Shown: positions 1 to 39,788 of the stretch, one piece after another | Layout: each line of letters opens with the position of its first letter | Position numbering within the stretch: position 1 is the first letter of the stretch | NCBI GenBank assembly: GCA_011390265.1 | Contig: JAABSU010000003.1 | Coordinates: 1 to 39,788, forward strand | Direction: 5' to 3' | DNA from: Spirulina sp. | GTDB lineage: Bacteria; Cyanobacteriota; Cyanobacteriia; Cyanobacteriales; Spirulinaceae | DNA length: 39,788 bases | Made by a program: the position numbers and the translations under genes | The notes under the pieces: model-generated | Databases searched by the model: none | Seen by the model: the letters and a program-made list of their open reading frames with translations, nothing else | What the model was told of the DNA's origin: nothing

Positions 1-2
1 TG

Positions 3-746
3 ATTAATGATGGGGCGCTGCGGCGGATCCCCTTGGGGGCATTGCAGGATGGCCAGCGGTTTTTAATTGAAGACTATGCGATCGCCACTACCCCCAGCCT
101 TAGCCTCACGACGGGCGGAACGCCGCAGGATCAGACGGAAATTAAGGCCCTCAGTGTGGGCCTGACGGTGGGCCGGGATGCCTTTGCGCCGTTAAGTAAT
201 GTGGCGCAGGAAATTACCACGGTACAAAGCCTGATGGGGGGGCCGAAGCTCCTGGATCAGGATTTCACGATCGCCAACCTCAGGGAAAACCTTTTAAATG
301 AAGACTTTGCCGTGATCCACATGGCCACCCATGGCAAGTTTGGCATTGATGCGGAAAATACATTTTTGCTGGGCTATGATCAGACGCTGAGTTTGGCGGA
401 ATTGGATAGTATTTTGCGATCGCGGGCCAGTGGCAAAAGCAACCCGCAACCCGTGGCCCTGTTGACGATGAGTGCTTGCCAAACGGCGGCGGGGGATAAC
501 CGTTCGGCCCTGGGGATCGCGGGGGCTGCTGTCCGGGCGGGAGTACAGGCGACCTTAGCAACGTTGTGGTATATCAACGATGAGGCGACGGTTCCCCTGA
601 TTGAGGAGTTTTATCGTCAATGGCGGGGCGGGGCGATCACCAAAGCCGAAGCGTTACGCCGCGCTCAATTGCGGATGATCAATGACCCCAGTTTTAACCA
701 TCCGGCAGTGTGGTCGCCTTTTGTGTTGGTGGGCAATTGGCTTTAG
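3..746 (+). CDS. CHAT domain-containing protein, C-terminal part (truncated by window start)
   Basis: Open frame continues upstream of 33 to the window edge (INDGALRRIPLGALQDG...). CHAT-type catalytic His (VIHMATHGKFG) and Cys (LLTMSACQTAAG) motifs, and C-terminal NHPAVWSPFVLVGNW typical of CHAT domains. Confidence 0.93.
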   Translation: MNDGALRRIPLGALQDGQRFLIEDYAIATTPSLSLTTGGTPQDQTEIKALSVGLTVGRDAFAPLSNVAQEITTVQSLMGGPKLLDQDFTIANLRENLLNEDFAVIHMATHGKFGIDAENTFLLGYDQTLSLAELDSILRSRASGKSNPQPVALLTMSACQTAAGDNRSALGIAGAAVRAGVQATLATLWYINDEATVPLIEEFYRQWRGGAITKAEALRRAQLRMINDPSFNHPAVWSPFVLVGNWL

Positions 747-900
747 GGGATTTGATCTAAGCGTTTCTGATTGGGAGGATCTGGGGGCAGGGATTCCATG
801 GCAAAATATGCAGTACAAGACTCCTTAAATTTAGCGGTATAACTCTGAGCAGTAAAGGCTTGAAGCCCTTTAAGGCTAAGGTGCATATCTGCTTGATTCC

Positions 901-1129
901 GTATAACATTCACCTTTTTAAGGAGTAAAACCCTTACCGGTTAAGGGTTTTGGTGAACCATGAAGTTTTGTATATGGTAGATCTAGCAATTTTTGTATAT
1001 GGTAGATCTAGCAATTTTTGACATCTCAATATTGATGTGCTAGAGTCCTGGTGAGGTTTGGTTATGGAGGGTTCAGCTCCCCAAATCTTAAGTATGTTGG
1101 GCTGCTGATCGCTGCCTAATCAGTAGTTA
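901..1129 (+). repeat. Long structured repeat, copy 1 (candidate non-canonical long attC / cassette-junction repeat)
   Basis: ~95% identical (about 10 substitutions by eye) to 2165-2368 apart from a 25-bp tandem duplication. Starts GTATAAC, ends GTTA, and flanks diverge abruptly on both sides. Internal stems AAAACCCTTA/TAAGGGTTTT, TTCACC/GGTGAA and TCTAGC/GCTAGA. Confidence 0.85.
966..1015 (+). repeat. Perfect 25-bp tandem duplication (TTTTGTATATGGTAGATCTAGCAAT x2) inside repeat copy 1
   Basis: Two adjacent identical 25-mers (966-990 and 991-1015); only one present in copy 2. Confidence 0.95.
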
Positions 1130-1146
1130 TCTAGAACCAGGACAAC

Positions 1147-1776
1147 ATGATATACAAATTAATAAAAACTAAATCCTCACCAGACAAAAGAATACTTGAT
1201 CAACGCAGAGAAGTGTATATTTTAGAGTTTGGCTATGAGGAATGTGAATCAGACCTTTATGACTTGTGGTCATTTCATTATGGGTTAGTTGATGAAAGCG
1301 ATGGTCATGACCCCAAAATTGCCGGATCAGTGAGGATGATAATTAGTAACGAACACGGTTTTCCGTATGAAAAAATACCAAATATTAGCTATTCTATCCC
1401 CAGCCATGTCGTTGAAAAAAGAGGCGTTTCTTCCGAGATATCGCGACTAATAGTATCAAGCGAGAACAGAAAAATGAGAACAGTTTTGTATGAGTTGTTT
1501 AAAGTTATATATCAGGAAAGTAAAATTCAAGGCATATCCGTTTGGTTTATGGTGGCAGAGCCGAAACTAATGAAAACACTAAAAAGAGTTGGAATAAATT
1601 TCAAAGCTGTATCTGATGCATTTTTTTTCAGAGGCGAACGCTGCATTTATTACGCGAGTGTTGAGATAATTGAACAAGATATGCTTAACAAAAACCCCAA
1701 AATGTCTGATTATTTTCTCAACAATTTGCCCGAAATGTTTCACCCAGAAAAATCGACACGAGAAATGCAGGAATAA
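1147..1776 (+). CDS. LuxI/FeeM-like GNAT N-acyltransferase (autoinducer synthase / N-acyl amino acid synthase-like)
   Basis: 209 aa ORF; R..VY..EFGY N-terminal region, acidic segment then GSVRMI, and SSEISRLIV resembling the E-x-SR-x-x-V signature of LuxI-fold acyltransferases. Located immediately before an attC. Confidence 0.65.
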   Translation: MIYKLIKTKSSPDKRILDQRREVYILEFGYEECESDLYDLWSFHYGLVDESDGHDPKIAGSVRMIISNEHGFPYEKIPNISYSIPSHVVEKRGVSSEISRLIVSSENRKMRTVLYELFKVIYQESKIQGISVWFMVAEPKLMKTLKRVGINFKAVSDAFFFRGERCIYYASVEIIEQDMLNKNPKMSDYFLNNLPEMFHPEKSTREMQE

Positions 1777-1792
1777 CACGTAACAATAATTA

Positions 1793-1899
1793 ACATAACA
1801 AGGCGTTCAACGGTGACGTTTTTACGTCGCTCAATTTTGCACTATCTCATAGCACAAAATTAGTCAACTACAAAAACGCCCGTTAACGTGGCGTTAGCT
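1793..1899 (+). other. attC integron recombination site 1 (59-base-element type)
   Basis: R'' ACATAAC (1793-1799), R' GTTAGCT (1893-1899). Arm TAACAAGGCGTTCAACGGTGACGTTTTT pairs with the reverse complement of the right end (TAACGCCACGTTAACGGGCGTTTTT), leaving an unpaired C in CGTT(C)AACGG. Central AATTTTGCACTAT/ATAGCACAAAATT hairpin. Confidence 0.85.
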
Positions 1900-1952
1900 G
1901 GCTCCGCACGTAATCCTTGCACTCGTTGCTTAAATCATTAGGTTGCTTTTTG

Positions 1953-2069
1953 TTTTTAGGTGTGCATCCGATTTTGGATCGCTACACCCATTGAAACCTC
2001 GTGCGATAGATATAAATTTTTGAGCTTGCTCAACATTGCGAATTATTAAGGTGGCGCTGCACCTAAAAA
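1953..2069. repeat. Inverted repeat in non-coding cassette region
   Basis: TTTTTAGGTGTGC (1953-1965) versus GCACCTAAAAA (2059-2069), with an inner ATCC/GGAT stem; no credible ORF between 1900 and 2164. Confidence 0.6.
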
Positions 2070-2164
2070 TATATCTGAATCCTGAAAACCTTGCTGGATA
2101 ACACTTTCAGGGACTCGATTTTTGTATGCACATCAAAAAAACAATGTCAACCTGCGGAATATTG

Positions 2165-2368
2165 GTATAACATTCACCTTTTTAAGGACTAAAACCCTTA
2201 CCAGTTAAGGGTTTTGATGAACCATGAAGTTTTGTATATGGTAGATCTAGCAATTTTTGACACCTCAATATTGATGTGCTAGAGTCCCGGTAAGGCTTGG
2301 TTATGGAGGGTTCAGCTCCCCAAATCTTAGGTATGTTGGGCTGCTAATCGCTGCCTAATCAATAGTTA
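2165..2368 (+). repeat. Long structured repeat, copy 2 (candidate non-canonical long attC / cassette-junction repeat)
   Basis: ~95% identical to 901-1129 minus the 25-bp duplication; starts GTATAAC, ends at GTTA (followed by GCC, so GTTAGCC fits GTTRRRY approximately). Confidence 0.85.
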
Positions 2369-2384
2369 GCCCTACAAAATTATC

Positions 2385-2807
2385 ATGGGTAAACAGATTG
2401 TTCTTATTTCATGTGTGAGTCAGAAGCTAGGGCAGCGAGCAAAGGCGAAGGATCTTTATGTGAGTACACTTTTCAAGCTGAATCTTAGATATGCTCAAAA
2501 ACTAGCCCCAGACGAAATTCTTATTCTGTCAGCAAAGCACGGTCTACTATCATTAGATCAAGAAATTGACCCCTATGAACAGACCCTTAAAACCATACCC
2601 GCCCTTGAGGTTAAGCAATGGGCTGATCAAGTTCTAGGTCAAATTCGTGCAAAATGCTCTATTGACGAGACGGCTTTCATTTTTCTTGCAGGGGAAAGAT
2701 ACAGGAAATATTTACTACCACACTTGAAGAATGTACAGATTCCTCTAAAGGGTTTAGGTATCGGAAGACAACTGCAAAAATTGAAAGAGTTAATTGATGA
2801 GTACTGA
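2385..2807 (+). CDS. DUF6884 domain-containing protein
   Basis: LISCVSQKL...AKDLYVSTLF...LILSAKHGLLSLDQEIDPYEQTL matches the DUF6884 pattern (SC-x-K, A-DLY-S-LF, SAK-GLL, pY-xTL). Confidence 0.85.
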   Translation: MGKQIVLISCVSQKLGQRAKAKDLYVSTLFKLNLRYAQKLAPDEILILSAKHGLLSLDQEIDPYEQTLKTIPALEVKQWADQVLGQIRAKCSIDETAFIFLAGERYRKYLLPHLKNVQIPLKGLGIGRQLQKLKELIDEY

Positions 2808-3432
2808 ATGCACAGAAATCCATAAAATCACTAATAGCATTGGGCGACATGGATTTCCTTTTGATGAGACGAGAATACCCCTCAATGGAATTTATATTCT
2901 GTTTCAAAAAGGTGAGAAGGCTCATGGACAGGACAGAATTGTGAGGATCGGTACTCATACTGGTGATCACCAACTCCGTCCAAGACTGAAACAACACTTT
3001 CTAAGTGAGAATAAAGACCGTAGTATCTTTAGGAAGAATATTGGTAGAGCGCTCTTGAAGAAGCAGAATGATCCATTTCTTCAGTTGTGGGAACTTGATC
3101 TCACAACTCGAAAAGCGAAAGATAACTACTCGCAGCAGATTGATTTTGACTACCAACAAAAAATTGAAAGTCAGGTTAGTAAGTACATTCGCGATAATTT
3201 CTCCTTTGGTGTATTTGAAGTTGCAAGCAAAGAAGAACGCTTAGAGATTGAGTCTAAACTCATCTCAACTGTATCTTGGTGTGATGAGTGTAAGCCTTCT
3301 AGCGCTTGGCTTGGGAACAGTTCACCCAAGGAAAAGGTTGTTCAGAGTGGTTTATGGTTAGTAAATGAGCTTTATAAAACCCCATGTAATGCTTCAGATA
3401 TTGAACACTTATCTCGGCTCATTGATGGCTAA
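2797..3432 (+). CDS. GIY-YIG-type nuclease-like protein
   Basis: NGIYILF...RIVRIGTHTG...LRPRLKQHF...SIFRKNIGRALL, with later E (RLEIESKLI) and N (WLGNSSP) in GIY-YIG order. ATG start overlaps the upstream stop (translational coupling). ORF track starts at TTG 2794. Confidence 0.75.
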   Translation: MSTECTEIHKITNSIGRHGFPFDETRIPLNGIYILFQKGEKAHGQDRIVRIGTHTGDHQLRPRLKQHFLSENKDRSIFRKNIGRALLKKQNDPFLQLWELDLTTRKAKDNYSQQIDFDYQQKIESQVSKYIRDNFSFGVFEVASKEERLEIESKLISTVSWCDECKPSSAWLGNSSPKEKVVQSGLWLVNELYKTPCNASDIEHLSRLIDG

Positions 3433-3519
3433 CAAATCATTGGAGCGGACGGATGTTGTATTCTCGTGGTGAGTTGAAGGTTGAATGCTTCTCGTCGCCG
3501 CTCAATTCAACCGTTATAC
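3427..3519 (+). other. attC integron recombination site 2
   Basis: R'' GGCTAAC (3427-3433, contains the TAA stop of the upstream gene), R' GTTATAC (3513-3519). TAACAAATCATTGGAGCGGACG pairs with the reverse complement of CGTCGCCGCTCAATTCAACCGTTA, leaving an unpaired G in ATT(G)GAGCGG. Confidence 0.8.
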
Positions 3520-3703
3520 TGCGGCGGGTTTTTCTCATTATTTGGCTCTGCCTCCCTCCCCCCAACAGGCGGCAGAACCGCCTAATACCCATGCCATGGC
3601 TCTGCCATAGCACGAGATAAAATTTTCAGAAACAAGAAACATTCCTTTTGTCAAAGTCTGTTAAATCTGTATAGAATTGAGGTGATAAGAACTAAATCAA
3701 CCT

Positions 3704-4033
3704 ATGCCTGTTTTAGCACCTAAATCTTATGTAGAGTATCGGAATGATGCTTATCGGGTAGAGGGAACTCGAATTTCCCTCGATTCCATCGTCTATGCTT
3801 TTCAAAAAGGACTATCCCCTGAAAGCATTGTTCAATCTTTTCCATTGCTAACCCTTGAACAGGTTTATGGCGCGATCGCATTTTATCTTGCCAATCGTGC
3901 TGAGATCGACACTTATTTAGCAGTCGAAGAAACAGCTTTCGACGCTATGCCTCAACCGCTAGAAACCACTGATCCTGTTTTGTATGGCAAACTGATGGCG
4001 GCTAAGACAGCAAGGCAGCAGGTAGAATCGTGA
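3704..4033 (+). CDS. DUF433 domain-containing protein (putative antitoxin)
   Basis: YRVEGTRISLDSIVYAFQKGLSPESIVQSFPLLTLEQVYGAIAFYLANRAEIDTYL is a classic DUF433 sequence; overlaps the downstream DUF5615-type gene. Confidence 0.9.
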   Translation: MPVLAPKSYVEYRNDAYRVEGTRISLDSIVYAFQKGLSPESIVQSFPLLTLEQVYGAIAFYLANRAEIDTYLAVEETAFDAMPQPLETTDPVLYGKLMAAKTARQQVES

Positions 4034-4380
4034 TCGTTTGTTATCAAGCCGATGCCGATTTAAACCAGGCAATTGTCACAGGGGTTTTACGACGAGAACC
4101 AACAATTGACTTTCAAACTGCCTTTGCCGCTGGATTGGAAGGTGTCCAAGATCCAGAAGTATTAGCAATTGCTGCACAACAGGAACGTATTCTGGTCAGC
4201 CATGATCGTAGAACAATGCCATTGGAGTTCGCCACGTTTATTACCAGCAGCCAAAGCTCAGGAATTATCATCGTTTCCAGAAAGCTAGCGATTGAAGTGG
4301 TTATCGAGGAATTGCTGCTGATTTGGGCAGCATCCAGTGCAGAGGAGTGGGTCAATCGTATTGCAAAGCTACCCCTTTGA
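4030..4380 (+). CDS. DUF5615 family PIN-like protein (putative toxin)
   Basis: MIVCYQADADLNQAIVTGVLRREPTIDFQTAFAAGLEGVQDPEVLAIAAQQERILVSHDRRTMP, PIN-like with conserved Asp residues; 4-bp overlap with DUF433 gene. Confidence 0.88.
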   Translation: MIVCYQADADLNQAIVTGVLRREPTIDFQTAFAAGLEGVQDPEVLAIAAQQERILVSHDRRTMPLEFATFITSSQSSGIIIVSRKLAIEVVIEELLLIWAASSAEEWVNRIAKLPL

Positions 4381-4407
4381 CTCAGAAACCCTAGGAGAGC
4401 GATCGCT

Positions 4408-4605
4408 GTGGTTTCTATAAGAATTGATCTTTCGGACAGCCAATTCCAAAAACCACAAAAGTTAGCAAGAGTGCATGGCATTGCGACTGAAGTGCCTTTG
4501 AAGGCAAGCTTAGAAGATTGGCTAAATCTACAAAAAGGCGATTTTGTTGATGCAGTCGATCATGTGTTGGAGAAAAATGCTAAATTATATCGGTGTTTGG
4601 CATGA
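4408..4605 (+). CDS. Small antitoxin-like protein (family usually preceding Doc/Fic-type toxins); orphan here
   Basis: IRIDLSDSQFQKPQKLARVHGI...LKASLEDWLNLQKGDFVDAVDHVLEKNAKLYRCLA; GTG start; no partner toxin ORF follows. Confidence 0.6.
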   Translation: MVSIRIDLSDSQFQKPQKLARVHGIATEVPLKASLEDWLNLQKGDFVDAVDHVLEKNAKLYRCLA

Positions 4606-4627
4606 TCCACTATTTGACAATAAATCC

Positions 4628-4852
4628 ATGCCCAGGAAGATTCGAGAGTTGAAAGCCCAGATTGCGCGTGAAGGATTTGTTTACTTGCCCAAACGCGGCA
4701 AAGGGAGCCATGAACGTTGGCGACATCCTTTGATCGGAAAAACACTAACAATTCCCGGCAAGGATGGAGATGATGTTCCACTTTACCTCGAAAAACAACT
4801 AGAAAATTTACTCACTGTACTGGAAGAGTTAAGAGAGGACGAGGATTCATGA
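4628..4852 (+). CDS. hicA: HicA family toxin
   Basis: PRKIRELKAQIAREGFVYLPKRGKGSHERWRHPLIGKTLTIPGKDGDDVPLYLEKQL contains the HicA GSH(ERW) core. Start chosen at MPRKIREL (4628) rather than track start 4544. Confidence 0.85.
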   Translation: MPRKIRELKAQIAREGFVYLPKRGKGSHERWRHPLIGKTLTIPGKDGDDVPLYLEKQLENLLTVLEELREDEDS

Positions 4853-5067
4853 ATCGATATAGCATGATTGTTCAGTGGTCTGATGAAGATGAGCTTTTCT
4901 TGGTTACAATTCCGGAGTTTACTGATCTTGTCGTCATGCCTTGCACTCACGGAAAAACTCGTGAAGAAGCAATTCATAACGGTGAAGAAGTCATAGAAAT
5001 GTATTTGGAATCTTGGCAGGCAGAAGGCGAACCTATACCTGAACCGAGGACGCTTCAGGTTGCCTAA
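4849..5067 (+). CDS. hicB: HicB family antitoxin
   Basis: YSMIVQWSDEDELFLVTIPEFTDLVVMPCTHGKTREEAIHNGEEVIEMYLES is the HicB partial RNase-H fold; 4-bp overlap with hicA. Confidence 0.9.
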   Translation: MNRYSMIVQWSDEDELFLVTIPEFTDLVVMPCTHGKTREEAIHNGEEVIEMYLESWQAEGEPIPEPRTLQVA

Positions 5068-5094
5068 TGATTGTGGTAAGGTTGTCGGTGATCT

Positions 5095-5123
5095 GGGGGC
5101 GAAAAAATTAAACCTTCGCCCCC
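5095..5123. terminator. Bidirectional terminator-like hairpin between convergent hicB and glyS
   Basis: GGGGGCGAA (5095-5103) / TTCGCCCCC (5115-5123), A/T-rich loop. Confidence 0.6.
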
Positions 5124-5131
5124 AATTCCCA

Positions 5132-7267
5132 CTACTTAACGATCGCCCCGAAGTCGCCCAAAATCCGGGCGTGGTTGCGGATTAAGCCTAATAAATTGAG
5201 GCGATTGGCTTGGATTGCGGGATCATCAGCCATCACTAATACGCTGTCTTCTCCATCAAAGAACCTTGTTACGGCGGGGGAAATCGCCGCTAACCCATCC
5301 ACCAACCGCTGATAATCTCGATCCGCTTGGGCCTGCTCCGTTTGGGGAACCAATGCACAGAGGGCGGTATAGAGGGCCTGTTCCGATTCCTGCTCAAAGA
5401 GATCCGGTTGAATCACCACTTGGGGATCGAGGGTGTCGGTGGGGAGAGTGCCCTTAGCCGCGAGGCGGGTGGAGCGGTTGACGGTTTCGTACAAGAGATC
5501 AAGGTTATTGCTATTGCGCAGATGTTGGATGAATTGGGCACGATCGCGCAGATCCAATAAATCCTGAAGGGCGAGGCTGTGGTATTCGGGATCATTTTCC
5601 CCCAAGACCGCATTCACGAGGTCGTAATCAATGCCCAATTCATCCTGGAGGAGGGTGCGCGATCGCTGCACAAAGAAACTGATCAACGCCGTCAACGGGG
5701 AACCATAATCGGAATGGCCGCTGACAAAGGCCGCCGAAAATTGGGTGAGCAAATCCAAGAGATTTAACTCCAAATTGCCATCCCAAATAATATTCACCAC
5801 CGCATTAGCGGCCCGCCGTAGGGCAAAGGGATCGGAGGAGCCGGTGGGGATCAGGCCTAAACCGAAAATACTGATCAAAGAATCGAGGCGATCGCCTAAA
5901 CCCACCAATTGCCCCGGCAGGGTTTGGGGCAAATCATCATCGGCCCCACGGGGAAGGTAATGCTCAAAAATCCCCCGTGCTACTGCCGCCGATTCCCCAC
6001 TCACCAGGGCGTATTTTTCCCCCATAATCCCCTGCAATTCCGGGAACTCATAGACCATTTGGGACACCAGATCCGCTTTACAGAGCAGGGCGGTGCGCTC
6101 AATCGTGACCGTTTCCGATGGGGGTAAATCCAGTTGCCGACACATTTCAGCGGTGAGATCGAGAATGCGATCGACTTTGATCTGCATCGATCCTAAATCC
6201 GCTTGGAACGTGATCGTTTCCAACTGGGGCAAATTCGCCTCTAGGGGTTCATCACAATCGGCATCGTAGAAAAATTTACCGTCGGCAAGGCGGGCGCGGA
6301 TTACCCTGGCGTTCCCCGTGGCGATCAGGTCAGCTTTAGTGGGATCCCCGTTGGCGATCGTGATGAAGTGGGGTAGGAGGGAGCCATCGGAGCTTTGGAT
6401 TGGGAAATAGCGCTGGTGCGTCACCATCACCGTGGTGATCACCTCCGGGGGAAGTTTAAGGAATTCCGCCTCAAAGTTGCCCACGACAGCCTGGGGAGCC
6501 TCCACCAGGTTAATCACTTCATCGAGGAGATCCACGGGGATAATCGCTTCCCCTTGAACCGATTGGGCGGCGGTTTCGATTTGGGCGATAATTGTCTCCC
6601 GGCGTTCGTCAGGATCGACGATCACCCCCGCCGCCGCTAGAGTTTCCCCATAGGCTGCCGGATTAGAAATACTCACAGCTTCAGGATGGAGAACCCGGTG
6701 GCCCCAGGAGGTGCGATCGCTCTCGATCCGCTCCGAACCATTCACCAATACCACCGGCAACACCGCCTCATCCCACAGGGCCACCAACCACCGAATCGGC
6801 CGAGGGAACCGTAACTCCCCATCCCCCCAGCGCATAAACCGGCGGCCCTCCAACTGGGTGATCCATTGGGGGATCAGGTCTTGGAGAATATCGGGGGCTG
6901 GTTGGCCGGGGATCTGTTTATCAATAAAAATAAATTCCCCCTTGGGGGTGTCTCGCTGGGTGAAATCCGCCACCGTGACCCCCTGTTTTTGGGCAAACCC
7001 GAGGGCGGCGGCGGTGGGTTCCCCATCGCGATAGGCGGCTTTCACGGGGGGGCCTTTGATTTCTTCGTGGCGATCAGGTTGTTGGGTCGGAACCCCCGTG
7101 AGGAGCACCGCCAAGCGGCGGGGGGTGGCGTAGAGGGTGACGGCCTCAGGGGTGAGGTGAGCTTCCCCCAGGCTGTTGGGGATCAGGCGTTGCCATTGGG
7201 CGATCGCACTGGCAACAAAATCAGCGGGTAATTCTTCAGTACCCACTTCCAGGAGAAAATTCGGCAT
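5132..7267 (-). CDS. glyS: Glycine--tRNA ligase beta subunit
   Basis: [18 protein letters not shown]...GHR...FPKSMRW-like [12 protein letters not shown]..., DALR-like C-terminus. Start chosen at [14 protein letters not shown]; track start is 7312. Confidence 0.96.
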
Positions 7268-7356
7268 TGTGGTTGATGGCGGTTGAGGATCTTGGGGTTG
7301 AGGTGGGGACACCTCGACGTTTCCCCTTAACAGTTTAGAGGTTTAGGGGGCATTGC

Positions 7357-8751
7357 CTAGGGGCGGCTCAGTTGGAGCCAGTCCCGGCCCAGTTGGATCG
7401 TAATATCTGAGCTTAACTCCCCGGTACTTTCCACCCGCACCTCGCCAATCCCCAGAGCCAACTGAATCTGAGCCGCCACCCCCTGATCCCCCTTTTGGGC
7501 AATGATTCGCGTCGTTTCCAGAGGTTCATTCCAATTACTGCCCATGAAAAAATTGCCGTAGCCTTGAGCCCGTAAACTGTCCTGGAGGGCGGCGATCGCC
7601 CCATCACTCCCCGTACTATTTTGGATCCCAATCCGCACCCTTTCCGGCGTGCCATCGGCCACCGTCCCCATCCCCTGCTCAAAATGATTGGCCATGATCT
7701 GCCGAATTCCCTGCTGATTGGGGAGCCAATAGCTCACTTCCGTTTCCCCAGTGCCATTAAAGGCCCCCGGTAGCATTAACATCTGCACATCATCCCGCTT
7801 CGTATTGGCCGCAAACCCCACCAGGGCCGCTAATTCTTCCACGGTCAGGTTGGTATCAATATTTTCTTGAATGACATTGAAAATTTTCGGCAGTTTCAGC
7901 AGGGTTTGGGGGCGCACCGCCTGCTCAATCACCGCCCGGATCAAGAGTTGCTGCCGTTGTACCCGACCAATATCGCCAAAGCGATCGTAGCGAAACCGCA
8001 AAAACTGGGAGGCTTTGTCGCCGTCCAAATGCTGCTCCCCTTGCTTGAGATCAATGTAGAGGTGTTGGCTATGGTCGGTGTATTTCATATCGTTGGGGAC
8101 GTAGAGCGTCACGCCCCCCAAGGCATCGATTAACTTTTCCACCGCCTGGACATTAATGCGCACATAGCGGTCAATGGGGACACCACCGAGCAATTGACTG
8201 ACAGCACGAGCCGTTAGGGGCGCTCCCCCCTCCAGATTGACCGCATTAATTTTCATCTCCCCATACCCCGGCAGCCTTACAGGGGTATCCCGTGGAATCG
8301 ACAGGGCCGTGAGTTTGTAGCGGCTGGGGTCAAACCGAACCAGGATCATCGTATCTGATAGGCCCTCCACGGAATCCACCACTTGGTGATAGCCCAGATC
8401 CGGGGGCGTATGATCAAGATCACCACTGAGCACCTTTGTCCCCAAGATTAAGACATTAACCGGACGGGTCAGTTTGGGCAGGCTGAGGCTATCGGAGGTC
8501 ATGGAACCCCCTTGGGAGAAGAGGGCGTTATCCTCCGAAGAAAGGAGGATACGACGGAGGGGGGTGGCGGAGAGAGAAATGGCTAAAATTGCCCCTGCCA
8601 TCGCCGAAACGATCCCAATACCCGTGAGTCCTAACCAAATCCAAACCCAACGGGGGTTTTGTTTCCCGTGGGCACGGCTTTTTTTGCGATATTTTCGCGG
8701 TGCTGTGCCAGGGCGGACGGGCTTAGATTTGACGTGACTTGGTTTAACCAC
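7357..8751 (-). CDS. LytR-CpsA-Psr (LCP) family protein with LytR C-terminal domain
   Basis: Single TM N-terminus, DTMILVRFDPSRYKLTALSIPRDTPV, INAVNLEGG, YVRINVQAVEKLIDALGGVTLYVP, QFLRFRYDRFGDIGRVQRQQ. Confidence 0.95.
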   Translation of the reverse strand: MVKPSHVKSKPVRPGTAPRKYRKKSRAHGKQNPRWVWIWLGLTGIGIVSAMAGAILAISLSATPLRRILLSSEDNALFSQGGSMTSDSLSLPKLTRPVNVLILGTKVLSGDLDHTPPDLGYHQVVDSVEGLSDTMILVRFDPSRYKLTALSIPRDTPVRLPGYGEMKINAVNLEGGAPLTARAVSQLLGGVPIDRYVRINVQAVEKLIDALGGVTLYVPNDMKYTDHSQHLYIDLKQGEQHLDGDKASQFLRFRYDRFGDIGRVQRQQLLIRAVIEQAVRPQTLLKLPKIFNVIQENIDTNLTVEELAALVGFAANTKRDDVQMLMLPGAFNGTGETEVSYWLPNQQGIRQIMANHFEQGMGTVADGTPERVRIGIQNSTGSDGAIAALQDSLRAQGYGNFFMGSNWNEPLETTRIIAQKGDQGVAAQIQLALGIGEVRVESTGELSSDITIQLGRDWLQLSRP

Positions 8752-8966
8752 AAATTTTTACCACACCATTCAACAGGCAAATTTCCCAGTAATGTAAACG
8801 CAACAGAAAAGGGTTTGCAAGGTTTACCACATCATCATTGCAGCAGTTTTGGGACAAAATCGGGATGAGAAGCACGAAAAATGGGCCAAAGTCCGCAGGA
8901 TGTTTTTTCGATTGTACGGTACGGGTTGAAATTGGCATAGATGGGAGATAAAAGATCGCGCCTTTG

Positions 8967-9311
8967 CTATTCTCCCCCCGGTAATCGAGGGGTTTTTCCC
9001 TGCCACACCTGAAACATTAACCCGACGCAGGTTAAGACGTAAATACTGCTGAGGGTTCCCTCGAAAAATAAGAGACGGAATTGCCAGATCTGGTCTGGGG
9101 TTTGGGTTGCACCGAGGCTTAAAATGCTGATCAGTCCCAGCCAAATCAGCAATAAACGCAGGGCGAGGCGGCTGGTTTGCTGTTGTTGGGGAGAGCTTTG
9201 GGGTTGCCAGAGAAACCAGAGGGCCGGCACTGTGCCGAGGAAGGGAATCAGGGTGAACCAAAGTTGCAGCTTAGTGAGTGGGCGTTCTGCGAAGGGATCG
9301 GGGGGATGCAT
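8967..9311 (-). CDS. Conserved cyanobacterial membrane protein (hypothetical)
   Basis: 114 aa with 3-4 hydrophobic segments; precedes the aldo/keto reductase gene direction on the same strand. Confidence 0.6.
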   Translation of the reverse strand: MHPPDPFAERPLTKLQLWFTLIPFLGTVPALWFLWQPQSSPQQQQTSRLALRLLLIWLGLISILSLGATQTPDQIWQFRLLFFEGTLSSIYVLTCVGLMFQVWQGKTPRLPGGE

Positions 9312-9332
9312 GGGGGATTCGTGATTTTGGGG

Positions 9333-10331
9333 CTAACGGCTTTGGAAGATATTCTGTACCATCGGTTTTGCCAGGGCTGCGGCTTGATCGAGGGCAGCGA
9401 CTTCGCCCTCATGGAGTCGCCACCCGATCGCACCGGCATTTTCCTGAGCTTGGGCAATGGTTTTCGCGCCAGGGATGGGCATCGCGCCTTTGCAGATGCA
9501 CCAATTGAGGGCGATTTGGGCGATGGTTTTGTTTTTCGCTTCGGCTAAGGCGGCTAAACATTGTTGCAGTGGTGCCATTTTTGGCAAAATTTGCCGACAA
9601 ACCACCCCCCGCAATCCCGATGGATAGGGGCCGGTTGGGCCATATTTGCCGGTGAGTAACCCTAGGGCAAGGGGGCTATAGGCAATCAACTGGATGCCGA
9701 GGCGATCGCACTGCGCCTTTAACCCCAATTCCGTCACGGGATAGGTAGAGAGGAGGGAATATTGGACTTGCAGGGAGGCGATGGGGATATGGCGATCGCC
9801 CAACCGCTCATTAGCCCACTGCAACCGCCGCGGCCCAAAATTCGATAACCCCACCCCCCTCACCAAACCCTCCTGATACAGTTGGGCCAACCCATCCAAG
9901 AGCGGCCCCTCCTGCCAAGGAAAATAATTCGCCGTTGACCAATGCAATTGCACCAAATCAATGGGCCGCCCCAACCGCTCCACCGAAGCCGCCGCCGCCT
10001 TCACCATCGCGCCCGCCGTTAACCGCCAAGGGTAGGGGGCCAATTTTGTCCCAATGCAAATTTTTTCCCGGTTCGGCCCTGAGTATTCTCGGGCAAACCG
10101 CCCTAACAGGATCTCACTTTGCCCTTTTAGTTTCCCCGTACCGTAGGAATCCCCCGTATCAAAAAACGTCACCCCCCGCCCCACCGCGTAGTTAAAGGCC
10201 GCTTGAAGGTCATCATCCATTTCAGGGCGGTAATCCCAAAGGAGGCGATTGCCCCAAGCCCAAGTGCCGCAGCCCAGTTCTGGCCAGGTGAGGGCAGGGG
10301 AGGATGGAGGCAAGGATGGCTTTATCTGCAT
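9333..10331 (-). CDS. Aldo/keto reductase
   Basis: GVTFFDTGDSYG, GTKLAPYPWRLT, DLVQLHW, VRGVGLSNFG, LIAYSPLALGLLTGKY, IPGAKTIAQAQENAGA. Confidence 0.95.
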   Translation of the reverse strand: MQIKPSLPPSSPALTWPELGCGTWAWGNRLLWDYRPEMDDDLQAAFNYAVGRGVTFFDTGDSYGTGKLKGQSEILLGRFAREYSGPNREKICIGTKLAPYPWRLTAGAMVKAAAASVERLGRPIDLVQLHWSTANYFPWQEGPLLDGLAQLYQEGLVRGVGLSNFGPRRLQWANERLGDRHIPIASLQVQYSLLSTYPVTELGLKAQCDRLGIQLIAYSPLALGLLTGKYGPTGPYPSGLRGVVCRQILPKMAPLQQCLAALAEAKNKTIAQIALNWCICKGAMPIPGAKTIAQAQENAGAIGWRLHEGEVAALDQAAALAKPMVQNIFQSR

Positions 10332-10689
10332 CGCGTCGTTAGATTAGCTTTTCTCTCTTATCTTGGCACCATTACTCAGGAAATGAGCGTACTTGGAAAA
10401 GTGGGTAGTACGAGAAGACTATTTTGCCACAATCACGGCGGCGTGGGCGATGTGGCCCGGAGCGTAAGCCCGAGAAGACAGGGAAAAAATTTAGAATTCC
10501 CAGGGTGCATTTTCTCCAAAATTAGCTACTATAGTGCTTGTTCAAGCAATGATCCATTTTGGATGGAGAATAAGGCGGCGATTGAGCCAGTTGTTGCCCG
10601 GGTCAACGGGAGTGCGCGATTACTGAATCAACTTTCAAAGCTATTCTCTTTTTGCTCAATAATTAAAACGATTTGGAGAACATTTGCTG

Positions 10690-10815
10690 ATGAAACGCTC
10701 TATTGCTTTTTTGGCCCTGTTGCTTGCTGTCTCTTCTGTCGCTTTAACTGCCTGTGGTGGTGGCGGTGAGGCTCCTACGGCAGAACCGCCTGCGGAAGAG
10801 ACTGCCCCTGAATAA
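10690..10815 (+). CDS. Small lipoprotein (41 aa), absent from the ORF track
   Basis: MKRSIAFLALLLAVSSVALTACGGGGEAPTAEPPAEETAPE; signal peptide with lipobox LTAC; followed by a strong terminator hairpin. Confidence 0.75.
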   Translation: MKRSIAFLALLLAVSSVALTACGGGGEAPTAEPPAEETAPE

Positions 10816-10835
10816 ATTAACGATGTATTAACCTG

Positions 10836-10886
10836 AAAAATCGCGCTTAATCGTTATATTTCGATGCAGTTGAGCGCGATTTTTTG
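10836..10886 (+). terminator. Rho-independent-like terminator after small lipoprotein
   Basis: AAAAATCGCGCTTAA ... TTGAGCGCGATTTTTT inverted repeat ending in a T run. Confidence 0.7.
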
Positions 10887-10901
10887 TCGATTTTAACGAT
10901 T

Positions 10902-12044
10902 TTAACGATAGACCGGCAAAGTAAATTGGAAGCAACTCCCCTTTTGGGGTGTGCTATCCACCCAAATATTGCCATAGTGGGCCTGGATCACCTTCCGACA
11001 GAGGGCTAAACCGATCCCAAAACCCTCTTGGGCTTCGTCGCGTTTGAGGCGAAAATGCCCTTCAAAAATTAAATCCCGCTTCTCTGGGGGAATGCCTAAG
11101 CCTGTATCTGTGACACTAATTTGGACTTTTTGGGCCGTGCGGTGCAGAATTGCCAGGGTGATCGTGCCTTGGGGCGGGGTGTATTTAATCGCATTTTCAA
11201 GGAGATTAATCAACACTTGGCGAATTAATTCCCCATCGGCATAAACCACAGGTAAATCCTGGGGAATATCTTGAACGAGGGTTAAATCCTTGGCGGTAAA
11301 GCGAGCGGTTAACTGGCTGAGGACATCTTCACAAAGGGGTTGGAGTTGTAAGCTGCGCAGTTGCAAGTTTAGGCCGCTGTTTTTGCCCTGGGCCGCCTGC
11401 AAAATATCGTTGATCATCCGGTTCATCACCCGGAATTGGGTGCGGGCGTGTTTATAAAGTTGGTGTTTTAATTGGGCGGCGCGTTCGGGGTCTTCGTGGG
11501 TGTGGGCCAGTTCGAGGGTTTCGACGGCGATCGCCGCCGCCGTTAACGGACTCCGCAAATCATGGGCCAACATCGCCAACACCTGATCCTTAAATTGCAA
11601 TTGCTCATTGAGTTCGGCATTTTCCCGCTTGAGGCGAAACAGATCCTCCGCTAAACGAATTTGGGCCACAGAATAGCGATCGCTCTCCGCCTGATCCCCC
11701 GCCTGACTATTGACATCCCGCTGCCACTGGGGCCACCACCGCTTCACCTGGGCCACCAAATCCCCCCCCGCCAAGGTTTGGCGCGGGGCCGGGTAAATTT
11801 TCACCAAAGAAGGGGCCGCCACCAACCGAAAATGCTCCGCCAGATCAGGATTCTCGCTAATTTCCAGAATCTCCAATCCAAAGTCATGCTGTTGCTGTAA
11901 CCCCTGCAAATAGGCTTGAATTTCCTGGGCATAGCCTTGGGTTGCCACCCGCTCATCCACAAACAGCAGCAGCTTCAGATGGTCGGAAGTCTCCAATGGC
12001 GGCGTAACACAGGAAGTCGGCTCAGGGGGGTTAGAAGATCGCAC
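10902..12044 (-). CDS. sasA: Circadian-type sensor histidine kinase SasA
   Basis: N-terminal KaiB-like thioredoxin-fold domain (LKLLLFVDERVATQGYAQEIQAYLQGLQQQHDFGLEILEISENPDLAEHFRLVAAPSLVKIYPAPRQTLAG), then HisKA (MLAHDLRSPLTAAAIAVETLEL) and HATPase. Confidence 0.93.
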   Translation of the reverse strand: MRSSNPPEPTSCVTPPLETSDHLKLLLFVDERVATQGYAQEIQAYLQGLQQQHDFGLEILEISENPDLAEHFRLVAAPSLVKIYPAPRQTLAGGDLVAQVKRWWPQWQRDVNSQAGDQAESDRYSVAQIRLAEDLFRLKRENAELNEQLQFKDQVLAMLAHDLRSPLTAAAIAVETLELAHTHEDPERAAQLKHQLYKHARTQFRVMNRMINDILQAAQGKNSGLNLQLRSLQLQPLCEDVLSQLTARFTAKDLTLVQDIPQDLPVVYADGELIRQVLINLLENAIKYTPPQGTITLAILHRTAQKVQISVTDTGLGIPPEKRDLIFEGHFRLKRDEAQEGFGIGLALCRKVIQAHYGNIWVDSTPQKGSCFQFTLPVYR

Positions 12045-12228
12045 AGCAACAATATCCTTGAGGAATTAGGGATGAGCGGGGAGACCCGGATGGAAAATGT
12101 CAAGATCAATTAATCTTATTTTAATATCTTCCCGCTGGCCGCTAACCTCACCCCCGAGGAGTTTGGTTGGGAATCTCCGTTTCGGCTTAGAATCTGAAGA
12201 TAGCCTAAAGGCCCGGCCGGGTGACAGC

Positions 12229-12255
12229 CCCCTACGCCCAAAGGATCCGTAGGGG
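12229..12255. repeat. Short inverted repeat CCCCTACG...CGTAGGGG
   Basis: Perfect 8-bp stem in the intergenic region sasA/GH57. Confidence 0.55.
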
Positions 12256-12309
12256 CGGTGCATTCCCAGTCTTTTTCCGCTGAACCTTTGACCCAACCCC
12301 CAAATTCCC

Positions 12310-13905
12310 ATGGCTCTCGGCTACCTCGCCCTCGTTTTGCACGCTCATCTTCCCTTTGTTCGCCATCCAGAGAGTGACTACGTTCTCGAAGAAGAATGGC
12401 TCTTTGAGGCGATCACAGAAACCTACATCCCCCTCCTGAATATCTTCACAGGCCTGCGACGGGACGGCGTAGATTTCAAAATGACCATGAGCCTCACGCC
12501 CCCCCTAGTCTCGATGTTGCAAGATCCCCTCTTGCAGGAGCGATATCTCAAGCACTTGGGGCAGTTGCAAGAACTGGCAGAAAAAGAAGTGGATCGCAAT
12601 CGCCACAATGGCCACCTGCGCTACTTAGCCGAGCACTATGTCCAAGAATTTGATACGGTGCGCCAAACCTGGGAGGGTTATCAAGGGGATCTGATCACGG
12701 CCTTTAAAAGCTTCCTCGATAGCAATAACCTCGACATCATCACCTGTGGCGCAACCCATGGTTATTTTCCCCTGATGAAAATGTATCCTCAGGCGGTATG
12801 GGCGCAAATCAAGGTGGCCTGTGATCATTATGAGGAAACCTTTGGCCGGCCGCCGAAGGGGATGTGGTTGCCGGAATGCGCCTATTACAACGGCGTGGAG
12901 CGATTGGTGGCGGATGCGGGTTTACGCTATTTCCTCACCGATGGCCATGGGGTGATCTATGCCCGGCCACGCCCCCGCTTTGGCACCTATGCACCGATCT
13001 TTACGGAAACGGGGGTGGCGGTGTTTGGTCGGGATCAGGAATCTTCCCAACAGGTTTGGTCTTCGGAGGTGGGCTATCCGGGGGATCCGGAGTATCGGGA
13101 ATTTTATAAAGATATTGGCTGGGAATCGGAGTACGAGTACATTAAGCCCTATGTGATGCCCAATGGTCAGCGCAAAAATGTCGGGATCAAGTACCACAAG
13201 ATCACGAGCCGGGGGGCGGGGTTGAGTGATAAGTCCCTCTATGATCCCTATTGGGCGAAGGAGAAGGCGGCGGAACATGCGGGGAATTTTATGTTTAACC
13301 GGGTGAACCAGATCCAGCATTTAGAGGGGATCATGGAGCGGCCGCCCTTGGTGATGTCCCCCTATGATGCGGAGTTGTTTGGCCATTGGTGGTATGAGGG
13401 GCCGTGGTTTTTAGATTATCTGTTCCGCAAGAGTTGGTTTGATCAATCCACCTATGCCCTCACCCATTTGTCGGAATATTTGCAATTAGAACCCCATCAA
13501 CAGGTTTGCCGCCCGGCTCAATCCAGTTGGGGTTATCAGGGGTTCCATGAGTTTTGGCTCAATCAAACCAATGCTTGGATCTATCCCCATTTGCATAAGG
13601 CGGCGGAGCGGATGATTGAGTTGAGCGGCCGGGAAGCCGCCGATGCGTTGCAGGAAAAGGCTCTGAATCAGGCGGCGCGGGAGTTGCTCCTGGCGCAGTC
13701 GTCGGATTGGGCGTTCATTATGCGGACGGGGACGATGGTTCCCTATGCGGTGCGGCGGACGCGATCGCACTTGATGCGCTTCAATAAAATTTATGAAGAT
13801 TTGCAACAGGAAAAGGTCGATGCGGGCTGGCTCGAAAAGGTGGAGCAGATCGATAATATTTTCCCAAACCTGGATTATCGGGTCTATCGGGCTTATCAGG
13901 TTTAA
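12310..13905 (+). CDS. Glycoside hydrolase family 57 protein (1,4-alpha-glucan branching enzyme-like)
   Basis: GYLALVLHAHLPFVRHPE, GMWLPECAYYNGVE, MSPYDAELFGHWWYEGPWFLDYLF are GH57 branching-enzyme motifs. Confidence 0.95.
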   Translation: MALGYLALVLHAHLPFVRHPESDYVLEEEWLFEAITETYIPLLNIFTGLRRDGVDFKMTMSLTPPLVSMLQDPLLQERYLKHLGQLQELAEKEVDRNRHNGHLRYLAEHYVQEFDTVRQTWEGYQGDLITAFKSFLDSNNLDIITCGATHGYFPLMKMYPQAVWAQIKVACDHYEETFGRPPKGMWLPECAYYNGVERLVADAGLRYFLTDGHGVIYARPRPRFGTYAPIFTETGVAVFGRDQESSQQVWSSEVGYPGDPEYREFYKDIGWESEYEYIKPYVMPNGQRKNVGIKYHKITSRGAGLSDKSLYDPYWAKEKAAEHAGNFMFNRVNQIQHLEGIMERPPLVMSPYDAELFGHWWYEGPWFLDYLFRKSWFDQSTYALTHLSEYLQLEPHQQVCRPAQSSWGYQGFHEFWLNQTNAWIYPHLHKAAERMIELSGREAADALQEKALNQAARELLLAQSSDWAFIMRTGTMVPYAVRRTRSHLMRFNKIYEDLQQEKVDAGWLEKVEQIDNIFPNLDYRVYRAYQV

Positions 13906-14014
13906 GAGCGCTTCCCCCGAATTGCTGGGGAATCCTGGAAATGTTGCAAGTGATGGCTAAATGTAACGTAGGATGAAGGGGTGATCCAAAGCTTCTCATT
14001 CATTCTGTCGTTTT

Positions 14015-14599
14015 ATGAAAATTCGTTGCGCTGCGTCTGAACCGGTTACGCTTCATGTTGAAGAGGAAATCATCCCGATCCATCATTACCTACGCCAGCC
14101 GCAGCGGTTGGTGCATGCGATCGCCAACCCCAAGTTAATGGAAGTGCTGGGGGGCGATCGCTATCGCCTCAAACTCAATCCCCTCAATCTTCTCAACCTC
14201 TACCATTTCCAACCGACGGTAATCCTAGAGGTGAAGGCGGATAGTTACGGGATGATTTCCATTCGTTCCTTGGGCTGTGAAATTCGCGGCATTGATTACA
14301 TTAACAATCGCTTCAGTCTCGAACTGAAGGGCCGACTGATCCCCGCCAGGCGCAAGGGCCAAACCTATTTAGAAGGGCGGGCAGATGTGGTGGTGACGGT
14401 GGATGTGCCGCCAGCTTTGTTGTTGGCTCCGCTGCCGATGCTGGAGACGGCGGGGGTCGGTTTAGTCCAGAGCGTACTGGGCCGGATTAAAGAGCGCATC
14501 CTCTCCCATCTCTTGGCGGATTACCACCACTGGGCCCACCAAGAAACCACCACCGCCAATCCGCTTTGGCTCAATGGGGCAGAAAACCCAGCGGGTTAA
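14015..14599 (+). CDS. DUF1997 domain-containing protein
   Basis: Conserved cyanobacterial/plastid family: HYLRQPQRLVHAI...YRLKLNPLNLLNLYHFQPTVILEV... Confidence 0.8.
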   Translation: MKIRCAASEPVTLHVEEEIIPIHHYLRQPQRLVHAIANPKLMEVLGGDRYRLKLNPLNLLNLYHFQPTVILEVKADSYGMISIRSLGCEIRGIDYINNRFSLELKGRLIPARRKGQTYLEGRADVVVTVDVPPALLLAPLPMLETAGVGLVQSVLGRIKERILSHLLADYHHWAHQETTTANPLWLNGAENPAG

Positions 14600-14611
14600 G
14601 CCCCCACACCA

Positions 14612-14630
14612 GCCCCCTTTTTAAGGGGGC
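14612..14630. terminator. Bidirectional terminator-like hairpin between convergent genes
   Basis: GCCCCCTT TTT AAGGGGGC between the DUF1997 gene and cobO. Confidence 0.6.
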
Positions 14631-14653
14631 AGCGCAGCGGGGGATCCTGTGCC

Positions 14654-15265
14654 TTAAAACTCGATGCCAGCTTGGGCTTTGACCCCTTGCTCCTTAAAGG
14701 GATGTTTAAGCAGCGTCATCTCCGTGGCGAGATCGGCGCGATCGATCAGTTCCGGGGGTGCGCCTCGGCCGGTGAGGATGACATGGGAATCGGCGGGTTT
14801 CGTTTCCAGGCCGGCGAGGACGGTGGCCACATCGAGATAGCCCAGTTTGAGGGCAATATTCACCTCATCAAGGAGCACTAAACGGTAATCCGGATCTTGG
14901 ATGAATGTCAGGGCCGTTTCCCAAGCGGTTTGGGCGTTGGCAATATCGCGATCGCGATCTTGGGTTTCCCAGGTGAAGCCCTCCCCCATGGCCCGGAACA
15001 CCAATTGATCCCCGAACCGCTCCAACACCGCTTTTTCCGCCGGTTCCCAAGCCCCTTTAATAAATTGGACGATCGCCACCCGATAACCATGGCCCAGCGA
15101 TCGCATGACCATCCCCAAGGCGGCGGTGGTTTTGCCCTTACCATTGCCCGTGTTGACAATAATCAGGCCTTTCTCCTGATTGGCAGCGGCTACCCTTTCC
15201 GCCTGTACCGCTTTGCGGCGCTGCATCTTCTGTTGATATTGTTCGGGGCTGAGGTTATCGGTCAT
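14654..15265 (-). CDS. cobO: Cob(I)yrinic acid a,c-diamide adenosyltransferase
   Basis: GLIIVNTGNGKGKTTAALGMVMRSLGHGYRVAIVQFIKG, LVLLDEVNIALKLGYLD, VILTGRGAPPELIDRADLATEM. Confidence 0.96.
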   Translation of the reverse strand: MTDNLSPEQYQQKMQRRKAVQAERVAAANQEKGLIIVNTGNGKGKTTAALGMVMRSLGHGYRVAIVQFIKGAWEPAEKAVLERFGDQLVFRAMGEGFTWETQDRDRDIANAQTAWETALTFIQDPDYRLVLLDEVNIALKLGYLDVATVLAGLETKPADSHVILTGRGAPPELIDRADLATEMTLLKHPFKEQGVKAQAGIEF

Positions 15266-15270
15266 GGTGA

Positions 15271-15969
15271 TTAGGGTTCGGGGATAATGGTTAAACGGCC
15301 TTGGAGTTGCAGCGCGGTGGGGGTGATGGCCAGCATCGTTAACTGAACATCTGGCCCCAAATCTAGCTCAAAGGCAGGCAGGGCGTAGGGTGTGGCTCCG
15401 AGGCTAAACTGGAGCGGTGCGAGGCGCAGGATTTGGGGGCTTGCCAATTCTAAACCGCTGCGGAGCGTGATCCCCCTTTGCCCTTGGGGATCAGCCATTT
15501 GGCCCTGAAGTTCAATGCCCTCGGGCTTGAAAATTGCTGTTTCCCAGGCGATCGCCCCCAATTGTAACCCGATGTCGGGGGGGATCATTTGGGCGATCGC
15601 CTCCCCTAAACCTTGGGCCAACAATGCAGACCCTAAAGAGGCTTGTAAATCCGTCGCCGTTAATCCCACGGAGCCACTCAACGGCACTGGCGCTAAGAGG
15701 CGAAAGGGCTGGCCTTTGAGCATTTCCCCGACATTGATTTGAATATCCTCAGCGGTCATCTCCCCATGACTGAGGTGAATGCCTTGATAGACCGCCTGAT
15801 CCGCCTTGAGGGTAACGTGGGGAATCTGCCCCCGTAGCAATTGTTGATTTTTACTGGTGATCTGAATTTGCAGATTATCAACGTGATCTAGTTGCGATCG
15901 CAACCACAGCGTAACCGCAGGAGATAAAACCCCACTCACCCAACCCGACACCGGCAGCATTTTCATCAA
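15271..15969 (-). CDS. DUF2993 (LmeA-like) domain-containing protein
   Basis: Secreted/periplasmic-type DUF2993 pattern: VDNLQIQITSKNQQLLRGQIPHVTLKADQAVYQGIHLSHGEMTAEDIQIN. Confidence 0.8.
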   Translation of the reverse strand: MMKMLPVSGWVSGVLSPAVTLWLRSQLDHVDNLQIQITSKNQQLLRGQIPHVTLKADQAVYQGIHLSHGEMTAEDIQINVGEMLKGQPFRLLAPVPLSGSVGLTATDLQASLGSALLAQGLGEAIAQMIPPDIGLQLGAIAWETAIFKPEGIELQGQMADPQGQRGITLRSGLELASPQILRLAPLQFSLGATPYALPAFELDLGPDVQLTMLAITPTALQLQGRLTIIPEP

Positions 15970-16171
15970 GATTTCTGTGCAAACTTCTCAAACTGTTGAT
16001 GTTTTTTAATCAGTCGATCTCGGAATATGACCAGATCCCGATAATTGGCCCATGACACCCCTAAAAGCTGCCAAAAGATCCTGTAATATTTGTACATAGT
16101 TTAAATGCCCAGGGTTCAGTTTGCTCTCGACCACCTGGATTTTGACCGGCTCGCCCGATTTTGCACCATTC

Positions 16172-16984
16172 ATGGCCGAACGCATCCAAAAAATTCTGGC
16201 TCAATGGGGAATTGTTTCCCGACGACGCGCTGAACAGTTGATTTCAGCGGGACAGGTGCGTGTTAACGGCCAAGTGGCAACCCTGGGACAACAGGCAGAT
16301 CCAAGGAGTGATCGCCTAGAACTCAATGGCCAAATCCTCACCCCCAACCTCACCCCCGATCTTATTTACATTCTGCTCAATAAACCCCGTGGAGTCGTGT
16401 CCACCTGTGCCGATCCCCAAGGACGGCGAACCGTCTTGGACTGTCTCGAACCCCACTGGTGTAGGGATTACCGCCTTTACCCCGTGGGCCGTCTCGACAC
16501 CGACTCAACAGGTGCTATTCTACTAACGAATGATGGTGTACTCACCCTCAAGTTGACCCACCCCCGCTATCATCTCGCCAAAACGTATCATGTCTGGGTT
16601 CAGGGCCATCCGCCCCCTGAGATTCTCCAACAATGGCGGCAGGGTATGCGACTTGACCACCATTGGACTCAACCGGCTCAGGTGACGATTCTTAAAACGA
16701 AACCAGAGCGAACCCACCTGCGCATTGTGTTAAAAGAAGGGCGAAACCGCCAAATTCGGCGCATGGCCACAGAACTGGGGTATCCCGTTTTACAATTGCA
16801 CCGGGTGGCGATCGGGACCTTAAGCCTTGATGCGTCCCGTACCAAGCCCTTGGCGATCGGGCAATATCGAGTGCTGACCCCCACCGAACTCGCCCACCAT
16901 TTCACGAATCACGATTCTCTCAACCCTCACTTGCCTAACCCTATTGCGGAGAAGCCTCTATGCAAACCCGAAACCAGCCTTTAA
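16172..16984 (+). CDS. Ribosomal large/small subunit pseudouridine synthase (RsuA/RluB family)
   Basis: S4 domain MAERIQKILAQWGIVSRRRAEQLI, NKPRGVVSTCADPQGRRTVLD, YPVGRLDTDSTGAILLTNDG, EGRNRQIRRM. Start chosen at MAERIQK; track start is 16121. Confidence 0.95.
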   Translation: MAERIQKILAQWGIVSRRRAEQLISAGQVRVNGQVATLGQQADPRSDRLELNGQILTPNLTPDLIYILLNKPRGVVSTCADPQGRRTVLDCLEPHWCRDYRLYPVGRLDTDSTGAILLTNDGVLTLKLTHPRYHLAKTYHVWVQGHPPPEILQQWRQGMRLDHHWTQPAQVTILKTKPERTHLRIVLKEGRNRQIRRMATELGYPVLQLHRVAIGTLSLDASRTKPLAIGQYRVLTPTELAHHFTNHDSLNPHLPNPIAEKPLCKPETSL

Positions 16985-17766
16985 CACCAGAGCAGGGGGA
17001 AAAGCTCAAAGAACTGGGTCTTTATCTCCATGAAGTGCGCCGCAAACGCGCCCTCTCAACGGAGGCTTTAGCAACACAAACCAGCATCCCCCTCCGCTTA
17101 ATCAAAGCCATTGAAGCCGCCGATGACTCGGCTTTACCAGAGCCGATCTATATTCAAGCCTTGGTGCGCCGCATTGCCAATGCGCTCTATCTCAACGGCC
17201 AAGAATTGGCGGCGGCTTTTCCGGTGGAAACCCATTGGCAATCGATTCGTCCCACCTGGAAACCTGTATCCACTTCCCAGTTGCGCCCCTTTCATATGTA
17301 TTTGGTGTATATCGCCGTCTTGATTGGGGCCGTGAGTGGGTTATCGCTCTTGATTAAGCCATCGGGGCCACAGTTGGCCAGCGACAACGCCAGCGTTTCG
17401 GTGGAATCTGACCCCATTTCTGCCACGCCGGTGCAACCAGTACAAAATATTTCCAATCCATCCTCAACCCAAGCGCCTCCCAGTCAACACACCGAGGCAC
17501 AAATTTCCAATGATCGTGTTGTGGTGTCCATGACCCTCCAGGATGATTGCTGGTTGCGGGTGGTGGCGGATGGCGAGGTTGCCTTTGAGGGCACGTTACC
17601 GAAGGGCGAGAAACGCACTTGGGAAGCCAAAGAGCAGATCACGATTATGGCGGGGAATGCTGGCGGTGTTGTGGTGGCCATTAACAACGAAGAGGCGAAA
17701 CCCCTAGGGAATCCCGGCGCAGTTCAAACCGTCACCTATCGTCCCCCCAGCGGGGATCAATCCTAA
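16960..17766 (+). CDS. RodZ-like protein: N-terminal HTH + TM + DUF4115
   Basis: LKELGLYLHEVRRKRALSTEALATQTSIPLRLIKAIEAAD (HTH), single TM, DUF4115 (DDCWLRVVADGEVAFEGTLPKGEKRTWEAKEQITIMAGNAGGVVVAINN). Overlaps the preceding gene by 25 bp. Confidence 0.87.
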   Translation: MQTRNQPLTPEQGEKLKELGLYLHEVRRKRALSTEALATQTSIPLRLIKAIEAADDSALPEPIYIQALVRRIANALYLNGQELAAAFPVETHWQSIRPTWKPVSTSQLRPFHMYLVYIAVLIGAVSGLSLLIKPSGPQLASDNASVSVESDPISATPVQPVQNISNPSSTQAPPSQHTEAQISNDRVVVSMTLQDDCWLRVVADGEVAFEGTLPKGEKRTWEAKEQITIMAGNAGGVVVAINNEEAKPLGNPGAVQTVTYRPPSGDQS

Positions 17767-17842
17767 GGGTGGGGTGATATTCTTCGCACTATTGAGGGAT
17801 TCTTGAGGGATGGGGGCGCGTTAACCGCGCTCCCTTTTTTGG

Positions 17843-20800
17843 TCAGGAGGTCGGATGATGGAGGGGGAGTTCCAGGGTGAAGGTGCTGCCTTCTCCTGGG
17901 GTGGAGGTGCAGTAGAGTCGGCCCCGGTGGGTGTTGGTCATAATTTGGTAACTGGTGGAGAGTCCCATGCCGGTGCCGGTGCCGATGGGCTTGGTGGTGA
18001 AGAAGGGGTTAAAGATTTTGGCTTGGATGTCCGGCGTGATCCCGATGCCGTTGTCCTCAATGGCGATCGCCACTTGATCCTCACCTAAACGGGTCGTATG
18101 GATGACGATCCGACCTTGGTAGGTCTCGGCCCATTGGGGATCAAGGCTGTGCTGGCGCTCGTTAATGGCATCAATGGCATTGGCCAGCAAATTCATAAAG
18201 ACTTGATTCAACAGGCCACCGTAGCACTCCACCCGAGGCAAGGCCCCATAGTGTTTCTCGATCTGAATTTCCCGTTTGCCGCTGCGGCCATTGGTGCGGT
18301 TTTGCAAAATGACCATGGTGCTGTCGAGACTTTCGTGAATGTCCATGGCCTTGAGTTCTGCCTCATCAAGGCGGGAGAAGGTGCGCAGGGATTTGATAAT
18401 GTCCCGAATGCGAGCGGCACCAATTTGCATCGACTTGAGGGTTTTGGGGAGATCCCGAGCAATAAACTCCAGATCAACATCTTCCATCAGGGCTGCGATC
18501 GCCGCTGGAGGATCAGGATATACCGTTTGGTAAAGATGAATCAGTTCGAGGAGATCGTGGGCATAGTTGGCGGTATGGGTGAGGTTGCCATAGATAAAAC
18601 TCACTGGGTTATTGATTTCATGGGCAATCCCCGCCACCAACTGCCCCAAGCTGGACATTTTTTCCGCTTGGATGAGTTGAATCTGGGTTTCTTGGAGTTC
18701 CCGATAGGCCTGCTCTAGCTGTTGACTTTTGGATTGAGACTCTTGATAGAGTTGGGCTTGATAGATGGCGATCGCCACCTGATTCCCGAGGCTGTGCAAT
18801 AACTCAATTTCATCCTCCTGCCAGGGGCGATCGCGCCCCACCCGGCCCATTTCAAACGCGCCAATTTTGCCCCCGGCAGTATGAATCGGCAGCATGAAAT
18901 AGAGGTCAACCTTAACCTGCTCACAGAACACTTTTAAGGCGTGATCCGTTGTATTTTCAACATCTAACCGATAGGTTTCACCTGCAAAAATATGCTCAAA
19001 TAAAATAGGAAATGCGCTCAGGGGATAATTTCCTAACCAACTGTTCATTTCCGGTCGATGTTTCTCAACAATAACATTCCACTCGGGAGGATCTCGATCC
19101 TGCTCATACCACCCAAAGGTACAAATATCGACCCCAACCTCAACAAAAATTGCATTAACAGCATTTTGAACAATCGTCGCTAAATCGAGGGAATTACGCA
19201 CTTCAGTGCTAACTTCATTTAAGAGTTGACTCCGTTTCACTAATGCTTTTAACGCGGCTTCTACCTGCAATCGGTGCGTAATATCTCTTGCCGCTGCATA
19301 GATTGAATTTTCATAGGGAGCAGCAGACCATTCAATATAACGATAGCCGCCATTTTTAGCACGATAGCGATTCACAAATGACGTAACATTATTCTGATCC
19401 CCTAAATCAGCGATCGCCGCCAAAGTCGATTCAACATCATCGGGATGGACAAAATTAAGAAACGGTTGCCCCTCCAGTTCTGTTAAATCATAGCCTAACG
19501 TCCGTGACCAGGCTTGATTAAGGCGGCAAAAATTACCCTGTAGATCTGCAATACAGAGCAGTTCTAAGCCAACGTTAAAAAACTGCTCTAGTTCAAGCTG
19601 GGCTTGTTTTCGTTCACTAATATCACTGAATAAACCAATAAATTTGACGGGACGGCCCGCTTCATCTCGCTCCAAAATTTTGCCCCGGGACAATATCCAT
19701 TTATAGGAGCCATCACTGTGGCAAAGACGATGCTCACTTTCATAAACGGCTGTTTTTCCCTCAAGATAGTCAGACATCTCTGCATAGGCCTGTTGCCGAT
19801 CATCAGGATGAAGACGACTATCCCAATCTGCTGTTGTATAGGTTAACTCCGCCTCGCTACAGCCCAACAGCAGGAGCCACTCCCGCGAATAATTCACTGC
19901 ATTGGTTTGGAGATTCCACTCCCAAACCCCATCGCCTACCCCCTCTAGGAGAAAATCTAAACGGGCTTTACTTTCTTGCAGGGCAATTTCTGCCTGTTTG
20001 CGATCATCAATATAACTGGCAAGGCCTAGGCAAACGATCTCTTGATCAGGCCCTTCCTGTAACGGTGCTAAGTTGGCGCGATGCCAATAATATTGCCCAT
20101 CGGCGTGTAAAACTCGATATTCTAAACCCCGCACCCGCTCACCGCCTAAAACCGCCATAAAACCATTGACACAAATGGGTAAATCTTCAGGATGAACCAC
20201 ATCCACAAACGGACGTTGAATTAAAACAGTGAGTTCATATCCCATCACTGTTTTAAAGGTGGGGCTGACATAGCTAAATTGACCATTGCGATCAGCAATA
20301 AAGATCATATCATTGATGTTTTCAATGATATTGCGTAATTTATTTTCATTGGCTTGGAGAGCCAATTGATTGATTTTTTCGGTGGTAATATTGCGGATAT
20401 AACCATACCAAGTGGTGCCTCCATCTTTTTGTCGTTGGGGCGTGGCATAGCCTAATAACCACAGTTGTTGACCATCGGGATGATTGACGCGATATTCACA
20501 ATGCCAAGGGGTTAATTGGGCCGCAGAGTCCATAATGGACGCAAACACGCGATCAAAATCATCGGGGTGAATCACGCCGAGAACGACTTGGCAATCTTCC
20601 TGAACGGCTTCTGGACTCACGCCGTAGATCTGTCGAATGCCCTCACTGGCATAGGGAAACGACATGGTGTCATCGGGAGCAATGGAGAATTGAAAAAGCG
20701 CACCGGGAACATGGTGGGCAATTTGTTGCAGGCGATATTGACCGTCGGCGAGTTTTTTTTGTGCCTGGGTGCTCGATGCACTGGATTGTGCTGTTGGGGC

Positions 20801-21268
20801 TGGGGTGATATCCCGGAGGATGGAGAGGTGGAGGTGGGGTAAAAAATGGGCGATCGCCGTATAGGCAATGAGGCGGCGATCGCCCTCCCCTCGCAGCAGG
20901 TAAAATTCCCCCTCACTTTTGCCCTCAGTGAGGAACTGTTGCCATGTTTGTTGAAAATCCCGTTCCGAACCGGTCAAATCGGGAATCGATTGCCCCACAA
21001 TTGCGGCTACGGGGAAGCCAAACAGATCCCCAGCGATGGCATTTGCTGCGACATACTCCCCCTGATCATTGGCAATCAAGAGACCATCTAAGCTGGCGTT
21101 GAAAAGGGCTTGAAATGCTAGATTATGCCCACCGATCGCCCCGTCCTCTGCTGTAAGGCTTAGGACTGTGCCGCTGTCACCGATCCTTTGGTCAGAACTG
21201 GGATTCCCATCTGATTTCATGTTTTGACGGGAGAAAATTTTTGGCGAAACTTGGCGAGGGTAGGGCAT
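17843..21268 (-). CDS. Multi-PAS/GAF sensor histidine kinase
   Basis: Several PAS/PAC segments (e.g. ITTEKINQLALQANENKLRNIIENINDMIFIADRNGQFSYVSP), GAF, MSSLGQLVAGIAHEINNPVSFIYGNL, HATPase with DNGIGITPDIQAKIFNPFFTTKPIGTGTGMGL. Confidence 0.95.
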   Translation of the reverse strand: MPYPRQVSPKIFSRQNMKSDGNPSSDQRIGDSGTVLSLTAEDGAIGGHNLAFQALFNASLDGLLIANDQGEYVAANAIAGDLFGFPVAAIVGQSIPDLTGSERDFQQTWQQFLTEGKSEGEFYLLRGEGDRRLIAYTAIAHFLPHLHLSILRDITPAPTAQSSASSTQAQKKLADGQYRLQQIAHHVPGALFQFSIAPDDTMSFPYASEGIRQIYGVSPEAVQEDCQVVLGVIHPDDFDRVFASIMDSAAQLTPWHCEYRVNHPDGQQLWLLGYATPQRQKDGGTTWYGYIRNITTEKINQLALQANENKLRNIIENINDMIFIADRNGQFSYVSPTFKTVMGYELTVLIQRPFVDVVHPEDLPICVNGFMAVLGGERVRGLEYRVLHADGQYYWHRANLAPLQEGPDQEIVCLGLASYIDDRKQAEIALQESKARLDFLLEGVGDGVWEWNLQTNAVNYSREWLLLLGCSEAELTYTTADWDSRLHPDDRQQAYAEMSDYLEGKTAVYESEHRLCHSDGSYKWILSRGKILERDEAGRPVKFIGLFSDISERKQAQLELEQFFNVGLELLCIADLQGNFCRLNQAWSRTLGYDLTELEGQPFLNFVHPDDVESTLAAIADLGDQNNVTSFVNRYRAKNGGYRYIEWSAAPYENSIYAAARDITHRLQVEAALKALVKRSQLLNEVSTEVRNSLDLATIVQNAVNAIFVEVGVDICTFGWYEQDRDPPEWNVIVEKHRPEMNSWLGNYPLSAFPILFEHIFAGETYRLDVENTTDHALKVFCEQVKVDLYFMLPIHTAGGKIGAFEMGRVGRDRPWQEDEIELLHSLGNQVAIAIYQAQLYQESQSKSQQLEQAYRELQETQIQLIQAEKMSSLGQLVAGIAHEINNPVSFIYGNLTHTANYAHDLLELIHLYQTVYPDPPAAIAALMEDVDLEFIARDLPKTLKSMQIGAARIRDIIKSLRTFSRLDEAELKAMDIHESLDSTMVILQNRTNGRSGKREIQIEKHYGALPRVECYGGLLNQVFMNLLANAIDAINERQHSLDPQWAETYQGRIVIHTTRLGEDQVAIAIEDNGIGITPDIQAKIFNPFFTTKPIGTGTGMGLSTSYQIMTNTHRGRLYCTSTPGEGSTFTLELPLHHPTS

Positions 21269-21388
21269 AACTTAACAAACGACAGACAATTTAAACCTTA
21301 ACTGATCCTATTATCGATATTGCCGATCTTGGATCAATCCTTAACACCTAAAGATCGCTGTTCCCGGCCTTGGTAATGGGGACGTTGT

Positions 21389-22624
21389 TCAATCTGCCTG
21401 ATTAGGATTGGGTTCAGGCTCGGCCTCTGGGGCAGCGGTGGGGGCCGCCTCATCAGGCGCTTTTTCCGGCAGGATGTTGCCTGCTTCGGTTTGCTCCAGT
21501 TCATCAAAAAAGGGTCGAACATCCTTGCGAAGAACGGGATCCGAGAGCAGGGGTTTGCCGCGATCAATACTGGAAGGGGCAACATTCGGTAAAACTTCGT
21601 TAACCCCGGCTTCGGTGACGGTGCGCCCGCGACTGACAAAAAGGACAAGCTTGAGCGATCGCCCCACCTGTTGGCTAATGAATTTCTGCATCTCCTGCAC
21701 CTGCTTGGGGGTGATCTCTTCCACCAGGTCACTGGCCACCTGGATATTGAGGTAAACCACTGGGGTCTGGGCTGACCAGTCGATGCGGGTATCTAAGAGG
21801 GTGACATCTCGTTGGCCGATGGTAATCGTGTTCCGTACCAACAGGGCGCGAATATAGTCTTCTGCCCGGACGCGGCGAATTTGGGCGGCAAAGTTGGTTC
21901 CTAAGGGGATTGCGAGGATCAAAACGGAGATCACAGCCCAGAGCAGGGAATGGCTCATTTCGGTGTAGCCGGCCAACATAAACACCACCATGCAGGCGAG
22001 AACAATGCCGATGAGGTTGGTGAGATAGAGTAGGAAAGCCTGTTGACTAAAGACCCAAAAGCTCGGGGTTGAGAAGGCCCGAGACATGGCCAAGCCCACG
22101 ACACAAATGGGGGGCATCAGGGCCACGGCGATCGCCGTCCCCGCTAATACGTCACTAATGCCGGTGCGCACCTTCGCAAACCCACTAATGCCCCCAGCGG
22201 CGATCGCAATCCCTAAATCCACTAAACTCGGTTGAACCCGGGCCTGAAATTCGGAACCAAAGGAGGGAATCGGCGTGATTAGCCCCAGGGTCATGGAAAG
22301 GGCAATGGCCAGCACCGTGCCGCCGATGATCGACAGCAGCGATCGCCGCAGTAATTCTAAATCGCCTTCCAATGCCGCAAAGGCCAAACCCCGCAACGGC
22401 AACATCAACGGCGCAATAATCATCGCCCCAATAATCACCGCCGTACTATTGCTAATCAGGCCAAAGGTGGCAATGGCACAGGAACTGACGATCAAAACCA
22501 CATAGTTCAGACTCCAGCGGGCATCGACACTTAATTCCTGATGAAGTTGCTCCGTCGGTTTTTCCCGCATTGATGCAGGCAGGCGGCGAAGTTTTTGATA
22601 GTAGGGGGAAAAGCGCGATCGCAT
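21389..22624 (-). CDS. DUF389 domain-containing membrane protein
   Basis: SSCAIATFGLISNSTAVIIGAMIIAPLMLPLRGLAFA is the DUF389 signature; multiple TM helices. Confidence 0.93.
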   Translation of the reverse strand: MRSRFSPYYQKLRRLPASMREKPTEQLHQELSVDARWSLNYVVLIVSSCAIATFGLISNSTAVIIGAMIIAPLMLPLRGLAFAALEGDLELLRRSLLSIIGGTVLAIALSMTLGLITPIPSFGSEFQARVQPSLVDLGIAIAAGGISGFAKVRTGISDVLAGTAIAVALMPPICVVGLAMSRAFSTPSFWVFSQQAFLLYLTNLIGIVLACMVVFMLAGYTEMSHSLLWAVISVLILAIPLGTNFAAQIRRVRAEDYIRALLVRNTITIGQRDVTLLDTRIDWSAQTPVVYLNIQVASDLVEEITPKQVQEMQKFISQQVGRSLKLVLFVSRGRTVTEAGVNEVLPNVAPSSIDRGKPLLSDPVLRKDVRPFFDELEQTEAGNILPEKAPDEAAPTAAPEAEPEPNPNQAD

Positions 22625-22685
22625 GGCCTCACCGTAGACGAAGGATATTGTTATCCTAAGCTCCGGGGGTCAATCTTGGCCCCAG

Positions 22686-23312
22686 TTAGAGGGAGTAGGT
22701 GCGGGATGGCAATTGCGATTCCATTTTAAACTCGCGCATTTCTGAGCTTTGGGCCGCTTTGCGAATCAGATAGGCAAGGGCATAGTCGCCGTGGGGATGC
22801 TGATTGAGCGTCATCGCCAGGGCGAAAATTTGCTCCGCTAACTCCGGCCCCAATTTTTCGATCATCCCCTGGCGCTCACTGGCCACCGCCGCCTGTTCCC
22901 GGATTTGCATTTGCCATTCCCGCTCAAAAAACTGCTCTAAGGAACCGCTCACCCCTAACCGGGTCAATACATCCCATTCACCGCGATCGCACCAATACCC
23001 CTCACATTCTGGACAGCGTTCGAGATAAAAGGGGGTGAGATAGTCTACCTTCGTGCGGGTGAGGTAGCGTTGGCATTCTGGGCACAGGCCGGCCTTGCGA
23101 TCGCTCTCCCCTGGTGCAAAGTCGGCGATCGTCGGCTGGTTTAGGGTTGCGGTCGTCGCCGTTTGCGGGGAGGTTTTTCCCTGCCATTGGCGATAGGTTG
23201 GGGCCGGCAACCACTGGCCTTCGCAGGTGCCACAGCGTTGAACCCTGAGATCACCCCCGAGGGGTGTTTCGAGTAAAGCGGCGTTTCGACACTTCGGACA
23301 ATCCACAATCAA
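22686..23312 (-). CDS. zf-TFIIB domain-containing protein
   Basis: Repeated CPKC/CGTCEGQW and CPECQRYL/CPECEGYWCDRGEWD motifs. Confidence 0.9.
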   Translation of the reverse strand: MIVDCPKCRNAALLETPLGGDLRVQRCGTCEGQWLPAPTYRQWQGKTSPQTATTATLNQPTIADFAPGESDRKAGLCPECQRYLTRTKVDYLTPFYLERCPECEGYWCDRGEWDVLTRLGVSGSLEQFFEREWQMQIREQAAVASERQGMIEKLGPELAEQIFALAMTLNQHPHGDYALAYLIRKAAQSSEMREFKMESQLPSRTYSL

Positions 23313-23426
23313 GCTTGTCTTGAGTTAGTTTACGGTATCAATTTTAAAGGGTGATGTCCCTCCTCTCACCATCCTCAGGAGGGGTTTTGAAAAATTGTCA
23401 CTCAGCCTGTTGAGAGATGGGCGGGA

Positions 23427-25904
23427 TCAACCATCGGTGAGCAAAGATTGGGCAATGGCTAAAATTTGGTCAAAATCGTAGTTTTCGACAATTTTCAAAA
23501 GATGGTGATGGAGTTCTTCCCCCTCTGCCGGCAAGTATTGGAGGAGGCGACGAATCTCCTGCTCGTTGCATTGTTCCGCCGCCTCGCGGAGGGCGGCGGG
23601 CCAATCCGTGGGCATTTGCGGTTGTAATTCGGCAATGATGTCTATGGGGGACTGGGGGCGAGAGTCGCCATAGATATAGTCGAGTTTCAGGTGCTGACCA
23701 ATGCTCTGGAGTAGGGTTTGACTCTGAAAGGGTTTACTCAAGAAACCATTACAACCTGCCGCCAAAGCCGCTTGGCGATCGCTCTCAAACGCAAAAGCCG
23801 TCAGGGCAATAATCGGCGTATCCGGGTCTTGCTGGCGAATCTTCGCCGCCACCTGTAAACCATCCATTCCCGGCAGTTGAATATCGAGAAGAACGAGGTG
23901 GGGTTGCCATGTTGACCACAGAGCGAGCACCCCCGTGCCATCACTACAACACAGGACTTCAAAACCAATCGATTCGAGGAGATACGTCACTAAAAATTGA
24001 CCATCGGGTTCGTCATCGACTACTAAAATGCGGGGACGTTGGGGCAACTCTTGAAAACCGATGATGGTGTGGCCGGGCCGCCCCTGGAGGGGCAGCGGAC
24101 AGGAAGATGCTGCGGTGAAAGGCAGTGTCAGCGTAAAGCAAGACCCCTGGCCGGGGGTACTGGTGACGGTAATATCCCCCCCCATCAATTGGGCAAATTG
24201 GCGGCTAATCGGCAACCCTAAGCCGGTGCTGTCAGGGGTTTTTTGGCCGGTGGCGGTTTGGGTAAAGGCCTCAAAAATAGCCTCAAGGGCGGTGGGGGGA
24301 ATGCCGCAGCCCGTATCCGTAATGCTGAGTTGCAAATGGTGGGGATGAGGGGAGGTAAGGGAGGGCATGGGGGGGCGATTCTCCTGTGGAGACGTTGCTT
24401 GATCGCAGACCCTCAATTCCACCTTGCCCTGGGTCGTAAATTTCAACGCATTGCCCAACAAATTAATCAAAATCTGACGCAATTTACGCTCATCCCCATG
24501 GAGGTGATGGGGCACAGCCGGGTCAATGATCACCCGCAATACGATGCCTTGCTCCTGAGCACGGAGATAAAACAGAGATTTTAAATTATCAATGAGTTGA
24601 TAAAAATCAAAATCATGACAGTTTAAACTCACCCGTCCCGCTTCAATTTTGGAAAGTTCTAACACATCATTGATCAACATCAGCAGATGTTCACCGCTTT
24701 GATTCACGATTTCTAAATAGTGTTTTTGGGTGCGCCCCAAACTGGGATCGGCATTGAGTAATTGGGTAAAGCCCAGAATTGCATTTAAAGGGGTGCGCAG
24801 TTCGTGGCTCATATTGGCCAGAAATTGGCTTTTGGCCGCATTGGCTGCATCGGCCGCTTCCTTTGCCCGTTGGAGATCTTCCGCCTGTTTGCGGGTGTAA
24901 TCAAGCACATAGGCCTGTTGAATGGCGATCGTTAATTGCGCACTCAGATGCAAAAGCATGGTAATTTCGGGCTGTTGCCACATCCGGGGGCCAGTATTTT
25001 GATAAACCCCCACCAAACCCCAGAGAGCCGGCCCCACAAAGATCGGCACAATCACATAGGCTTTGGCCTGAACCCTGAGCAAAAATTGATAATAGCAATC
25101 AGTAAACCCGGCGACACTGACATCATCGACACAGCGATAGTCATAGCGACTTTGAAAAGCCTGTCCCTGGATGGCTTGTAGATGGGTGTCGGTAATGCGC
25201 TCGGACTTTTGAATTAAGGTGGCTAAATTGCAATTTTCGATTTGATAAAATTGCTCATTGGGCAGGAGTTGATCCGACAGGGGTTGCCAAGTGGGGGCCA
25301 CGGATTCGGCCACAATTTCCCCGCTCCAATCGGAACTAAAACGATAAATAATGGTGCGATCGCATTGCAATTGTTCCCGCACGGCTTGAGTCATGGCCGA
25401 AAAAATGTGCTCAAGCTCCAAACTGTGGCGAATGCCCTCAATGGCGTAGTGGATTAACCGCTCCCGCTCCGCTGCGATGGCTAACGCCGATTCTGCTTCT
25501 TTCTGGGTCGTGATATCGGTGATCAGGCCATGCCAAAGCAGCGTTCCATCGGGCTGCTGTTCCGGGCGGGCCTGGGTCTGTACCCAGTGGAGTTTGCCCC
25601 CCGGCATTAAAACCCGCCAAGCGGCTTGCCAAGGGCATCGGTCTTGGGTCGCAGCCCCTAAGGTGGCTTGAATACTGGCGAGATCATCGGGGTGGGCTGT
25701 GGCGAAGAGGGCGAACCCCTGGCTGGCCATCAACACCTCTGAGGTGATGCCCAATAATTCAGCACTGGCCGGACTGACGTAGGGAAACGTGATTTCTCCC
25801 GTGGGCGTTAATTCTAATTGATAAAGCACGCCCGGCAAATGATGGGAGAGATCCAGCATCATTTGGGCTGTGTCTGAAGAAAAAGGTGATCGTTTGTGGG
25901 GCAT
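23427..25904 (-). CDS. Hybrid sensor histidine kinase (PAS-GAF-HisKA-HATPase-REC)
   Basis: PAS, phytochrome-like GAF ([24 protein letters not shown]), [24 protein letters not shown]-terminal REC ([20 protein letters not shown]...[14 protein letters not shown]). Confidence 0.95.
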
Positions 25905-26123
25905 TTCAGCTTTCTAGGTCTACCCTCGGCTAAGATACGAGAATTCTGGATCTGTCCAGGAGGTAGCAAAAACATCGGCGATCGCACAGACTGTAATCCA
26001 GTTTTTGAGACAGTTTTTTTGAAAAGTCTGGTCTCAGTATACCCCAGCAGAACCGCTCTGAGGGGAAAGACCCTCCGGCCGACTCACTGATGGGTGCATC
26101 TCACTTTTACCAGCACTTCAGAT

Positions 26124-26182
26124 AACCCACCCCGATCCCAAGAGGGGCTTTTTCAATATTTCCCCCGTGGTCGGGGTGGGTT
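26124..26182. repeat. Perfect 12-bp inverted repeat with internal GGGG/CCCC
   Basis: AACCCACCCCGA (26124-26135) / TCGGGGTGGGTT (26171-26182) in the intergenic region. Confidence 0.7.
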
Positions 26183-26262
26183 CAAGTTCAATGTTGCCTA
26201 ACTGCGGCCCATCCCCCCCCAGGGGCTTAGGGGCAGGGGGAAGCGATCAAACTCGCGGCAGC

Positions 26263-26622
26263 CTAGACCAAACGGCGCAGGGTTTTTTTGAGTAGCTCAA
26301 TATCCACCGGCTTCGCCAGATAATCATCAGCTCCTAACATCGTTCCCCAGGTTTTATCAACTTCAGTGCCCTTGGTGGAGCAAATCACCACGGGGATTTT
26401 TTTAGTGTCTGGATTTCCTTTCAGTTCCCGACAAAATTCAAACCCACTTTGTCCGGGTAAAATCACATCCAGAAAAATAATATTAGGGGGATTTGGGGTT
26501 AATTTACCCTTCGCTTCTTCAACACTAGAGGTGCTAATGACATTAAAGCCAGCTTCTTTGAGCGATCGCGTCATATATTCCCGATCTGTCAGGCTATCCT
26601 CTACAACTAGGGCAATTTTCAT
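26263..26622 (-). CDS. Single-domain response regulator (CheY-like REC)
   Basis: MKIALVVEDSLTDREYMTRSLKEAGFNVISTSS...IIFLDVILPGQSGFEFCRELK...VICSTKGTEVDKTWGTMLGADDYLAKPV. Start chosen at MKIALVVED; track start is 26661. Confidence 0.93.
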   Translation of the reverse strand: MKIALVVEDSLTDREYMTRSLKEAGFNVISTSSVEEAKGKLTPNPPNIIFLDVILPGQSGFEFCRELKGNPDTKKIPVVICSTKGTEVDKTWGTMLGADDYLAKPVDIELLKKTLRRLV

Positions 26623-26874
26623 GGGTTCAAGATTACAATAAAAGCTGAGGTTTAGGGACAAGGGATTCTAACACAGTTGGCATCGAGAATTCTCCGCCTT
26701 AATGCTGGTCAACGCATCGTCAACGGTGAATTAGACTGAAGAAATTCAGCTATTGTACGGGTCTACCACGTTCAATCTATCATACGCAATCAAGCTTAGG
26801 ACTTTCAAGGTCTTGAATTTTTACTGAGGCAACAGCGGATCTTGACCCTTGGCCTGCCCTTGATCCGATGGGGT

Positions 26875-28509
26875 TCAATCCTCAACGGTATTGATGGGCA
26901 AAAAGATTTGCGACGGTTGGTTTTGCCCCGATCCGATCGTGAGGGTAATCACAGCAGCCTCCTGGATGGGGGTGAGGGGAGCCGGTGTAGCAACTCCGCC
27001 ATTAATGGGGTAGGCGGGGAAATTGGCGGCGCTGATGCTGAGGCGTAGACAATGGCCGGGGGGCAATTGGATGCAGGTGGCTTGGAGGGGGATGCGGATC
27101 GGCTGGGTGGTGGTGGTGTGGCGGCGGTAGCCTTGGCAGATGTTATAGACCTGGCCATCGGGATAGACATCCGCCAAAATGACGCAGAGATCATAACTGG
27201 GGGTGCTGGCGGTGCAGTGGAGTTCAACGATCGCCTCCCCAGCGATCGCCAATGTTTCCCCCAAGGGTGGCGTAGTGTAGGTGAGGATATCGGTGCGGTG
27301 ATCGAGGGCGGTGCGGGCCATGGCGCCGCTGGGGTGGCTGGCGTGGCCGCCGTGGCTGGGGACGGGCCGCCAAGGGTCGTGGATCAGCGTATCCTGTTGA
27401 TTGGGGATGCCTTCGGCGGTGAAGGGGATCAACGTGCCGCCATCGGTGCGGACGCTGGCCAAGCCATTGCTGGCTAAATAGCAGGATTGATAATTGGCTT
27501 GGGGAAAATCGCTAAAGGATCGCCATTGGTTTGTGCCCATTTCAAAGAGCCATACGGGATCATCAGCCATTAAGCCGGTATCTTTGCCCTTGAGCCAATG
27601 GTCAAACCAACGAATTTGTAACCCATCCACAGGGCTAAGGGCGGCGGCCCCATAGTCCAAATCCCCCCCTGGGGGACTCCAGGGTAAATGGCCCCAAGGG
27701 CCGACGAGGAGGAGTTGGGGGGCATCGGTTTGCGATCGCATTTGTCGATAGAGGCGGAGATTGCCCCGCAAATAGGAGTCATACCAGCCGCCGATGTGGA
27801 GCATGGGCAGTTCTAACCCGGTTAATTGGGGTTGGCGCTGTTGCCAATAGTCGTCGTAGTGGGAGTGGTGGAGCCAGTCGAAATAGAAGGGGGCGTATTT
27901 ATGGAGGCTCTCGATGAAGTGGTGGGGGGGGCTATAGAAGGGGAGATGGCGGGAAGCGGTGTAGAGGCTCTCGAAGGCGGGGCGATCGCCCTGAATCCGG
28001 GCCGCTTCCGCCGCCAATTGCACCGCCCAACCGAGGTTAGCCTGGAGGCAAAAAGCACCGTTTTCATAGACCCAATCCCGGTAGAGGTCATAGCCCACCA
28101 TGGCGGGGGCGATGGCCTTCAGGGCCGGGGGGCGGTTTTGGGCGGCATAGAGTTGGGTCATCCCCTGATAGGAAAACCCATACATCCCCACCGCGCCGCT
28201 ACTTCCCGGCAGGGCAGCCGCCCAGGCCACCGCATCCTCCCCGTCTGCCTGTTCATGGCAAAAAGGCTCAAAAATGCCCTCGGAACTGCCCCGGCCCCGC
28301 ACATCTTGAATGACGACGATGTAACCCTGAGCCGCATACCAACGGGGGGGAGCGTAAACCACCGTTGAAGCAATGGCCCGGCCGTAGGGTTGCCGCATCA
28401 GGAGCACGGGATAATCCCCCTCATCTTCAGGGCGATAAATATCCGCATCAAGGCGCACCCCGTCGCGGGTCTGCATGGATCGAGTTTCACAACAAATTTT
28501 CACGCTCAA
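26875..28509 (-). CDS. CocE/NonD family hydrolase (X-Pro dipeptidyl-peptidase S15-like)
   Basis: DGVRLDADIYRPEDEGDYPVLLMRQPYG, VIQDVRGRGSSEG, GMYGFSYQGMTQLYAA, C-terminal jelly-roll (RLSISAANFPAYPIN). Alternative start MQTRDGVRL. Confidence 0.95.
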   Translation of the reverse strand: MSVKICCETRSMQTRDGVRLDADIYRPEDEGDYPVLLMRQPYGRAIASTVVYAPPRWYAAQGYIVVIQDVRGRGSSEGIFEPFCHEQADGEDAVAWAAALPGSSGAVGMYGFSYQGMTQLYAAQNRPPALKAIAPAMVGYDLYRDWVYENGAFCLQANLGWAVQLAAEAARIQGDRPAFESLYTASRHLPFYSPPHHFIESLHKYAPFYFDWLHHSHYDDYWQQRQPQLTGLELPMLHIGGWYDSYLRGNLRLYRQMRSQTDAPQLLLVGPWGHLPWSPPGGDLDYGAAALSPVDGLQIRWFDHWLKGKDTGLMADDPVWLFEMGTNQWRSFSDFPQANYQSCYLASNGLASVRTDGGTLIPFTAEGIPNQQDTLIHDPWRPVPSHGGHASHPSGAMARTALDHRTDILTYTTPPLGETLAIAGEAIVELHCTASTPSYDLCVILADVYPDGQVYNICQGYRRHTTTTQPIRIPLQATCIQLPPGHCLRLSISAANFPAYPINGGVATPAPLTPIQEAAVITLTIGSGQNQPSQIFLPINTVED

Positions 28510-28581
28510 CGGCTCTCCTTCCCCGGTTTTGATCCATAGCCCATCATAACCTCCCGATCCCCCATGGTTTCCGGCCCTAAC

Positions 28582-28690
28582 AAGTCAACTTGTCAGATGG
28601 AAAGGCAACTTGCACCCCAATGTCTGGAGTTGTTGCCATACTGGGAACGAGCAAAAGTCAACTTTAAGATGGAAGGGCAACTTGCACCCC
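28582..28690 (+). repeat. Two ~36-bp direct repeats in the divergent promoter region
   Basis: AAGTCAACTTGTCAGATGGAAAGGCAACTTGCACCCC (28582-28618) and AAGTCAACTTTAAGATGGAAGGGCAACTTGCACCCC (28655-28690). Confidence 0.85.
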
Positions 28691-28697
28691 CACCCCT

Positions 28698-29924
28698 ATG
28701 GCCCCTTTGAAAATTCTCATTTCTGCCTATGCCTGTCGTCCCCATCAAGGCTCGGAGCCGGGGGTGGGTTGGAATACGATCGCGGCGATCGCCCCTGATC
28801 ATCAAATATGGGTCTTAACGCGGCGGGACAATCTCCCCAGCATCATGGCGGAATTAGCCGTCAACCCGATGCCCACGGTGGAGATCCTCCCCTGTGGGCT
28901 GTGGGGGGAACGGGGGTGGAAGCGTGCTTTGCCTTTGGTGCATCTCCATTATTACCTTTGGCAGATGCGGGCCTATTTCCTGGCGCGACGCTATCACCGC
29001 GCCGTCGGCTTTGACGTTGCCCACCATGTCACCTATGTGCGCTATTCCACCCCCAGTTTTTTGGCCCGGTTGCCGATCCCCTTGCTATGGGGGCCGGTGG
29101 GGGGGGCGGAGGCGGCTCCCGCTGCTTTTTTTGAAGATTTTCGCTGGCAGGGGAAGCTTTATGAATGGGTGCGATCGCTCGCCCATCGTTGCGGTAGCCT
29201 TGATCCCTTCACCCAACAAACCGCCCGACGCAGTGCCTTAGCCCGGGCCACCACCGAGGAAACAGCGATCCGTCTACGGCAATTGGGGGCAAAACGGGTG
29301 GAGGTGATGACGGCGATCGCCATTGCTCCCGGCGAATTTGCCCAAATGAGCCAATGCCCGCCGCCCCCGGTGGCTCCCTTTCGGCTGATTACGATGGCGC
29401 GGCTCTTGCATTGGAAGGGGATTCATTTGGGGTTGCGGGCGGTGGCGGCGGCGGGGTTGCCGGAGGTGGAATATTGGTTGGTGGGGGATGGCCCGGAGCG
29501 ATCGCCCCTAGCCCAATTGGCCCAAAGGTTAGGGATTCATGAACGGGTGAAGTTTTGGGGGAAAACGACAAGGGAAGAGGCGATCGCCCATTTGGGCCAA
29601 TGCCATGTCCTCCTCCATCCCAGCCTCCACGATTCCGGGGCTTTGGTCTGTATGGAGGCGATGGCGGCGGCTCGGCCGGTGATCTGTTTAGCCCTTGGGG
29701 GGCCGGCGTTACAAGTCACGCCAGCAACCGGCTTGAGTATTCCCGCCCACAATCCCAAGCAGGCGGTGCAGGATTTAGCTGAGGCGATCCGCACCCTTGC
29801 CGGCGATGGGGATTTGTGCCAACGGATGGGGGCAGCCGGTCAAGCCCGTGTGCAAACCCACTACAGTTGGAGCGAGCGGGGTCAAGCCCTCCGCCAAACC
29901 TATAGGGAGTTAGCCCAACCCTAG
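28698..29924 (+). CDS. Glycosyltransferase family 4 (GT-B fold)
   Basis: SAYACRPHQGSEPGVGWN, LITMARLLHWKGIHLGLRAVA, LVGDGPERSPLAQLAQRLGIHERVKFWGKTTREEAIAHLGQCHVLLHPSLHDSGALVCMEAMAAARPVIC. Confidence 0.95.
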   Translation: MAPLKILISAYACRPHQGSEPGVGWNTIAAIAPDHQIWVLTRRDNLPSIMAELAVNPMPTVEILPCGLWGERGWKRALPLVHLHYYLWQMRAYFLARRYHRAVGFDVAHHVTYVRYSTPSFLARLPIPLLWGPVGGAEAAPAAFFEDFRWQGKLYEWVRSLAHRCGSLDPFTQQTARRSALARATTEETAIRLRQLGAKRVEVMTAIAIAPGEFAQMSQCPPPPVAPFRLITMARLLHWKGIHLGLRAVAAAGLPEVEYWLVGDGPERSPLAQLAQRLGIHERVKFWGKTTREEAIAHLGQCHVLLHPSLHDSGALVCMEAMAAARPVICLALGGPALQVTPATGLSIPAHNPKQAVQDLAEAIRTLAGDGDLCQRMGAAGQARVQTHYSWSERGQALRQTYRELAQP

Positions 29925-29960
29925 AGCAAGGCGATCGCGCCTAGCTCTCCCAATCCTGTC

Positions 29961-29982
29961 GGGGCGAAAAATGTTTCGCCCC
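29961..29982. terminator. Bidirectional terminator-like hairpin between convergent genes
   Basis: GGGGCGAAA (29961-29969) / TTTCGCCCC (29974-29982). Confidence 0.6.
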
Positions 29983-30019
29983 CACACTGATCAAGATCTC
30001 AATCTACGCAGATTCCAGA

Positions 30020-30733
30020 TCAATAGCGGATTTCCAGCGTCACTGAGGCCCGGACGGTTTGATCCCCCCCCACGATCGCATCGGCAGCTTCAAAGGCCAT
30101 GGTATTGGCCTGCATCCGGGGACTAAAATCCACGCCACTATTGTTAATCTGAATCCCGGTGATCTCCTGTTCCCGTAGTCCGAGGGAGGCCAAGACGATC
30201 GCCGCTTCGGCCCGAGCATTGGCCGTTGCTTGGCGCAGGGCTTCGGCCCTGGCTGTTTCAATGGCCGCATCGGTGGCTAAAAATTCCACCCCATCAATAC
30301 GGCTCACCCCTGTACCCACGGCCTGATCAATCACATCCCCAGCGGCTTCGGTGGCGATGCGAAAGGCGACGCTATTGGAGCCGACATAGCCGATGAGGCG
30401 GGGTTCCCGTTGATTGTCGCGGGATTCGTAGCGGGGTTGGAGGCTGAGGCCGGTGGTTTGGAGTCGTTCAACGCCCTGCGATCGCAGCAGGGCAATGACC
30501 TGGGCAGTTTGGCGGGCCACTTCCCGTTGCACGGTTGCGGCATCTTGTCCCTGCACTTCCACGGCGAGGCGCACCCTTGTGATTGTGGTGGGGATCATTT
30601 CTACGCCGGTTCCGGTGACGGTGAGGAGGCGGGAGCGTTGTTCTTGGGCCCAAGCGGGGAGGGCAAAGGGGGCTATGAGCAGGGAGCAGGCGAGGGCAAG
30701 GGGGGCCAAGCGTTGGGAAAAGTGGGTCAACAT
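30020..30733 (-). CDS. SIMPL domain-containing (DUF541) protein, secreted
   Basis: Signal peptide, LLTVTGTGVEMIPTTITRVRLAVEVQGQDAATVQREVARQTAQVIALLRSQGV...ATANARAEAAIVLASLG. Confidence 0.92.
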   Translation of the reverse strand: MLTHFSQRLAPLALACSLLIAPFALPAWAQEQRSRLLTVTGTGVEMIPTTITRVRLAVEVQGQDAATVQREVARQTAQVIALLRSQGVERLQTTGLSLQPRYESRDNQREPRLIGYVGSNSVAFRIATEAAGDVIDQAVGTGVSRIDGVEFLATDAAIETARAEALRQATANARAEAAIVLASLGLREQEITGIQINNSGVDFSPRMQANTMAFEAADAIVGGDQTVRASVTLEIRY

Positions 30734-30949
30734 CGGCGTTTAGGGTAAGAGGATGGGCAAGGCGCGTTTGTCCTTGCGTTTACCGTTATAGGGGATTCTC
30801 CCGCCAGTTTTAGCGCTGATACCATTTTGGCAACGAAGTATGAAGCGGGCCGCAATGTTTTTTTGGTTAAATTGGGGGGTTGGGGGTGATTCCCTTGGGG
30901 GTGGTGTTGGTGGTAAACTAATAAACTTGATCTTCCTGGAACAGTATTT

Positions 30950-33667
30950 ATGGATGCTTTAGAGCGCGATCGCCTCCAAAACTTTGTCAATTTTTGCGAT
31001 TCCTACATTACGGGGGATGAGAAGGGGGAGGCGCAGGTTTTCCTGGATCACTTTTTTCAGGCGTTTGGCCATGAGGGGGCGATGCAGGCGGGGGCGGTGT
31101 ATGAGAAGCGGATTGAGAAGGGGAGCAAGAAGGGCAAGACGGGGTTTGCGGATTTGGTATGGAAGCCGCGTGTTTTGGTAGAGATGAAGCGGCGGGGGGC
31201 GGATCTCAGCAAGCATTATTCCCAGGCGTTTGAATATTGGCAGCGGGCGGTTCCGAATCGGCCGCGTTATGTGATGTTGTGCAATTTTGATCAGTTTTGG
31301 ATTTACGATTTTGATATTCAAATTGATACGCCGATTGATCGGGTGATGTTGGCGGATTTGCCGAATCGGGCGGGGGTATTTGGGTTTATGTTGCCCCGTG
31401 AGCGGCCGTCGGTGTTTGGCAATAATCAGGTGGAAGTGACGGAGAAGGCGGCGCGGCGTTTGGGGGAGGGTTTATATCCCGATTTATGGCGGCGGTTACA
31501 GCGGGAGCAACGGTTATCGGAGGGGGAGGCGGCGCTGATGGCGCAGCGGTTTGTGTTGCAGTGTGTGTTGGCGATGTTTGCGGAGGATCGGGGGTTATTA
31601 CCGGATAGTTTGTTTATTCGTTGTGTGCAGGATTGTATTGGGGGGAAGAGTTCATATAATGTGATTTCGCGGGGTTTATTTGAAGAAATGAATAGGCCAG
31701 GAGTTGAATCAATGGGACGGTTTAAGGGGGTGGATTATTTTAATGGGGGGTTGTTTGCGAAGATTGATAGTTTGGAGTTGACGACGCAGGAGTTAAGGAT
31801 TTTGGAGGCTTCGGGGTTGGAGGATTGGAGTAAGGTGCGGCCGGCAATTTTTGGGAGTATTTTTGAGTCAGCGATTGATCAGGGGGAGCGTCATGCCCAT
31901 GGGATTCATTACACATCGGAGGGGGATATTATGAAGATTATCCGGCCGACAATTTCGCGCTATTGGGAGGAGCGGATTGAGGGGGCGGGGACGTTGAAGG
32001 AGTTGGAGGATTTACGGCGGGAGTTGGCGGGTTATCGGGTGTTAGATCCGGCTTGTGGTTCGGGGAATTTTCTTTATTTGGCCTATCGGGAATTGAAGCG
32101 GTTGGAGCAGGATTTGTTGGAGAAGATTGGGGAGCGGCGGCGGTCGGGGGGTGATCAGGTGGAGTTGGGTTTTGTTACGCCGTTGCAGTTTTTTGGGTTG
32201 GATAGTAATGGGTTTGCGGTGGAGTTGGCGCGGGTGACGTTGATGATTGCGCGGAAGGTGGCGATTGATGAGTTGGGGTTGACGGAGCGGGCGTTGCCAT
32301 TGGATACGTTGGATAACAATATTGTTTGTGCGGATGCGTTGTTTACGGAGTGGCCGCGGGCGGATGCGATTATTGGAAATCCGCCATTTTTGGGGGGGAA
32401 TAGAATGCGTCAAGTATTAGGGGATGAATATATTGAAAGAGTATTCAGTAAGTTTCCAGAAGTGAAATCACAAGTCGATTTTTGCTGTTATTGGTTTAGG
32501 CTCGCTCACGAAAATTCACCCAAAGATCAAAGAGTAGGTTTAGTTGGAACCAACACAATCAGCCAAGGAAATAGTAGATCTGCTTCCTTAGAGTATGTAA
32601 CCCAAAATGGAGGTTTTTTGCATGATGTTATTTCTACTCAAGAATGGTCAGGTGATGCGAAAGTTCATGTCAGTTTAGTTAATTGGTGTTATCAAGAAAC
32701 ACGCAATCTTTATTTAGACAACATATCAGTAAATACAATAAATTCATCACTAAATTCACAAATTTCTGTTTCTAAAGCGTCAAGCTTAAGGGCAAACAAA
32801 AATTTTTGCTTTGAGGGAGCCAAACCGAATGCAAAAAATTTCTTTATTTCTAAAGAAATAGTTGATGAGTGGCTCAAAATTAATCCAAAAAATCAAGCAG
32901 TACTCAAGCTTTTTTTAGATGCAAATGATTTAACCAAAGAACTTAATGGGCAACCGAGCAGATGGATTATCGACTTTGAAAATCGAACAGTAGAAGATGC
33001 TTCGATGTTTAGTCATCCTTTTAATTATGTAAGGGAATATGTAAAGCCAGAACGAGATAATTGCAGAGAAAAGGTATTAAGAGAAAAGTGGTGGCGTTTC
33101 AAGCGTACTCATGCTGCCATGAGAAATGCAATAGCTCCACTTGATGTATATTTTGCAGTTCCAGCACATTCAAAATGGTTTATTTTTCTGCCTTCGCAAC
33201 CAGATTGGCTACCTGGAAACTCCACTAAGGTTGTTGCATCAAATGACTATTATGTTCTTGGGATTTTAACTTCAAAAACTCATCGAACATGGGTAAAAGC
33301 GCAAAGCTCAACACTTAAAGGCGATACGCGCTACACCCATAACACCTGCTTTGAAACCTTCCCCTTTCCCCAAACCCCCACCCCAAAAATCATCGAAAAA
33401 ATTCGCCAAACGACCCTAGCCCTCCATCAATACCGCAGCCAACAAATGGAACAAAAACAATGGGGCATCACCAAACTTTATAACGCCTACTTTGATGAAC
33501 CCGCCAGCCAACTCTATAAACTCCACCAACAACTCGACAGCCTCACCCTCCAAGCCTACGGATTCACCCCCCAAGACGACATCCTCGAAAAACTGTTAAC
33601 CCTCAACCACCAACTCGCCGCCCAAGAACAAGCCGGACAACCCATCATCGGCCCCCACGCCCCATAA
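30950..33667 (+). CDS. Type IIL (MmeI-like) fused restriction endonuclease / adenine-specific DNA methyltransferase
   Basis: N-terminal PD-(D/E)XK-like segment (KTGFADLVWKPRVLVEMKRRG), MTase motif I (DPACGSGNFLYLAYRELKRLE), motif IV NPPFLGG, downstream TRD and C-terminal FETFPFP... region. Confidence 0.92.
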   Translation: MDALERDRLQNFVNFCDSYITGDEKGEAQVFLDHFFQAFGHEGAMQAGAVYEKRIEKGSKKGKTGFADLVWKPRVLVEMKRRGADLSKHYSQAFEYWQRAVPNRPRYVMLCNFDQFWIYDFDIQIDTPIDRVMLADLPNRAGVFGFMLPRERPSVFGNNQVEVTEKAARRLGEGLYPDLWRRLQREQRLSEGEAALMAQRFVLQCVLAMFAEDRGLLPDSLFIRCVQDCIGGKSSYNVISRGLFEEMNRPGVESMGRFKGVDYFNGGLFAKIDSLELTTQELRILEASGLEDWSKVRPAIFGSIFESAIDQGERHAHGIHYTSEGDIMKIIRPTISRYWEERIEGAGTLKELEDLRRELAGYRVLDPACGSGNFLYLAYRELKRLEQDLLEKIGERRRSGGDQVELGFVTPLQFFGLDSNGFAVELARVTLMIARKVAIDELGLTERALPLDTLDNNIVCADALFTEWPRADAIIGNPPFLGGNRMRQVLGDEYIERVFSKFPEVKSQVDFCCYWFRLAHENSPKDQRVGLVGTNTISQGNSRSASLEYVTQNGGFLHDVISTQEWSGDAKVHVSLVNWCYQETRNLYLDNISVNTINSSLNSQISVSKASSLRANKNFCFEGAKPNAKNFFISKEIVDEWLKINPKNQAVLKLFLDANDLTKELNGQPSRWIIDFENRTVEDASMFSHPFNYVREYVKPERDNCREKVLREKWWRFKRTHAAMRNAIAPLDVYFAVPAHSKWFIFLPSQPDWLPGNSTKVVASNDYYVLGILTSKTHRTWVKAQSSTLKGDTRYTHNTCFETFPFPQTPTPKIIEKIRQTTLALHQYRSQQMEQKQWGITKLYNAYFDEPASQLYKLHQQLDSLTLQAYGFTPQDDILEKLLTLNHQLAAQEQAGQPIIGPHAP

Positions 33668-33692
33668 CCAATTCCCACCACCCCTTAACATC

Positions 33693-34943
33693 ATGAAACG
33701 CCCCATCGCCATCGACCTGTTTGCAGGATGTGGCGGCATGTCCCTCGGCCTAGAAGCCGCCGGATTTGATATCGCCGCCGCCGTCGAACTTGATCCAATT
33801 CATACATTAGTTCACCACTTTAACTTCCCCTACGGAGCAAGCATTTGTAAAAATATTTCTGAATTAAATCCTCAAGATTTGCTACAGGCTTTAAAAAACA
33901 AAAAAATTGATCGTGAAATAGACCTCATTGCAGGCGGGCCACCCTGCCAAGGCTTTTCCCACATGGGCAAACGACAACTAGACGACCCCAGAAACACCCT
34001 CATCTTTGAATACCTGCGCATCATCAAAACCATCAAACCTAAATATTTTCTCTTTGAAAACGTCCCCGGCATCGCCTCCGGCCAACATCAAAAATTCTTA
34101 ACAGAATTAATCATTGAATTTGAAAACATCGGCTACTCAATTCAAAAACCCATCGCAATCCTAAACGCATCCCATTACGGTGCGCCCCAAAATCGGAAAA
34201 GACTAATCCTCATCGGCTCCAGACTCGACGTTAATCCAGCCGCCTACCCCCCACAAACCCATTTAGACATCAACACCAGGGCAACCTGTGAACAAGCCAT
34301 TGGCGATCTAAGCACACACCCCCCCTATCACAAAAATGATCCAGGCATTCCAGCCTCACAATTAAACTATGCCGGCCTAAGAACCCACTTTGCCCTCCAA
34401 CCCAGCGGCGAATTTAACCTCTGCCATCAGCGACAAATTGGCCCCCTCGTTTATGGCCACATCGGATCAAACCATACCCAAAAATCAAGCGATCGCTTTC
34501 AAACAACCCCCCTCGGAACCGTCGAAACAATCAGTCGATTCTTTAAACTGTCCCCCCATGGCCAATGTAATACCCTCAGAGCCGGAACCACCAGCGACAA
34601 AGGAGCCTATACCGCCCCTAGACCCATTCATTATGGCGCTCCTCGCTGTATTACCGTTAGAGAAGCAGCAAGATTGCACACCTTCCCCGATTGGTTTCGG
34701 TTTCATAATACTATTTGGCACGGCTTTCGAGAAATTGGTAACGCCGTAGTTCCCTTGCTCGCCAAAGCCTTAGGGTGTGAAATCATCAAAGCCATGGGCC
34801 TGAATCCCCAAGAATTTAAAACCTATACCCTCAGCCCACAGGATGAAACACTGTTAGGCTATAACATGGCCCAAGCCTCAAAATATTGGAATATTCCAGA
34901 TAACGTCATTCCCAAACGGAAAAGATCGATCTCAACGCCCTAA
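33693..34943 (+). CDS. DNA (cytosine-5-)-methyltransferase
   Basis: DLFAGCGGMSLGLEAAGF (I), GGPPCQGFSHMGKRQLDDPRN (IV), FENVPG (VI), QNRKRLILIGSR (VIII), REAARLHTFPDWF (IX), IGNAVVPLLAKALG (X). Confidence 0.97.
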   Translation: MKRPIAIDLFAGCGGMSLGLEAAGFDIAAAVELDPIHTLVHHFNFPYGASICKNISELNPQDLLQALKNKKIDREIDLIAGGPPCQGFSHMGKRQLDDPRNTLIFEYLRIIKTIKPKYFLFENVPGIASGQHQKFLTELIIEFENIGYSIQKPIAILNASHYGAPQNRKRLILIGSRLDVNPAAYPPQTHLDINTRATCEQAIGDLSTHPPYHKNDPGIPASQLNYAGLRTHFALQPSGEFNLCHQRQIGPLVYGHIGSNHTQKSSDRFQTTPLGTVETISRFFKLSPHGQCNTLRAGTTSDKGAYTAPRPIHYGAPRCITVREAARLHTFPDWFRFHNTIWHGFREIGNAVVPLLAKALGCEIIKAMGLNPQEFKTYTLSPQDETLLGYNMAQASKYWNIPDNVIPKRKRSISTP

Positions 34944-34945
34944 CC

Positions 34946-37807
34946 CTAAAGATTTTTCCCCTCAGTGGCGAGCAACTTCGGGATTAATTGCGCCAGTTCC
35001 CTTAGGCGAACAGGCTTACTCAGGTATTCATTGGCTCCGGCGGCAAGACAGCGATCGCGATCGCTCTCCATGGCCAAAGCCGTTAACGCAATGATCGGCG
35101 TTGAGGCCAACGGGGGAATCTTCCGAATTCGCTGCATTGCCTCCAAACCATCCATCCCCGGCATTTGAACATCCATCAAAATTAAATCCGGCCCCAACGC
35201 CTCAGCCTGCTCAATGGCTTCATAACCGTTTTTGGCCACCTCAATCCGGTAGCCCTTAGCCTTTAAATAGCTGGAAATTGTACTAATATTGGCTTCATTG
35301 TCCTCCACCAACAACAGCAAAGGGCCAACAACAGCATTTTCAGCCATTGCCCCAAAGGATTTGGACTCAACCTCACTCTGCTGCGGTTGAGGCGAAACCT
35401 GAGTCGCTTGATAGGGCAAATCGATCATAAAACAACTGCCTACCCCCTCCTCACTGGTTAAACTGACCCGCCCACCATGGAGTTCAACAATCTGCTTCGT
35501 CAGGGCTAACCCTAACCCCGTGCCTTGATATTGGCGATTGAGAGCACTATCAATCTGCATAAATGGCTGAAACAACTTGCCACGATTTTGCTCACTAATC
35601 CCAATCCCTGTATCGATCACCGAAAACCGCAAATAATGCTTTTCGGCCTCTAACTCCGCCTCTAAATCCTCAAGGGGCGTAACCTCTAAAATGACCTGTC
35701 CCCCCTCAGATGTAAACTTCACCGCATTATTAAGGAGATTAATCAACACTTGACGGATACGCCGCTCATCTAGCAAAATATCCGGCAAATTTAAGGGTAG
35801 ATTAATAGAAACTTGAATCCGTTTTTTCAGGGCTTGCTGTTTGATGAATGTGATGCTGGATTGACAGAGTGAGGCAACGGCCGTGGGGGCAGAATCTAAC
35901 TCCATTTGCCCCGATTCAATCTTCGCTACATCCAAAATATCATTAATTAACTCTAACAGGTGAAAAGCGCTTTTTTCCACCGTTTGCAGCGCCTTTAATT
36001 GTTGATCATTCAAAGGGCCAAAGATTTGTTCCTGTAGCCCCTCTGTCATCCCTAAAATGGCATTGAGGGGCGTGCGCAGTTCATGGCTCATATTGGCCAA
36101 AAACTCATCCTTGAGGCGAGTGGCGCGGAGCAATTCTCGATTCGTCATTTCCAGTTGTGCCTGAGCTATTTTGCGATCGGTAATGTCTTGAAAAGTGCCC
36201 ACCACACCAATCACATTGCCATACAAATCCCGCAGCGCCAACTTGTTAATCTCTAACCAGTGCAATTGCCCATCGGGAAATAGGACTTCTTCGATCACAC
36301 CCAGCATGGGCAAGCCCGACTCGATCACCTGGCGATCAATAGCCCGATAGGCCAGTGCCTCTGGATAATCATACAACTCAAAATCATTTTTTCCAATCAC
36401 ATCTTCGGGCACATCCAACCCTAAACTTTTGACAAACTGAGAATTGCAGCCCACATAGTCAAGGCAACAATCTTTCCAAAAAACTGCGAGGGGAAACGTA
36501 TCCAGCACCGTTTGTAAAAACTGTTGAGAAGCCCGAAGATTTTCTTCTGCTTGCTGCCGTTGAAGCAGGGCCGCTTGCTGGTCGCTAATATCTACATTTA
36601 CCCCCGTGATTGCTAGAGGATTACCCGCCTCATTGCGGACTAATACGCCATAGGTTTTAAGGTGGCGAATTTTACCATCGGGAAGGATAATCCGAAATTC
36701 AGCAGTACACTCTCCCTCATCATTAAGCAACTTGCCAATCACCTCAGCCAAGCGCGGCAAATCCTCCGGGTAGATATATTCCTGCCATTCTGCATAGGTG
36801 ATGTTGCGATCGGGTGGGAGATCATAAAATTCTCGCATCCGTTCATCCCAGATCAGCGTATTATCCTGTAATTGCCATGTCCAACAGCCCATGGATGCCG
36901 ATTTTAAGGCGAGGGTGAGGCGTTCCGAGAGTTTTTGTAATTCGGCTTCCCGTTTTTGGAGTTCAGCGGTGCGTCGGGCTACCTTGGTTTCTAATTCTTG
37001 GTTGAGGTGATGGAGTTTCTGTAAGGCTTGCCTCCGTTCACGCAGGGCTGATTGGCGCTGGGTAATATCCCGCACCATAAATAACACCTCATCCTCACCA
37101 TTTTTCACCACCCGCACCTCTTCATCCTGACGGCGATCGTTAATCCAGATCGTCTGCTCATAGATTTGTAATTCCCCCGTTTCTAGGGCTTGGTGGAGGT
37201 GGTAAAGCTGGCGTTCCGCTAACTCTGGGGGCAGTACGGCGGTCATTGGTTGTCCCGTCGGGTCAATACCGCCGCGAACAATATCGCCACAACGGGAGGG
37301 AGTCACAAAACCGCGATAGACCCCATCGGCTCCGACGCGAAACATTAAATCAGGAATCGCCATCAATACCGCATGGTTGCGACGCTCACTTTCCGCTAAA
37401 GCTGCCTCGGCTTGGTGACGTTCACGGCGGATCTGGCCTTCGCGCACTTCCCGACGCACGGCCTCCGGCAACCGAGCTAAATTGCCCTTCATAATGTAGT
37501 CGCTGGCTCCGGCTTTCATCATTTCTACCGCCAATTTTTCCCCAATGGTTCCCGACACCACCAGAAAGGGAATGTCCTGTTGGCTTTCCTTGAGGATGGC
37601 TAGGGCGGTGGGGGCATCAAAACCAGGGAGGCTATAGTCGGAGACAATCACATCCCAAGGCTGATGGGGTAGGGCATCCCGCAGCCCCTCAGCGGTTTGC
37701 ACCCGTTCCCAGGTTAGATCAAATCCATCCCGCCGCATGGCCCGGAGCAACAACTGAGCATCATCATCTGAGTCTTCGATTAATAATAGATGCAGTGGTT
37801 CAGACAT
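34946..37807 (-). CDS. Hybrid sensor kinase (REC-PAS-PAS-PAS-HisKA-HATPase-REC)
   Basis: N-terminal REC (LLLIEDSDDDAQLLLRAM...VIVSDYSLPGFDAPTAL), PAS repeats, [23 protein letters not shown], terminal REC (LILMDVQMPGMDGLEAM...ANEYLSKPVRL). Confidence 0.95.
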   Translation of the reverse strand: MSEPLHLLLIEDSDDDAQLLLRAMRRDGFDLTWERVQTAEGLRDALPHQPWDVIVSDYSLPGFDAPTALAILKESQQDIPFLVVSGTIGEKLAVEMMKAGASDYIMKGNLARLPEAVRREVREGQIRRERHQAEAALAESERRNHAVLMAIPDLMFRVGADGVYRGFVTPSRCGDIVRGGIDPTGQPMTAVLPPELAERQLYHLHQALETGELQIYEQTIWINDRRQDEEVRVVKNGEDEVLFMVRDITQRQSALRERRQALQKLHHLNQELETKVARRTAELQKREAELQKLSERLTLALKSASMGCWTWQLQDNTLIWDERMREFYDLPPDRNITYAEWQEYIYPEDLPRLAEVIGKLLNDEGECTAEFRIILPDGKIRHLKTYGVLVRNEAGNPLAITGVNVDISDQQAALLQRQQAEENLRASQQFLQTVLDTFPLAVFWKDCCLDYVGCNSQFVKSLGLDVPEDVIGKNDFELYDYPEALAYRAIDRQVIESGLPMLGVIEEVLFPDGQLHWLEINKLALRDLYGNVIGVVGTFQDITDRKIAQAQLEMTNRELLRATRLKDEFLANMSHELRTPLNAILGMTEGLQEQIFGPLNDQQLKALQTVEKSAFHLLELINDILDVAKIESGQMELDSAPTAVASLCQSSITFIKQQALKKRIQVSINLPLNLPDILLDERRIRQVLINLLNNAVKFTSEGGQVILEVTPLEDLEAELEAEKHYLRFSVIDTGIGISEQNRGKLFQPFMQIDSALNRQYQGTGLGLALTKQIVELHGGRVSLTSEEGVGSCFMIDLPYQATQVSPQPQQSEVESKSFGAMAENAVVGPLLLLVEDNEANISTISSYLKAKGYRIEVAKNGYEAIEQAEALGPDLILMDVQMPGMDGLEAMQRIRKIPPLASTPIIALTALAMESDRDRCLAAGANEYLSKPVRLRELAQLIPKLLATEGKNL

Positions 37808-37809
37808 AA

Positions 37810-38241
37810 TTATCCCCTAGTTTCATCTCCAGGCATTTGCTCGTTGACTAAGGCCCAATACAAACCGAGTTGAGTGACGGCCTGGGCAAACTCTTCAAAA
37901 TCGACGGGTTTACGAACGTAACTATTCGCTCCTAAATTATAGCTTTCAATAATATCCGGTTCCTCACTGGAGGAGGTTAACACCACTACCGGCAAGGTTT
38001 TAAACTTGGGTTCGGCGCGAATTCTGCGCAAAACATCTAAGCCATTTAGCTTGGGTAGTTTGAGATCCAATAACACCACGCTGGGTGAAGGATGGGTGTT
38101 AAAAACTAAATTTAACGCCTCTTCGCCGTTGCGGGCAATCAGAATCGGGTTGGTGATTTTACTACGACGGAGCGATCGCAATGTCAAGCGTTCATCGTCG
38201 GGATTATCTTCAACTAAAATGATCGGGCGAGGGGAGGCCAT
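37810..38241 (-). CDS. Rcp1-like single-domain response regulator
   Basis: PRPIILVEDNPDDERLTLRSLRRSKITNPILIARNGEEAL...VVLLDLKLPKLNGLDVLRRIR...NSYVRKPVDFEEF. Start chosen at MASPRPI; track start is 38328. Confidence 0.95.
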   Translation of the reverse strand: MASPRPIILVEDNPDDERLTLRSLRRSKITNPILIARNGEEALNLVFNTHPSPSVVLLDLKLPKLNGLDVLRRIRAEPKFKTLPVVVLTSSSEEPDIIESYNLGANSYVRKPVDFEEFAQAVTQLGLYWALVNEQMPGDETRG

Positions 38242-38273
38242 GGGGATCTTGACTGAAGGGTTAACTGGGGTGA

Positions 38274-39722
38274 TTAAGGAATCGTAAAGTAAAACGTTGC
38301 CCCCTGTTCGATGGCTCCCTGGGCCCAAATTTCGCCGCCATGACGACGGATGATCCGCTGCACGGTGGCTAAACCGATGCCTGTACCGGGAAATTCGACG
38401 GTATTGTGGAGGCGCTGGAACACACCAAAGAGCATCTTGGCATATTGCATATCAAACCCTGCCCCATCATCGCGGACAAAATAAACCGGCGTTGTCTCTC
38501 CGGCCATCACCCCCAACTCAATGCGGGCGCTGGGGTGGTGGCTGGTGAACTTCCAGGCATTTTCCAGCAAATTGGTTAAGACAATCCCGATTAAGGTCGG
38601 ATCTGCTGTGACGTTAAGCTCCGGTGCAATCACGAATTCTACGGGCCTTTGGGGATCTTGAATTTGCAAATCCTGGATCAGGTTTGCTGCTAAGAGGCTG
38701 AGGTTCACCCATTGCGGTTTGAGTTCAGAACGGGATACCCGCGACAGAGACAGCAGATCGTCAATGAGGTGACTCATGCGACCAATGTTGTAGCGGATAC
38801 GCTCAAAATAATCCTGGGCCATGTCGTCAAATAGCTCGCCATAGTCCTCCAGGAGGGCTTGGCTAAAGCCGTTAATGGCTCGCAGGGGAGCGCGGAGATC
38901 ATGGGAGACGGAATAGGCAAAGGCTTCCAGTTCTGCGTTGGAGGCGGCTAGTTGTTGGCTGATTCTCAACAGATCGGCTTCGTGGGTTTTGCGCTCGGTA
39001 ATGTCTAAGACCGTACCCACTAAGGCGGTGACTTTCCCTTGGGCATCAAAAACGGCTTCTCCCCGCGCTTGGATGTAGGTGTAGGGGCGATCTGCGTGGC
39101 AGACGCGACATTCTAGATCGTAGGGTTTGCCGGTGGCGATCGCCTCCCCCACTACCTGATCATGATAAGCCTGATCATCCGGATGATAGATTTGCAAGAG
39201 TTCCTCATAACTGGGCATCCCCAGGGCAATATCGCGGCCTAGGAGCCGAAAAACCTCATCAGACCAAGTAATGGCTCCGGTGGCCACATCAAACTCCCAA
39301 CTGCCGAGATGGGCGATCCGTTGGGCGGCTTGGAGGTGGGCTTCCCGTTTTTTTAATGCCTTTTCAATCTCCAGTTGGTGGGTCAGATCCCGGGCGGCAG
39401 CATAGAGGAAAGAGCCGCCGGGTTGGGTGTACCATTCGAGGTGAAGATAACGACCATCGGCACAGCGATAACGATTCACAAAACCTTCCACCTTTTCTTG
39501 TTCCTTCAAGCGCCCAAGGGCGGCGAGGGTGGGGGCGCGATCTTCAGGATGGACGAAATCTAAGAGGATTTGCCCTTCTAGATCCTTAGCCGGATAACCC
39601 AAGGTGGTTTCCCAGGCGCGATTGACGCGGACAAATCGCCCTTCGACATCGGCAATACAGAGCAGATTTAGAGTTAGTTCAAAGAAGGGTTCAAGATTGG
39701 GTTGCATCATGTTGGGGAGCAC
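38274..39722 (-). CDS. PAS domain sensor histidine kinase (phytochrome-kinase-like output)
   Basis: PAS/PAC domains, AFAYSVSHDLRAPLRAINGFSQALLEDYGE, DDGAGFDMQYAKMLFGVFQRLHNTVEFPGTGIGLATVQRIIRRHGG. Alternative start MMQPNLEP. Confidence 0.95.
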   Translation of the reverse strand: MLPNMMQPNLEPFFELTLNLLCIADVEGRFVRVNRAWETTLGYPAKDLEGQILLDFVHPEDRAPTLAALGRLKEQEKVEGFVNRYRCADGRYLHLEWYTQPGGSFLYAAARDLTHQLEIEKALKKREAHLQAAQRIAHLGSWEFDVATGAITWSDEVFRLLGRDIALGMPSYEELLQIYHPDDQAYHDQVVGEAIATGKPYDLECRVCHADRPYTYIQARGEAVFDAQGKVTALVGTVLDITERKTHEADLLRISQQLAASNAELEAFAYSVSHDLRAPLRAINGFSQALLEDYGELFDDMAQDYFERIRYNIGRMSHLIDDLLSLSRVSRSELKPQWVNLSLLAANLIQDLQIQDPQRPVEFVIAPELNVTADPTLIGIVLTNLLENAWKFTSHHPSARIELGVMAGETTPVYFVRDDGAGFDMQYAKMLFGVFQRLHNTVEFPGTGIGLATVQRIIRRHGGEIWAQGAIEQGATFYFTIP

Positions 39723-39786
39723 TGGGCGTTAATAATGCTTGGATGGTCATGGTTAGCTGTTTTAACTTTACCGGCTTACTCAAGTA
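39691..39786 (-). CDS. C-terminal tail of a receiver-domain protein (truncated by window end)
   Basis: Minus strand reads YLSKPVKLKQLTMTIQALLTPSAPQHDATQS*; YLSKPV is the conserved REC Lys region. Overlaps the 5' end of the downstream kinase gene. Confidence 0.8.
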   Translation of the reverse strand, partial: YLSKPVKLKQLTMTIQALLTPSAPQHDATQS

Positions 39787-39788
39787 TT

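Follow-up and report, generated by a model that had tools for sequence, protein, structure and literature searches.

Organization of the island

The window, that is, the whole 39,788-nucleotide stretch analysed here, is contig C227 of a Spirulina sp. genome of 3.57 Mb (343 contigs, 83% complete). An island at positions 748-5081 lies between a CHAT-domain gene, which shows 90% DNA identity to the sister genome G001 (contig C303) up to position 749, and host DNA beside glyS, where the homology to G001 resumes at position 5082. Between these edges we found, from left to right, a stub of the integrase gene intI, a first integron head, a cassette with an acyltransferase gene and a site named attC A, a non-coding remnant, a second head, a cassette with two overlapping genes and a site named attC B, and a tail with two further gene pairs (Table 1). 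Elsewhere in the window, a KaiB-domain histidine kinase that resembles the clock output kinase SasA (10902-12044) and a C-5 cytosine-specific DNA methylase (33693-34943) are encoded.

Table 1. Features of the island and its left flank, with positions in the window.
Feature	Position	Strand	Remarks
CHAT-domain gene, 3' part	3..746	+	Left flank of the island, host side; Pfam CHAT E 7.5e-52
intI stub	743..799	-	First 18 codons (MESLPPDPPNQKRLDQIP) and stop
Integron head 1 (W1)	800..1126	+	intI leader, divergent promoter region, attI; core G 1126^TT
Predicted Pc promoter, head 1	1018..1046	+	TTGACA-17-TAGAGT, extended TG; conserved in aligned heads
Cassette 1	1127..1893	+	Between attI G^TT and attC A core
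Cassette 1 gene, GNAT/FeeM-type acyltransferase	1147..1776	+	Resembles PEP-CTERM/exosortase-associated acyltransferases
attC A (probable)	1793..1899	+	Scanner, covariance model; bottom-strand DNA fold z -3.3
Non-coding remnant	1894..2164	+	Between attC A and head 2
Integron head 2 (W2)	2165..2365	+	attI and Pc present a second time, without the intI part; core G 2365^TT
Predicted Pc promoter, head 2	2257..2285	+	TTGACA-17-TAGAGT, extended -10
Cassette 2	2366..3513	+	Boundaries shared with the relatives from Marinomonas and the verrucomicrobial MAG
Cassette 2 gene a, DUF6884 = PDC-M57A	2385..2807	+	Pfam 4.8e-43; PADLOC 1.1e-56
Cassette 2 gene b, PDC-M57B	2794..3432	+	PADLOC 5e-99
attC B	3427..3519	+	Overlaps M57B stop codon; 59.1 bits, E 1.1e-13
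Island tail	3514..5081	+	DUF433/DUF5615 pair 3704-4380, HicAB 4544-5067

Integron heads and the integrase stub

The two long repeats at positions 901-1129 and 2165-2368 are 94-97% identical where aligned. A search of related genomes with the repeat led to a copy in genome G011 (G011:C2:3469455-3469660), which is situated upstream of, and divergent from, an intact integrase gene that matches TIGR02249 with 470 bits. Head 1 is 79% identical to the G011 DNA upstream of this intact intI, and head 2 is 90% identical to the intI-proximal head of G011. By this homology, the long repeats are two copies of an integron head, comprising the Pint/Pc region and attI. A preliminary description of this DNA had taken the repeats, with their GTATAAC and GTTA ends, as two further cassette junctions; the repeats are real, but they are heads and not junctions of the attC type. 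Their reading as long attC sites was likewise dropped once the head homology appeared. The Pc promoters, predicted from sequence only, carry TTGACA-17-TAGAGT at 1018 and 2257 and point toward the cassettes in both heads. A 25-bp tandem duplication, which includes the palindrome TAGATCTA, was observed in head 1 at positions 963-1019; the palindrome sits between the two divergent promoters of this head and is a possible operator.

The intI stub, read on the minus strand from 799 to 743, has MESLPPDPPKRKLLDQV as its counterpart in G011, and a tblastn search with the intact G011 IntI aligned 17 amino acids at 76%. The homology to the heads of G011 and G049 starts at position 748 and the CHAT homology to G001 stops at 749, which indicates that intI was deleted except for its first 18 codons. 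The earlier remark that the window holds no integrase ORF is borne out, with this stub as the trace that is left at the edge of head 1.

attC sites and cassette boundaries

A scanner for attC geometry, based on the R''/L''/L'/R' arrangement and one extrahelical base, gave scores of 38.5 at 1793-1899 (attC A) and 43.0 at 3427-3519 (attC B) on the plus strand; it replaced a first scan on structure alone, which was too noisy. Scores of 38 or more were found neither in dinucleotide shuffles nor in 0.46 Mb-strands of real array-free sequence, and 300 shuffles of the island reached a maximum of 37.8. In a covariance model trained on nine attC sites, all from outside the window, attC B obtained 59.1 bits (E 1.1e-13), while attC A obtained 13 bits (E 0.36) and ranked second in the window with exact ends. 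The attC architecture with its extrahelical base is thus recognized in attC B by a model built from outside and in attC A by geometry. The folds of the whole bottom strands gave z -3.3 for attC A and z -0.3 for attC B, and an Rfam scan matched no attC or other family. The two stem arms directly 3' of genes in the same orientation, as first described, were recovered with coordinates matching to the base. Judged by the covariance model, attC B is certainly a real attC site.

attC A is probably a real attC site as well, on the grounds of its structure, its position and its complementarity to the cassette start. It is improbable that attC A is a chance hairpin and cassette 2 the sole true cassette: the 13 bits in the covariance model and the lack of similar attC DNA on plasmids, where attC B had no useful match either, would fit a chance hairpin, but the scanner score is unequalled in the array-free sequence and the island shuffles, the site lies on the same strand as the acyltransferase gene and 16 nt past its stop codon, and its R'' (ACATAAC) fits the start of its own cassette (GTTATCT) at 6/7 positions.

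When ten heads, taken from this genome and from related ones, are aligned on the attI core, their identity is 79% to the left of G^TT over 25 nt and 32% to its right. The similarity among the heads runs as far as AG^TT and is lost past it; this is therefore where the cassettes begin, inserted at the G^TT core of attI. A comparison of strains for breakpoints at G^TT had been suggested at the outset, and the sister G001 differs at exactly this point; there, the same CHAT gene leads into an attI remnant, and from AG^TT onward the cassette is a different one. The start of cassette 2 (GTTAGCC) is the exact complement of the R'' of its own attC (GGCTAAC), and the sequence after cassette 2 starts with GTTATAC, which is not complementary to this R''. 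At the level of sequence, such complementarity to the own R'' is the mark that a cassette circle leaves when opened at G^TT.

Gene content of the cassettes and the tail

The acyltransferase of cassette 1 obtained 82.7 bits against TIGR03694, under the cut-off of 112, and 23.8 bits against FeeM, also under the cut-off. None of the 385 other cyanobacterial genomes sampled contains a match to it at the E-value used. In the non-coding remnant that follows, the attC of whatever came after cassette 1 is missing, and the final ~35 nt resemble a further head type, with 86% identity over 35 nt to G001:C303:630-664.

Cassette 2 encodes adjacent M57A and M57B proteins and is a candidate phage-defence gene pair, PDC-M57AB. 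The same 385 genomes likewise gave no match to the pair at the E-values used. Relatives of M57B were found at 41 bacterial and archaeal loci, and a Pseudanabaena MAG holds the closest of them (75%). The M57B stop codon marks the start of an attC in three genomes, those of Marinomonas communis, a verrucomicrobial MAG and a Nitrotoga MAG; the R'' is GGCTAAC in the first two, where the cassette start also comes after G^TTAGCCC, and an equivalent in the third. The scores of these sites are modest, with 16.7-18 bits in the model (Marinomonas, verrucomicrobial) and 31-38 in the scanner (Marinomonas, Nitrotoga). At the remaining relative loci no attC was detectable 3' of M57B, which indicates that the pair also lives outside integrons. 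The candidate defence pair therefore occurs across phyla, as an integron cassette in some hosts.

Past attC B, no attC was recognized in the tail (3514-5081), and none closes it. The DUF433/DUF5615 pair is likely a toxin-antitoxin-like module without a recognized attC of its own. It is followed by a HicAB-like toxin-antitoxin pair that is ~90% identical to integron-array copies in G011 and G049, the former inside a multi-attC, multi-head array. The neighbouring host gene glyS is only 65% identical to that of G011, compared with ~90% for HicAB, which shows that cassette-region DNA has been exchanged between genera.

Heads and attC sites in this and related genomes

The proposed genome-wide search for intI and further copies was carried out on the 83% complete assembly, and gave no match to TIGR02249 over the cut-off and no intact intI, either in the window or in the rest of this genome. 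At least nine heads were found, comprising C109-type heads on contigs C109, C76, C91 and C321 and five heads of the W type, and six attC sites at E <0.001 in the covariance model are located on C109, C81, C227, C91 and C321. Integrase remnants persist on three further contigs, as a 69-codon N-terminal intI pseudogene beside an attI and an attC on C109, an N-terminal piece and a middle piece on C321, and an 18-codon piece on C91. The sister genomes have kept an intact intI.

Among 59 related genomes, 17 match TIGR02249 at E <1e-20 with an intact or broken gene, and 44 contain attC matches. The initial view that cassettes are sparse in cyanobacteria thus fails in this clade, and an attC model specific to Cyanobacteria was published in 2021 (PMC8352920). 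The G011 array runs attC-HicAB-head-attC-attC-head-attC-head, and G049 carries three heads within ~7 kb; the array of G006, tried for the presence or absence of heads, shares little with that of G011. Many attC sites in the related genomes lie widely scattered along the chromosome, often as solitary sites, for example in the complete genomes G019, G021 and G044, and may represent natural cassette insertion at non-classical genomic sites.

Repeated blocks were also observed. A block starting with TTAAATCTTATCAAGG has its exact start at an attC-like G^TT in six copies from three genera, at loci L148 (G011), L091 and L169 (this genome, C91 and C76) and L060 (G049), and looks like a repeated cassette. 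Another block, starting at G^TTAAATCTTATC, was considered as the left half of a mobile head unit and rejected; it is found apart from heads and in other orders and is therefore treated as a repeated cassette. At locus L008 (C321), a murJ-like gene is represented by two copies of its 3' end (418-700 and 2430-2640), one right after an attC core (CG^TTAGATCGCCCC) and the other the gene's own end, separated by ~1.9 kb of inserted genes.

Formation of the island

Region 748-5081 is very probably a decayed chromosomal integron whose cassettes reached attI by IntI-type recombination. An ancestral integron like the intact one of G011, with intI directed leftward and Pc and attI rightward, would have been present at the locus or have come to it, and a deletion would have taken intI except its first 18 codons, whereas Pc and attI stayed. 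The cassettes would have been inserted by attC x attI recombination at AG^TT, each behind the head of its own number, most likely by an IntI that acted before the loss of the local gene or in trans; an IntI supplied in trans could still move them. Pc would still drive the first gene behind each attI. Each cassette gene starts ~20 nt past the attI core and ~130 nt past the start of a near-consensus Pc, and the cassette genes are therefore probably expressed without an integrase.

The locus had originally been described as an integrase-less, CALIN-like cassette array. The cassettes, the attC sites and the missing integrase stand, and two attC sites less than 4 kb apart (attC A being weak in the covariance model) with no integrase nearby do correspond to a CALIN; the island is, however, a truncated integron with two heads and not a simple CALIN. 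In a plain CALIN, the cassettes would have been inserted off-target and the long repeats would be additional cassette junctions or else long attC sites; the two attC sites 1.6 kb apart, the absent integrase ORF and the repeats that start with GTATAAC and finish with GTTA would all be accommodated. We regard this as very unlikely, because W1 is joined to the intI stub and the repeats align with the intI-proximal attI/Pc DNA of G011; moreover, the repeat ends form no attC-like L''/L' stem by eye.

For a decayed integron with two heads, there are even chances that head 2 arose by homologous or illegitimate recombination among dispersed remnants, or by uptake of integron fragments, with subsequent random intI deletions. 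The variable stub lengths, the heterogeneous left edges and the blocks shared between arrays in altered order are consistent with this origin, but ordinary recombination alone leaves the heads between cassettes inside arrays unexplained. The interleaving of heads with attC sites in G011 and G049, the at least nine heads in this genome, a G049 head with a 32-codon stub that starts directly at the cassette end CAATCG^TT, and the recombination of attI-type cassettes in class 1 and 2 integrons (PMC12901181) would instead suit a head (Pc and attI) that is a mobile unit moved by IntI as an attI-type cassette, with W2 having come in this way. Such an arrival of W2 is nevertheless unlikely: the left edge of the head lies at a G^TT recombination core in G049a but not in W1, C91, C109 or W2, most stubs break elsewhere, and W2 starts at GTATAAC beside a piece of another head. 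IntI-made head cassettes were accordingly rejected as the general origin of heads, with which the left edges disagree, and ordinary recombination among remnants together with random deletion is the safer account. It is a tentative and rather doubtful proposal that integrase-stripped heads are themselves mobile in these cyanobacteria, producing multi-head arrays whose captured cassettes would each gain a promoter and docking site and could be exchanged by an outside integrase. If true, each arrival of an IntI-moved head would plant a new promoter and docking site before a cassette.

Comparison with known systems

Large-integron arrays are mostly silent away from their single Pc. Where a genome has at least nine heads and no intact integrase was found, as here, the cassettes in first position would be expressed at many loci and could stay fixed, and the spread of platforms, not only of cassettes, becomes testable. 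Integrons are on record for Cyanobacteria (PMC8618304); the unusual part is the many integrase-less heads, some of them inside arrays, and the searchable open-access papers yielded no description of a genome in which attI/Pc heads without an integrase are numerous and several of them lie in arrays.

That chromosomal integrons can carry defence cassettes is established for Vibrio (reviewed in PMC12409362). Both proteins of cassette 2 match PDC-M57AB of PADLOC with very low E-values, and the difference is that the pair here is an integron cassette in a cyanobacterium.

The island shares attI, Pc and attC-bounded promoterless cassettes at G^TT with sedentary chromosomal integrons, and the sister genomes hold an intact intI, but here intI is reduced to 18 codons, two heads lie within 1.3 kb and the genome has at least nine. 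In common with CALINs, it has two attC sites and no integrase nearby; however, it retains two attI/Pc heads and an intI stub. Arrays that survive beside a truncated intI have been described in Xanthomonas (PMC12444791), where integrase loss or truncation with persisting cassettes, and CALINs elsewhere in the genome, are shared features, in contrast to the many dispersed heads found here instead of one platform at one locus. The attI-type cassettes of class 1 and 2 integrons similarly have an attI copy between cassettes, whereas the copy in this island spans the whole Pc region, belongs to cyanobacterial chromosomal arrays, and is of putative mobility.

Follow-up and report, generated by a model that had tools for sequence, protein, structure and literature searches.

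Organization of the A–B cassette

The window analysed here, that is, the whole stretch of 39,788 nt of a Spirulina sp. contig (JAABSU010000003.1), contains two overlapping genes, named A and B in this work, that are enclosed by sequence motifs of an integron cassette.

2365–2371, forward strand: R' core site GTTAGCC in the sequence just before gene A, left cassette boundary
2385–2807, forward strand: gene A, 140 aa, DUF6884/PDC-M57A, predicted base-handling protein of the YaaA/DpdC type (Pfam and PADLOC)
2797–2807, forward strand: 11-nt overlap of the gene B start region with the gene A stop codon, translational coupling
2797–3432, forward strand: gene B, 211 aa, PDC-M57B, predicted divergent GIY-YIG-type nuclease (PADLOC, alignment and model)
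3427–3519, forward strand: attC of the A–B cassette, identified by motifs (R'' GGCTAAC 3427–3433, R' GTTATAC 3513–3519)

Gene A matches the Pfam family DUF6884 (PF21818, E = 4.8e-43) and, over residues 3–136, the PADLOC model PDLC04712 (PDC-M57A, E = 1.1e-56). Gene B, read from the ATG at 2797 (a TTG at 2794 is a possible alternative start), matches PDLC04713 (PDC-M57B, E = 3.6e-98). Both PADLOC models are matched over their full length by adjacent and overlapping genes and, by these profile matches, the pair is the same system as PDC-M57, a phage-defence candidate already present in PADLOC. Because PADLOC contains models of both proteins, the initial annotation, which had picked out this locus as a candidate defence system, rediscovered a catalogued candidate. 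PDCs are predictions (PMC12988326); the PADLOC entry of PDC-M57 gives no mechanism, and our literature search found no paper that names or tests it. The pair itself is thus already catalogued, and what is new here is a modified-base lead, the occurrence of A–B fusions and the swapping of A for other YaaA-type partners, to which the integron location and the link of A relatives to DpdA are added.

The location of A and B in one cassette, proposed in the initial annotation, is upheld by the motifs at both ends. The GTTAGCC core site at 2365 belongs to a segment, GTTAGCCCTACAAAATTATCATG (2365–2387), that occurs once in the window, and the TAA stop codon of gene B falls inside the R'' GGCTAAC of the attC that follows it. 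The arms between this R'' and GTTATAC are TTGGAGCGG and CCGCTCAA. The motif layout of this attC is canonical; its folded bottom strand is not better than shuffled sequences (z about 0), an automatic attC finder with thresholds that are too strict returned zero sites, and a search against Rfam gave sub-threshold matches only. Sites were read by motif, and because folding is no better than in shuffles, the attC call at 3427–3519 is based on the motifs and on parallels in Marinomonas and Verrucomicrobium. In Marinomonas (L013), GTTAGCC lies just before A and the B stop codon is inside R'', so that the pair is bounded as in the Spirulina cassette; the site after B has ends that pair with each other, with a folding energy that is likewise not better than shuffles. 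In Verrucomicrobium (L015), the site following B also contains the B stop codon in its R'' and forms a hairpin with a z-score of -4.4, and a site of this type is found just downstream in a spirochaete (L073). Judged from these motifs, the A–B pair sits in integron cassettes of unrelated hosts. The more specific proposal of a mobile integron is unsupported for Spirulina, because no integrase match exceeds the TIGR02249 cut-off in this genome, which is 83% complete. It is established that integrons serve as a reservoir for defence cassettes (PMC12409362), and this location would fit a defence role for A–B without proving it.

Conservation and distribution of the pair

Among about 85,000 genomes scanned, 291 relatives of B came to light, and 80 of them were kept (54 to 75% identity). 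These occur in cyanobacteria, Bacteroidota, Gammaproteobacteria, DPANN archaea, Methanosarcina and others, and together with 11 viral contigs they make up a set of 91 loci. The co-occurrence of the two genes across genomes, proposed at the outset as a check, is clear in this set: canonical A is located upstream of B in 61 loci (in one of them 518 nt away), and in 11 more the two proteins are encoded in one ORF. In five loci a more distant protein of the YaaA/DUF6884 fold replaces A (L011, L012, L052, L071 and L094, the last one fused), ten lack any partner of the A kind beside B, three are cut near a contig end and one retains a remnant of A. Where canonical A is a separate gene (61 loci), the nearest ATG of B overlaps the stop codon of A in 48, and the spacing between the genes is 15 nt or less in 52. 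The overlap that the initial annotation had noticed, in which the B start precedes the A stop codon (2805–2807) by a few nucleotides, is therefore shared by 48 of the 61 comparable loci, and translational coupling is general across loci. Distances between A proteins co-vary with those between B proteins (63 pairs, Mantel r = 0.63, with none of 2000 permutations as high), showing that A and B co-diverge and that the pair is conserved much more than chance would allow. Because, A excepted, none of the genes next to B in the genomic loci recurs in an informative way, A–B is considered a two-part unit.

This organization also bears on the possibility that A–B is a toxin-antitoxin or abortive infection system, in which B would be a nuclease toxin that A keeps in check until a phage infects. 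Two small overlapping cassette genes of which the upstream one could encode the antitoxin, with other toxin-antitoxin genes adjoining in the window, are what such a system might look like. However, A is enzyme-like and highly conserved, with an invariant Cys and Lys, single-chain A–B fusions would be unusual for a labile antitoxin, and the ten lone B genes persist, all of which makes this explanation unlikely.

The spread of the pair is very patchy. The 385 other cyanobacteria sampled yielded no relative of B, and a Pseudanabaena MAG (L010) carries the pair at 75% identity. The flanks of A–B relatives consist mostly of housekeeping genes, neighbour scans for defence islands revealed no strong enrichment, and restriction-modification or AbiE genes account for about 7 of 124 neighbours, a raw count without a random-locus baseline; the proximity to defence islands that had been suggested as a second check is thus not borne out. 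Carriers of the pair also include DPANN and Patescibacteria with small genomes, in which its flanks are mixed or housekeeping.

Divergent A–B pairs on viral contigs (L090–L100), close to terminase-like genes in L090, L096 and L100, raise the alternative that A–B is a phage-encoded module for DNA processing or inter-phage competition that cells carry secondarily. We regard this as very improbable, since members of the close family are found in chromosomes and in integron cassettes, with no phage genes recurring next to them, and a close B is absent from the annotated phage records. A scan of viral contigs with B alone gave zero matches.

Some loci depart from the two-gene arrangement. In L011 (from position 1906 onward) and L012 (8637–9503), the alternative YaaA-type partner is followed by B and then by a further GIY-YIG gene, which in L012 matches PF01541 (E = 2.5e-10) and, weakly, PDC-S14; this may represent a three-gene variant. 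A Haloarcula plasmid (L003, 5878–9417) encodes a divergent M57B-like protein, and two genes on, thus not adjacent, lies a DUF6884-like ORF (8569–9417) recognized by eye from its motif.

B resembles a divergent GIY-YIG nuclease

In an alignment of 72 B proteins (numbering from the ATG at 2797), residues G31, Y33, R47, R50, G52, H54, R63, H67, E124 and E152 are invariant. Among them, Y33, R63 and E152 occupy the places expected for the Tyr, Arg and Glu of GIY-YIG enzymes, in agreement with the initial annotation, which had read B as a nuclease-like gene of the GIY-YIG fold. The two sequence-based outcomes that it had named as refuting, a pair not conserved elsewhere and GIY-YIG residues that vary among homologs, were both not observed. 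The predicted model of B (pLDDT 94.4) has a strand-strand-helix...strand-helix order, with the GIY motif in the first strand and R-I-G replacing YIG in the second, the Arg and a His on the next helix, and the Glu on the helix that follows strand three. Weak profile matches recur among the 72 members (DUF123 in 45, GIY-YIG in 30 and GIY_YIG_2 in 14). As a single sequence, B has no match in Pfam and no GIY-YIG match in the PDB, comparison of B with GIY-YIG families by hhalign is not significant, and the first Foldseek match of the model, T4 EndoII, is not significant either (E = 3.1). Taken together, the alignment, motifs, predicted topology and weak recurrent matches make a GIY-YIG fold for B likely, not proven.

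B thus resembles GIY-YIG nucleases such as UvrC, Hpy188I and T4 EndoII in motif order, predicted layout and the Tyr/Arg/Glu residues, and differs from them in its second motif, R-I-G instead of Y-I-G, and in sequence and fold matches that do not reach significance. Like B, Hpy188I is devoid of the second Tyr (PMC2630997), and because this GIY-YIG enzyme has a Lys at that position, the Tyr to Arg change in B would be compatible with activity.

A belongs to a family often associated with DNA base modification

In gene A, residues C10, K14, Y25, S27, S49, A50, G53, Y64, G103, Y106 and P120 are invariant. Across the A family, the CxxxK and LSAxxG motifs are invariant or nearly so, and thirteen residues are invariant across B-linked, phage and plasmid contexts. 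In the model of a natural A–B fusion (L082; pLDDT 96.9, pTM 0.88), the best fold match of the A half is YaaA (5caj, probability 1.00, E = 3.1e-3). DUF6884 proteins have been described by the authors of Pfam as carrying the CxxxK and LSAxxG motifs and a YaaA-like positive cleft, with base flipping modelled, and the B. subtilis member YfjM was found among the interactors of abasic and RNA-base lesions (PMC11701544).

The main rival to a function in restriction, possible though in our opinion doubtful, is lesion repair, in which A would recognize or excise nucleotides that are damaged, ribo- or abasic, a role proposed for YfjM, and B would nick the DNA like the GIY-YIG domain of UvrC. Beyond the YfjM interactions, this is consistent with the action of YaaA in oxidative stress, with the resemblance of the fused A–B proteins to a recognizer joined to a cutter, and with the presence of the pair among mixed and housekeeping genes in the small genomes of DPANN and Patescibacteria. 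Nevertheless, the very patchy distribution and the mobility of the cassette agree better with an accessory function, and the A relatives of phages are connected with the modification of DNA bases, not with repair.

The profile for A was built from domain hits. The best match of A among annotated phages (47%) is encoded by Fusobacterium phage phiFN37 and lies between a queuine tRNA-ribosyltransferase of the DpdA type and a queuosine-precursor transporter. A DpdA-type transglycosylase is found near the A relative in 29 of 64 scored viral contigs, a set that includes near-identical phages (L123, L134 and L176); sequence search placed it within four genes in 28 of them, and L149 (QueE, FolE, A, TGT, QueC) is the 29th. 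A common gene order is ParB-like, DpdA, A and YhhQ. The A relatives beside DpdA are not paired with B, and B follows A in four further contigs. On a Variovorax plasmid, DpdB overlaps a DUF6884 gene. Moreover, A relatives match profiles of DpdC, the protein that turns dPreQ0 in DNA into dADG (PMC12839542) and that falls in the DUF6884/YaaA group (PMC11888242).

A thus shares with the Dpd system (DpdA, DpdB and DpdC) both its family, through DpdC, and the adjacency of its relatives to DpdA or DpdB in phages and a plasmid. In contrast to Dpd, the A–B pair has neither DpdA nor DpdB alongside (none is present among its neighbours in the window, and no DpdA-like gene was found in the flanks of L010–L100), it contains a nuclease-type partner that is not known from Dpd, and nothing suggests that it modifies host DNA. 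DpdA was also looked for in 23 genomes that carry the pair and gave no matches there; as the control genomes gave none either, this result is uninformative. In the midpoint-rooted tree, one clade of 72 tips (support 0.76) contains every genomic B-linked A protein, and 66 of its tips are B-linked. Because the B-linked proteins form nearly one cluster, A–B has the appearance of a stable offshoot of a family that is elsewhere often connected with base modification. Regarding the suggestion in the initial annotation that A senses nucleotides or modified DNA, the modified-DNA part gains indirect support from the A relatives beside DpdA and the DpdC matches, and nucleotide sensing gains none.

DUF6884 is also found beside other DNA enzymes, namely a DUF262-HNH protein (Halalkalicoccus), an HNH protein (Burkholderia), a different GIY-YIG-like protein (in Deinococcus) and, on a viral contig, a C5 cytosine methylase (L007, L008, L113 and L141). 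In other cyanobacteria (L233–L239), it occurs mostly in open frames of ~700 or ~250 aa, unlike the short stand-alone form of Spirulina.

A candidate modification-dependent restriction module

We propose that A–B is a self-contained, horizontally mobile, modification-dependent (type IV-like) restriction module in which A would read or process an abnormal base and B would cut, a reading to which we assign a probability of about one half. In this module, A, with its YaaA/DpdC fold, would flip out and recognize, or chemically process, an abnormal base of incoming DNA, for which a 7-deazaguanine derivative used by phages (e.g., dPreQ0) is a possibility, and B, acting together with A and presumably in complex with it, would cleave the strand at that base, which may result in phage restriction. 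The observations behind this reading are the pairing, the fusions, the co-divergence, the invariant catalytic-type residues in both proteins, the cassette layout and the genomic link between A relatives and DpdA. Evidence against it comes from the housekeeping flanks, the lack of a single significant GIY-YIG match for B, the absence of B beside the A relatives that make up the DpdA link, and the ten partnerless B genes. The initial observation of the pair is thus confirmed and its interpretation partly supported.

The proposed logic is that of type IV restriction endonucleases, in which a modified-base reader is joined to a nuclease, sometimes in one chain. A–B differs from them in that its reader is of the YaaA/DpdC type, that no known type IV enzyme was matched and that its substrate is putative. 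We know of no described defence that targets 7-deazaguanine DNA modification. More tentatively, A–B could restrict DNA modified in precisely this way, using A as a DpdC-like host-side reader, which would perhaps capture the dPreQ0 nitrile via its invariant Cys, together with a GIY-YIG nuclease, and spreading partly by integrons. Phages use 7-deazaguanines to evade restriction (PMC6884629). The pair is a compact, portable candidate whose partner genes and catalytic-type residues can be named and for which test phages have been published, and it offers a testable mechanism both for the uncharacterised PDC-M57 and for DUF6884.

Other features of the window

A neighbouring cassette (1147–1911) contains an acyltransferase-like gene (1147–1776) with a TIGR03694 match below the cut-off, and the site after this gene is a VCR-like attC with a strong bottom-strand hairpin (z = -3.3). 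Directly downstream of the A–B cassette, the segment 3704–5067 encodes a DUF433-DUF5615 pair and HicA/HicB-like toxin-antitoxin genes. Some 27 kb from the cassette, a large methylase-like ORF is followed by a DNA cytosine methyltransferase-like ORF (30950–34943, by eye), which are possible restriction-modification genes. Finally, a repeat of ~205–230 bp lies ahead of both cassette genes of the window (901–1129 and 2165–2368) and has further copies with 70–78% identity in the Spirulina genome, on contigs C330, C275 and C114 (L107, L108 and L109). Every copy precedes a co-oriented gene, which in L107 is a restriction-enzyme-like ORF with a methylase-like ORF after it, in L108 a GIY-YIG-like ORF and in L109 a PLD-nuclease-like ORF (these three by eye). 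The repeat ends in a GTTAGCC-like core site and may be a long attC, a promoter or another mobile element.
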